This document shows positions 1 to 64,000 of a stretch of DNA of 64,000 nucleotides, one piece after another. The first letter of the stretch is position 1. The number at the start of each line of letters is the position of its first letter. The notes below the pieces were generated by a model. That model was not told the DNA's origin. It did no database searches and saw only the letters and a program-made list of their open reading frames with translations. The position numbers and the translations under genes are program-made. Source of the stretch: Eutreptiella sp. 'Long Island Sound 2002' (lineage: Eukaryota; Euglenozoa; Euglenophyceae; Eutreptiales; Eutreptiaceae). The DNA lies in NCBI GenBank assembly GCA_964036045.1, contig OZ038392.1, positions 36,965,330 through 37,029,329 of the forward strand, written 5' to 3'.

Positions 1-418
1 CCTGTGTTAGCCCAGCGCGCGCGTCGATTTCAGCTCCCCGGTCGTGAAGGTGGGGGTTGCGAGGCGTGGCGCTGTCTTGGCGATCAGCTGCCCGTTGCGG
101 GCTGTGCGCACGAGGGTGGGCCGCGGTGCACGGTGATTGTACCACTGCGTTGTTCTTGGGGCATATCGCATTGACGAGTTGCTGCATAATCGGCTCCCAC
201 GCTACTCGTCGATAGAATCGCTCCACGGTGGCGTCGTCCAGTGCCGCCACCATGCGGGCATCAACCCCTGCTGCCTCCCAGATGCAGCGCAGCACGACCT
301 TGCATTTGGCAGGCACCGTCGTCCTGCCACCAGTGCGGACGGCATCCAGGGGCACGTCCAGAGATTTCGCCACATCTTGCAACTGGTCCGCTGTGAGCAC
401 CTGTGGCGCTACCGCCAT
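1..418 (-). CDS. Hypothetical protein, N-terminal part, runs off the left edge
   Basis: An ATG at 418 opens a minus-strand frame that stays open for about 139 codons to the window edge, so the C-terminus is not seen. The product begins MAVAPQVLTADQLQDVAKSL. It looks like a soluble, mostly helical protein, with a PxDAVRTGGRTTVPAK stretch, and becomes Pro/His/Arg-rich near the edge. I do not recognise a family. A second short minus-strand frame lies just upstream (648-451, starting MDRKIKYTPETFERL and ending in an Arg-rich tail) and could be a 5' exon, but I see no clear splice pair. The GC-rich setting also makes chance open frames likely. Confidence 0.3.
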   Translation of the reverse strand, partial: MAVAPQVLTADQLQDVAKSLDVPLDAVRTGGRTTVPAKCKVVLRCIWEAAGVDARMVAALDDATVERFYRRVAWEPIMQQLVNAICPKNNAVVQSPCTAAHPRAHSPQRAADRQDSATPRNPHLHDRGAEIDARAGLTQ

Positions 419-719
419 TGATTGCACTGCCGGCTAGTGCTCGCTCTCCGCTAGCCGCGCTCATTCAGTATCCGACGGATGCGGCGTCGCCAGCCAGAGC
501 TGAAGGATCCGCGAGGCCTTGGTCCCCTCCGTGAGAACTTCATCGTACGACAGCTTGACCGCTCCGTCGCGGTCACCAGTTCGACGTTACTCTCCCGGAT
601 TGTGAGCCGTTCAAATGTCTCCGGCGTGTACTTGATTTTGCGGTCCATTTTTGCGGTCCAGGGCCTCATGTGCCCGGGGATTCGCCCCGTCACTGTCTGA
701 CCCGTTCGCGGACATTGTG

Positions 720-1990
720 TGTGGGTGCCTGTGAGCACAGTGAGGGTGGTGCGGCCGCGTGCGTTCGCGGTCATGTTCCCTGCCTCATTGCAGCTCATCT
801 ACACCCGTGTCTTTGTTGCAGTACACGCCTTCCCTGTAGGGCTTCAGTGCAGCGCCATCGGGTACGCGTCCTCTGTTACAGTACAGCGGTCATGCTGTTG
901 TGCTCTTCTGTCCCACTCTACTGCGGCCTACCGAGTCTCTGGTCACATCTACAGCTTACCCCGACGGTACACGCCATCCTTGTCTGGCCTCTATGCCGCG
1001 CCGGCGGGTACGCGTCGTCTGTTGTAGTACACACCACCTGCCACTGGATGTCGCCTAGCCGGGCGTGGTACACGTCATCTCCTGCAGTACACGTCATCTG
1101 TCAAAAGGCAGCACCCATGGGCAGCCCTTGGTCAGTACACGTCGTCTGCCATGTAGCCATGTTGTGTGACATAACGGGACTGCCATTGTGTTGTATAGAA
1201 AAGATCACTGGACTAGCAATCAACTCGACGTCGCTGGATTCGCCCGTTGCCTGCGCTTCCCACGGATACTCCATATCCGGCCTGTCTCGCTGCCCACGCT
1301 CCTCGCATGGCTCCTGGCCTGCTGATATTCTTCATGGCATCCGCATCACGCCCGCCGTTGTCCCGCATTGCCTCTGCAGCACGCTCACGTTCGGCCTACG
1401 CTATGCTCGCTCAGCGTCTGCATCTTGTCCTCCCTGCGATCGCCTTTTGCCTGCATCCGACTTACGGCGCCTTCCATGTTCATGACGCCCCGCCCTCGGG
1501 GCCCGCTTCCTCAACGTACTTGTCGACCCGCCATCACGGCCCGCGTCCTTGCCCTCACTAATGCCCTGCCCTCGGGGCCTGCGTGCGTGACTCTCACATC
1601 GACGTTGGTACAGCTCGCAGCGCCTTTGCTAGCGTAGTCCGCTCTGGCGTGCTCGGCGGGCGCCCGGGCACCTACTCTCAGGCGGTTTGCTCACCTCGAC
1701 GGCCACAAAGGCTTGAGGCGTGCACTCCGTCCCTCAGCCAGGTGCCCTAACACCCTTGCGAGCTACATTGCCGCTTCGACGCCCGCCGACATCTTGCTTT
1801 GCGCCCGCATCTTATCGTCATCCTTGCCCGGTGCTGCTACGCTGCTGATCCGCATGTACTCCGTCGCCCGCGTCTTGCGCGTACTTCATCTCCATCACGT
1901 TGTTGTGGACCGCGCTGTACCTCTCTGTCCCCTGCGAGACACAAGGGTGTGCAGGCAGGCCCACGGCCGCCTTGCACACTGGTAAGAGCG
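720..1990. repeat. GC-rich region with degenerate short repeats
   Basis: Motifs of the form GTACACGTCATCTG and GTACGCGTCNTCTGTTG recur at irregular 30-60 bp spacing, especially at 820-1,150. Long plus-strand frames cross this part (one of 271 codons from 670) but are Cys/Ser/Pro/Leu-rich and repetitive. I read them as chance frames in GC-rich repeat DNA. Confidence 0.3.
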
Positions 1991-2419
1991 GGGGTGTCTA
2001 CACCTGCTCATACTTACTTACACACTTACCTCAACACTGATGGGGTGAGTGAGATCCTAACGGCGCGGAAGGAAATGAGGGGGAAATGGGAGGACGTGGG
2101 GGGAAATAGGTTATTGTGGGGGGAGTGGGGGCAAATAACAAAAATTGAGGGGCTAGGGTGGCGTGGTTTGATTTCCCCATGTTCCCCCATTCTCCCCCAT
2201 TTTCCCTCATTTTTCGTTGGAGGCTTTCACCAATGCACCCCCGCCCCATAGCCTTGTTCCTAATCAAAACCATGTTTGTTGGCCTGTTCAGCCCCAAAAA
2301 GCCCCATTTTTCCATCGTGCATGCAAAATTTCCCCAATTTTCCCCATTTTTTCTGAAAGAGCCCATTTTGGATAAGTGCAGGTGACGGATGTTTCTGAGG
2401 CCTGCACAAACGACCGCTG
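1991..2419. other. Strand-biased poly-G / poly-C spacer, no gene
   Basis: A G-rich stretch (2,040-2,160, runs like GGGGGGAGTGGGGG) is followed by C/T-rich runs of TTCCCCCAT type (2,175-2,370). No convincing coding sequence is present. Confidence 0.4.
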
Positions 2420-4075
2420 AAACAGCCACCCAAACTCAGTACCTCCCAGAAGTGACCCAGCATCATGGAATAAGAAGACTACGTGACACTGGTAGGGCTT
2501 CTACATGGAGGTATTCCGCCACCCCGCCCCGCCCCCCGCCCCGGCCCCCGGGCAAAATAATATCGGTTGTCTTTCCGTGGATGGGGGAGGGGGGCTGAGG
2601 GAACCATCACTTTCACACAGGCCAGGCACACAAATGCATCACATCAGCAAGCCACTTGCCAGGATAAAGCGCTGAAGCAATATCAGCATTACCTGTGCAT
2701 TAATACCGAGCATAAAGAGTGTCCAGAACTGGCAGTACCATCCATCTGAAACCATGATGTGGGAAGCCATACAAACACCCTGCCACCTCCAGTGACATAT
2801 ATAATTGAAATATTGCAATGCCTGCTGAATAAGGGGTATAGCAAACATTGTAGGCACGTAAGGCATGGAAGAAAGAAGAGCATATCAGCAACCTAGGCCA
2901 TTTCGCTGAAAAGAGGAAAAAAACGCCCATAACTTATTCTTGGTGGCTGCAAACAGGTGAATTGATCTGCCAAATGCCCACAGCAGTAACAGCGGTGCTT
3001 TCCCAAGCGATATGAATGTGGCTGAACCGACAGTTTGCTTTAGTCACGGCAACATTGACTGCAGTCTCGTCCCACTCAGCTCCTGCATGACCAGCAACGG
3101 ACGTTCATGGTGCCAAAGCTGCTGAGCCCTCAAATACAGCGCTCCCAGGTGCTCTGCAAGGACGTCAGCACACCATTCCGCATCCTTCGGTGCCTCTAGT
3201 TTGACCCAGCGCGGTCTGCACCTCGTGAAAGGACAGTGTACTCTGTCTCAGGCTCCTCAATTGCTGGGTACACCGGTGGCTTGCGGTTGCGGTCACTTGG
3301 GCGCCTCTTCTTTGGTCGGTCGTAGTTGAACGCCTTTGCATGCTTCCGTTGCACATGGGTGGCATCCAGTTGCATCCCTGGCCTGGTGGCAGTCGAGGGT
3401 GTCACATAGGCACTCACCAAGCCAGCCCCGTCGTTGGCATGTCCAATAACACCCATGGTCAGTACCAATGAACCAAAAAAGCCTGCTGTTGCCAAAGCAG
3501 CTGTAACCAGCCACTCATGACTCTCAGCGCGCCGCATGGGGGCAATGGTAGAGTATGCCATTTTTGGTAAAAGGCAGAGAATGGTAACTGAAACATTTCA
3601 AGAGAGCAATCATGTGGGAGGAAAGGAGCTTACGAGATGAGATCCAAAGCACAGGGTGTTTGCACTCCTTGCATTATGAACTCCTTCACAAGTCCATGGT
3701 CCAGTCGGTGCTGTCGCACAATTTTGCGGGAAGCATCAAGCATCAAGTAGAGGCAAGAGGTACTGGATGACAGGCTGCTCTTTGAATATAGCAACTGGTG
3801 GACATGCCCAATCACGTCAGGAAATTGACTCTTTGTGTACAGCATTAGTGGGGTCCACATATCAGTCTCACTTGAGGGGTTCTTTTGCCCAATGCACCGC
3901 ACAATGGGGCCAATCAGCCTGGTGACTTGCCATCTCCCCACACCAAAAGTCTTAACTCACCATATCCCTACCATTTTGTCCACACCCTATGGCCCACCTC
4001 CAAGTCTGCAGTCACCATATCCCTACCATTTTGTCCAATCACGCATGCTGTCTTTGACATGTGAAGCATATTCTG
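2420..4075. repeat. 1,656-bp direct duplication, left copy
   Basis: This segment recurs in the same orientation at 53,362-55,017 with a constant offset of 50,942, so there is no net insertion or deletion. I saw only isolated substitutions, for example tttgaatata here against ttcgaatata there (near 3,782 and 54,724). The two breakpoints show no TG...CA ends and no target-site duplication, so it does not look like an LTR pair. It is a recent segmental duplication, or possibly an assembly effect. Confidence 0.9.
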
Positions 4076-4155
4076 CAGCACACAGCAACATCATCCCCAC
4101 TGCATCTTGCACGGCAGCCGCGTTGGTTGCATCAGCAGTGGTCCACACATGAACA
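3165..4155 (-). pseudogene. Broken multi-exon gene fragment with one membrane segment
   Basis: On the minus strand an open segment (about 4,153-4,027) reads into AAEYASHVKDSMRDWTK and meets a GTAGGG donor. A second (about 3,941-3,640) contains DMWTPLMLYTKSQFPDVIGH and ends at a GTAAGC donor, with a TTTCAG acceptor 50 nt on. A third (3,561-3,196, MAYSTIAPMRRAESHEWLVT) has one hydrophobic helix (LVTAALATAGFFGSLVLTMG) and a basic tail rich in KKRRPSDRNRK. A fourth open part continues in another frame (RWVKLEAPKDAEWCADVLAE). The splice phases do not join all parts in one frame, so the gene is probably broken or comes from a mobile element. Family not recognised. The duplicate at 54,107-55,040 has the same structure. 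Confidence 0.4.
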
Positions 4156-4568
4156 CATGAGGGAGGGGGAACCTGCCTCTAAATGCAAAATTGTGTAAGT
4201 TCAGTAACAAAAGACACCCACCACCGTGTGCCATACCACAACCAAAATGTGCAAGCATAGTTCATAAATGATCATGCTTGCTTACACATGTGCATGATAC
4301 AGACATGTAATCTACTTAGATCAACTGTTATATCCAAAAGTGGCATTATTCAACAGCCAATCTCAATATAAATGATGTCACTCCCGCCCATGATTCACTG
4401 CACTGTGGAGTGGGAGCTCCAATCCTCACTCTCTAGTTGTTCCCTACCCTTCGTGTACCATGCCGCTAACACAATTACAGTCAGTATGTGTTCATTTGTC
4501 ACCTGGTGTTGGAGGGGGAGCAATTGACATTGCCACACATTGGGGACCCCCAGATGAAGCCACTTCTA
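4076..4568. other. Intergenic, no gene seen
   Basis: Moderately AT-rich unique sequence between the duplication and the proto-satellite. I see no supported gene or RNA. Confidence 0.4.
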
Positions 4569-4852
4569 AACCACAAATTGAGTAGCCCTTTGAGTTTGCA
4601 GATATGGTCTCACAATCCACAAATTTGAGTGGCCCCTTGAGTAGAGGATATGGATTCACAATCCACAAATGTGAGTGGCCCCTTGAGTTGGGGATGTGCA
4701 CTCACCTCCCACAAATCGAGCACCTCCCACAAATTGAGTGGCCCCTTTAGGTCGGGGATATGGAATCACGATCCACAAATTGAGTGGCCCCTTGAGTTGG
4801 GGATGTGGACGCAAATGCACAGATTCAGGGGCCGTTTGAGTTGGGGATATGG
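4569..4852. repeat. Divergent relative of the 46-bp satellite, 6-7 units of about 45 bp
   Basis: Units alternate CCACAAATTGAGTGG with CCCCTTGAGTTGGGGATATG and TCACAAT, which lines up with the main satellite (CCACGCTTCGGTGTGG, CCCCTTGAGTTGGGG, CTCACAAT). The CCAC...GTGG stem is kept while its loop differs (AAATTGA instead of TTCG). The units vary from one another, which suggests an older array. Confidence 0.85.
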
Positions 4853-5247
4853 TTCGCCGCTGAGAGTGAGCGCTCTAGCGTGATCATGTGCCATGGACAA
4901 CTCATGACCATGCAAGAGTTCTCCGGCCCCCATTTGTATGCTTCAAAATTCAAAGGGAAGATTGCCAAAGCCTGAAGCCAAAGTCCAGCATCAACCATAT
5001 GTAGTATGGCAACGCCCAGAATTTCATTAGTTTGAGAATAGAGCATTTGCTCACCCTACCTCATAGTGCCGCAACACTTTGTATTGACGTGTAACCCAAC
5101 CTCCCATTCCTTAGTGGTATGGATGGCGCATGTCACGTAAAGGTCAGGAGTACGGCACCCACCTCAAGGTCGTGCTTGGTGTGTCACTAGAACGTAGCCT
5201 CGCATAACATGCGGACACACATTGGCACATAGGCCAAGTTCTTGCCT
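4853..5247. other. Unique spacer between the two satellite arrays, no gene
   Basis: No coding or RNA feature supported. The right part leads into a dispersed repeat. Confidence 0.4.
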
Positions 5248-5460
5248 TGCGTGCGCACTGCGTGCATACTGCGCACGCAGAGGCTGGGAATGCACCCAAC
5301 AATACCTGTCACCTTTCTAGTAGCACGGCGAAGCAGCAAAGCCCACATGGGAACAACGAAACTGCCTTCAACTTGGTAATCAACTGTCAGTATGAACAAG
5401 CCACTGAGCCTTGTAAAGCACAACTATGCAAGGGCATGCAAGATGCACACATGTTCAAGT
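5248..5460. repeat. Dispersed repeat of about 213 bp, copy 1
   Basis: It matches 59,622-59,835 in the same orientation with scattered differences. It starts with TGCGTGCGCACTGCGTGCAT and then an inverted TGCGCACGCAG, and ends GATGCACACATGTTCAAGT. A MITE-like or SINE-like element is possible. No coding capacity. Confidence 0.75.
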
Positions 5461-8400
5461 GGCAAGTGCCACACTCCGATATACTAGGTAATCACAATCC
5501 ACACTTCGGTGTGGCCCCTTGAGTTGGGGTGAGGGACTCACAATCCACACTTCGGTGTGGCCCCTTGAGTTGGGGTTAGGGACTCGCAATCCACGCATTG
5601 GTGTGGCCCCTTGAGTTGGGGGGAGGGAATCGCAATCCACGCTTCGGTGTGGCCCCTTGAGTTGGGGTTAGGGACTCACAATCCACGCTTCGGTGTGGCC
5701 CCTTGGGTTTGGGCCAAGGACTCGCAATCCACGCTTCGGTATGGCCCCTTGAGTTGGGGTGAGGGAATCACAATCCACGCTTCAGTGTGGCCCCTTGAGT
5801 TGGGGTTAGGGACTCGCAATCCACGCTTCGGTGTGGCCCCTTGAGTTGGGGTTAGGGACTTGCAATCCACGCTTCGGTGTGGCCCCTTGAGTTGGGGTTA
5901 GGGACTCACAATCCACGCTTCGGTGTGGCCCCTTGGGCTGGGGTTAGGTACTCACAATCCACGTTTCGGTGTGGCCCCTTGAGTTGGGGTTAAGGACTTA
6001 TAATGCATGCTTCGGTATGGCCCCTTGAGTTGGGGTTAGGGACTCGCAATCCACGCTTCGGTGTGGCCCCTTGAGTTGGGGTTAGGGACTCACAATCCAC
6101 GCTTCGAAGTGGCCCCTTGAGTTGGGGTGAGGGACAAACAATCCACGCTTCGGTGTGGCCCCTTGAGTTGGGGTTAGGTACTCACAATCCACGCTTCGGT
6201 GTGGCCCCTTGAGTTGGGGTTAGGGACTTGCAATCCACGCTTCGGTGTGGCCCCTTGAGTTGGGGTTAGGGACTCACAATCTACGCTTCGGTGTGGCCCT
6301 TTGGGCTGGGGTTAGGTACTCACAATCCACGTTTCGGTGTGGCCCCTTGAGTTGGGGTTAAGGACTTATAATCCATGCTTCGGTGTGGCCCCTTGAGTTG
6401 GAATTAGGGACTCGCAATCCACGCTTCGGTGTGGCGCCCTTGAGTTGGGGTTAGGGACTCACAATCCACGCTTCGGTGTGGCCCCTTGAGTTGGGGTGAG
6501 GGACACACAATCCACGCTTCGGTGTGGCCCCTTGAGTTGAGGTTGAGTACTCACAATCCACGCTTCGGTGTGGCCCCTTGAGTTGGGGTTAAGGACTCGC
6601 AATCCACGCTTCGGTGTGGCCCCTTGAGTTGGGGTTAGGGACTCGCAATCCACGCTTCGGTGTGGCCCCTTGAGTTGGGGTTAGGTACTCACAATCCACG
6701 CTTCGGTGTGGCCCCTTGAGTTGGGGTTAGGGACTCGCAATCCACGCTTCGGTGTGGCCCCTTGAGTTGGGGTGAGGGACTCGCAATCCACGCTTCGGTG
6801 TGGCGCCCTTGAGTTGGGGTTAGGTACGCACTATCCACGCTTCGGTGTGGCCCCTTGAAGTGGGGTGAGAGAATCGCAATCCACGCTTCGGTGTGGCCCC
6901 TTGAGTTGGGGTTAGGGACGCACAATCCACGCTTCGGTGTGGCCCCTTGAGTTGGGGTTAGGGACTCGCAATCCACGCTTCGGTGTGGCCCCTTGAGTTG
7001 GGGTTAGGTACTCACAATCCACGCTTCGGTGTGGCCCCTTGAGTTGGGGTTAGGGACTCGCAATCCACGCTTCGGTGTGGCCCCTTGAGTTGGGGTTAGG
7101 GAATCACAATCCACGCTTCGGTGTGGCCCCTTGAGTTGGGGTGAGGGAATCGCAATCCACGCTTCGGTGTGGCCCCTTGAGTTGGGGTTAGGGACTCGCA
7201 ATCCACGCTTCGGTGTGGCCCCTTGAGTTGGGGTTAAGGACTCACAATCCACGCTTCGGTGTGGCCCCTTGAGTTGGGGTTAGGGAATCACAATCCACGC
7301 TTCGGTGTGGCCCCTTGAGTTGGGGTTAGGGAATCACAATCCACGCTTTGGTGTGGCCCCTTGAGTTGGGGTTAGGGACTCGCAATCCACGCTTCGGTGT
7401 GGCCCCTTGAGTTGGGGTTAGGGACTCGCAATCCACGCTTCGGTATGGCCCCTTGAGTTGGGGTGAGGGAATTGCAATCCACGCTTCGGTGTGGCCCCTT
7501 GAGTTGGGGTTAAGGACTCGCAATCCACGCTTCGGTATGGCCCCTTGAGTTGGGGTTAGGGACTCACAATCCACGCTTCGGTGTGGCCCCTTGAGTTGGG
7601 GTGAGGGAATCGCAATCCACGCTTCGGTGTGGCCCCTTGAGTTGAGGTTAGGGAATCACAATCCACGCTTCGAAGTGGCCCCTTGAGTTGGGGTTAGGGA
7701 CTCGCTATCCACGCTTCGGTGTGGCCCCTTGAGTTGGGGTTAGGGACTCACAATCCACGCTTCGGTGTGGCCCCTTGAGTTGGGGTTAGGGACTCGCAAT
7801 CCACGCTTCGGTGTGGCCCCTTGAGTTGGGGTTAGGGAATCGCAATCCACGCTTCGGTGTGGCCCCTTGAGTTGGGGTTAAGGACTCACAATCCACGCTT
7901 CGGTGTGGCCCCTTGAGTTGGGGTTAGGGACTCACAATCCACGCTTCGGTGTGGCCCCTTGAGTTGGGGTTAGGGAATCACAATCCACGCTTCGGTGTGG
8001 CCCCTTGAGTTGGGGTCACGTACTCACAATCCACGTTTCGGTGTGGCCCCTTGGGCTGGGGTTAGGTACTCACAATCCACGCTTCGGTGTGGCCCCTTGA
8101 GTTGGCATTAAGGACTTATAATCCATGCTTCGGTATGGCCCCTTGAGTTGGGGTTAGGGACTCGCAATCCACGCTTCGGTGTGGCCCCTTGAGTTGGGGT
8201 TAGGGACTCACAATCCACGCTTCGGTGTGGCCCCTTGAGTTGGGGTGAGGGACACACAATCCATGCTTCGGTGTGGCCCCTTGAGTTGGGGTTAGGTACT
8301 CACAATCCACGCTTCGGTGTGGCCCCTTGAGTTGGGGTTAGGGACTTGCAATCCACGCTTCGGTGTGGCCCCTTGAGTTGGGGTTAGGGACTCACAATCC

Positions 8401-10447
8401 ACGCTTCGGTATGACCCCTTGAGTTGGGGTTAGGTACGCACAATCCACGCTTCGGTGTGGCCCCTTGAGTTGGGGTGAGAGAATCGCAATCCACGCTTCG
8501 GTGTGGCCCCTTGAGTTGGGGTTAGGGACTCGCAATCCACGCTTCGGTGTGGCCCCTTGAGTTGGGGTTAGGTACTCACAATCCACGCTTTGGTGTGGCC
8601 CCTTGAGTTGGGGTTAGGGAATCACAATCCACGCTTCGGTGTGGCCCCTTGAGTTGGGGTTAGGTACTCACAATCCACGTTTCGGTGTGGCCCCTTGAGT
8701 TGGGGTTAAGGTCTTATAATGCATGCTTCGGTGTGGCCCCTTGAGTTGGTGTTAAGGACTCACAATCCACGCTTCGGTATGGCCCCTTGAGTTGGGGTTA
8801 GGGACTCACAATCCACGCTTCGGTGTGGCCCCTTGAGTTGGGGTGAGGGACACACAATCCACGCTTCGGTGTGGCCCCTTGAGTTGAGGTTAGGTACTCA
8901 CAATCCACGCTTCGGTGTGGCCCCTTGAGTTGGGGTTAAGGACTCGCAATCCAGGCTTCGGTATGGCCCCTTGAGTTGGGGTTAGGTACGCACAATCCAC
9001 GCTTCGGTGTGGTCCCTTGAGTTGGGGTGAGAGAATCGCAATCCACGCTTCGGTGTGGCCCCTTGAGTTGGGGTTAGGGACTCGCAATCCACGCTTCGGT
9101 GTGGCCCCTTGAGTTGGGGTTAGGTACTCACAATCCACGCTTCGGTGTGGCCCCTTGAGTTGGGGTTAGGGAATCACAATCCACGCTTCGGTGTGGCCCC
9201 TTGAGTTGGGGTTAGGGACTCACAATCCACGCTTCGGTGTGGCCCCTTGAGTTGGGGTTAGGGACTCGCAATCCACGCTTCGGTGTGGCCCCTTGAGTTG
9301 GGGTTAAGGACTCACAATCCACGCTTCGGTGTGGCCCCTTGAGTTGGGGTTAGGGACTCACAATCCACGCTTCGGTGTGGCCCCTTTAGTTGGGGTGAGG
9401 GAATTGCAATCCACGCTTCGGTGTGGCCCCTTGAGTTGGGGTTAGGTACTCACAATCCATGCTTCGGTGTGGCCCCTTGAGTTGGGGTTAGGGACTCGCA
9501 ATCCACGCTTCGGTGTGGCCCCTTGAGTTGGGGTTAGGGACTCGCAATCCACGCTTCGGTGTGGCCCCTTGAGTTGGGGTGAGGGAATTGCAATCCACGC
9601 TTCGGTGTGGCCCCTTGAGTTGAGGTTAGGTACTCACAATCCACGCTTCGGTGTGGCGCCTTGAGTTGGGGTTAAGGACTCGCAATCCACGCTTCGGTAT
9701 GGCCCCTTGAGTTGGGGTTAGGGACTCACAATCCACGCTTCGGTATGGCCCCTTGAGTTGGGGTGAGGGACTCACAATCCACGCTTCGGTGTGGCCCCTT
9801 GAGTTGGGGTTAGGGAATCACAATCCACGCTTCGGTGTGGCCCCTTGAGTTGGGGTTAGGGACTCACAATCCACGCTTCGGTGTGGCCCCTTGAGTTGGG
9901 GTTAGGGAATCACAATCCATGCTTCGGTGTGGCCCCTTGAGTTGGGCTGAGGGAATCGCAATACACGCTTCGGTGTGGCCCCTTGAGTTGGGGTTAGGGA
10001 CTCACAATCCACGCTTCGGTGTGGCCCCTTGAGTTGGGGTTAGGGACTCACAATCCACGCTTCGGTGTGGCCCCTTGAGTTGGGGTTAGGGAATCACAAT
10101 CCACGCTTCGGTGTGGCCCCTTGAGTTGGGGTTAGGGAATCACAATCCACGCTTCGGTGTGGCCCCTTGAGTTGTGGTTAGGGAATCACAATCCACGCTT
10201 CGGTGTGGCCCCTTGAGTTGGGGTTAGGGACTCGCAATCCACGCTTCGGTGTGGCCCCTTGAGTTGGGGTGAGGGAATTGCAATCCACGCTTCGGTGTGG
10301 CCCCTTGAGTTGGGGTTAGGGACTCGCAATCCACGCTTCGGTGTGGCCCCTTGAGTTGGGGTTAGGGACTCGCAATCCACGCTTCGGTGTGGCCCCTTGA
10401 GTTGGGGTGAGGGAATTGCAATCCACGCTTCGGTGTGGCCCCTTGAG

Positions 10448-13400
10448 TTGAGGTTAGGTACTCACAATCCACGCTTCGGTGTGGCCCCTTGAGTTGGGGT
10501 TAAGGACTCGCAATCTACGCTTCGGTATGGCCCCTTGAGTTGGGGTTAGGGACTCACAATCCACGCTTCGGTATGGCCCCTTGAGTTGGGGTGAGGGACT
10601 CACAATCCACGCTTCGGTGTGGCCCCTTGAGTTGGGGTTAGGTACTCACAATCCACGCTTCGGTGTGGCCCCTTGAGTTGGGGTTAGGGAATCACAATCC
10701 ACGCTTCGGTGTGGCCCCTTGAGTTGGGGTTAGGGACTCACAATCCACGCTTCGGTGTGGCCCCTTGAGTTGGGGTTAGGGACTCACAATCCACGCTTCG
10801 GTGTGGCCCCTTGAGTTGGGGTTAGGGACTCGCAATCCACGCTTCGGTGTGGCCCCTTGAGTTGGGGTGAGGGACTCACAATCCACGCTTCGGTGTGGCC
10901 CCTTGAGTTGGGGTTAGGGAATCACAATCCACGCTTCGGTGTGGCCCCTTGAGTTGGGGTGAGGGAATCGCAATCCACGCTTCGGTGTGGCCCCTTGAGT
11001 TGGGGTTAAGGACTCACAATCCACGCTTCGGTGTGGCCCCTTGAGTTGGGGTTAAGGACTCACAATCCACGCTTCGGTGTGGCCCCTTGAGTTGGGGTTA
11101 GGGAATCACAATCCACGCTTCGGTGTGGCCCCTTGAGTTGGGGTCACGTACTCACAATCAACGTTTTGGTGTGGCCCCTTGATTTGGGGTTAGGTACTCA
11201 CAATCCATGCTTCGGTGTGGCCCCTTGAGGTGGGGTGAGGGAATCGCAATCCACGCTTCGGTGTGGCCCCTTGAGTTGGGGTCACGTACTCACAATCCAC
11301 ATTTTGGTGTGGCCCCTTGATTTGGGGTTAGGTACTCACAATCCATGCTTCAGTGTGGCCCCTTGAGTTGGGGTGAGGGAATCGCAATCCACGCTTCGGT
11401 GTGGCCCCTTGAGTTGGGGTGAGGGAATCGCAATCCACGCTTCGGTGTGGCCCCTTGAGTTGGGGTTAAGGACTCACAATCCACGCTTCGGTGTGGCCCC
11501 TTGAGTTGGGGTTAGGGACTCACAATCCACGCTTCGGTGTGGCCCCTTGAGTTGGGGTTAAGAACTCGCAATCCACGCTTCGGTGTGGCCCCTTGAGTTG
11601 GGGTTAGGGACTCACAATCCACGCTTCGGTGTGGCCCCTTGAGTTGGGGTTAGGGACTCGCAATCCACGCTTCGGTGTGGCCCCTTGAGTTGGGGTTAAG
11701 GACTCACAATCCACGCTTCGGTGTGGCCCCTTGAGTTGGGGTTAGGGACTCACAATCCACGCTTCGGTGTGGCCCCTTGAGTTGGGGTGAGGGAATTGCA
11801 ATCCACGCTTCGGTGTGGCCCCTTGAGTTGGGGTTAGGTACTCACAATCCACGCTTCGGTGTGGCCCCTTGAGTTGGGGTTAGGGACTCGCAATCCACGC
11901 TTCGGTGTGGCCCCTTGAGTTGGGGTTAGGGACTCGCAATCCACGCTTCGGTGTGGCCCCTTGAGTTGGGGTTAGGGAATCACAATCCACGCTTCGGTGT
12001 GGCCCCTTGAGTTGGGGTTAGGGACTCACAATCCACGCTTCGGTGTGGCCCCTTGAGTTGGGGTTAGGGACTCGCAATCCGCGCTTCGGTGTGGCCCCTT
12101 GAGTTGGGGTTAGGGACTCACAATCCACGCTTCGGTGTGGCCCCTTGAGTTGGGGTTAGGGAATCACAATCCACGCTTCGGTGTGGCCCCTTGAGTTGGG
12201 GTTAGGGAATCACAATCCACGCTTCGGTGTGGCCCCTTGAGTTGGGGTTAGGGAATCACAATCCACGCTTCGGTGTGGCCCCTTGAGTTGGGGTTAGGGA
12301 CTCGCAATCCACGCTTCGGTGTGGCCCCTTGAGTTGGGGTTAGGGACTCGCAATCCACGCTTCGGTGTGGCCCCTTGAGTTGGGGTGAGGGAATTGCAAT
12401 CCACGCTTCGGTGTGGCCCCTTGAGTTGAGGTTAGGTACTCACAATCCACGCTTCGGTGTGGCCCCTTGAGTTGGGGTTAAGGACTCGCAATCTACGCTT
12501 CGGTATGGCCCCTTGAGTTGGGGTTAGGGACTCACAATCCACGCTTCGGTATGGCCCCTTGAGTTGGGGTGAGGGACTCACAATCCACGCTTCGGTGTGG
12601 CCCCTTGAGTTGGGGTTAGGTACTCACAATCCACGCTTCGGTGTGGCCCCTTGAGTTGGGGTTAGGGAATCACAATCCACGCTTCGGTGTGGCCCCTTGA
12701 GTTGGGGTTAGGGACTCACAATCCACGCTTCGGTGTGGCCCCTTGAGTTGGGGTTAGGGACTCACAATCCACGCTTCGGTGTGGCCCCTTGAGTTGGGGT
12801 TAGGGACTCGCAATCCACGCTTCGGTGTGGCCCCTTGAGTTGGGGTGAGGGACTCACAATCCACGCTTCGGTGTGGCCCCTTGAGTTGGGGTTAGGGAAT
12901 CACAATCCACGCTTCGGTGTGGCCCCTTGAGTTGGGGTGAGGGAATCGCAATCCACGCTTCGGTGTGGCCCCTTGAGTTGGGGTTAAGGACTCACAATCC
13001 ACGCTTCGGTGTGGCCCCTTGAGTTGGGGTTAAGGACTCACAATCCACGCTTCGGTGTGGCCCCTTGAGTTGGGGTTAGGGAATCACAATCCACGCTTCG
13101 GTGTGGCCCCTTGAGTTGGGGTCACGCACTCACAATCCACGTTTCGGTGTGGCCCCTTGAGTTGGGGTCACGTACTCACAATCCACGTTTTGGTGTGGCC
13201 CCTTGATTTGGGGTTAGGTACTCACAATCCATGCTTCGGTGTGGCCCCTTGAGTTGGGGTGAGGGAATCGCAATCCACGCTTCGGTGTGGCCCCTTGAGT
13301 TGGGGTGAGGGAATCGCAATCCACGCTTCGGTGTGGCCCCTTGAGTTGGGGTTAAGGACTCACAATCCACGCTTCGGTGTGGCCCCTTGAGTTGGGGTTA

Positions 13401-14000
13401 GGGACTCACAATCCACGCTTCGGTGTGGCCCCTTGAGTTGGGGTTAAGGACTCGCAATCCACGCTTCGGTGTGGCCCCTTGAGTTGGGGTTAGGGACTCG
13501 CAATCCACGCTTCGGTGTGGCCCCTTGAGTTGGGGTTAAGGACTCACAATCCACGCTTCGGTGTGGCCCCTTGGGTTTGGGTGAGGGAATCGCAATCCAC
13601 GCTTCGGTGTGGCCCCTTGAGTTGGGGTTAGGTACTCATAATCCACGCTTTGGTGTGGCCCCTTGAGTTGGGGTTAAGGACTCGCAATCCACGCTTCGGT
13701 GTGGCCCCTTGAGTTGGGGTTAGGGACGCGCAATCCACGCTTCGGTGTGGCCCCTTGAGTTGGGGTTAAGGACTCACAATCCACGCTTCGGTGTGGCCCC
13801 TTGAGTTGGGGTTAGGTACTAACAATCCACGCTTCGGTGTGGCCCCTTGAGTTGGGGTTAGGGACTCGCAATCTACGCTTCGGTGTGGCCCCTTGGGTTT
13901 GGGTGAGGGACTCACAATCCACGCTTCGGTGTGGCCCTTTGAGTTGGGGTTAGGGACTCACAACCCATGCTTCGGTGTGGCCCCTTGAGTTGGGGTTAGG
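10448..14000. repeat. Higher-order duplication inside the satellite (43-unit offset)
   Basis: The variant series around 10,448 (TGAGGTTAGGTACTCAC followed by an AATCTACGCTTCGGTATGG unit) recurs at 12,426. The offset is 1,978 bp, exactly 43 units, which marks a multi-unit duplication. Confidence 0.6.
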
Positions 14001-16649
14001 GACTCACAATCCACGCTTCGGTGTGGCCCCTCGAGTTGGGGTTAGGGACTCACAATCCACGCTTCGGTGTGGCCCCTTGAGTTCGGGTGAGGGACTCACA
14101 ATCCACGCTTCGGTGTGGCCCCTTGAGTTGGGGTTAGGGACTCACAATCCATGCTTCGGTGTGGCCCCTTGAGTTGGGGTTAGGGACTCACAATCCACGC
14201 TTCGGTGTGGGGCCCTCGAGTTGGGGTTAAGGACTCGCAATCCACGCTTCGGTGTGGCCCCTTGAGTTGGGTCGAGGGACTCACAATCCACGTTTTGGTG
14301 TGGCCCCTTGAGTTGGGGTTAGGGACTTGCAATCCACGCTTCGGTATGGCCCCTTGAGTTGGTGTTACGGACTCACAATCCACGCTTCGGTGTGGCCCCT
14401 TGAGTTGGGGTTAGGTACGCACAATCCACGCTTCGGTGTGGCCCCTTGAGTTGGGGTTAGGGAATCACAATCCACGCTTCGGTGTGGCCCCTTGAGTTGG
14501 GGTTAGGGAATCACAATCCACGCTTCGGTGTGGCCCCTTGAGTTGGGGTTAGGGACTCGCAATCCACGCTTCGGTGTGGCCCCTTGAGTTGGTGTTAAGG
14601 ACTCACAATCCACGCTTCGGTATGGCCCCTTGAGTTGGGGTTAGGGACTCACAATCCACGCTTCGGTGTGGCCCCTTGAGTTGGGTCGAGGGACTCACAA
14701 TCCACGTTTTGGTGTGGCCCCTTGAGTTGGGGTTAGGGACTTGCAATCCACGCTTCGGTATGGCCCCTTGAGTTGGTGTTACGGACTCACAATCCACGCT
14801 TCGGTGTGGCCCCTTGAGTTGGGGTTAGGTACGCACAATCCACGCTTCGGTGTGGCCCCTTGAGTTGGGGTTAAGGACTCGCAATCCACGCTTCGGTATG
14901 GCCCCTTGAGTTGGGGTTAGGGACTCACAATCCACGCTTCGGTATGCCCCCTTGAGTTGGGGTGAGGGACTCACAATCCACGCTTCGGTGTGGCCCCTTG
15001 AGTTGGGGTTAGGTACTCACAATCCACGCTTCGGTGTGGCCCCTTGAGTTGGGGTTAGGGAATCACAATCCACGCTTCGGTGTGGCCCCTTGAGTTGGGG
15101 TTAGGGACTCGCAATCCACGCTTCGGTGTGGCCCCTTGAGTTGGGGTTAGGGACTCACAATCCACGCTTCGGTGTGGCCCCTTGAGTTGGGGTTAGGGAC
15201 TCGCAATCCACGCTTCGGTGTGGCCCCTTGAGTTGGGGTTAGGGAATCACAATCCACGCTTCGGTGTGGCCCCTTGAGTTGGGCTGAGGGAATCGCAATA
15301 CACGCTTCGGTGTGGCCCCTTGAGTTGGGGTTAAGGACCTACAATCCACGCTTCGGTGTGGCCCCTTGAGTTGGGGTTAAGGACTCACAATCCACGCTTC
15401 GGTGTGGCCCCTTGAGTTGGGATTAGGTACTCACAATGCACGTTTCGGTGTGGCCCCTTGAGTTGGGGTCACGTACTCACAATCCACGTTTCGGTGTGGC
15501 CCCTTGAGTTGGGGTCACGTACTCACAATCCACGTTTTGGTGTGGCCCCTTGATTTGGGGTTAGGTACTCACAATCCATGCTTCGGTGTGGCCCCTTGAG
15601 TTGGGGTGAGGGAATCGCAATCCACGCTTCGGTGTCGCCCCTTGAGTTGGGGTGAGGGAATCGCAATCCACGCTTCGGTGTGGCCCCTTGAGTTGGGGTT
15701 AAGGACTCACAATCCACGCTTCGGTGTGGCCCCTTGAGTTGGGGTGAGGGACTCACAATCCACGCTTCGGTGTGGCCCCTTGAGTTGGGGTTAGGTACTC
15801 ATAATCCACGCTTTGGTGTGGCCCCTTGAGTTGGGGTTAAGGACTCGCAATCCACGCTTCGGTGTGGCCCCTTGAGTTGGGGTTAGGGACTCGCAATCCA
15901 CGCTTCGGTGTGGCCCCTTGAGTTGGGGTTAAGGACTCACAATCCACGCTTCGGTGTGGCCCCTTGAGTTGGGGTTAGGGACTCACAATCCACGCTTCGG
16001 TGTGGCCCCTTGAGTTGGGGTTAGGGACTCGGAATCTACGCTTCGGTGTGGCCCCTTGGGTTTGGGTGAGGGACTCGCAATCCACGCTTCGGTGTGGCCC
16101 CTTGAGTTGGGGTTAGGGACTCACAACCCATGCTTCGGTGTGGCCCCTTGAGTTGGGGTTAGGGACTCACAAGCCACGCTTCGGCGTGGCCCCTCGAGTT
16201 GGGGTTAGGGACTCACAATCCACGCTTCGGTGTGGCCCCTTGAGTTCGGGTGAGGGACTCGCAATCCACGCTTCGGTGTGGCCCCTTGAGTTGGGGTTAG
16301 GGACTCACAATCCATGCTTCGGTGTGGCCCCTTGAGTTGGGGTTAGGGACTCACAATCCACGCTTCGGTGTGGGGCCCTCGAGTTGGGGTTAAGGACTCG
16401 CTATCCACGCTTCGGTGTGGCCCCTTGAGTTGGGTCGAGGGACTCACAATCCACGTTTTGGTGTGGCCCCTTGAGTTGGTGTTACGGACTCACAATCCAC
16501 GCTTCGGTGTGGCCCCTTGAGTTGGGGTTAGGTACGCACAATCCACGCTTCGGTGTGGCCCCTTGAGTTGGGGTTAGGGAATCACAATCCACGCTTCGGT
16601 GTGGCCCCTTGAGTTGGGGTTAGGGACTCGCAATCCACGCTTCGGTGTG

Positions 16650-19600
16650 GCCCCTTGAGTTGGTGTTAAGGACTCACAATCCACGCTTCGGTATGGCCCC
16701 TTGAGTTGGGGTTAGGGACTCACAATCCACGCTTCGGTGTGGCCCCTTGAGTTGGGGTTAGGGACTCACAATCCACGCTTCGGTGTGGCCCCTTGAGTTG
16801 GGGTTAGGGACTCGCAATCTACGCTTCGGTGTGGCCCCTTGGGTTTGGGTGAGGGACTCGCAATCCACGTTTTGGTGTGGCCCCTTGAGTTGGGGTTAGG
16901 GACTTGCAATCCACGCTTCGGTGTGGCCCCTTGAGTTGGGGTGAGGGAATCGCAATCCACGCTTCGGTGTGGCCCCTTGAGTTGGGGTTAAGGACTCACA
17001 ATCCACGCTTCGGTGTGGCCCCTTGAGTTGGGGTTAGGGACTCACAATCCACGCTTCGGTGTGGCCCCTTGAGTTGGGGTTAGGTACTCATAATCCACGC
17101 TTTGGTGTGGCCCCTTGAGTTGGGGTTAAGGACTCGCAATCCACGCTTCGGTGTGGCCCCTTGAGTTGGGGTTAGGGACTCGCAATCCACGCTTCGGTGT
17201 GGCCCCTTGAGTTGGGGTTAAGGACTCACAATCCACGCTTCGGTGTGGCCCCTTGAGTTGGGGTTAGGGACTCACAATCCACGCTTCGGTGTGGCCCCTT
17301 GAGTTGGGGTTAGGGACTCGCAATCTACGCTTCGGTGTGGCCCCTTGGGTTTGGGTGAGGGACTCACAATCCACGCTTCGGCGTGGCCCTTTGAGTTGGG
17401 GTTAGGGACTCGCAATCCATGCTTCGGTGTGGCCCCTTGAGTTGGGGTTAGGGACTCACAATCCACGCTTCGGTGTGGCCCCTCGAGTTGGGGTTAGGGA
17501 CTCACAATCCACGCTTCGGTGTGGCCCCTTGAGTTGGGGTTAGGGACTCACAATCCATGCTTCGGTGTGGCCCCTTGAGTTGGGGTGAGGGACTCGCAAT
17601 CCACGCTTCGGTGTGGCCCCTTGAGTTGGGGTTAGGGACTCACAATCCATGCTTCGGTGTGGCCCCTTGAGTTGGGGTTAGGGACTCACAATCCACGCTT
17701 CGGTGTGGGGCCCTCGAGTTGGGGTTAAGGACTCGCAATCCACGCTTCGGTGTGGCCCCTTGAGTTGGGTCGAGGGACTCACAATCCACGTTTTGGTGTG
17801 GCCCCTTGAGTTGGGGTTAGGGACTTGCAATCCACGCTTCGGTATGGCCCCTTGAGTTGGTGTTACGGACTCACAATCCACGCTTCGGTGTGGCCCCTTG
17901 AGTTGGGGTTAAGGACTCACAATCCACGCTTCGGTATGGCCCCTTGAGTTGGGGTTAGGTACTCACAATCCATGCTTCGGTGTGGCCCCTTGAGTTGGGG
18001 TTAGGGACTCACAATCCACGCTTCGGTGTGGCCCCTTGAGTTGGGGTGAGGGACACACAATCCACGCTTCGGTGTGGCCCCTTGAGTTGGGGTTAGGTAC
18101 TCGCAATCCACGCTTCGGTGTGGCCCCTTGAGTTGGGGTTAGGGACTCACAATCCACGCTTCGGTGTGGCCCCTTGAGTTGGGGTTAGGGACTCGCAATC
18201 TACGCTTCGGTGTGGCCCCTTGGGTTTGGGTGAGGGACTCGCAATCCACGTTTTGGTGTGGCCCCTTGAGTTGGGGTTAGGGACTTGCAATCCACGCTTC
18301 GGTATGGCCCCTTGAGTTGGTGTTACGGACTCACAATCCACGCTTCGGTGTGGCCCCTTGAGTTGGGGTTAAGGACTCACAATCCACGCTTCGGTATGGC
18401 CCCTTGAGTTGGGGTTAGGTACTCACAATCCATGCTTCGGTGTGGCCCCTTGAGTTGGGGTTAGGGACTCACAATCCACGCTTCGGTGTGGCCCCTTGAG
18501 TTGGTGTTAAGGACTCACAATCCACGCTTCGGTATGGCCCCTTGAGTTGGGGTTAGGGACTCACAATCCACGCTTCGGTGTGGCCCCTTGAGTTGGGGTT
18601 AGGGACTCACAATCCACGCTTCGGTGTGGCCCCTTGAGTTGGGGTTAGGGACTCGCAATCTACGCTTCGGTGTGGCCCCTTGGGTTTGGGTGAGGGACTC
18701 GCAATCCACGTTTTGGTGTGGCCCCTTGAGTTGGGGTTAGGGACTTGCAATCCACGCTTCGGTGTGGCCCCTTGAGTTGGGGTGAGGGAATCGCAATCCA
18801 CGCTTCGGTGTGGCCCCTTGAGTTGGGGTTAAGGACTCACAATCCACGCTTCGGTGTGGCCCCTTGAGTTGGGGTTAGGGACTCACAATCCACGCTTCGG
18901 TGTGGCCCCTTGAGTTGGGGTTAGGTACTCATAATCCACGCTTTGGTGTGGCCCCTTGAGTTGGGGTTAAGGACTCGCAATCCACGCTTCGGTGTGGCCC
19001 CTTGAGTTGGGGTTAGGGACTCGCAATCCACGCTTCGGTGTGGCCCCTTGAGTTGGGGTTAAGGACTCACAATCCACGCTTCGGTGTGGCCCCTTGAGTT
19101 GGGGTTAGGGACTCACAATCCACGCTTCGGTGTGGCCCCTTGAGTTGGGGTTAGGGACTCGCAATCTACGCTTCGGTGTGGCCCCTTGGGTTTGGGTGAG
19201 GGACTCACAATCCACGCTTCGGCGTGGCCCTTTGAGTTGGGGTTAGGGACTCGCAATCCATGCTTCGGTGTGGCCCCTTGAGTTGGGGTTAGGGACTCAC
19301 AATCCACGCTTCGGTGTGGCCCCTCGAGTTGGGGTTAGGGACTCACAATCCACGCTTCGGTGTGGCCCCTTGAGTTGGGGTTAGGGACTCACAATCCATG
19401 CTTCGGTGTGGCCCCTTGAGTTGGGGTGAGGGACTCGCAATCCACGCTTCGGTGTGGCCCCTTGAGTTGGGGTTAGGGACTCACAATCCATGCTTCGGTG
19501 TGGCCCCTTGAGTTGGGGTTAGGGACTCACAATCCACGCTTCGGTGTGGGGCCCTCGAGTTGGGGTTAAGGACTCGCAATCCACGCTTCGGTGTGGCCCC

Positions 19601-19970
19601 TTGAGTTGGGTCGAGGGACTCACAATCCACGTTTTGGTGTGGCCCCTTGAGTTGGGGTTAGGGACTTGCAATCCACGCTTCGGTATGGCCCCTTGAGTTG
19701 GTGTTACGGACTCACAATCCACGCTTCGGTGTGGCCCCTTGAGTTGGGGTTAAGGACTCACAATCCACGCTTCGGTATGGCCCCTTGAGTTGGGGTTAGG
19801 TACTCACAATCCATGCTTCGGTGTGGCCCCTTGAGTTGGGGTTAGGGACTCACAATCCACGCTTCGGTGTGGCCCCTTGAGTTGGGGTGAGGGACACACA
19901 ATCCACGCTTCGGTGTGGCCCCTTGAGTTGGGGTTAGGTACTCGCAATCCACGCTTCGGTGTGGCCCCTT
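16650..19970. repeat. Higher-order duplication inside the satellite (1,841-bp offset)
   Basis: Variant units at 16,650-18,130 reappear in the same order at 18,490-19,970, offset 1,841 bp (40 units plus 1 bp). Diagnostic variants include GTGTGGGGCCCTCGAG, CCTTGGGTTTGGGTGAGG and TTGGTGTTACGG. Confidence 0.75.
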
Positions 19971-22900
19971 AAGTTGGGGTTAGGTACTCACAATCCACGC
20001 TTCGGTGTGGCCCCTTGAGTTGGGGTTAGGGACTCACAATCCACGCTTCGGTGTGGCCCCTTGGGTTGGGGTGAGGGACTCACAATCCACGCTTCGGTGT
20101 GGCCCCTTGAGTTGGGGTTAAGGACTCGCAATCCACGCCTTGGTATGGCCCCTTGAGTTGGGGTTAGGGACTCACAATCCACGCTTCGGTATGGCCCCTT
20201 GAGTTGGGGTTAAGGACTCACAATCCACGCCTAGGTGTGGCCCCTTGAGTTGGGGTTAGGGACTCGCAATCCACGCTTCGGTGTGGCCCCTTGAGTTGGG
20301 GTTAGGGACTCACAATCCACGCTTCGGTGTGGCCCCTTGAGTTGGGGTTAAGGACTCACAATCCACGCTTCGGTGTGGCCCCTTGAGTTGGGGTTAGGGA
20401 CCCACAATCCACGCTTCGGTGTGGCCCCTTGAGTTGGGGTTAGGGACTCACAATCCACGCTTCGGTGTGGCCCCTTGAGTTGGGGTGAGGGACTCACAAT
20501 CCACGCTTCGGTGTGGCCCCTTGAGTTGGGGTGAGGGACTCGCAATCCACGCTTCTGTGTGGCCCCTTGAGTTGGGGTTAGGGACTCACAATCCACGCTT
20601 CGGTGTGGCCCCTTGAGTTGGGGTTAGGGACTCACAATCCACGCTTCGGTGTGGCCCCTTGAGTTGGGGTTAGGTACTCACAATGCACGCTTCGGTGTGG
20701 CCCCTTGAGTTGGGGTCACGTACTCACAATCCACGTTTTGGTGTGGCCCCTTGAGTTGGGGTTAGGTACTCACAATCCACGCTTCGGTGTGGCCCCTTGA
20801 GTTGGGGTTAGGGACTCACAATCCACGCTTCGGTGTGGCCCCTTGAGTTGGGGTTAGGGACTAGCAATCCACGCTTCGGTGTGGCCCCTTGGGTTGGGGT
20901 GAGGGACTCACAATCCACGCTTCAGTGTGGCCCCTTGAGTTGGGGTTAGGGAATCACAATCCACGCTTCGGTATGGCCCCTTGAGTTGGGGTTAGGGACT
21001 CACAATCCACGCTTCGGTGTGGCCCCTTGAGTTGGGGTGAGGGACTTGCAATCCACGCTTCGGTGTGGCCCCTTGAGTTGGGGTTAGGTACTCGCAATCC
21101 ACGCTTCGGTGTGGCCCCTTGAGTTGGGGTTAGGGACTCACAATCCACGCTTCGGTGTGGCCCCTTGAGTTGGGGTTAGGGAATCACAATCCACGCTTCG
21201 GTGTGGCCCCTTGAGTTGGGGTGAGGGAATCGCAATCCACGCTTCGGTGTGGCCCCTTGAGTTGGGGTGAGGGAATCGCAATCCACGCTTCGGTGTGGCC
21301 CCTTGAGTTGGGGTTAAGGACTCACAATCCACGCTTCGGTGTGGCCCCTTGAGTTGGGGTTAGGGACTCACAATCCACGCTTCGGTATGGCCCCTTGAGT
21401 TGGGGTTAGGGAATCACAATCCACGCTTCGGTGTGGCCCCTTGAGTTGGGGTTAGGTACTCACAATGCACGTTTCGGTGTGGCCCCTTGAGTTGGGGTCA
21501 CGTACTCACAATCCACGCTTCGGTGTGGCCCCTTGAGTTGGGGTTAGGTACTCACAATCCATGCTTCGGTGTGGCCCCTTGAGTTGGGGTGAGGGAATCG
21601 CAATCCACGCTTCGGTGTGGCCCCTTGAGTTGGGTTGAGGGAATCGCAATCCGCGCTTCGGTGTGGCCCCTTGAGTTGGGGTTAAGGACTCACAATCCAC
21701 GCTTCGGTGTGGCCCCTTGAGTTGGGGTTAGGCACTCACAATCCACGCTTCGGTGTGGCCCCTTGAGTTGGGATTAGGTACTCACAATGCACGTTTCGGT
21801 GTGGCCCCTTGAGTTGGGGTCACGTACTCACAATCCACGTTTTGGTGTGGCCCCTTGAGTTGGGGTTAGGTACTCACAATCCACGCTTCGGTGTGGCCCC
21901 TTGAGTTGGGGTTAGGGACTCACAATCCACGCTTCGGTGTGGCCCCTTGAGTTGGGGTTAGGTACTCGCAATCCACGCTTCGGTGTGGCCCCTTAAGTTG
22001 GGGTTAGGTACTGACAATCCACGCTTCGGTGTGGCCCCTTGAGTTGGGGTTAGGGACTCACAATCCACGCTTCGGTGTGGCCCCTTGGGTTGGGGTGAGG
22101 GACTCACAATCCACGCTTCGGTGTGGCCCCTTGAGTTGGGGTTAAGGACTCGCAATCCACGCCTCGGTATGGCCCCTTGAGTTGGGGTTAAGGACTCACA
22201 ATCCACGCCTAGGTGTGGCCCCTTGAGTTGGGGTTAGGGACTCGCAATCCACGCTTCGGTGTGGCCCCTTGAGTTGGGGTTAGGGACTCACAATCCACGC
22301 TTCGGTGTGGCCCCTTGAGTTGGGGTGAGGGACTCACAATCCACGCTTCGGTGTGGCCCCTTGAGTTGGGGTGAGGGACTCGCAATCCACGCTTCTGTGT
22401 GGCCCCTTGAGTTGGGGTTAGGGACTCACAATCCACGCTTCGGTGTGGCCCCTTGAGTTGGGGTTAGGGACTCACAATCCACGCTTCGGTGTGGCCCCTT
22501 GAGTTGGGGTTAGGTACTCACAATGCACGCTTCGGTGTGGCCCCTTGAGTTGGGGTCACGTACTCACAATCCACGTTTTGGTGTGGCCCCTTGAGTTGGG
22601 GTTAGGTACTCACAATCCACGCTTCGGTGTGGCCCCTTGAGTTGGGGTTAGGGACTCACAAGCCACGCTTCGGTGTGGCCCCTTGAGTTGGGGTTAGGGA
22701 CTAGCAATCCACGCTTCGGTGTGGCCCCTTGGGTTGGGGTGAGGGACTCACAATCCACGCTTCAGTGTGGCCCCTTGAGTTGGGGTTAGGGAATCACAAT
22801 CCACGCTTCGGTATGGCCCCTTGAGTTGGGGTTAGGGACTCACAATCCACGCTTCGGTGTGGCCCCTTGAGTTGGGGTGAGGGACTTGCAATCCACGCTT

Positions 22901-25900
22901 CGGTGTGGCCCCTTGAGTTGGGGTTAGGTACTCGCAATCCACGCTTCGGTGTGGCCCCTTGAGTTGGGGTTAGGGACTCACAATCCACGCTTCGGTGTGG
23001 CCCCTTGAGTTGGGGTTAGGGAATCACAATCCACGCTTCGGTGTGGCCCCTTGAGTTGGGGTGAGGGAATCGCAATCCACGCTTCGGTGTGGCCCCTTGA
23101 GTTGGGGTTAAGGACTCACAATCCACGCTTCGGTGTGGCCCCTTGAGTTGGGGTTAGGGACTCACAATCCACGCTTCGGTATGGCCCCTTGAGTTGGGGT
23201 TAGGGAATCACAATCCACGCTTCCGTGTGGCCCCTTGAGTTGGGGTTAGGTACTCACAATGCACGTTTCGGTGTGGCCCCTTGAGTTGGGGTCACGTACT
23301 CACAATCCACGTTTCGGTGTGGCCCCTTGAGTTGGGGTTAGGTACTCACAATCCATGCTTCGGTGTGGCCCCTTGAGTTGGGGTGAGGGAATCGCAATCC
23401 ACGCTTCGGTGTGGCCCCTTGAGTTGGGTTGAGGGAATCGCAATCCGCGCTTCGGTGTGGCCCCTTGAGTTGGGGTTAAGGACTCACAATCCACGCTTCG
23501 GTGTGGCCCCTTGAGTTGGGGTTAGGGACTCACAATCCACGCTTCGGTGTGGCCCCTTGAGTTGGGATTAGGTACTCACAATGCACGTTTCGGTGTGGCC
23601 CCTTGAGTTGGGGTCACGTACTCACAATCCACGTTTTGGTGTGGCCCCTTGAGTTGGGGTTAGGTACTCACAATCCACGCTTCGGTGTGGCCCCTTGAGT
23701 TGGGGTTAGGGACTCACAATCCACGCTTCGGTGTGGCCCCTTGAGTTGGGGTTAGGTACTCGCAATCCACGCTTCGGTGTGGCCCCTTAAGTTGGGGTTA
23801 GGTACTCACAATCCACGCTTCGGTGTGGCCCCTTGAGTTGGGTCGAGGGACTCACAATCCACGCTTCGGTGTGGCCCCTTGGGTTGGGGTGAGGGACTCA
23901 CAATCCGCGCTTCGGTGTGGCCCCTTGAGTTGGGGTTAAGGACTCGCAATCCACGCCTCGGTATGGCCCCTTGAGTTGGGGTTAGGGACTCACAATCCAC
24001 GCTTCGGTATGGCCCCTTGAGTTGGGGTTAAGGACTCACAATCCACGCCTAGGTGTGGCCCCTTGAGTTGGGGTTAGGGACTCGCAATCCACGCTTCGGT
24101 GTGGCCCCTTGAGTTGGGGTTAGGGACTCACAATCCACGCTTTGGTGTGGCCCCTTGAGTTGGGGTTAGGGACTCACAATCCACGCTTCGGTGTGGCCCC
24201 TTGAGTTGGGGTTAGGGACTCACAATCCACGCTTCGGTGTGGCCCCTTGAGTTGGGGTTAGGGACTCACAATCCACGCTTCGGTGTGGCCCCTTGAGTTG
24301 GGGTGAGGGACTCACAATCCACGTTTTGGTGTGGCCCCTTGAGTTGGGGTGAGGAAATCGCAATCCACGCTTCGGTGTGGCCCCTTGAGTTGGGGTTAAG
24401 GACTCACAATCCACGCTTCGGTGTGGCCCCTTGAGTTGGGGTTAGGGACCCACAATCCACGCTTCGGTGTGGCCCCTTGAGTTGGGATTAGGTACTCACA
24501 ATGCACGCTTCGGTGTGGCCCCTTGAGTTGGGGTCACGTACTCACAATCCACGTTTTGGTGTGGCCCCTTGAGTTGGGGTTAGGTACTCACAATCCACGC
24601 TTCGGTGTGGCCCCTTGAGTTGGGGTTAGGGACTCACAATCCACGCTTCGGTGTGGCCCCTTGAGTTGGGGTTAGGGACTCGCAATCGACGCTTCGGTGT
24701 GGCCCCTTGGGTTGGGGTGAGGGACTCACAATCCACGCTTCGGTATGGCCCCTTGAGTTGGGGTTAGGGAATCACAATCCACGCTTCGGTGTGGCCCCTT
24801 GAGTTGGGGTGAGGGACTCACAATCCACGCTTCGGTGTGGCCCCTTGAGTTGGGGTTAGGGACTCGCAATCCACGCTTCGGTGTGGCCCCTTGAGTTGGG
24901 GTTAGGGAGTCACAATCCACGCTTCGGTGTGGCCCCTTGAGTTGGGGTTAGGGACTTGCAATCCACGCTTCGGTATGGCCCCTTGAGTTGGTGTTACGGA
25001 CTCACAATCCACGCTTCGGTGTGGCCCCTTGAGTTGGGGTTAAGGACTCACAATCCACGCTTCGGTATGGCCCCTTGAGTTGGGGTTAGGTACTCACAAT
25101 CCATGCTTCGGTGTGGCCCCTTGAGTTGGGGTTAGGGACTCACAATCCACGCTTCGGTGTGGCCCCTTGAGTTGGGGTGAGGGACACACAATCCACGCTT
25201 CGGTGTGGCCCCTTGAGTTGGGGTTAGGTACTCGCAATCCACGCTTCGGTGTGGCCCCTTAAGTTGGGGTTAGGTACTCACAATCCACGCTTCGGTGTGG
25301 CCCCTTGAGTTGGGGTTAGGGACTCACAATCCACGCTTCGGTGTGGCCCCTTGGGTTGGGGTGAGGGACTCACAATCCACGCTTCGGTGTGGCCCCTTGG
25401 GTTGGGGTTAAGGACTCGCAATCCACGCCTTGGTATGGCCCCTTGAGTTGGGGTTAGGGACTCACAATCCACGCTTCGGTATGGCCCCTTGAGTTGGGGT
25501 TAAGGACTCACAATCCACGCCTAGGTGTGGCCCCTTGAGTTGGGGTTAGGGACTCGCAATCCACGCTTCGGTGTGGCCCCTTGAGTTGGGGTTAGGGACT
25601 CACAATCCACGCTTCGGTGTGGCCCCTTGAGTTGGGGTTAGGGACTCACAATCCACGCTTCGGTGTGGCCCCTTGAGTTGGGGTTAGGGACCCACAATCC
25701 ACGCTTCGGTGTGGCCCCTTGAGTTGGGGTTAGGGACTCACAATCCACGCTTCGGTGTGGCCCCTTGAGTTGGGGTGAGGGACTCACAATCCACGCTTCG
25801 GTGTGGCCCCTTGAGTTGGGGTGAGGGACTCGCAATCCACGCTTCTGTGTGGCCCCTTGAGTTGGGGTTAGGGACTCACAATCCACGCTTCGGTGTGGCC

Positions 25901-28900
25901 CCTTGAGTTGGGGTTAGGGACTCACAATCCACGCTTCGGTGTGGCCCCTTGAGTTGGGGTTAGGTACTCACAATGCACGCTTCGGTGTGGCCCCTTGAGT
26001 TGGGGTCACGTACTCACAATCCACGTTTTGGTGTGGCCCCTTGAGTTGGGGTTAGGTACTCACAATCCACGCTTCGGTGTGGCCCCTTGAGTTGGGGTTA
26101 GGGACTCACAATCCACGCTTCGGTGTGGCCCCTTGAGTTGGGGTTAGGGACTAGCAATCCACGCTTCGGTGTGGCCCCTTGGGTTGGGGTGAGGGACTCA
26201 CAATCCACGCTTCAGTGTGGCCCCTTGAGTTGGGGTTAGGGAATCACAATCCACGCTTCGGTATGGCCCCTTGAGTTGGGGTTAGGGACTCACAATCCAC
26301 GCTTCGGTGTGGCCCCTTGAGTTGGGGTGAGGGACTTGCAATCCACGCTTCGGTGTGGCCCCTTGAGTTGGGGTTAGGTACTCGCAATCCACGCTTCGGT
26401 GTGGCCCCTTGAGTTGGGGTTAGGGACTCACAATCCACGCTTCGGTGTGGCCCCTTGAGTTGGGGTTAGGGAATCACAATCCACGCTTCGGTGTGGCCCC
26501 TTGAGTTGGGGTGAGGGAATCGCAATCCACGCTTCGGTGTGGCCCCTTGAGTTGGGGTGAGGGAATCGCAATCCACGCTTCGGTGTGGCCCCTTGAGTTG
26601 GGGTTAAGGACTCACAATCCACGCTTCGGTGTGGCCCCTTGAGTTGGGGTTAGGGACTCACAATCCACGCTTCGGTATGGCCCCTTGAGTTGGGGTTAGG
26701 GAATCACAATCCACGCTTCGGTGTGGCCCCTTGAGTTGGGGTTAGGTACTCACAATGCACGTTTCGGTGTGGCCCCTTGAGTTGGGGTCACGTACTCACA
26801 ATCCACGTTTCGGTGTGGCCCCTTGAGTTGGGGTTAGGTACTCACAATCCATGCTTCGGTGTGGCCCCTTGAGTTGGGGTGAGGGAATCGCAATCCACGC
26901 TTCGGTGTGGCCCCTTGAGTTGGGTTGAGGGAATCGCAATCCGCGCTTCGGTGTGGCCCCTTGAGTTGGGGTTAAGGACTCACAATCCACGCTTCGGTGT
27001 GGCCCCTTGAGTTGGGGTTAGGGACTCACAATCCACGCTTCGGTGTGGCCCCTTGAGTTGGGATTAGGTACTCACAATGCACGTTTCGGTGTGGCCCCTT
27101 GAGTTGGGGTCACGTACTCACAATCCACGTTTTGGTGTGGCCCCTTGAGTTGGGGTTAGGTACTCACAATCCACGCTTCGGTGTGGCCCCTTGAGTTGGG
27201 GTTAGGGACTCACAATCCACGCTTCGGTGTGGCCCCTTGAGTTGGGGTTAGGTACTCGCAATCCACGCTTCGGTGTGGCCCCTTAAGTTGGGGTTAGGTA
27301 CTGACAATCCACGCTTCGGTGTGGCCCCTTGAGTTGGGGTTAGGGACTCACAATCCACGCTTCGGTGTGGCCCCTTGGGTTGGGGTGAGGGACTCACAAT
27401 CCACGCTTCGGTGTGGCCCCTTGAGTTGGGGTTAAGGACTCGCAATCCACGCCTCGGTATGGCCCCTTGAGTTGGGGTTAAGGACTCACAATCCACGCCT
27501 AGGTGTGGCCCCTTGAGTTGGGGTTAGGGACTCGCAATCCACGCTTCGGTGTGGCCCCTTGAGTTGGGGTTAGGGACTCACAATCCACGCTTCGGTGTGG
27601 CCCCTTGAGTTGGGGTGAGGGACTCACAATCCACGCTTCGGTGTGGCCCCTTGAGTTGGGGTGAGGGACTCGCAATCCACGCTTCTATGTGGCCCCTTGA
27701 GTTGGGGTTAGGGACTCACAATCCACGCTTCGGTGTGGCCCCTTGAGTTGGGGTTAGGGACTCACAATCCACGCTTCGGTGTGGCCCCTTGAGTTGGGGT
27801 TAGGTACTCACAATGCACGCTTCGGTGTGGCCCCTTGAGTTGGGGTCACGTACTCACAATCCACGTTTTGGTGTGGCCCCTTGAGTTGGGGTTAGGTACT
27901 CACAATCCACGCTTCGGTGTGGCCCCTTGAGTTGGGGTTAGGGACTCACAAGCCACGCTTCGGTGTGGCCCCTTGAGTTGGGGTTAGGGACTAGCAATCC
28001 ACGCTTCGGTGTGGCCCCTTGGGTTGGGGTGAGGGACTCACAATCCACGCTTCAGTGTGGCCCCTTGAGTTGGGGTTAGGGAATCACAATCCACGCTTCG
28101 GTATGGCCCCTTGAGTTGGGGTTAGGGACTCACAATCCACGCTTCGGTGTGGCCCCTTGAGTTGGGGTGAGGGACTTGCAATCCACGCTTCGGTGTGGCC
28201 CCTTGAGTTGGGGTTAGGTACTCGCAATCCACGCTTCGGTGTGGCCCCTTGAGTTGGGGTTAGGGACTCACAATCCACGCTTCGGTGTGGCCCCTTGAGT
28301 TGGGGTTAGGGAATCACAATCCACGCTTCGGTGTGGCCCCTTGAGTTGGGGTGAGGGAATCGCAATCCACGCTTCGGTGTGGCCCCTTGAGTTGGGGTTA
28401 AGGACTCACAATCCACGCTTCGGTGTGGCCCCTTGAGTTGGGGTTAGGGACTCACAATCCACGCTTCGGTATGGCCCCTTGAGTTGGGGTTAGGGAATCA
28501 CAATCCACGCTTCGGTGTGGCCCCTTGAGTTGGGGTTAGGTACTCACAATGCACGTTTCGGTGTGGCCCCTTGAGTTGGGGTCACGTACTCACAATCCAC
28601 GTTTCGGTGTGGCCCCTTGAGTTGGGGTTAGGTACTCACAATCCATGCTTCGGTGTGGCCCCTTGAGTTGGGGTGAGGGAATCGCAATCCACGCTTCGGT
28701 GTGGCCCCTTGAGTTGGGTTGAGGGAATCGCAATCCGCGCTTCGGTGTGGCCCCTTGAGTTGGGGTTAAGGACTCACAATCCACGCTTCGGTGTGGCCCC
28801 TTGAGTTGGGGTTAGGCACTCACAATCCACGCTTCGGTGTGGCCCCTTGAGTTGGGATTAGGTACTCACAATGCACGTTTCGGTGTGGCCCCTTGAGTTG

Positions 28901-30230
28901 GGGTCACGTACTCACAATCCACGTTTTGGTGTGGCCCCTTGAGTTGGGGTTAGGTACTCACAATCCACGCTTCGGTGTGGCCCCTTGAGTTGGGGTTAGG
29001 GACTCACAATCCACGCTTCGGTGTGGCCCCTTGAGTTGGGGTTAGGTACTCGCAATCCACGCTTCGGTGTGGCCCCTTAAGTTGGGGTTAGGTACTCACA
29101 ATCCACGCTTCGGTGTGGCCCCTTGAGTTGGGTCGAGGGACTCACAATCCACGCTTCGGTGTGGCCCCTTGGGTTGGGGTGAGGGACTCACAATCCGCGC
29201 TTCGGTGTGGCCCCTTGAGTTGGGGTTAAGGACTCGCAATCCACGCCTCGGTATGGCCCCTTGAGTTGGGGTTAGGGACTCACAATCCACGCTTCGGTAT
29301 GGCCCCTTGAGTTGGGGTTAAGGACTCACAATCCACGCCTAGGTGTGGCCCCTTGAGTTGGGGTTAGGGACTCGCAATCCACGCTTCGGTGTGGCCCCTT
29401 GAGTTGGGGTTAGGGACTCACAATCCACGCTTTGGTGTGGCCCCTTGAGTTGGGGTTAGGGACTCACAATCCACGCTTCGGTGTGGCCCCTTGAGTTGGG
29501 GTTAGGGACTCACAATCCACGCTTTGGTGTGGCCCCTTGAGTTGGGGTTAGGGACTCACAATCCACGCTTCGGTGTGGCCCCTTGAGTTGGGGTGAGGGA
29601 CTCACAATCCACGTTTTGGTGTGGCCCCTTGAGTTGGGGTGAGGAAATCGCAATCCACGCTTCGGTGTGGCCCCTTGAGTTGGGGTTAAGGACTCACAAT
29701 CCACGCTTCGGTGTGGCCCCTTGAGTTGGGGTTAGGGACTCACAATCCACGCTTCGGTGTGGCCCCTTGAGTTGGGATTAGGTACTCACAATGCACGCTT
29801 CGGTGTGGCCCCTTGAGTTGGGGTCACGTACTCACAATCCACGTTTTGGTGTGGCCCCTTGAGTTGGGGTTAGGTACTCACAATCCACGCTTCGGTGTGG
29901 CCCCTTGGGTTGGGGTTAGGGACTCACAATCCACGCTTCGGTGTGGCCCCTTGAGTTGGGGTTAGGGACTCGCAATCGACGCTTCGGTGTGGCCCCTTGG
30001 GTTGGGGTGAGGGACTCACAATCCACGCTTCGGTATGGCCCCTTGAGTTGGGGTTAGGGAATCACAATCCACGCTTCGGTGTGGCCCCTTGAGTTGGGGT
30101 GAGGGACTCACAATCCACGCTTCGGTGTGGCCCCTTGAGTTGGGGTTAGGGACTCGCAATCCACGCTTCGGTGTGGCCCCTTGAGTTGGGGTTAGGGAGT
30201 CACAATCCACGCTTCGGTGTGGCCCCTTGA
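19650..30230. repeat. Tandem duplication of a 5,290-bp (115-unit) satellite block
   Basis: At least ten distinct variant units between about 19,660 and 24,940 recur 5,290 bp downstream in the same order (for example 20,954 and 26,244; 21,506 and 26,796; 24,726 and 30,016). 5,290 is exactly 115 x 46. Inside each block there are older duplications offset by 1,794 or 1,840 bp (39 or 40 units). Confidence 0.9.
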
Positions 30231-33200
30231 GTTGGGGTTAGGGAATCACAATCCACGCTTCGGTGTGGCCCCTTGAGTTGGGGTGAGGGAATCACAATCC
30301 ACGCTTCGGTGTGGCCCCTTGAGTTGGGGTTAGGTACGCACAATCCACGCTTCGGTGTGGCCCCTTGAGTTGGGGTTAGGGACTCACAATCCACGCTTCG
30401 GTGTGGCCCCTTGAGTTGGGGTTAGAGAATCACAATCCACGCTTCGGTGTGGCCCCTTGAGTTGGGGGTAGGGACTCACAATCCACGCTTCGGTGTGGCC
30501 CCTTGAGTTGGGGTTAGGTACTCACAATCCACGCTTCGGTATGGCCCCTTGAGTTGGGGTCACGTACTCACAATCCACGTTTCGGTGTGGCCCCTTGAGT
30601 TGGGGTTAGGGACTCACAATCCATGCTTCGGTGTGGCCCCTTGAGTTGGGGTGAGGGAATCGCAATCCACGCTTCGGTGTAGCCCCTTGAGTTGGGGTGA
30701 GGGAATCGCAATCCACGCTTCGGTGTGGCCCCTTGAGTTGGGGTTAAGGACTCACAATCCACGCTTCGGTGTGGCCCCTTGAGTTGGGGTTAGGGACTCA
30801 CAATCCACGCTTCAGTGTGGCCCCTTGAGTTGGGGTTAGAGACTCACAATCCACGCTTCGGTGTGGCCCCTTGAGTTGGGGTTAAGGACTCGCAATCCAC
30901 GCTTCGGTGTGGCCCCTTGAGTTGGGGTTAAGGACTCGCAATCCACGGTTCGGTATGGCCCCTTGAGTTGGGGTTAGGGACTCGCAATCCACGCTTCGGT
31001 GTGGCCCCTTGAGTTTGGGTTAAGGACTCGCAATCCACGCTTCAGTGTGGCCCCTTGAGTTGGGGTGAGGGACTCGCAATCCACGCTTCGGTGTGGCCCC
31101 TTGAGTTGGGGTTAGGGACTCACAACCCATGCTTCGGTGTGGCCCCTTGAGTTGGGGTTAGGGACTCACAATCCACGCTTCGGTGTGGAGCCCTCGAGTT
31201 GGGGTTAGGAACTTGCAATCCACGCTTCGGTATGGCCCCTTGAGTTGGGGTTAGGGACTCGCAATCCAATCTTCGGTGTGGCCCCTTGGGTTGGGGTGAG
31301 GGACTCACAATCCACGCTCCGGTGTGGCCCCTTGAGTTGGGGTTAAGGACTCACAATCCACGCTTCGGTGTGGCCCCTTGAGTTGGGGTTAGGGACTCAC
31401 AATCCACGCTTCGGTGTGGCCCCTTGAGTTGGGGTTAGGGACTCACAATCCACGCTTCGGTGTGGCCCCTTGAGTTGGGGTGAGGGACTCACAATCCACG
31501 CTTCGGTGTGGCCCCTTGAGTTGGGGTTAGGGACTCACAATCCACGCTTCGGTGTGGCCCCTTGAGTTGGGGTTAGGGAATCACAATCCACGCTTCGGTG
31601 TGGCCCCTTGAGTTGGGGTGAGGGGATCGCAATCCACGCTTCGGTGTGGCCCCTTGAGTTGGGGTGAGGGAATCGCAATCCACGCTTCGGTGTGGCCCCT
31701 TGAGTTGGGGTTAAGGACTCACAATCCACGCTTCGGTGTGGCCCCTTGAGTTGGGGTTAGGGACTCACAATCCACGCTTCGGTATGGCCCCTTGAGTTGG
31801 GGTTAGGGAATCACAATCCACGCTTCGGTGTGGCCCCTTGAGTTGGGGTTAGGTACTCACAATCCACGCTTCGGTGTGGCCCCTTGAGTTGGGGTCACGT
31901 ACTCACAATCCACGCTTCGGTGTGGCCCCTTGAGTTGGGGTGAGGGAATCGCAATCCACGCTTCGGTGTGGCCCCTTGAGTTGGAGTGAGGGAATCGCAA
32001 TCCACGCTTCGGTGTGGCCCCTTGAGTTGGGGTGAGGGGATCGCAATCCACGCTTCGGTGTGGCCCCTTGAGTTGGGGTGAGGGAATCGCAATCCACGCT
32101 TCGGTGTGGCCCCTTGAGTTGGGGTTAAGGACTCACAATCCACGCTTCGGTGTGGCCCCTTGAGTTGGGGTTAGGGACTCACAATCCACGCTTCGGTATG
32201 GCCCCTTGAGTTGGGGTTAGGGAATCACAATCCACGCTTCGGTGTGGCCCCTTGAGTTGGGGTTAGGTACTCACAATCCACGCTTCGGTGTGGCCCCTTG
32301 AGTTGGGGTCACGTACTCACAATCCACGCTTCGGTGTGGCCCCTTGAGTTGGGGTGAGGGAATCGCAATCCACGCTTCGGTGTGGCCCCTTGAGTTGGAG
32401 TGAGGGAATCGCAATCCACGCTTCGGTGTGGCCCCTTGAGTTGGGGTTAAGGACTCACAATCCACGCTTCAGTGTGGCCCCTTGAGTTGGGGTTAGGGAC
32501 TCACAATCCACGCTTCGGTGTGGCCCCTTGAGTTGGGGTTAGGGACTCATAATCCACACTTCAGTGTGGCCCCTTGAGTTGGGGTTAAGGACTCGCAATC
32601 CAAGCTCCGGTGTGGCCCCTTGAGTTGGGGTTAGGGACTCGCAATCCACGCTTCGGTGTGGCCCCTTGAGTTGGGGTTAGGGACTCGCAATCTACGCTTC
32701 GGTGTGGCCCCTTGAGTTTGGGTTAAGGACTCGCAATCCACGCTTCAGTGTGGCCCCTTGAGTTGAGGTGAGGGACTCGCAATCCACGCTTCGGTGTGGC
32801 CCCTTGAGTTGGGGTTAGGGACTCACAACCCATGCTTCGGTGTGGCCCCTTGAGTTGGGGTTAGGGACTCACAATCCACGCTTCGGTGTGGAGCCCTCGA
32901 GTTGGGGTTAGGGACTCACAATCCACGCTTCGGTGTGGCCCCTTGAGTTGGGGTGAGGGACTCGCAATCCACGCTTCGGTGTGGCCCCTTGAGTTGGGGT
33001 TTGGGACTCACAACCCATGCTTCGGTGTGGCCCCTTGAGTTGGGGTGAGGGACTCACAATCCACGCTTCGGTGTGGGGCCCTCGAGTTGGGGTTAGGGAA
33101 TCGCAATCCACGCTTCGGTGTGGCCCCTTGAGTTGGGGTTAAGGACTCACAATCCACGCTTCGGTGTGGCCCCTTGAGTTGGGGTTAGGGACTTGCAATC

Positions 33201-33780
33201 CACGCTTCGGTGTGGCCCCTTGAGTTGGTGTTAGGGACTCACAATCCACGCTTCGGTATGGCCCCTTGAGTTGGGGTTAGGTACGCACAATCCACGCTTC
33301 GGTGTGGCCCCTTGAGTTGGGGTTAGGGAATCACAATCCACGCTTCGGTGTGGCCCCTTGGGTTGGGGTGAGGGACTCACAATCGACGCTTCGGTGTGGC
33401 CCCTTGGGTTGGGGTGAGGGACTCACAATCCACGCTTCGGTGTGGCCCCTTGAGTTGGGGTGAGGGACACACAATCCACGCTTCGGTGTGGCCCCTTGAG
33501 TTGGGGTTAAGGACTCACAATCCACGCTTCGGTGTGGCCCCTTGAGTTGGGGTTAGGGACTTGCAATCCACGCTTCGGTGTGGCCCCTTGAGTGGGGGTT
33601 AGGGACTCACAATCCACGCTTCGGTATGGCCCCTTGAGTTGGGGTTAGGTACTCACAATCCACGCTTCGGTGTGGCCCCTTGAGTTGGGGTTAGGGAATC
33701 ACAATCCACGCTTCGGTGTGGCCCCTTGGGTTGGGGTGAGGGACTCACAATCCACGCTTCGGTGTGGCCCCTTGAGTTGG

Positions 33781-34930
33781 AGGAGCAAGGCCAAGCATGG
33801 AGGAGGCTCCGTTGAAGTACATCCAAGCATTTAGTACCGTGATGTGGTGAAGAGTAAGTTGAAGGCCATGCACGCTAAGGAGGTGGCAATCTTAAATCAA
33901 TACTAGGACCGGTGGCCCTCAACCCCGCCCCCACCCATGAGTGTCCGAAAATGTCGACCCCTTGAGCGGGTCCTCTTCCTCAATGAATTCCGTAGGGCCC
34001 ATCTTGATTTTTGGAAGAACAACCACCCCTCGTACCCCGATTTCTCTCTTGGTTCTCTTCCCCCTCTTCCCTTGTCAATGACAAAATAGCAGACTATGAA
34101 GGCAACCAATGCAACACTGTGTTTAATTTGAGGAATTTGTGTGGCCCAAAACAGTCTTGGTTGGTGCTTCTAGTAGGCAAATAGGTGGTTAGGGAGGGGG
34201 GGAAACTTGTGTATTTTGCTAGGGATGTGGAGCCCAGTGCATGCGTGCATGGAAAATGCCTTCACAGATGAGCCGCCCTAGAGTTTTGTATTAGCCTCTC
34301 AATAGGCACACAAAGAACCGGCAAACAAGCATCTTTCTAGGCCAAAACCACCCCAAATAAATGATATCCCAAGCACCATTCAAAATTTCCCCGCCTTGGG
34401 GGGGCAATACAACCACCATTAATTAGCCATGTGAGTCGTCCCCACTTTGGCACTGTAGCTCTTTGATTCCTCCATGCGTCATAAGGGCAGGGAGAGCTCA
34501 ACCTAGAAAAGAGTGGATGTGATGAAGCAAAAAATTGTGAAAGGGGGTGGAAATGGGTGAAGCTGGGTGAAAATCCAAAAATGCCATATCCCCAATGTGG
34601 GAAGAAGCATCAAAGTCTATGCTAGAGGCAACAATGATGCCCCTATCACAAAGTATCGGTCTCTAGTACGGCCGGATACCCAAATAGTTGCATTGCTTAA
34701 TTGTAGAGACATCGCAAGGGTACTTACTGCATGGTCTTCGGAAATCTTTAAATTCTTGGACTCATAGATTTCAACCTCCGCTCCAATCGCCGTGCACCTG
34801 TCCTTCATTCACTCTTGCACTTGTTGTGGGGTGCCTTGCCTTGTTGCGCCTTGGATTTTGCCTTGCGCTCCTTATTGCTACCACCCATCTTGGTCTCCTT
34901 GTGGTTGTACTTAAAATTAAAACTTGGGTT
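33781..34930. other. Intergenic, no gene seen
   Basis: Mixed-composition unique sequence after the satellite. Short open frames only, with no recognisable domain. Confidence 0.4.
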
Positions 34931-35353
34931 CCCCCCCCCTTTGTATAAGCTGCGCCGATGAACAGGATTATCACGGCCCCTATGCCCACTGTAGCTTGGA
35001 CAAGGGCGCAGCTTGCGCGCAACACATACAACTACCAACACAAACGTGTGCGCGCACATGGTATGAGGGCACCTTGACCTCTGCCCACATTTCCAAGTGT
35101 ATGCAAACACAAGACAGCCTTGGGAAAATGAAAATTGCAGGTTCACACCCATGATGGCACAAGCAATGAAGAATGCGAAGCCTACAAATGTTCGGCCCTT
35201 GCGATCATACACCATGTGGAACAATTGCACATGCTCACCACTTGAAGATGCCTTTGGCTGAGGCTTAGGGGCTGATTTGGGCTTGGGCAACTTCAAATTG
35301 TTGGGAATGAATTTGCCTTGCATGTGGCATGTTGCATGTGTCCATGGCTCCAT
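34771..35353 (-). CDS. Possible small two-helix membrane protein (spliced, uncertain)
   Basis: An ATG at 35,353 opens a minus-strand frame with a Lys/Pro-rich start (KLPKPKSAPKPQPKASSSGE) and then VYDRKGRTFVGFAFFIACAI, the last part hydrophobic. A GT at 35,148 and an AG at 35,012 (137 nt apart) would join it in frame to CALVQATVGIGAVIILFIG, a second hydrophobic helix. The second-helix sequence recurs at 35,480-35,420 (ALVQAAVGVGTVII) and at 60,835-60,797 with mostly conservative changes, which hints at coding constraint. The coding end coincides with the inverted end of a small repeat element, so this may be an element-derived remnant. No family recognised. Confidence 0.25.
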
Positions 35354-35495
35354 GTAATTAGCAAATGTGACAATAAACCCATGTCTTATGTGGCCGCACT
35401 ACTTTCGCACGTAATTAAAATTACGTACACAATTATTACGGTCCCTACGCCTACTGCAGCTTGGACAAGCGCGTAGCTTATACAAGGGGGGGGGG
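34931..35495. mobile_element. Small element with inverted ends (MITE-like)
   Basis: The left end (CCCCCCCCTTTGTATAAGCTGCGC region, 34,932-34,955) matches the inverse of the right end (GCGTAGCTTATACAAGGGGG, 35,471-35,490). Next to both ends lies a direct repeat containing CTGTAGCTTGGACAAG or CTGCAGCTTGGACAAG. Parts of the same family occur at 60,796-60,838 and 60,990-61,110. I could not confirm a target-site duplication. Confidence 0.45.
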
Positions 35496-35669
35496 GTGTA
35501 CTTAAATTAGGCAAGGGACTCGAGGAGGGCACTCTTTGCCATCGTGTCCGTATTTGTTGTTTGTGTGCCGTTGCCATTGTACTATGTCGAGAGGCTGTTT
35601 GAGTTGAACATCCTCTTATGTCGGGTGCAAAAGGCCATGATTGCCGGTCGACGTCCTCCATGAAGCCCC

Positions 35670-35700
35670 CCCTAGTGACCTAGATTAAAGTCAATATGTT
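35670..35700 (+). repeat. Left terminal inverted repeat (31 bp)
   Basis: Starts CCCTAGTGACCTAGATTAAA and ends CAATATGTT. It is a perfect inverse match to 49,250-49,280. Confidence 0.9.
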
Positions 35701-36040
35701 TAATATTTGGCCAAAAATTAACACGTTAATCTCAAATTTCAATTTTTTTAGGGGGCGTTAGGGGGTTTGCCATGAAAATTATGACCCCCACGGGTTGCCT
35801 TACGGGCTTGGGTGTCATTTTCCCCCGGAGGTTGGTGGGGGGGTCCTACCCATGTGGTTGTTTCAAAATGTTAAAATGGCTCTTGGCTTTAATTTTTGTT
35901 TTTCATTTTTCCATTAATATTTGAAAAGTTAAAAATTAAAGGGCCGCCGGCATTAATATTAATCTCACAAATATTAACTCATTTCCCCAAATATTAACCC
36001 TCCTAACAATGGCACAACGCAACATGGAATGCATCATGTG
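35701..36040. promoter_or_regulatory. AT-rich left subterminal region with repeated motifs
   Basis: Contains TTAATCTCAAATTT (about 35,733) and ATTAATCTCACAAATATT (about 35,965), plus TTAATATT blocks. Similar motifs occur near the right end and in the E6 introns. These are candidate transposase-binding subterminal repeats. No gene here. Confidence 0.45.
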
Positions 36041-36097
36041 TGTGTTTATGTCTCTTGTCCATGGCCATTGTGGCCCCTTGGGTCCCTATCCGGGCCC

Positions 36098-38626
36098 TCA
36101 TACCCCGTGGGACCCCGTAGTGGGGTCCCACATCTTTGCGGGTCCGGATGGGGGGTTAGTGGGGTTAGTGGGGTTAGTTGGGTTAGTGGGTTCGGTGGTA
36201 GGGTTTGCGTTCCGGGGGTCAGGCGTTTCGTTTGTGGGGGTGGGGGGTTTGGTCTTCTTTTGGCCCTCTTTCTTTTGGGCCTCTTCGCGGTGCCGCTCGG
36301 CCTCCTCGGGGGTGGGGAAGAGGAGGGAGCGGTTCACCTCATAGAGGGTGGTGCCGCCCGGGTATTCCACCCAAACGGCACCGTACTTCCGCCCGTGGAT
36401 ACCACGGACGGTGCCCCTCTCTACCCCTTTGGGGTAGGGTACGTGGACGACCGTCCCGATGATCAGATCCTCGGGACGGTCGTCCTTCTTCTCGGCACCC
36501 TTGGGGGTATCCGTCTTGGTGGAGGGGGGGGGGGTTTGTGGTGGCGGTCTTGGGGGGGTTTGGTGGGTTTGAGGGCGGGGACGGCCTTCGTAGGCCGTGC
36601 GGTGGTGGTGGTGGTGGGGGGGGGGTTTCGGCCTTTTGGGCCGGGGGATCGCCCCGTCGTCGCTTTCGTCGGGCGACTCGAAAGAAAACTTTCGTTTCTT
36701 GGGGGCGGGTTGGGGGGGGTTGGGCTTCGCTTGGGGGGGGGGGGGTTTGGGGCGGTGGTGGTGGACGCCTCCCCCCCCCTCCTCCGCCTCGCTCACCCCG
36801 CCCCCACCCATGCTCCCCCACATCTCCTCATCCTCCCCCCCCGCGTACCCCACCTCCTGCATCCGAGCCCACTCCGCGGGCCGGAAGTGGCGCGGCGCCA
36901 CCCATACGCCGCTCACCACGCGCGAAGTCTCCCAATCGTGGAGACCTCGCAAGAGAGCAAGGCCCAAGGGTGGGTCTCGGGCCACGATGCGGTGGAGGGA
37001 CCCCAGGGGTACTTCTTGGGATCCTTCAGCGTCTCGCCAGGCCACCCGGATGGGCCTGGCATTCGTCGCGTTGACAACGACGTCAATAACCTGAAAAAAA
37101 TGGAAAAAAAATTAATTTTTTCGGCGACAATTTTAATTTTTCGACTTTAATATTAACTCTTAACTTTTAATATTTCGACCGGCGGCGCAAAAATTAAATA
37201 TTAATCTCGAGAAATGAAACGTGGCGTTCTAAAAATTAATGCACGCACGCAAAACACATACCTCAAAACTCCCGTTCACTTCGCCTGCCTGAACTGCCCC
37301 CATGGCCTCCCGGAAGAGCGCGGCGGCACTGGGGGCCTCCACAGGGGCCACGGGGGCTCCCGCGCTGGCCATCGGGGCCGCCTGGGCCCCCGGTTTGGCC
37401 GCGGTCGCGGCCGTGGTCGCCGACTTGACGGCGCGGGACTGGGGGACCAAGCCCTCGTACGAGGGCTGGCACCCCGTTCTCCAAGCTACGGCCGGTCTCC
37501 TTGTAGCGGCGGCGGGCCGCCTCCTCACGGTCCAAGGTGCGCCGGGTCTCCACGTTGACCCATGCCGCCGCAACCTTGTCCCACACCCCCATATTGTAAA
37601 TTGAGCCCACCAAGGGCGAGGTGGACACACCGATAAGGCGCCGCACGAACGGTTGGTCTCCCCCGATGACCAACCTGCTTGGCACCCAGGGCGACACCCA
37701 ATGAAACTTCTCGCAGTCTTGTATGGGCTGCAATACCTACAAAAAGGACATGGATTAATATTTACATTAATTTCTCGAGATTAATATTAAGTTGATTTTT
37801 CAGTCGGCGTTAATATTAACCGAAAACAAGATATTAATCTCGAGAAATTAACGCAAAAACGCAAAAATTAACAAACAACGAATGGGCCACAAACCTTCAA
37901 GTTGTCGGCCCATATCGTTGCAAGTGCCGCCATGTCCTTGTCCCCGCATACGGCCATCCCTATCACCCACAAGTACGCGGGTGTGCGGCCCCATGCGCCG
38001 TGGTTGAGGAGCCCAATGGAGAGTTGGGTCCAACTACCACCGGCGCACGGGTACGCATCCCCACGCACAATGAAGGTGAGGGGCCTTGTCCAATCGATGT
38101 TCTCCACTAGCGATGGGCGTGATTGGACGTACCGGGCCCATGAGGGTAGCGGCCAAGAGCGCCCACTCGCGGGGGGATCGGGGACGGACACGGGTGGTTG
38201 TAGGTCAAGGGGGGTGACCAACTCCTTCCACGTGTCCGTGAACGTATCCCGAGTGGGGATGGGGCGGGGGAATGGGAGGCCCGTTGCGGCCGAGTAGGCC
38301 GACCCCCGGCGGCTCATGTACTCCGACACGTGCCGGAAGCCGAGTTTGGGGACGTTCAAGTCCATGAGGAGGCCGATGAGGTCCGGGGCCAGGAAAAGGT
38401 GGGAGGCATATTGCTTCACCGCCTCCACTTGCTTAGTACGAATAAGGGAGGGGTACCCAACCTCCATGGCCTCGGACCATCGGGCCCGGGCCACCCACTC
38501 ACCAAGGAGTTGGGAGACCAAAGGGTCCCACAAACCCTTGGCCCCACTCAAACGCACGAGCGTCATGTTAAGCTCGGTAACGGTGTCCCGAGAGAAAGGC
38601 ATAGCAAGGGCTATACAAGGGAACAT
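36098..38626 (-). CDS. E6: candidate DDE-type transposase, three exons
   Basis: Exons are 38,626-37,895, 37,736-37,262 and 37,090-36,098. The introns (158 and 171 nt) have GT...TTTGTAG and GTATGTG...TTTTCAG borders and keep phase 0. The start is the ATG at 38,626, with another at 38,602. Exon 1 has FIVRGDAYPCAGGSW (Asp codon at 38,059) and exon 2 has RLVIGGDQPFVRRLIGV (Asp codon at 37,658), 80 residues apart. This resembles the first two Asp of an RNase H-fold transposase, and a third acidic residue could follow in DREEAARR. Exon 3 carries a Pro/His-rich linker, KKRKFSFESPDESDD, a small Tudor-like segment (GTVVHVPYPKGVERGTVRGI) and an NPT-repeat tail. Exon 2 is one base too long to read through. 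The break is at a C5 run (37,441-37,445). Function is inferred from the Asp pattern and location. Confidence 0.5.
37091..37261 (-). other. E6 intron 2 (171 nt)
   Basis: The donor GTATGTG follows GGGAGTTTTGAG. The acceptor TTTTTTTCAG precedes GTTATTGACGTC. AT-rich, with ATTAATCTCGAGAAAT on the plus strand at about 37,200. Confidence 0.8.
37737..37894 (-). other. E6 intron 1 (158 nt)
   Basis: The donor GTTTGTGG follows AACTTGAAG. The acceptor TTTTTGTAG precedes GTATTGCAG. It contains two opposed copies of the ATTAATCTCGAGAAATTAA motif (about 37,772 and 37,832). Confidence 0.8.
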
Positions 38627-38734
38627 GGTGGTGTGGAGGGGGGGGGGATGCGGGCAACCGGAGTGGGGGTGTCCAAGACACCCACCAACACATGGTGCTG
38701 GGACGCACAGCATAGAAGGTAAAAAATGGTAGGA

Positions 38735-38792
38735 AAATGCTGAGCATATTGCTCAGGATATTTGGGGATGCTCAGCATTCATGCTCAGCAAA
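38735..38792. promoter_or_regulatory. Cluster of TGCTGAGCA / TGCTCAGCA sites upstream of E6
   Basis: ATGCTGAGCAT (38,737), ATTGCTCAG (38,749), ATGCTCAGCAT (38,768) and ATGCTCAGCA (38,780) form an inverted and direct cluster about 110-170 bp before the E6 ATG. Candidate binding sites for a dimeric regulator or the core promoter region. Confidence 0.35.
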
Positions 38793-38832
38793 TGGGACTC
38801 ATATTGCAGGGTTGATCTCGGAAGTCCCAGCC

Positions 38833-38970
38833 AAAATTTCTTCCGAGCTCCCCCGGCACGGTCGGCTGGGAAGCCCATGGAACATTCCTACCGATATCGG
38901 TTGCGTTTTGGGACCCGATCTGGCTGCCAAAACTTCCGAGCATCTTTCCGAGGGATTTCAAAAACTTCCA
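38833..38970 (-). repeat. 138-bp repeat upstream of E6 (copy 1)
   Basis: Matches 48,807-48,944 in the same orientation with one substitution seen (ATATCGGTTG against ATATCAGTTG). It lies about 200 bp upstream of the E6 start. The other copy is about 430 bp upstream of the E1 start, so it may be a shared 5' regulatory module. Confidence 0.85.
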
Positions 38971-39117
38971 GGCGTTTTTCCATCGGTTTTTTGTACAATG
39001 ACCTACACCGTTCTTGGTTCCCAAATCCCACACCTCAGCAAAGAAACACACAAAAAGACAAGCATGACCGTTCACTTACGCTTGAAATGTGAATGCTCAG
39101 TGGCTTGCCTGTTCATT

Positions 39118-39357
39118 TCAGCTTGAACTGTGAATGCTGTACTCTCCTTCGCTGAGCATCTGCACAGGACAGCCATCGCTTGACATGGCATCCACATCCA
39201 CCACCACACGGCGATACTTCTTGGGTTGAGGTTGGGGTTCAGGGTTGTAACTGGATGATGAGGAAGAATCTGACGCACTTACTGTGGAGGCACCAGATAG
39301 GTGCACAGCATCATCATCCGAATCATTATCCTGAGGACTGCTACTGCTCCCACTATC

Positions 39358-39392
<35 letters not shown>

Positions 39393-41590
39393 TGCTGTTA
39401 CTGCTGCTACTGCCACTGCCACGAGGGCCCACAAGTTGCTGCTCAATGTCGCTATCAACAATGGGTACACGCGCTCACTTCGTACGTCTCATGGGTTGAA
39501 CACGCTGCTGCTCGTTCAAACCTGTAGGACCTTGAAATGAAGCAGCACTGTCCTCGCCCTCCGAAGGGGGTACAATATCAACTGTCTCAGGGTTAGAAAC
39601 TCGGCTTTGAGGGATGGGCCCCACACGTCCCTTACCCTTTCCCTTGTCCTTTAGCGCCTTACGGCGTGCAGCACAGGACTTAAATGTGGCACGGCTCTTC
39701 AAACCCAGTTTGGGCCAGTTGCAGACAGCTTCCCTGTCCAGTGGTACCCATTGACGGACACCACGCTTTGAGCCACAGGTCCCACACACACATACCACAT
39801 CACTCTCGGCATTTGCACCTAGAAAGGCGCATTTCACCGAACGGGTGTCTGGGTGCATATATAGGGAGCAACCACCTCCATCCTGGAAATGCAGCAAATG
39901 CTCTAAGAGGCGTTGGAAGACCACATGCCACACGGCATTGGCAGCAACCATGCACGCCTCCAGAACAACGTTTCGTTGCACGGGCGCCCAAATTTTGGCA
40001 CAGGGGATCTTCTTTTTTTTCTGCACGAACTTCTGATACAGCTCATGCTTCAAACTTTCACTCATACTGGCATCTTGCCCGGTACTAGTGACGGGGGCAT
40101 ATCTCTTGGCCACCCTCAGATCCCGCTCGCCGGCCTCATCGGAATACAGCATGGGTGTCCGTGGATTAACCCATGTGTGGGACCACCCATGCATATATAA
40201 GGTTGCAGTGCAACCTTCTTCAGCAAACTGGGGGATGATGTGCACAATATATGTGTACAACATCCCCATAGCTTGCCATGTGACAGTTGCCAGGTTATTA
40301 CAACCATAGCATAGATGCACCATGTGGCAAAATGCCACCACCAAGGAATGGAAAGGCAGGGGGAGCACCATACCCCCTGCTAGTCTGCCCATGACTGTGC
40401 GGGCCTCGCGACCTGTGAGGCTAATGCCTGCCTGGAATCTACCTCGTACGTGACGCATGTGCTGCCTGCTATCAGGTGGCAGAGATCCAGGATCATACCT
40501 CCTTGCCACATGTGCTATGACCTGGAGTAGGTCATGGTTGTAGGGCGCTGGTAGTGTTCGACCTATGACACCCAGGATCCTGGAGGCTGCTCCAGTTTGC
40601 ACAATATATACCTCTTCCAGGTTAGAAACCCCCTGAAACTTATGGGACCCACGCACACCATTGAGACATCCCCCTTTGTGCAAAAAGAGTTCTCCCGCCC
40701 CATCCTTATTCACCTAGGGACACGCCACACAGCCCTTTTGCCGGCACTCAGACCACAAATGGTGGTGATCGGCAGTGATTGCCCCGAGCCTTATCTGCAG
40801 GGTGGTGTTGTACACTGCACCAGCATACTTCATACGTTGCTTAAATTTACAAGAAGGCAGGGCTTGTAAGGCCTCTGCACGTATGGGTAGCCACTGGCAA
40901 TCACTGACCTTGGGAAGCTCTTGCCAGGTCAACATGTCTGTGCACCTAGGCACATTGCCAGACATTGGGAACCAGTGTCCCTGGAAATCAATTATACTGA
41001 TTTTTGTGTTAATATTTGGACGGCCCCGGGGCTGGTAACCGTCTGCGTAGAGGCCTAAGGTCAGGGTGGCATGGGGTGGTGGGGGTTTCTGCCGGCCTTG
41101 GGCAGCCAATGAGCCACACTTCTGTAGAAGTAGGTGGCACAGCTGTGGTAACAACTTCCTGTTGTCCAGGGAGTAGTCCACTGCAGGAAGATGCAGGTCC
41201 TCCTGTTGCCTTAAAGCAACCATTGACCAACCAACCCCTTGGTTGGAGATGGTCTAAGGTGCGCAAGACAGCGGCTGGCACCACATGCTCATGGCGAAGG
41301 CGAAGTGCAGCAGCCTGGCACTCTGGTGCTTGGGTGACTGATGTGGCCTGTGTGGTAGGCAAAGGGCCAAAGGACCTACGCACAACTATGAAGGTGCCAC
41401 TTGGGGGGCGCTGTAGCTGGTCTAGGTCCTTGGCCTGCAAGGGGGTGGCCGTGGGGAAGTTCATGGCAAAGGCTGACACCATGAATTGATCAGCTGGAAT
41501 AGGGCATATGCTGGCAAATGCCTCCGGCTTGGAGATCTCCCCCTTCACCCATATAGCATGGTTGTTCACAACAAATTCATGGTGAAACAT
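39118..41590 (-). pseudogene. E5: long unrecognised protein, frame broken in three places
   Basis: The ATG at 41,590 starts MFHHEFVVNNHAIWVKGEIS. A frameshift near 41,225-41,245, at a TTGGTTGG repeat, passes the reading into the frame holding GLYADGYQPRGRPN. That frame runs on to 39,118 except for a TAG at 40,714-40,716 and a TGA at 39,475-39,477. The joined product would be about 820 residues. Visible parts: VHIIPQFAEEGC followed by YSDEAGERDLRVAKRYAP, a zinc-ribbon-like CVCGTCGS with later Cys (about 39,790-39,670), a basic GKGKGR segment, and a Ser-rich tail encoded by a CTG/CAG repeat (39,355-39,425). YADG and SDEAGERD could be acidic residues of a second transposase-like fold, but I cannot confirm this. 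A 27-nt GTGAGC...GATAG segment would remove the TGA if it is an intron. Confidence 0.5.
39355..39425. repeat. CTG/CAG microsatellite inside E5
   Basis: An uninterrupted run of nine CTG triplets plus imperfect copies. On the coding (minus) strand it reads AGC/AGT and gives a poly-Ser tract. Confidence 0.85.
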
Positions 41591-41611
41591 GGTGCCTGGG
41601 AAATAGAAGTT

Positions 41612-42385
41612 TGCAGTAGGCCACTGTTTTGGTTGGTTTCAAAGGAACCATGTATGGAAAGCCCCAACCAATACCTTTCACCAGAACCTTTTTTTGCCAG
41701 GATTGCTCCAACCAGTTTCGAGATCCAAGGGTCCAAAGTGTGCTCGACTATCCGCCCCCTCCCTCTGCGCCACTGTTTTGGTTGGTTTCAAGGAAACCAT
41801 GTATGGAAAGCCCCAACCAGTACCTTTCACCAGAACCTTCTTTTGCCAGGATTGCTCCAACCAGTTTCGAGATCCAAGGGTCCAAAGTGTGCTCGACTAT
41901 CCGCCCCCTCACTCTGCGCCACTGTTTTGGTTGGTTTCAAGGAAACCATGTATGGAAAGCCCCAACCAGTACCTTTCACCAGAACCTTCTTTTGCCAGGA
42001 TTGCTCCAACCAGTTTCGAGATCCAAGGGTCCAAAGTGTGCTCGACTATCCGCCCCCTCACTCTGCGCCACTGTTTTGGTTGGTTTCAAGGAAACCATGT
42101 ATGGAAAGCCCCAACCAGTACCTTTCACCAGAACCTTCTTTTGCCAGGATTGCTCCAACCAGTTTCGAGATCCAAGGGTCCAAAGTGTGCTCGACTATCC
42201 GCCCCCTCACTCTGCGCCACTGTTTTGGTTGGTTTCAAGGAAACCATGTATGGAAAGCCCCAACCAGTACCTTTCACCAGAACCTTCTTTTGCCAGGATT
42301 GCTCCAACCAGTTTCGAGATCTAAGGGTCCAAAGTGTGCTCGATTATCCGCCCCCTGCCACAGGCACAACAAGCACAAGCTGGGC
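41612..42385. repeat. 774-bp block of five 149-bp tandem repeats (E4-E5 spacer)
   Basis: The unit period is 149 bp (CCACTGTTTTGGTTGGTTTC at 41,621, 41,770, 41,919, 42,068 and 42,217). It ends CAACAAGCACAAGCTGGGC. An equal-length block lies at 44,408-45,181 (offset 2,796). The unit has no stop in any plus-strand frame, which explains the 230-330-codon plus-strand frames here. I do not treat these as genes. Confidence 0.95.
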
Positions 42386-42407
42386 AGTTCATGGCCGACT
42401 GGCTGGT

Positions 42408-42423
42408 GGTGTTGAAAAACACC
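42408..42423 (-). terminator. Histone-type 3' stem-loop after E4
   Basis: The minus strand reads GGTGTTTTTCAACACCACCA: a 6-bp stem GGTGTT/AACACC, loop TTTC, and 3' flank ACCA. This fits the histone mRNA 3' hairpin form (6-bp stem beginning GG, 4-nt U-rich loop, ACCA flank). It starts 16 nt after the E4 stop. The match includes the loop and the flank, not only the stem. Confidence 0.7.
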
Positions 42424-42439
42424 GTAAAGGTGGACTTCC

Positions 42440-43366
42440 TCAGGCGTTGCCGAAGAGCTGGAAATTGGAACGCTTCGCCGAAGTCTGGAGTCGCTGCGGG
42501 GGGGCTTGCGCAGGGAGCAATGACCCAAACTGGGGCCTCTGCGGTGGGGGGGCGGACTGAGAGGCTCGCCGCCCGAGCAACGAGCCAGACTGCGGGGTGG
42601 GGCACGGCCGCTTTGGGGCGGGAGCCATTGGGAGTAGTGAGGAACGGCGGTGCCTGCTATATTGGGTCAATGTCACCTGATCACTGGCTCGAGGGGGCGG
42701 TGGCCGGCGAGGAACGGGTTGAGGGGGCGGCTTGGGGATAGGAGGGTGTTTTGGGGTAGCACACAGCACTTCAAGCACCACTGCTGCATGCTCCTCGTCC
42801 CTGTTGAGGAAATGCGAACGACTAATTCGCATTCCCTCCTGCCACACCCGCAGGGGGTTTTTCTTCGGCTGCTGAACCGCAAACCGATACATCGCTCGGC
42901 GGTTCAGCACCCCATCAACAAAATACTGTACCCCACCCCCGTGGTTGTCCCGGATGAGCTGCAGTGTTTTGGCACTGTAGGGCCCGTGAACAGTGGGTTT
43001 GGAGGGGGTGGGGGGGTCTTTGGGTACGTACTTGGGGGGTCGTGGGGGGGATGGCGGTGGCACGGCAGTGCACATCAGGGCCTCCTCCACGGCTTCTAGG
43101 GCGACCTGGTATGGGGTTGAGTAGGGTCTGGGCAGAGGACTTGGAGAGGTTGGTGCGCGGCTGGGTGGAGGGGGAGAGGGGGGCGGTGTGGGCAACGGAG
43201 GTTGGGGCGAGGCCAGTTCGCTGAGACACTTCTCAGCGCCAGAGTCCCACGGTGGCGACGCGGGTCGGTCTCCGAACCGCAGGAGCTCCGGCAAATCTCC
43301 CCAGCCGTCCCGGAAGGAAGGGCTGGAGGGGACAGAAGAGGCCACGCTAAGGGGACTAGACGACAT
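42440..43366 (-). CDS. E4: Pro/Ser-rich protein of 308 residues, unknown function
   Basis: The start chosen is the ATG at 43,366 (MSSSPLSVASSVPSSPSFRD). The frame is open upstream to 43,447 but that part is low-complexity Pro/Arg. A Pro-rich first third leads to a more ordered core (SAKTLQLIRDNHGGGVQYFV, then RAMYRFAVQQPKKNPLRVWQ and EEHAAVVLEVLCATP) and a basic/Pro-rich C-terminus ending FQLFGNA and TGA. No intron is needed. The gene sits between a single copy of the 149-bp repeat (upstream) and the five-copy block (downstream), and ends in a histone-type stem-loop. The disordered flanks suggest a nucleic-acid-binding or scaffold role, but this is inference. Confidence 0.6.
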   Translation of the reverse strand: MSSSPLSVASSVPSSPSFRDGWGDLPELLRFGDRPASPPWDSGAEKCLSELASPQPPLPTPPPSPPPPSRAPTSPSPLPRPYSTPYQVALEAVEEALMCTAVPPPSPPRPPKYVPKDPPTPSKPTVHGPYSAKTLQLIRDNHGGGVQYFVDGVLNRRAMYRFAVQQPKKNPLRVWQEGMRISRSHFLNRDEEHAAVVLEVLCATPKHPPIPKPPPQPVPRRPPPPRASDQVTLTQYSRHRRSSLLPMAPAPKRPCPTPQSGSLLGRRASQSAPPPQRPQFGSLLPAQAPPQRLQTSAKRSNFQLFGNA

Positions 43367-43460
43367 GGCGAGCTGAAAAGAGAGGGTCACGGGTGCCAGG
43401 CGCCTACTTGGCGGGAGGGCGGGGGGGTGGGGGGGGCGGGGGAGCACTCAAGGGTTTGGG

Positions 43461-43582
43461 CCAGTACCTTTCACCAGAACCTGTCTTTGCCACGTTTGCT
43501 CCAACCAGTTTCGAGATCTACGGGTCCAAACTGTGCTCGACTATCCGCCCCCTGCCACAGGCACAACAAGCACAAGCTGGGC
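43461..43582. repeat. Single diverged copy of the 149-bp repeat (E3-E4 spacer)
   Basis: 122 bp matching the right part of the 149-bp unit (CCAGTACCTTTCACCAGAAC ... AAGCACAAGCTGGGC), with more substitutions than the copies in the two large blocks. Confidence 0.85.
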
Positions 43583-43614
43583 AGTTCATGGTACCATTCA
43601 TGGCAATTCATGGT

Positions 43615-43630
43615 GGTGTTGAAAAACACC
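43615..43630 (-). terminator. Histone-type 3' stem-loop after E3
   Basis: The minus strand again reads GGTGTTTTTCAACACCACCA, here starting 28 nt after the E3 TAG. The match to the E4 hairpin covers 22 nt. Different sequence follows, so the hairpin is the conserved part between the stop codon and the repeat. Confidence 0.7.
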
Positions 43631-43658
43631 GTTGGGCCCGTGGAGTGGTGGGGGCACA

Positions 43659-44285
43659 CTACAACACAGGCGGAGGGGGTGGAGGGGGTGACGGGGCCCG
43701 GGGATATTGCGCCCACTGCTGTAGGAGGGTCGCCAGGGCCGCACGGGAAGCGGCCCTGACGACTGCCTGCCGCTGAGGGGCTGGGATGTCCCTCCAAAGG
43801 GCTCGACTGACACCCAAGTGGAGGCTGATGACACCTTGTGGGCGATCACCGAGGTCTAGCACCGATATGTTTCCCTCCGCACGTCTCGCCTGAACGTCGT
43901 ACATGTCCTGGGCGAAGACGTCCACAGGGAAGGCTGGGATAGGGGCGGGTGGTGCAGGTGGAACCGGGGGGGGTGCTGCAGGGGCCGGAGCAGGGGCAGG
44001 GGCAGGGGCGGATAGGGCAGAGGAGGAGGCTATCTCTTCGTCCTCGACCTTGACCTTGGGGTCCTTGGCCTCCTTCGGCTCCTCCTTGGGCTCTCTCTTG
44101 AGCCTGACCCTCTTGCCCGGTCCGTCCGCTATTGCTTCTCTTTCCCGCTTCTTGCACCCTTCTTCTCCGGATTCGCGCTTGTCTGACATTAACAGAAACC
44201 TGACAATCAGACAATTTGGAGTTGAAATACCAACCTTTTCGGCGGATGGTCTGCTCAGGCGTTTACACTTGTCCTCAAATGTCAT
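43659..44285 (-). CDS. E3: acidic/basic protein with helical C-terminus, unknown function
   Basis: Open from an ATG at 44,285, with a second ATG at 44,189 (MSDKRESGEEG) that may be the true start. It has a nuclear-localisation-like stretch (KKREREAIADGPGKRVRLKR), a charged KEEPKEAKDPKVKVEDEE segment, an Ala/Pro hinge, then an ordered part (FPVDVFAQDMYDVQARRAEG, LGDRPQGVISLHLGVSRALW, RQAVVRAASRAALATLLQQW). It ends in a Pro run and TAG. No family recognised. The basic motif suggests a nuclear protein. It is followed by a histone-type stem-loop and preceded by the second 774-bp repeat block. Confidence 0.55.
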   Translation of the reverse strand: MTFEDKCKRLSRPSAEKVGISTPNCLIVRFLLMSDKRESGEEGCKKREREAIADGPGKRVRLKREPKEEPKEAKDPKVKVEDEEIASSSALSAPAPAPAPAPAAPPPVPPAPPAPIPAFPVDVFAQDMYDVQARRAEGNISVLDLGDRPQGVISLHLGVSRALWRDIPAPQRQAVVRAASRAALATLLQQWAQYPRAPSPPPPPPPVL

Positions 44286-44407
44286 CAGTGCATGAACAAC
44301 ATTTGCCCTACTGTGATATCGTTTCGTGCTTGCTCTAGTGGTCTGCTACATGTGCTTGCGTTTCGTGTTCGTTCTCTATCTCTCTGAAGGGGTCACACAT
44401 GTCTCCA

Positions 44408-45181
44408 TGCAGTAGGCCACTGTTTTGGTTGGTTTCAAAGGAACCATGTATGGAAAGCCCCAACCAGTACCTTTCACCAGAACCTTCTTTTGCCAGGATT
44501 GCTCCAACCAGTTTCGAGATCCAAGGGTCCAAAGTGTGCTCGGCTATCCGCCCCCGCACTCTGCGCCACTGTTTTGGTTGGTTTCAAGGAAACCATGTAT
44601 GGAAAGCCCCAACCAGTACCTTTCACCAGAACCTTCTTTTGCCAGGATTGCTCCAACCAGTTTCGAGATCCAAGGGTCCAAAGTGTGCTCGACTATCCGC
44701 CCCCTCACTCTGCGCCACTGTTTTGGTTGGTTTCAAGGAAACCATGTATGGAAAGCCCCAACCAGTACCTTTCACCAGAACCTTCTTTTGCCAGGATTGC
44801 TCCAACCAGTTTCGAGATCCAAGGGTCCAAAGTGTGCTCGACTATCCGCCCCCTCACTCTGCGCCACTGTTTTGGTTGGTTTCAAGGAAACCATGTATGG
44901 AAAGCCCCAACCAGTACCTTTCACCAGAACCTTCTTTTGCCAGGATTGCTCCAACCAGTTTCGAGATCCAAGGGTCCAAAGTATGCTCGACTATCCGCCC
45001 CCTCACTCTGCGCCACTGTTTTGGTTGGTTTCAAGGAAACCATGTATGGAAAGCCCCAACCAGTACCTTTCACCAGAACCTTCTTTTGCCAGGATTGCTC
45101 CAACCAGTTTCGAGATCCAAGGGTCCAAAGTGTGCTCGACTATCCGCCCCGTGCCACAGGCACAACAAGCACAAGCTGGGC
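44408..45181. repeat. 774-bp block of five 149-bp tandem repeats (E2-E3 spacer)
   Basis: Same length and register as 41,612-42,385, with few differences (for example GTATGCTCGA near 44,983). It follows the E2 stop by about 85 bp. No hairpin is present on this side. Confidence 0.95.
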
Positions 45182-45266
45182 TGGAAGCATGAATGGATGC
45201 CAACAGGCAGTTCAGGTGCAGCTGCAGTTCATTTCAGTGCCTCGAATGGGAATATATACCTCCCTC

Positions 45267-47268
45267 TCAGTCCTCCCCCTCAGACTGAGGCTCAGGCCGA
45301 GGCTGTGCCTTGTGAGACGCCTCGGCCTTGGTCTCAGGGGGCACAATGAGGAGAATCAACTCCCCTGGCCCGGAATCACCCCCATGGATGAGGGGGAAGG
45401 ACCTCATCCAATTGCGAGGTCGGTGGGCAGACCCCTTCACATAGTCAACGACAGTCCTGACCTGTGTGACTATGCGAAGGGGCAGTGACCCCTGGTCCCC
45501 TGGTCCCCCTCCACTCCAGCCTACATATGGGCTGCGGCTGATCTTCTTCCTCCTCTTACCTGAAGGGGCCCCAGAGTCAGGGGCCGCCCGCCCTCTCTTC
45601 ACGCCTGTGGAGGAAACAGGCACCTTGGAATCTGAGTCAGATGACTCAGGGGCCACCTGCCCTCTCCTCACCCCTGTCGAGGAAATAGGCACGTCTGAGT
45701 CAGATGACTCAGAGTCTGAAACCACCACCTCCTCCTTCCCCTTCCCCTTCCCCCTCCCCTTACCCTTACCCTTCTCCTTCCCCTTCCCCTTACCCACTGC
45801 AATCTCTGGGGCAGAGTCTGAAGAGTCTGAATCACCCCCCCCCTTCCCCTTCCCCTTCCCCTTCCCTTTCCCCTTACCCACAGGAGGGATAGCAGGGCCA
45901 GAGTCAGGGTTCGCGATGCAAAAAAGTACCACAATGGGCACCATGTTGCCGGAGAGGGGGGCAAAGGGGACAGGCCCTTTGCCCCCCCCAACTGGGGCCA
46001 ACTGCCCGGAGACTTCTTTCATCTCCTTCAGGGCCGCAGGGCCCCAGCCAGTGCGGCGGCACTTCCAGCTCCCTTTCACCTGAGCCCATGCCAGGGTTTT
46101 GTCCAGCAACTCCCGGCACTGGCGCCCCCACATGGCAAAATGGCTCAGGGCGGGGGGGGTGTCCCAAACACCCACAAGGTGGCTCATGTGCCACAAAATT
46201 ATTTTAACCGCCACATACATGCAGTTGTGGCGGTTGCAGGAGTCGGGGGCGGTGTGCATCCTCACCGAAACCCCCCTGTCCCTCAACTTCTGGGTGCACG
46301 ACCTTGAAACAGCCGTAGCTGCAAGGTCGTACACCTCCCAACCCCCAGGATGCCCTGCAAAAACCACCCCATGCAGGAGCTCCTCCTGGTGTCCCCCTGT
46401 CACCTCCCATTTCCCAAAGGGGGGGAGGGTGCTGGGGGGCATCTTGGGGAGGGGGGCCTTAAGGAGGCGGCGTTTCTTTGCCTCCTCCCAAGCCCCCCGC
46501 ATCTGCCCCAGCAGATCCTCTGCCCTTCCCTGCTGGGCAGTAGCTGCTGCCCGCAGCTTTCCCTCCCTGCTCTTCACCCCCTGCCCCCCCTGCCTCTTCC
46601 CCCCCACCCCCTCCCGGACAGCCTGCTCAGCCTTCTTGAAGGACTGGCAGGCCTCCTCAAGCTGCCCTCTCAACTTGGAGTACCGATCGGCTGGTGATCG
46701 GTACTCCTTGAGGACCAGTTTCCTCAATTGGTCCGGAACCCCCAACTCCCCACACACTGCCACACTCCGGTCAAAAATGGCCAGGTCCAGAACCACCTTG
46801 GCCACGTTTGGGGGAGCTGCCCAATTGGAGCTTGATGCTCCACTTGCTTGCGGGAGGTCACGGCCCCCCGAGTGACCCACACCACCACCCCCTCCCCCTC
46901 TGGCCCGTAGCGTGCCCCGGCCGCGAACCAGACACCGTCTTCTTACTCAGCTGTGCAAGCACCATCTGGACTTGCACAGCTGCAACAGCCGCCAACAAAG
47001 CTGCGCAGTGGGCAGCCTGCATGCCCTTGGGGTCCTCCGCATCTTCTGCTGCGGCGGCGGGCCCTGCTGCTGCTGCTCCTGCTGCTCCTCCGACTGCTGG
47101 CGCCTCCCACAAAGCGGGGGTGGCTGGCGAAGGGTTGCTGGCACCGGCACTGCTACCGGCGCTGGGGTTCCCACTCCCAAGTCCGGCCAGTCGACCCGAG
47201 GAGATGGGGACGGCGGCAGGAGCTGGTGGCTGGGCGCGGGCAGCCAGGGCAGCAGAGATGGAAGACAT
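45267..47268 (-). CDS. E2: two-exon protein with a Ulp1/C48 protease-like domain
   Basis: Exons are 47,268-46,947 and 46,846-45,267. The 100-nt intron has a strong GTAAGA donor and a GCAAG acceptor and joins the frame exactly (633 residues). Exon 1 is Ala/Pro-rich. Residues about 145-235 are charged and helical, probably a coiled coil. About 259-320 carries H266 (LLHGVVFAGHPGGW), D281 (WEVYDLAA) and C316 (CNRHNCMYVAVKII). The His-Asp-Cys order and the Asn at -4 of the Cys resemble Ulp1-type (C48) cysteine proteases, but the usual Gln at -6 and the Gly after Cys are absent. The C-terminal third is GKGKGKG repeats with Ser/Asp blocks, ending SEGED and TGA. The same fold pattern occurs in E1. 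Protease activity is inferred. Confidence 0.55.
46847..46946 (-). other. E2 intron (100 nt)
   Basis: Donor CTGA|GTAAGA, acceptor CGCAAG|CAAGTGG. It restores a single frame between two regions that otherwise overlap in different frames. Confidence 0.7.
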
Positions 47269-48374
47269 CAGAGCGAAAAAGAGGGCTGATGAAGACCCAA
47301 CACAGTGCATCCCCAGCTTAGGCAGGGGGGGGGGGCTTCTGCGGTCCCAACCTGGCCCTGGCCCTCACCCTTGGCCTGCAACCATGCACCTAAGATGGTA
47401 AGTCGCTGCCGCTTTGGTGCGCCCTCGGAAGAAGGTTTGGGGGCTGGGGCCAAAAGAAACTCAATGCCCCACAAGACACCGTGCGCATGGTACGTGGGTT
47501 GCTGGTCTGTTCTGAAAACCTCACCATCGGGGGGGGTAACCACCTTTTCCCACGTGCCTGAGGGGGCTTGGTCCCACACCCGCCAGCCGTCCTTTTCCCC
47601 GAAAACCTCTACCACATGTGCACCTGTGATGGTGGCTCTGAGGGCGCTGTGAATCGTTGCATGTGGGGACTCGCAGAAGGCATCGTTTATGATAACCCTC
47701 AAAACCTCGAACGGAACATGAATAAATGACAGGGGGGGGAACTGCACGTTGCAGGTAACTACTTTTTTGGACCGCTTCTTGATCTTGGCCTCTTTGAACC
47801 AAGTAACTACATCGCTCTGGGTCCACTTTAACTCGCGAATGGTACTGTCCGGGTGTGTGGACAGTATTGATTTCAAGTACATGTAATGTACACGCAGCCT
47901 CTCTTCAGATTCCTCTGCAAAGGTCCGGTCCGTGTTGTATTTCGGATCCGGACCAACAATGCAGAGGTTTCTGTATTGTACACCGTACGAAGTCTCATGT
48001 TTGCTGGGGCTTGTCTTGCCCACAGCCTCCCGTGTCGTCAAGACAGGGATTGAAAAATGCTTATGCATAAGCACAGCCAGCAAGGTATCCTTCGGCTGGA
48101 TGCGGTATGCATCAGAGACGACCCTGTCTAAAAAAACCCTTAGCATTCTGGGTTCAATGGTCTCTGACGGCTTATGCCGCAGGCACAGTGCTGCTAGGGC
48201 GTGTTGGAGGCGCGATTGTGTATCACCCGGTTCGGGAACTTCGGTATTGGCTGTGTCCGCGTCAATGAGCTCGCCCTCAAGCTCCAAATCTGGTTCCGGG
48301 AGCTGCTGAACGGGCTAGGGGGGCTGAGCGGACGAAGACGAGGCACTAGCGGCACTGCCTTGACTACCAGACAT
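47268..48374 (-). CDS. E1: protein with a degenerate protease-like domain; in-frame TAG at codon 20
   Basis: The only good ATG is at 48,374 (MSGSQGSAASASSSSAQPP). Codon 20 is TAG (48,317-48,315), after which the frame is open to 47,268. The body has ordered sequence (FLDRVVSDAYRIQPKDTLLA, VHYMYLKSILSTHPD, KIKKRSKKVVTC). The C-terminal part has GAHVVEVFGEKDGWRVWDQ and later QQPTYHAHGVLWGIEFLLA. Aligned with E2, His and Asp are 15 residues apart in both. E1 keeps the Gln (-6) and Gly (+1) of a C48 site but has His where Cys is expected, so it may be an inactive paralogue. The tail runs through a C11 tract (47,325-47,335). A one-base change there would fuse E1 to E2. As written, the E1 TGA overlaps the E2 ATG (TGATG). 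Confidence 0.5.
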
Positions 48375-48519
48375 GTCTGTTGCAGGTGACAAAAAGTGTT
48401 CTGAGCACAAAAAGGGAATACATTAGTGAGTCTACTCAAAGGGGCCTAGGTGAGAAAGCGACACACATGCAAAAAGAAAACCACAAAAGCAGGCACAAAG
48501 CATCACAAGGCACAAACGG

Positions 48520-48775
48520 CAAACATTCATAAGCTTGAGTACAGTGTTCTCGATGCAAGTTTGTAGGCAAAGCAGCCACCAAGGATCAAACTGGCGTTGC
48601 ACATGTCAAAAGCAAAAGTCCAAATTCACAAAGGAGCACAAAGGGGAAGCAATCATAAGCTTGAGCACAGTGTTCTCCATGCAGCTTTGTAGGCAAAGCA
48701 GACAAAGGGTAGACAAACATTAGCTTCAACGTGCTGTTCTCCATGGCATCTTGCAGGCAAGGTAGGCACCAAGCA
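48520..48775. repeat. Three imperfect repeats upstream of E1
   Basis: Copies at about 48,523, 48,648 and 48,713 share CATAAGCTTGAG.ACAGTGTTCT or CATTAGCTTCAACGTGCTGT, then TCCATG and TTGTAGGCAAAGCAG. They lie between the E1 start and the 138-bp repeat. They may be regulatory or just tandem decay. Confidence 0.55.
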
Positions 48776-48806
48776 TCCAACCAAAATTCCACTGGGTTAG
48801 GGCTGA

Positions 48807-48944
48807 AAAATTTCTTCCGAGCTCCCCCGGCACGGTCGGCTGGGAAGCCCATGGAACATTCCTACCGATATCAGTTGCGTTTTGGGACCCGATCTGGCTG
48901 CCAAAACTTCCGAGCATCTTTCCGAGGGATTTCAAAAACTTCCA
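48807..48944 (-). repeat. 138-bp repeat upstream of E1 (copy 2)
   Basis: Pairs with 38,833-38,970, same orientation, nearly identical. Both copies lie 5' of a minus-strand gene. Confidence 0.85.
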
Positions 48945-49179
48945 AGCAACGGACCGAAGCATATCGCATGCACGTCGGTACAGATTTCCCAAAATTGCCA
49001 CCGGTAACGGGACAACATTGGTCTCTCTTCCAATGTTCTATGCTGGGCACCGGTGGTACATGTGACACAACATCGGAACCTCTCTACTACACCGTTGTGC
49101 AACAATATACCACGTAACACCCCTTATAGGTCCGCATATGTGCATGGAAAAATGGGTACAAATGGCCCGATCGCAAAAA

Positions 49180-49249
49180 TTTGACTTTAACCTCTTAATA
49201 TTTGCGAGATTAATATATTAACGCCTTCATAGATTAAAAATTAAAAATT
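49180..49249. promoter_or_regulatory. AT-rich right subterminal region
   Basis: Contains TTAATATTTGCGAGATTAAT and ATTAAAAATTAAAAATTAAC just inside the right TIR. It is similar in composition and motif (inverse of ATTAATCTCGCAAATATTAA) to the left subterminal region. Confidence 0.45.
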
Positions 49250-49280
49250 AACATATTGACTTTAATCTAGGTCACTAGGG
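49250..49280 (-). repeat. Right terminal inverted repeat (31 bp)
   Basis: The reverse complement is identical to 35,670-35,700. It is followed by CCCC, as the left TIR is preceded by CCCC. Confidence 0.9.
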
Positions 49281-49284
49281 CCCC

Positions 49285-50240
49285 ACTACGTACTCGGTAC
49301 AATTGGTGTGCCAGTGCGATCTTGTTGATGCTTGCGTCGTCCACATCTTTCATGAGTTTGTCGGTGTTAAGCTACCAGATGCCGGCGTTCAAGAGCTTTG
49401 ACACCATGTTATGACGTCATGCAGCATGCAAGGGCCATGGCATCAAGAGAACCAAAAGGCCGCATAACACCATTGAATGGGCCAAATCCGGAGCAATACC
49501 GCACAGTCCCAATACCATCTCCTCTAGCCCCAGTTTCCTCCTCCAATCTTGCCCTTGGGTATGGAGATTGCTACCCCTACTGACATTCTAAGGTTGAACT
49601 ACACACATCTAGACACAACTTTGATAGTGTAAATATACCCTGTGGCCAGTCATTGTCCATTGGGACCAATAACAGCGAGCCCCACCACTTTCAGGGTGAC
49701 ATTGCCCCCGCTCACCCCCTTGCATCTTTGGAACCTAAATCCTAGGCTTCAATGGTCTATCTCTGGCCCCTGGAACCTTAGAATGTTGGTGCACATACCC
49801 TCCACTGCCAACGCAGCGTGCATGTCATGTGCACATTTGGCCTCCCTACTTCATTTTCCAACTCCAACCCCTCCCCTTGTTTTGGAGGGGGAAATCAACT
49901 GATTCGGGCTTATATAGATATAGATGATACATGATTCAGGCTCATGATAAATTGGCAAAAATGAAGGTACATGTGTGGATTTCGCTGTCCTGCACTGTGC
50001 TAGGGTCCCTGTGGGCAAGCCTGCATGTAAGCAACGGAAATGCAGAGTCGGATTGAAAAATTTTATTGCCTTCGGCAGTGCACCTCGAAGAGAGGCTTAC
50101 AGTCACCCAATCAGTCGGTTAGTTAGGCAAGCAGTCAGTCTGTCGGGCAAGCGGGCAGGCAAACAGAAACACACAGTTTGGGTTTTTTCAGTGGCAGACT
50201 TGGCTTCAAGCAGTGGGGACAACAGATACTGTCGGATCAA
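49285..50240. other. Intergenic, no gene seen
   Basis: Unique sequence outside the element. Short open frames only, with no domain recognised. Confidence 0.4.
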
Positions 50241-50244
50241 GCAA

Positions 50245-50305
50245 CGGTCGAACGGTAATGCCCCCGACCGTAGACCGCACACGTGTAGGTCGGCGGTTTG
50301 AATCC
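50245..50305 (+). other. tRNA-like pol III promoter (SINE head or tRNA relic)
   Basis: CGGTCGAACGG (50,245-50,255) fits the A-box pattern TRGYNNARNGG at 10 of 11 positions. GGTTTGAATCC (50,295-50,305) fits the B box GGTTCGANTCC at 10 of 11. Start-to-start spacing is 50 nt. The flanks do not form an acceptor stem, so a functional tRNA is unlikely. Confidence 0.35.
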
Positions 50306-50340
50306 TGGTCGGCTGACTGCCGGCAGCGCCGGCCAACCGG

Positions 50341-51936
50341 TCACTCTGCCCAATCTGACCCTTGTTCAAACCCCACTGAGCACAAACTTTTGAGCACAAA
50401 ATTCTGAGCACAAACTTTTGACCCCCTGTTCCGTCTGGTTGTTGTTTCTTTACGGGGCCCTGGACGGTCACCCGTTCTTCCCTTCGCATGTTGCGTCGGG
50501 TCGCTGCTTTTTGTCGGCCGCTGCGGCCGGTGCTCTTGCTGGTGTCGTTTCCGCGTTCGCAGAGCCCAGTAGTTGGTGTGTTGGGACTGTGCCGAATGTG
50601 GCACGGTGTGCCGTTTGCGCGTCACCGGCACCCAATAATGGGGGTATTGAGGATGTGCTGGTTGTTGCCGGGGTCGTTTGACTGTTTTTGCTGTCCACAC
50701 ACCTCTGTCCACAGGCCGGCCATAGCCTGCCTCGCTGGGTTTCTGTGCGGCCCAGGTGCCCTGTTCCTCCACGCGTTGTCCGGGCCGTCCACCATATGTC
50801 CTGCTCCCCCTCACGGTTGGTCTGCCCCTGATGGGCTCCCGCTCCTGTTGCGCAAACAGCCCATCTGGGCTGCGGGAGACACCCCCCACCTGATGCCGGT
50901 TGAGCACGGGTTGCCCTGGCACCCGGTGGCGACGGGGCTGGCTGGCCAAGCCATCCCCTTTATTGTCGCTGCCTCCCATGCGCGCGCTCCACCATTCGCT
51001 CCATTCTGGTTCATTGTTCCCGCCGTTCTGGTAGCCTCTCCTGCCTTGCTTTGCCCCTCCTCCTTGTCCGGTGTGCCCGCCCTTGTCCCCCTTGGTGTGG
51101 TTCCCGCGTTGTGTGTGTCTGTGTTGCTCCTCCCCCTGTCTGGTGGCGCTGCTGGGTGCCCATGTCGCGCACCCCCTCCTGTTCCACCCGCCTGCCCCCC
51201 CGCGTACAAGGATTTCACATCTCCGTACCACGTGGACTGTCCCATACGCGGTTGGCTGTTCACGGCCCTGTTGCCACCCCCGTGGCGGGCACCTCCGGGC
51301 GCGCAGGGCGCAGCCCCCGCCCTTGTGGAGTACGTGGGCACCTTGTAGAGGGGGGCGGGGTGTTTGCTGATGGCTCGCTCGGCATGCGCTGCATTTGGTG
51401 GTTGCTGCAGCGCTTGCACCTCATGGTTCCCTTGTGTCTTGTTGTGTGTCCTGCTGGGGCTCGTCCCACTGCCGTGTGTAGAGCGGCCCTGTGCCCAGCT
51501 GTTTTGCTGCATGTGTTCCTCCCAGTTTCGGGCTCTTTCTGTTTCTGCTGGCATGCTCACTGCTTCTGGTGTGCGGCGCCGGGGGGGGGTAGCATGTCGC
51601 TCCGTGCATCCCATTGTGGCTGTCGGGTTGTCCCACTCGCAGTTGGGTGGTGCCAGGGGCACCGGGCACTTTTGCACATGTTTCCAAATCTACAAACTAA
51701 CCTGTCACTGGTGTTTGTTGGGTTTGTTGTGGGGTGAATGTGTTGCGTTGTTGCTCTTTTGCTTTCTGGGCTGCGGAGGGGCTCCCCGTTTGAGGACTTC
51801 ACTCCGGGCTGTCCATGCCTCGGAGCTAGGGACTCGTGTGAGTCCACCCCCTGATTGGTCGTGTGCAGTGACCACCAATGGTTTGGACGCTGTGTCTCAT
51901 AAGCGTGCCCAAGGCCCCTGCACTAGGCCCTGGTGA
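50341..51936. other. GC-rich stretch with overlapping long open frames on both strands
   Basis: Frames of 296 codons (51,231-50,341, minus), 288 codons (51,677-50,811, minus) and 286 codons (50,488-51,348, plus) overlap. The minus products are Arg/Gly/Gln/Thr-rich and the plus product is Leu/Pro/Cys-rich, with no recognisable domain. The minus frame has a local repeat (YWVPVTRKRH and YWALRTRKRH). GC bias alone could hold these frames open. I do not choose a gene. Confidence 0.3.
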
Positions 51937-51989
51937 CACTCCCCACCCCCCCCCCCTCAAAAAAGTGATGTCCAGTTTCAGGGGATAGA

Positions 51990-52166
51990 GGCCTCAGAAT
52001 CAAAAAATCCATTGGGGGATTGTCTTATTGGGCAAAATAATGATTTTACAAGCGGTTGGACATCAAATATCATGCCTTGGGGTATGCTACGCAAATGACC
52101 CCCAAAAGGGGGGGTATACGACGCCTGCGCCTGCGCTTGATCTAACAAACTCTCTTCGAGGTGATT
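51990..52166. repeat. 177-bp dispersed repeat, copy 1
   Basis: Nearly identical to 58,566-58,742 (offset 6,576, same orientation). Begins GGCCTCAGAATCAAAAAATC and includes TATGCTACGCAAATGACCCC. Non-coding, short-element type. Confidence 0.9.
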
Positions 52167-52530
52167 TTCTGCCTCAAGAATGATGTTTGTAACTGCAGCA
52201 CCCACATGGGAACATGCTTATTGACACCACCATTGACCATCACCAGCAAATATCCTATCTGTGTGCCATGTGACATGTAACGGAGATCAAACATTTCATT
52301 GCACAACAAGTGCCCTCAGCAACACTTGTGGTCATTCCATAGGTCAAAGCATTGGCAGCAACATTCCCTATGTTCATAAGCTGCACATAATTGCATGCAC
52401 TTTTCCACAATCCCAACAAGTCAAATTGAAGCTTGTCAACAACAGGTTGCTTCCAAAACAATCTCGGGTATTGCTTGATGTCATTTGGCCTTTTGTCCCT
52501 TTGTCTTGGATGTTTTGAGATGTTTTGAGC

Positions 52531-52812
52531 TCAAAAAGGAGCAAAAAGATATATATGTAGTGTTTCTTCCTCAAACCTACTGTTTTGGGCTGATGATTCG
52601 GGCTGATTCGGGGAACCTGGGTCCCCGGAATGAGGGGAGGGTGGCAACTTTACAATGAGCCTTCCCCACAATTTCATGTTGACCTTAAGCGTCCCTGCTG
52701 ACGTTATCCAGCCTTGCTCTCTCCAAGGAAAGAGCACACCCTCCCTACCTGGCAGCAGATACTTGGAGTCCGTCTGTATCACCAACTTGATCGTATGCCT
52801 TTGTGCCTTCAA
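52531..52812 (-). pseudogene. RNase H C-terminal half (retroelement remnant)
   Basis: The minus frame contains HTIKLVIQTDSKYLLPG, then FPWREQGWITSAG and VNMKLWGRL. This is the middle of an RNase HI domain: the TDSKY catalytic Asp, the W..xGW turn and the N.xLW motif. The sequence then becomes unrelated Pro/Ser-rich residues, so the His-containing end is missing. The matching N-terminal half lies next door on the opposite strand. Confidence 0.65.
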
Positions 52813-52913
52813 TGAAAAAAAAATGCATTGGTAAAACAGTTCACCAACACTGAAGCGCTGGCCAAAGACCCTGGCTAAAGCAGGATGTCATCACAGAATT
52901 GGTGGCAAGAGAT

Positions 52914-53138
52914 TAGAGAATTGTATGTAAAGATGGGTGTTCCAAACTAGTGTGCGCGGGATGGGCAGGGTATCAAGGTGCGGTGTATGTGGTTTTTGTC
53001 CTTGTTAGGCATGCTCTAACAAACAATGCAGCGGAGTTGTGGGCCGCCATCAAGGCTCTTCAAGGGGTCCAAGTGCCCAAGCTGAATCCAGGACACTTAG
53101 GTTTTGCCAACGTCAGCTGTGGATATTGGCAACATTGA
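52914..53138 (+). pseudogene. RNase H N-terminal half (retroelement remnant)
   Basis: The plus frame reads KDGCSKLVCAGWAGYQGAV and then LTNNAAELWAAIKALQ. These are the first strand (DG....AGW) and the catalytic Glu helix (NNxAELWAxIxAL) of RNase HI. Conserved sequence stops after the helix. Its natural continuation is on the other strand at 52,800-52,620, which suggests a local inversion. Confidence 0.6.
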
Positions 53139-53361
53139 AGCGTGCATGGCTGGTGTTTTCGTCTATTCCATTGTTTACCAAGCTCTGGTGTCTAGTAGGG
53201 TGCTTTCCACAAAGAACAGGTGGTAGACTTGGTCAGCAGGCAACTCCTGGGGGGGGCTCAAGGGGGGCAAAGGGGATTGTGGGTAGGAGTGGAATGTCTG
53301 CCCCACTGCTCACAAGTGTACCGTGCTACCTCTTGTTGGGTTTGCCTTGGGTGCTCCCCAC

Positions 53362-55017
53362 AAACAGCCACCCAAACTCAGTACCTCCCAGAAGTGACCC
53401 AGCATCATGGAATAAGAAGACTACGTGACACTGGTAGGGCTTCTACATGGAGGTATTCCGCCACCCCGCCCCGCCCCCCGCCCCGGCCCCCGGGCAAAAT
53501 AATATCGGTTGTCTTTCCGTGGATGGGGGAGGGGGGCTGAGGGAACCATCACTTTCACACAGGCCAGGCACACAAATGCATCACATCAGCAAGCCACTTG
53601 CCAGGATAAAGCGCTGAAGCAATATCAGCATTACCTGTGCATTAATACCGAGCATAAAGAGTGTCCAGAACTGGCAGTACCATCCATCTGAAACCATGAT
53701 GTGGGAAGCCATACAAACACCCTGCCACCTCCAGTGACATATATAATTGAAATATTGCAATGCCTGCTGAATAAGGGGTATAGCAAACATTGTAGGCACG
53801 TAAGGCATGGAAGAAAGAAGAGCATATCAGCAACCTAGGCCATTTCGCTGAAAAGAGGAAAAAAACGCCCATAACTTATTCTTGGTGGCTGCAAACAGGT
53901 GAATTGATCTGCCAAATGCCCACAGCAGTAACAGCGGTGCTTTCCCAAGCGATATGAATGTGGCTGAACCGACAGTTTGCTTTAGTCACGGCAACATTGA
54001 CTGCAGTCTCGTCCCACTCAGCTCCTGCATGACCAGCAACGGACGTTCATGGTGCCAAAGCTGCTGAGCCCTCAAATACAGCGCTCCCAGGTGCTCTGCA
54101 AGGACGTCAGCACACCATTCCGCATCCTTCGGTGCCTCTAGTTTGACCCAGCGCGGTCTGCACCTCGTGAAAGGACAGTGTACTCTGTCTCAGGCTCCTC
54201 AATTGCTGGGTACACCGGTGGCTTGCGGTTGCGGTCACTTGGGCGCCTCTTCTTTGGTCGGTCGTAGTTGAACGCCTTTGCATGCTTCCGTTGCACATGG
54301 GTGGCATCCAGTTGCATCCCTGGCCTGGTGGCAGTCGAGGGTGTCACATAGGCACTCACCAAGCCAGCCCCGTCGTTGGCATGTCCAATAACACCCATGG
54401 TCAGTACCAATGAACCAAAAAAGCCTGCTGTTGCCAAAGCAGCTGTAACCAGCCACTCATGACTCTCAGCGCGCCGCATGGGGGCAATGGTAGAGTATGC
54501 CATTTTTGGTAAAAGGCAGAGAATGGTAACTGAAACATTTCAAGAGAGCAATCATGTGGGAGGAAAGGAGCTTACGAGATGAGATCCAAAGCACAGGGTG
54601 TTTGCACTCCTTGCATTATGAACTCCTTCACAAGTCCATGGTCCAGTCGGTGCTGTCGCACAATTTTGCGGGAAGCATCAAGCATCAAGTAGAGGCAAGA
54701 GGTACTGGATGACAGGCTGCTCTTCGAATATAGCAACTGGTGGACATGCCCAATCACGTCAGGAAATTGACTCTTTGTGTACAGCATTAGTGGGGTCCAC
54801 ATATCAGTCTCACTTGAGGGGTTCTTTTGCCCAATGCACCGCACAATGGGGCCAATCAGCCTGGTGACTTGCCATCTTCCCACACCAAAAGTCTTAACTC
54901 ACCATATCCCTACCATTTTGTCCACACCCTATGGCCCACCTCCAAGTCTGCAGTCACCATATCCCTACCATTTTGTCCAATCACGCATGCTGTCTTTGAC
55001 ATGTGAAGCATATTCTG
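53362..55017. repeat. 1,656-bp direct duplication, right copy
   Basis: Partner of 2,420-4,075. On the right its homology stops inside an open exon: the left copy continues with AVGMMLLCAAEYASH, while this copy reads MSASEYASH. This copy is therefore probably the derived, truncated one. Confidence 0.9.
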
Positions 55018-55040
55018 AAGCGCTCATTGCTGGTTGCTAT
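54107..55040 (-). pseudogene. Second copy of the broken multi-exon gene fragment
   Basis: Same open segments, splice-like borders and membrane helix as at 3,165-4,155, with near identity. Because the 5' exon is cut at the duplication edge, this copy cannot encode the longer first segment. Confidence 0.4.
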
Positions 55041-55440
55041 GCACAAGGCTGCTATGCACATTCATACAGGGGTGCGCTCATTCGCTGTGCCTCTGCGCAA
55101 CGGTGTGGTGGGGATAAATTTCCTCCATCGGCTCTTCTGGTGTCTCTTCCTCTGGACGAAATTGGGATGCTCAAATCAGTTTTTTGTCCCATTTTGCGCC
55201 CGTGGTGACGCTTTTTGGCCCGCAGAAAATCGCAAAATGCCTTAAAAATGGGCCGTTTAGCAACCAAAAATGTGTCAAAAATGGGTCAAAAACATGCTTT
55301 CCCAAAAATGATCTTGGACCATTTGGGGTGCTCAATCGGGATAATTCAGTCCATTTTGGGCGGAGTGTTTGCCCTACGTGTTCCTTGTGCGCGCCATGCA
55401 CGCGCCCTGCGCACTACTTTTATTCTGACTTTCCCAGATT
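55041..55440. other. Intergenic, no gene seen
   Basis: A unique stretch with several GCGCGC/GCGCAC motifs near 55,385-55,415. No supported gene. Confidence 0.4.
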
Positions 55441-55786
55441 CAGTCCCCAAGTTCACCATTACCCAGTGAAGCCTTGGGATGGGGAATGTGATGACAATTG
55501 TGTCGGGGAGCGGCGGAAAACAGGACTTCCATCAACAAGGGGGTCCAAAGGAACTTTCGGAGAGATGTCGATTGAGGGGATGGTGGTGGAGACTCGAGAC
55601 TGGGGATACCAAAGGAGATGGAGTCCATGGGGCATCGGGATTGACGGTCTGCACACCACCTTGATCATACTCCAACTCCACATGCCCATCGTGCAAAAGG
55701 CCAACCACCTTTGCGGGTACCCGAAGCCTTGTCGACCTGGTGTAGAACACTGTGTCCCCAATGCTCAACTCCATAACAAATAGCAA
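55440..55786 (-). pseudogene. Tudor-like domain fragment, frameshifted
   Basis: The minus frame from 55,786 reads MELSIGDTVFYTRSTRLRVP and KVVGLLHDGHVELEYDQGGV, a short beta-barrel (Tudor/SH3-like) pattern. The conserved-looking continuation MDSISFGIPSLESPPPSPQS is in another frame. The shift lies at a CCC in AATCCCGATGCCCC (about 55,640), where two bases too many would account for it. Probably a decayed mobile-element protein. E6 carries a comparable small domain. Confidence 0.4.
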
Positions 55787-55951
55787 AAGAGGTCCAAGGA
55801 CACAAGGGGCAAAACCCGATGCTCCGCAGCAGACCTGCTAAATGTATTACCATGTACCTAGCCTAGTGGGACTGTTTCAAAATACACATAGATGCACCTT
55901 GTAGCCCTGAAATGCATCAGACTGGGCGAATTGGGGGACACAAGGTGAGGG

Positions 55952-56052
55952 AAAGGGGCCGGTCCCTATCCCCAAGCATCCATATCCCCAATTGGAAAGG
56001 GGCCGGTCCATATCCCCAAGCATCCATATCCCCAACCGGAAAGGGGCAAGTC
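55952..56052. repeat. Short tandem repeat, 44-bp unit, about 2.3 copies
   Basis: GAAAGGGGCCGGTCC...ATCC, then CCAAGCATCCATATCCCCAA, repeats at 55,952 and 55,996 and partly at 56,040. Confidence 0.75.
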
Positions 56053-56538
56053 CATGAGGAGAAATCATCCCAAACCGCCCCATCCCACCCACCCACCCAC
56101 TCACTCATCCACCCCCAAAACAGTGGTAGGAATCACAAGTAGCACAAAAAAGTTGCCTTGCGTGTGTCATGCGCACGCCATGCGCACTAACGCTCCCTCT
56201 TTTAGCTCATTTTGACCCATGTTAGCTCATCTAGCCACATGAATGCACCAAATTGTACACTTGTGGTGTACCCTAGAGCCGTGATGTGGAGGCGCGCGGG
56301 GGGGGGGGGGGAACCGCCCATATGGACAATGAAGAGCCAATCTTAGGGAAATGTAGTTTGGGCCACCGGTGGTTGGTTCCATTTTGTGTGGTGCATACCC
56401 CCCCCCTCCCTTTTGGACATGCCAATTTTGGAAGTGTGGGAATGTGTAGCTGTCGACCTTTGGACATTTCTGTCTGGTCCTCTCCTTCCCACTCGTCCTC
56501 ATTTTCCTCTGCCACTTGTCCCACCATACTAATGGAGA

Positions 56539-56781
56539 TTAATCCAAACAGCACGGGGGGGACCTTCGTCTTCCGACGCCAGCTAATAGGTCTGCTCTCT
56601 GATTCCCTTGGATTCCAACGTGTGGTGGAATTTGTGACCAATGCACCTCGTGGCCTGCTTCCTCCAGAGCTGACACCATCTGTACATGCCCCACCGGTCC
56701 TTTTGACCCCACCCAACAGTGCCTGTTCCATTTCTGCGCTTTGCCCAGTGCTCCATCCACCACCAACAGTGAGTCAGACAA
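56539..56781 (-). pseudogene. RNase H C-terminal part of a retroelement
   Basis: The minus frame has SDSLLVVDGALGKAQKWNRH, then GPVGHVQMV and VHWSQIPPHVGIQGNQRADL followed by GRRRSP. This matches the end of RNase HI: the DS Asp, the W.xxPxH His turn and GNxxAD with its final Asp. Upstream the frame is closed by stops, so no full reverse transcriptase is visible. A degraded fragment on the minus strand. Confidence 0.7.
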
Positions 56782-58565
56782 ATCAGGATTTGTTTGACAA
56801 GAGGATACTTTCTATTCAGACAGTTACCTTGATCATGTTTTCAGATTTGTGTGACTTTACAAGTGTCTTGCTTGCAGCCTTTGGTCCAAACTCCAGCCAT
56901 GGTTCCACATATGTGGTGGATTGGCCAACTTGCCCTCATTACCAGTGTCAATGGGCAAGACTGTGGGCTTGGGCTCAAGCTGAGCTTCTCCATCTTGCGC
57001 TCGCTTGTCCCTAGACCTCTAGTGTGTGGGGTGCAGGTTGTCCCGGTAGTACAAAGTGTGTGAGGATGTCCTTGGTGGCGTGAACAGCCTTCCGCCACAT
57101 GCGCTGTGGGGTGACCAGCCAAGGCAACCAACACTTGTGGGCATAGTGTAAACTAGAGGTGGGGTGAAACATTGTATGGCTAGCTCTTAGCGCCAACCAC
57201 CCACAAAATGATGATAGCAACGGGGACCGACAAGCGCTTGAGGAGGTCGACAGTTCCCCTTCACCAAGCATGCCACCACAGTTCATGATACCATGATATG
57301 GCAACATGGGACTCCAATCATCCTATGGGGGCGTTTTAGCACAGCGCACGCACAGCGCCAATTGTTACGTTGTTTATCCCAGGAACACCCCTGAAAATCA
57401 ACCACCTACAGAAGGATGCATGATCAATCCAAAACAGCATGGGGCGCAGAATTCAGGACCCTGGGACCTGTGGCAAGCATCAGACCAAAAAAAAAAATCC
57501 CTGGTGCACTTGCAGGGGGTGTAGGGTGCAGATTTCAGGAGCCTGGGATCTGTGGCTATCGGTGATGGAAAACAGCTGACTTTTCGCACAGCGCACGCCG
57601 CGCCCCCTATAACCCAATGATAAAGGACTTGAGACACCCCCCCCCCCCCCGGTGGTACCACTATAACTTGTGGGCCAATGGGCCCAAATTGTATGTTGGC
57701 AGCTTGGGCTTGGCATGAAAGGCACTCTCCATGAAGTCCAGCTCCTTGTCATCAAACAGCACTCAGACCCCCCCAACCCGTACGCAATTGTTCCTTCCTA
57801 CTGACCAGGGAATGGTAGCCGGCGAGAATACAAATGCAACCCTTCCTCCCTTGAACATGAAAGCAAACATAGAGCGCGGTAGAATCATAGCCACAAAAGC
57901 AAATCATAGTTACAGATGCTGGATGCCCCTGCTTCGACACTTCCAGCCGAGTTGAGTTCCAAATAGGAATGCAAACACAAAGATCAACTGCTATAATACA
58001 GGAGCTTCTGCCTGAGACCTGAAAAACGTGTCAAAACCTGCACTCCAACACGCATGTGTAGTTGATGGGCAGTGGAACAGCACAGGGACAAGCAGCATGT
58101 GCCCAAGTCAACGGAACCAAAGAAACCCAGACTTGGGGGCCACCTGGTGAACGAGGACGGCAGCAGCCCAAGCCTGAGAGTAGGAAGACGTCAATAAGTA
58201 ACAGCTCAGACTGTTGGTGGGCCGATGCACTGATGCCTACCTAGCGTGCCACTGAGGATTGAATTGCCCAAATGGGAAATCCATACTCCAACTGCCAAAA
58301 CCCAAGTGTCATGCAGCACAACTTCTAGTTGAGATCAGCAGATGTGAGTATGTGGCGGGGCAGTACCCTTTAAAAGAGGACACTGGGCTACTAAGGTCCG
58401 AGATCCTGCACAACGATCCGTACTGATCGACTAAATGGCCCTGCCATAGCCCTTGGTTCATGAGCAGCAAAGCACAAGCACTGCTATGCACACCACACCC
58501 TGCACTGGTCCACTGCAAAAGACGTGGGCCAAACATATCACGTGCTTCTTGCCTGCAGCCCGAAG
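56782..58565. other. Intergenic repeat-rich stretch, no gene supported
   Basis: Contains poly-C/poly-A tracts (57,487, 57,636) and GCGCAC motifs (57,347, 57,586). Frames such as 57,731-57,955 show no recognisable domain. Confidence 0.35.
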
Positions 58566-58742
58566 GGCCTCAGAATCAAAAAATCCATTGGGGGATTGTC
58601 TTATTGGGCAAAATAATGATTTTACAAGCGGTTGGACATCAAATATCATGCCTTGGGGTATGCTACGCAAATGACCCCCAAAAGGGGGGGTATACGACGC
58701 CCGCGCCTGCGCTTGATCTAACAACCTCTCTTCAAGGTGATT
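58566..58742. repeat. 177-bp dispersed repeat, copy 2
   Basis: Partner of 51,990-52,166. The right edge falls at GGTGATT in both copies. Confidence 0.9.
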
Positions 58743-59621
58743 ATTTTGTCTGGTGCAATCCCAGAACCCCCCCCCCCCCCAACACACATGTTCATTCTGA
58801 AACCATCCCACAAACCATGCATCAGCAAGCCCAGCACACTGCACGGGACAGATACGGTATCTCCAACAAAAGACTTAAATGCAACTGGTCTGGCTCAAGA
58901 GAGTATGATGATGTAGCCATAAACGTCGGGCATGTGATGTACCTTTGGCCCAAGCACTTTTAGCTCTTCACCAAAAGCTCTCTTTGAACTTTTTTGACCA
59001 TTTTTGAGCTCTTCATCCCATTCACTAAAAGATGCAGATGCCTGGTTGGGTCAGAAAAATCATTATTGTACAGACTGGATCCCTGTAGCCTGGATATAGA
59101 GACAGGAGTGACACTAGACTCCCCAGTAACCCCTGCAGACGCTGTTATACTTGGGGTTAGCACCATATAAGGGAGGACACTTGCCTTTTCTGTTCACGGG
59201 AACCAAAGTAATGCCCTCCAACAGGGCATGACAGTCGTACCTGCCGGGTTCTCTTCTTCTCGTGTCCTCTTTTGAAGGCTCCAAGCAGCATGTGCCCTCG
59301 AGAACAGCGAGGCGGGCGATGCATACAAAGGAGAAAGGAGGGGAGGTGTATATTAAGGTCCAAATGACTATTATACTAGAATGCAGTTACAAAGTAAAAG
59401 AGGGCAAACACCCATTAAGATGATTAACACCACAATATAAAGGAGGGCATGAAGCTATTTACACCCCTCCTTTGCGCAATGACCAGCAATACTTTGCAGT
59501 TTAATGAACACAGCATGGTGGTAATACTGCTTGTAACGGGACAAAAGAGACGCCGTCTGAGCATTTGAACAGGGGTGTTTGTTTGACAGAAATGTCGTCA
59601 CCATTGGCTAAGTGTTTGCAC
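58743..59621. other. Intergenic, no gene seen
   Basis: Starts with a poly-C tract (58,767-58,780). The rest is unique, with no convincing coding or RNA signal. Confidence 0.35.
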
Positions 59622-59835
59622 TGCGTGCGCACTGCGTGCATAATGCGCACGCAGAGGCTAGGGTACTCACCCAAGAATACCTGTCACCTGTTTACTAGCA
59701 CGGCGAAGCAGCAAAGCCCACATCAGAACAACAAAACTGCCTTCAGCTTGGTAATCAAGTGTCCTTATGAACAAGCAAATCAGCCTTATAAAGTACAACT
59801 ATGCAAGGGCATGCAAGATGCACACATGTTCAAGT
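59622..59835. repeat. Dispersed repeat of about 213 bp, copy 2
   Basis: Partner of 5,248-5,460, with scattered substitutions. A further TGCGTGCGCACTGCGTGCAT occurs alone at about 60,305. Confidence 0.75.
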
Positions 59836-60526
59836 TCGAGCATTGTGTTAAGTTACTTACGTTCATGCTCACAAGTACACAAAGTTAGCGTTGCGCACGA
59901 TAAAGACTTGGGTTTTCGACACCCTTAAGTGGCCCAAAACACCCTTGTTAGCCGCTTCCCCAAAGGAAGCGATATGCCCATGTGAAAGGGGTATGAAAGG
60001 AAGGCAAAGGGGGGAGATGTAGAGTTCCCAACGAACTTGTGGTCCTTGGTAACCATGATTTCGGTCACTTGACGGAAAAGCTTGCGGGGGAGGAAATTAG
60101 GGGGAAATGGTTGACAATTCAAATATGCCACATCCTAAATGCTTGGGAAGCCACAAAAACCCTGGTACGGAACCAAAAACTTGTGAAAAGGGGCCAAAAC
60201 TTTTTTTTTTTAACTCGTGACCGAAGTTCCACCAAGTGTCCATTGAGAGTGAAAAGGGGCCAAAACTAGGGTTCCAGTATTTGCCGACATCCAAAACTTC
60301 GCACTGCGTGCGCACTGCGTGCATGGCATTCCCATTGAGACCAGGGAAACCTTATTCCAATTCATAGCGCCAGGCTTCATGACAAACCCCTTGGGAGACC
60401 AATAGGCAGCAACACAAGTCTCATAAAACAAACCTGAAATGCACTTGTACATGTACAAAAAACGCCTTAGTCCTCCACAGGGTTACACGTGTAGCTCCAC
60501 ACTACCTGCCACACTCCAAAATTGCA

Positions 60527-60769
60527 TTGACCAATTGGGGTTCGGCGACAGTCCGTGCTGAAAACTCAGCCGATGTTTATTGGCACAAACATGGGTTAAA
60601 GAAGGAAATCAGTCACTTTGGAAAAGCAACAATTGTTCATAGTGGTGAGGGAGGGTATGGTAAGGCAGTGGTTGCCACCTTCTGCGCGACTACCGGATCG
60701 AGAACCGCACATGGACGGCAGTGGAGAAGTTCTCATGTCATGGTCAAGCAGTTACCCCCCTCCTTGTAA
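60527..60769 (+). CDS. Possible exon, unknown protein
   Basis: An 80-codon plus frame with ordered-looking sequence (ADVYWHKHGLKKEISHFGKA, IVHSGEGGYGKAVVATFCAT, RQWRSSHVMVKQLPPSL). Composition is more protein-like than neighbouring frames, but I recognise no family and see no splice partner. Confidence 0.25.
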   Translation: MTNWGSATVRAENSADVYWHKHGLKKEISHFGKATIVHSGEGGYGKAVVATFCATTGSRTAHGRQWRSSHVMVKQLPPSL

Positions 60770-60795
60770 TAGCTGCGGAAAAGTCCCAAATTAAT

Positions 60796-61110
60796 ACGGT
60801 CCCTACGCCTACTGTAGCTTGGACAAGGCGGTAGACACCCAGGTGCAAAAAGAGAAGATTGCATGGTGAGCTGGTGCAGGAAAGGGGAATTCCATGCACA
60901 AATGTCCAAAATCAGAGCTATGTGGGTTCAAGTGGGCAAAAACTCACAACAACTGTGTTCATAGCCCTATATAACTGGCAAAGTTGTCACCAAACCAATG
61001 TCTTATGTGGCTGCACTGCATTTGTACCGAATAAAATTAGGTACCAAAGTAATACGGTCCCTACACCCGCTGTAGCTTGGACAGGGCGTAGCTAATACAA
61101 GGGGTGGGGG
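60796..61110. repeat. Partial copy of the small inverted-end element family
   Basis: Two direct copies of ATACGGTCCCTAC...CTGTAGCTTGGACA (60,797 and 61,054). The right one is followed by GCGTAGCTAATACAAGGGG and a G-run, as at 35,471-35,495. The upstream part (ATGTCTTATGTGGCTGCACT) matches 35,380-35,400. Confidence 0.6.
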
Positions 61111-61359
61111 GGTAAAATGCACAAAATGGGCCAGGGTTAATTCATGTACCTTCAGGTACATAACTTTTTAAATGTCCCAGTATCGCGCAAGTGACCAGGA
61201 ACATGCACAGAGAGACAATGCACAAACTAGAACCACACCTCGAAGCACTGCGGCTCTGAATACGTGAGCAAAGATTGCAACATGCCAGGCAGCATAGACA
61301 CTTGTGACTTTAATTGCAGCCCTACCCCACCCTCCCCCTTGAAATCTGCCCCCTAATGT

Positions 61360-62062
61360 CGTGACGGTTCCCCCCCTGGGGGGGGGGGGGGGCAGTCATG
61401 AAGTGACAGTTCCCCTCATGGGGAATGAAGCGCCGGATACTTAGCTCCCGTAAACCCTCGGGACACAGGTATACGATAATTGCTCTTCAGAGCAGTACCC
61501 AAATTGCGTTGAGTTTACTGCCATTGCACCACACCATGGTAGCACTAGAACTGCAGCAGTTCCAGTATAACCTAAAGAAAATTTTTCTTCAGCACCCAGT
61601 ATTTTCTATGCTTTTGGGGGCAAGTGACAGTCAGTGACAGGAATTGCAAGGGGGGGGAGGTTTCAAGGGGGGGGGGGGGGGGTACATTCCAGCATGAGGC
61701 TCAAACTGGTCACAAACACAAACAAGCTCATGCTGGGGATTGGGTTCCACTTTCAGAAGAAGGGCTGTTACAGTGTTACAGTGCTCCTGCGCAAACTGAA
61801 GTGTCCTTTGCATCAACCAGTCAAGCAGTCAAGTGTCAATATTGGGTCAGACTGCACTGCAGCCATTTGGAATATCTCTCGGGGACATTCAGAATATGCC
61901 AACTTTGTGGGCTTTGGCACTTTTCGGCATTTTCTACAACTTTTGCTTCCATGTGCAAACATGTCGTCACCTGGGGGGGGGGGGGGTATGTGTATACTTT
62001 TTGAAATCTGCAAGAAAACGCCAATTCAGAAATGTAAGGGTGGAGGGGGGGGGGGGGGGTCA
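61360..62062. repeat. Cluster of long poly-G tracts
   Basis: G-runs of more than ten bases at about 61,378, 61,666, 61,973 and 62,045, plus a TTCCCC-TCAT-GGGGAA hairpin at 61,410-61,425. No coding support. Confidence 0.7.
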
Positions 62063-62124
62063 CATTTTTCAGCGTAGCGCAACACATTGGACAGTGCACA
62101 CAAACATGGCACTGCACCGTTCAT

Positions 62125-62629
62125 TCATTTTTCCTCTGAATCACTGTCATCGTCAGCATTCCCTTTTTCAGGCAGGGCTGGGACCCCATTAGGGCAGACA
62201 TCCCCCTGTTTGTGGACAGGGACATATTTCTTTAATTTTTGCCAATCCTGCAACCTCCGTGCCTTCACTGGCACCCAACCTTCGTTAAGGGGCATGGCCA
62301 CAGGCCTTGTGGGAGCATGCAAGTGGCTGTGAGCGGGAGGTACGGGGCTTTTTTGCCCGGCTACCAGGCTCATGCCGAGTCACCTGCACCCACTCTGCAC
62401 CCCCAGAGCGAGCCCTTTTGCGCGTCAACAGCTTTTGTGGTCCGGGGAAGCAACAGCCCGTGGCGTGAATTTGTATGAAGACATGGCAGCTGCCTGTTGA
62501 AAAAAAGAGGCAGCAAGCAACACATGCACCGTCCCAAACGGACGAAAATCTCAAACATGTCGTCAGTACAGCATGCAGACCCCGGTGTTCCAAATAGCCC
62601 TTTTCAAGGGCTTTCCGAATATACCCCAC
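62125..62629 (-). CDS. Possible two-exon gene end with acidic C-terminus
   Basis: The minus frame 62,373-62,125 ends EKGNADDDSDSEEK with ordered sequence before it (MPLNEGWVPVKARRLQDWQK, KYVPVHKQGDVCPN). Upstream (to 62,629) another frame has PQKLLTRKRARSGGAEWVQ just before a CAG|GTGACT donor. A CACAAG acceptor about 85 nt later could join the two. No family recognised. The acidic tail and basic motif suggest a nuclear protein. Confidence 0.3.
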
Positions 62630-64000
62630 ATACCCCTACCTCCGGAACACTCAGTGGGCACAAATGAGGCAACAATGGCACCGACCCCCCAAAAACCCAC
62701 AAATTTGGCATAATTGGCAACGTCCCTGAGAGATATGCATCCCAAAAAACCCCACACCATTTCAAGCTGTCAAAGCTACCCATTTTGTTGTCCGTTGGAA
62801 TCACCCTCACCTTGCCAGGCTGACAGGCACAAGTTGGCAGAAACTTGGGTGCCTGGGCAACCGAGGTTTGGGTGCCGCGAAGTTAGCACTGTTGTGGTAG
62901 CCATGAGCATTAGAAAAACAGATTGCGGGGATTTCAAGGTGGGGGCAGGGTACCAGGACAGACCATTGGGGAAAAGAAACGACTCACTGCTGTTTCAAGT
63001 GAGGCGCCGGATGTTTGTTTGAGAAGACTGCACTCCAGTACAATACAGAATGCCCTGGTCCCCCATTGTGTGTGCTAACTTTTGGCGTTCTTTCAGGCAC
63101 AATCATCATTGGACACAGCAACAATCATAAGTCATTTGAATTTTTGCACTTTGATTTCCCAATAACCCCACGACCCCGCGCACAACCACAGGGCAATAGC
63201 CTGGGTAATGGTATGGACAGCAGCCAGGAAAGAGGTGGAACAAGGGCAGCACTGATAGACAGCATACGGTGCAAAAAATGTGCCCAATGCCCATGCACTT
63301 CATTCATTGTTGACAGATGCCATAATCGACAATAACTCCAGTTCCCCCAGCCCCCTCCTCTGCCATCTTGCACACAACAGTTCCTCATGCTCCCCCCCTC
63401 TGCCCGGGGGCCCATTCAGGGTGTAGGGAAAAATGGGACACAAAGATCAGGAATGCACAACACAGACACATGGCGAAGATAATGCAGTGGGACTGCATGC
63501 CTTTGCTTCGACCCTTGATCCGCTGGCGTTGAACAGCTCAACACTCTGCACTGGGCAAACAGTTTTGTCTTTTTTGCAGGAGGCTTCACAGTCATGGGGG
63601 CGTTCAGATCAGGCAATTGCACCGTGACCCAGGGGGGAGGGCTCATTGCATAGCCAGCCCCAACTGACCCACCCACCCACATCAGAAAAATTTTCCTCAG
63701 GAGAAAAATGAAATCTATCAAAGGGGCTGGTTATTCGAGGCACACAAACTTTATTTTAGGCCTCTGAACCCCCCCCCTCCCAGCCCCCTCCCCCCCCCGG
63801 GCCACTGAGGAACAATGATTCCAATCTGAGCCACAAAGCTCCAAATAGACAACATGACAACATGACACGTCGGTCAAAAGGCAAAGCATCAGACGCCACT
63901 GCTGCGTGGCAACGGACGCCTTGTGGAACTGCCCCCAGGGTTTGTGCCCGGGCGAAAAAACGCATCACGGTCACCCATCACGCAAGCACTTTTTCAACGG
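62630..64000. other. Unresolved region, weak coding candidates only
   Basis: Minus frames at 62,810-62,563, 63,721-63,416 (VQLPDLNAPMTVKPPAKKTK) and 63,974-63,756 could be exons, but I see no joined gene. A C/G-run lies at 63,769-63,800. Confidence 0.3.

Follow-up and report, generated by a model that had tools for sequence, protein, structure and literature searches.

According to the available excerpt of PMC12730594, the CMCT clade of transposons comprises EnSpm/CACTA, Mirage, Chapaev, Transib, Plavaka, ESTA and Lanisha, and is characterized by C(2)C and H(3-4)H motifs lying between the second D and the last E of the DDE triad, by 5'-CA..TG-3' termini in most cases, and by target duplications of 2-5 bp. 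The RAG recombination signal contains a heptamer, a spacer of 12 or 23 bp, and a second, conserved box read by the enzyme, and the target duplications of Transib and RAGL elements are given as 5 bp or almost always 5 (excerpts of PMC8355894 and PMC7204232). Zisupton and other KDZ elements are DNA transposons on record in algae (excerpt of PMC8226300), and Zisupton makes 8-bp target duplications (excerpt of PMC12730594).

We analyzed a 64,000-nucleotide stretch of DNA from Eutreptiella sp. 'Long Island Sound 2002', referred to here as the window. Its segment 35670-49280 is a broken cut-and-paste transposon of about 5 kb that carries a second, 10.4-kb transposon (Table 1). Two nested cut-and-paste transposons with RAG1/Transib-like enzymes are very probably the best explanation of this segment. 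An earlier note had read it as a single element, which it is not, because 38689-49064 is a separate insertion; the accessory genes assigned to a 13.6-kb element belong to the second transposon, nested inside the outer one. What survives of the suggested new large transposon lineage is that the ends are genuine terminal inverted repeats of a DNA transposon, but not of a single 13.6-kb element. The frames with protein homologues lie on the minus strand, in line with the shared strand noted for the coding regions, but long plus-strand open frames are also present. The exact inverted match between the 31-bp ends is confirmed, with 0 matches in 100 shuffles, as are the CCCC on either side and the AT-rich ends (GC 38.3% in the first 350 bases and 36.1% in the last 216, versus 55.5% in the window).

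Table 1 Features of the two transposons, in window positions
Feature	Position	Strand	Basis
Outer transposon
Left 2-bp target duplication (CC, within CCCC)	35668..35669		copy comparison
Left 31-bp terminal inverted repeat	35670..35700	+	exact inverted match; 513 genome matches
Left part	35670..38688		blastn to 5.1-kb copies
Internal deletion junction	37472..37476		full-size copies +1.6-1.9 kb; window pieces overlap 5 bp here
Transposase exon 2 start (GGDQPF motif)	37477..37736	-	deletion cuts before predicted catalytic E
Transposase exon 1 (GDAYP motif), ATG 38602, ends AAG|GTTTGT	37895..38602	-	homology to L010 frame, P0197
Right part	49066..49280		49065 = duplicated base
Right 31-bp terminal inverted repeat	49250..49280	-	exact inverted match
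Right 2-bp target duplication (CC, within CCCC)	49281..49282		copy comparison
Nested transposon
Left 1-bp target duplication (A)	38688		empty-site and pair comparison
Whole element, 10,376 bp, ends CACATG...CATGTG	38689..49064		absent from relatives; paired copies
Left end: CACATGG, 12-bp spacer, CAGCATAGAA	38689..38717	+	end comparison
Subterminal 141-bp direct repeat, copy 1	38833..38973		repeat
Transposase gene (probable RAG1/Transib fold), several open pieces in window copy	39121..41590	-	homologues, model match
149-bp tandem array, 4.9 copies	41620..42356		repeat
Accessory open frame	42443..43372	-	no Pfam match
Accessory open frame	43662..44194	-	no Pfam match
Second 149-bp tandem array, 4.9 copies	44416..45150		repeat
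Accessory open frames that may form one gene: 45270-46946, 46861-47310	45270..47310	-	no Pfam match
Accessory open frame, one in-frame stop near start	47271..48374	-	no Pfam match
Subterminal 141-bp direct repeat, copy 2, 99% identical	48807..48947		repeat
Right end: CACATGT, 12-bp spacer, CAGCATAGAA	49036..49064	-	end comparison
Right 1-bp target duplication (A)	49065		empty-site and pair comparison

The outer DNA transposon measures about 5 kb and has 31-bp CCCTAGTGACC ends with CCC..GGG termini. Searching the genome with this terminal repeat at up to three mismatches, we found 513 ends (265 + 248) and many paired copies, and 0 matches with a reversed-pattern control. The 4-bp target duplication first proposed was rejected, because other outer copies have duplicated 2 bp and the flanking CCCC is located in C-rich DNA. 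Specifically, 13 of 14 independent insertions have a 2-bp duplication, and the dinucleotide varies; in the pair L024/L025, whose outer ends are 19.2 kb apart, the flanks mirror each other, and this pair was therefore treated as an inverted duplication and left out of the count. A genome search for the empty site of the outer insertion, using the joined flanks, matched only the window's own two flanks. The window copy has a deletion of 1.6-1.9 kb that took away the predicted catalytic glutamate, and would be mobile only with a transposase from another copy. The inverted repeats of the outer element resemble those of piggyBac in starting with CCCTAG, but the duplicated dinucleotide is variable instead of TTAA and the enzyme has no Pfam transposase match.

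Judging from predicted models, both transposons seem to use enzymes folded like RAG1, with the outer match being the weaker. Aligned homologues of the nested transposase (38 of 75) share a D-D-C(2)C-H(3)H-E signature, with D175, D266 and E483 as the putative catalytic residues in P0007 numbering. Among the families listed by the fold tools, RAG1/Transib chains occupy ranks 1-9 for the nested model, whose model confidence and TM-scores are low, and ranks 1-20 for the outer model. E483 of the nested enzyme is aligned with position 960 in 4wwx_B, and E243 of the outer enzyme with 960 in 6cik_A, and both alignments stop near RAG1 E962. At the sequence level, the earlier placement of the locus outside known classes agrees with our scans, as no named family was matched in Pfam and NCBIfam; the 38 nested transposase members gave no Pfam match at E up to 1, EnSpm-type families included, the outer enzyme matched no Pfam transposase family, and profile searches with both transposase alignments against PDB sequences returned nothing relevant. 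These transposases are unlikely to fall outside RAG1/Transib/CMC, in a hAT- or P-like DDE superfamily with a helical insertion, given the top-ranking RAG1/Transib chains and the extension of both alignments to the vicinity of E962. Moreover, hAT and P elements make 8-bp target duplications, not the 1 bp (nested) and 2 bp (outer) found here.

The nested transposon is young and high-copy, with 582 left and 667 right ends genome-wide. CACA precedes TGG in 28 of 30 left ends, and was rejected as part of the target because it is kept there; among paired copies, CACA is found at 21/23 left ends and TG at 22/23 right ends. Left and right ends agree at 6/7 positions of the CACATG-type heptamer, 4/12 of the spacer, and 10/10 of the box, and the spacer length of 12 bp is kept in 11 of 12 non-composite genome matches. 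On this sequence pattern, we infer that the ends are bipartite like RAG signals, consisting of CACATG, an unconserved 12-bp spacer, and a conserved 10-bp box as the putative recognition site of the enzyme.

Using paired copies and empty sites, we found that the nested family duplicates a single base. The bases flanking the two ends of the same copy agree in 23 of 23 pairs, versus 152 of 506 cross pairs, and at three nested-family empty sites the removal of exactly one base fits, while removal of 0, 2 or 3 does not. All four bases occur at the duplicated position, and the target bias is a weak CANTG, symmetric about this base. A 5-bp duplication agrees in 0/23 pairs, and the candidate ACACA was rejected, as other copies are compatible only with 1 bp. 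We consider it very unlikely that the single base reflects no true stagger, whether through blunt insertion, trimming of a longer stagger, or a variable base of the end. One base is indeed a short duplication, and T is over-represented (11/23), so that 30% of cross pairs already agree, but this reading is opposed by the complete agreement within own pairs, by the empty sites, and by a symmetric bias around a position where every base is represented.

All 12 outer relatives tested are continuous across the nested site, without the 10,376 bp of 38689-49064. That 35670-49280 originated as one large transposon with captured accessory genes, moving as a unit via the 31-bp ends, is already contradicted and scarcely credible: the outer ends are intact and flanked by CC, which in principle would let a transposase supplied by another copy mobilize the composite, but the insert is absent at this exact site in every outer copy tested, its ends occur elsewhere by the hundreds, and a 19.1-kb outer pair (L026/L027) is not counted as its second carrier. 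A provirus or Polinton-like element was also rejected, as the Pfam scan of ten window frames yielded nothing above a curated cut-off and a few weak hits, viral families among them, far below it. A retroelement reading was dropped as well, since the 141-bp direct repeat has a subterminal location and the element terminates in inverted CACATG bordered by a 1-bp duplication. Rfam gave 0 matches within the window.

In the history that we favor, of one transposon nested in another, the outer element inserted with a 2-bp stagger, and the 10.4-kb element later entered it upstream of its first transposase exon. The nested transposase would bind the bipartite ends, cut at CAC, and join both 3' ends, one base apart, to a target of weak CANTG symmetry; repair of the gaps would then leave a 1-bp duplication. 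Catalysis, binding of the two boxes, and a role of the accessory frames are what we infer for this element, along with a host genome that looks Euglena-like.

We regard the nested element as a variant that would work like a CMCT member. It shares with the clade a DDE enzyme with C(2)C and H(3)H, and its CACATG...CATGTG ends fit CA..TG termini, but its duplication is 1 bp and not the reported 2-5 bp, and it was therefore not filed as an ordinary member. The outer element resembles the clade in a duplication inside the 2-5 bp range and a RAG1-like model, and differs from it in its CCC..GGG termini and in that no C(2)C motif was found downstream of GGDQPF in the outer transposase sequences read. 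RAG1/Transib chains provide the best fold matches of both enzymes, at low model confidence for the nested one, and the CAC-starting ends of the nested element (CACATGG/CACATGT) have a 12-bp spacer like a 12-RSS. In contrast to Transib and RAGL, 1 bp is duplicated and not 5; in contrast to RAG signals, the box CAGCATAGAA lacks the A-richness of the nonamer and 12-bp spacers are present at both ends; and the Pfam scan of ten window frames turned up no RAG2-like (Kelch) domain. Among KDZ elements, Zisupton with its 8-bp duplications differs from both transposons, whose duplications are 2 bp (outer) and 1 bp (nested), and which have no Pfam match.

Duplication length, which mirrors strand-transfer complex geometry, serves to sort transposons into superfamilies. 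To our knowledge, a 1-bp target duplication is known for no DNA transposon. As CMCT elements are described with 2-5 bp in the excerpt available, 1 bp would be new for the clade, unless it has been reported outside the literature searched. We see an even chance that the nested element founds a RAG1-fold lineage, in a photosynthetic protist, that makes its joins one base apart and recognizes split ends resembling an RSS (CACATG, 12 bp, CAGCATAGAA; 12/12). If so, an RSS-type end design would exist outside the animal Transib/RAG line, by descent or convergence, a RAG1-like enzyme with a 1-bp duplication would widen the clade's range, and structural biologists would have a naturally occurring variant in which to study RAG/Transib target capture. 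With their split layout and 12-bp spacing, the ends make a repeated origin of heptamer-spacer-box recognition testable. Annotation criteria demanding longer duplications would overlook 1-bp elements; one RAGL study, in the excerpt available, required duplications of 3-8 bp (PMC7204232). Separately, one copy of the nested family, at C1:183.46 Mb, is located within a 149-bp tandem-type unit.

The outer transposon was described in an earlier note as one element with exact 31-bp inverted ends, CCCC on either side and AT-rich subterminal DNA. These features all hold: the arms are identical (0 matches in 100 shuffles, so their pairing is not due to chance), CCCC stands on both sides, and GC content is 38.3% in the first 350 bases and 36.1% in the last 216, against 55.5% for the window. 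Searching the host genome (2.28 Gb, 2205 contigs) with up to 3 mismatches, we found 265 forward and 248 reverse arm matches, and a whole-genome search with the reversed-pattern control returned none. Paired copies, which the earlier note proposed to collect, do exist: the first 100 places of the genome-wide matches yield at least 21 inward-facing pairs no more than 20 kb apart among the matches listed, and sequence was retrieved for 18 of the 21 (20 stretches). The single-element reading, in contrast, did not survive comparison with full-size copies of ~5 kb (L009, L010, L011, L013, L015, L016, L017, L022 and L023). These match window 35670-37476, continue with 1.6-1.9 kb that is absent from the window copy, and then match 37472-38692 fused directly to 49065-49280. 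This alignment pattern indicates that the window copy is a composite, carrying both an internal deletion and the nested transposon as an insertion. When the flanks of the insertion are joined minus 1 base, they fit 12 of the 12 outer copies tested with 1 to 4 mismatches in 40, whereas joining them minus 0, 2 or 3 bases leaves at least 12 mismatches in 40.

Positions of features in the window and of repeated light-harvesting units in the host genome
Feature	Position	Details
46-bp tandem array	5485-33780	28.3 kb, ~615 copies, a short way left of the outer transposon
Outer transposon	35670-49280	interrupted copy
Arms of the outer transposon	35670-35700 and 49250-49280	31 bp, inverted
Open frame of the outer transposon	36098-37045	minus strand
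Site of the internal deletion	37472-37476	
Nested transposon, insertion	38689-49064	10,376 bp, CACATG...CATGTG
GC-rich stretch of another repeat	~50480-51740	
Light-harvesting units repeated in very long open frames	G000:C23 19.07 Mb; C9 43.68 Mb; C5 109.28 Mb	

We tabulated the flanks of the 19 outer copies with both arms (the 18 retrieved pairs and the window), and an identical dinucleotide lies at both flanks in 17, the exceptions being L013 and L024/25. The flanks of L024/25 are mirrored, and this pair is therefore an inverted duplication and was excluded from the count, while L018-L021 and L028 were counted once as they have one flank pair in common, direct or inverted. On this basis, 13 of 14 independent insertions carry a 2-bp duplication (CC, CA, TG, AT, AG, AC, AA). 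When a left flank is compared with the right flank of another row, the two dinucleotides match in 49 of 342 cases, a figure inflated by the common C7 flanks. In place of the possible 4-bp duplication of the earlier note, the CCCC around the window copy is a 2-bp duplication within C-rich surroundings. A genome search for the uninterrupted target of the window's outer insertion returned only the window's own two flanks.

Several outer copies have unusual settings. The five with identical flanks lie at G000:C7 12.59-15.45 Mb, a 3-Mb stretch with three further arm pairs; rather than having inserted independently, they belong to a very large repeat or a segmental duplication. At L024/L025 (G000:C1 109.21-109.23 Mb), 19.2 kb of a large inverted duplication separates two arms. 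L026/L027 (G000:C5 116.927-116.946 Mb) is a 19.1-kb copy with a 2-bp duplication, against the usual 5 kb, and may carry inserts. The open frame in the window copy contains a conserved VVHVPYPKGV...GAVWVEYPG, with a similar stretch in P0236, and is perhaps a later exon or a second protein.

A first look at the genome gave 1663 left-end and 1570 right-end candidates for the nested transposon, and pattern counts that allowed 1 mismatch for the left end and 2 for the right gave 582 and 667, respectively. The best 40 of the 1663 left ends align over 408 bp at 100% identity after rounding, and the best 40 of the 1570 right ends over 315 bp at 96-100%; these sequences show recent activity but, as best-matching ends only, do not gauge average age. 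Ends paired by position form 23 pairs (the window, L038/L064, L032/L069, L071/L070 and 19 others), one of which has a left end with a one-base variant. The base 5' of the left end equals the base 3' of the right end in 23/23, including a pair at C3:30.5 Mb whose right end is mutated, compared with 152/506 cross pairs; agreement extends to 2 bp in only two of the 23. All four bases are duplicated (T11, G5, A5, C2). Two further empty sites fit only minus one base: window 50524 for the copy at C1:143.13 Mb (1 mismatch) and the array of 149-bp units for that at C1:183.46 Mb (0 mismatches). The target is a weak C-A-N-T-G palindrome with the duplicated base at its centre; C stands at -3 in 13/23 pairs and in 25/47 distinct left flanks, and the mirror-position G in 13/23 pairs. 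The GC-rich repeat in the window has a relative at C1:143.13 Mb that is split by a nested-family copy, and another copy, L052 (G000:C11 58.05 Mb), adjoins TTAGGG-like repeats.

The left end of the nested transposon reads CACATGG-TGCTGGGACGCA-CAGCATAGAA and the right end CACATGT-ACCACCGGTGCC-CAGCATAGAA, agreeing at 6/7 positions of the first box, 4/12 of the spacer and 10/10 of the second box. A pattern of CACATG, A or C, 4-24 arbitrary bases and CAGCATAGAA occurs at 17 genome places, five of them composites that include the common left end; the spacer is exactly 12 bp in 11 of the 12 others, and the last place measures 22 bases in all. These matches support the spacing only moderately, because several are evidently the two known ends in diverged form. 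This arrangement is reminiscent of the RAG signal, outlined as heptamer, 12 or 23 bp, and nonamer (PMC8355894, PMC7204232).

The simplest account of the stretch would involve two RAG1-fold DDE transposases of separate lineages, with staggers of 2 bp and 1 bp respectively, and an insertion of the second transposon into the first; we infer the 1-bp stagger from the 1-bp duplication by analogy with the mechanism of other transposons. The literature searched, with most subscription journals and Repbase outside its scope, gave, among the papers listed, no report of a 1-bp target-site duplication in DNA transposons (the single match concerned LINE-1) and no paper joining Euglena, EnSpm and transposon, or Euglena, RAG1 and transposase. 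Either family may already be named in Repbase or subscription journals.

The host genome also encodes light-harvesting proteins as multiple units within open frames that reach 6122 residues. In a genome of 2.3 Gb, polyproteins of this light-harvesting type suggest Euglena as the probable host. The best PDB chain for the unit tested is 9vfj_2 (LHCI-2, 620 residues), matched in two stretches at 434 bits, followed by a chain at 296 bits.
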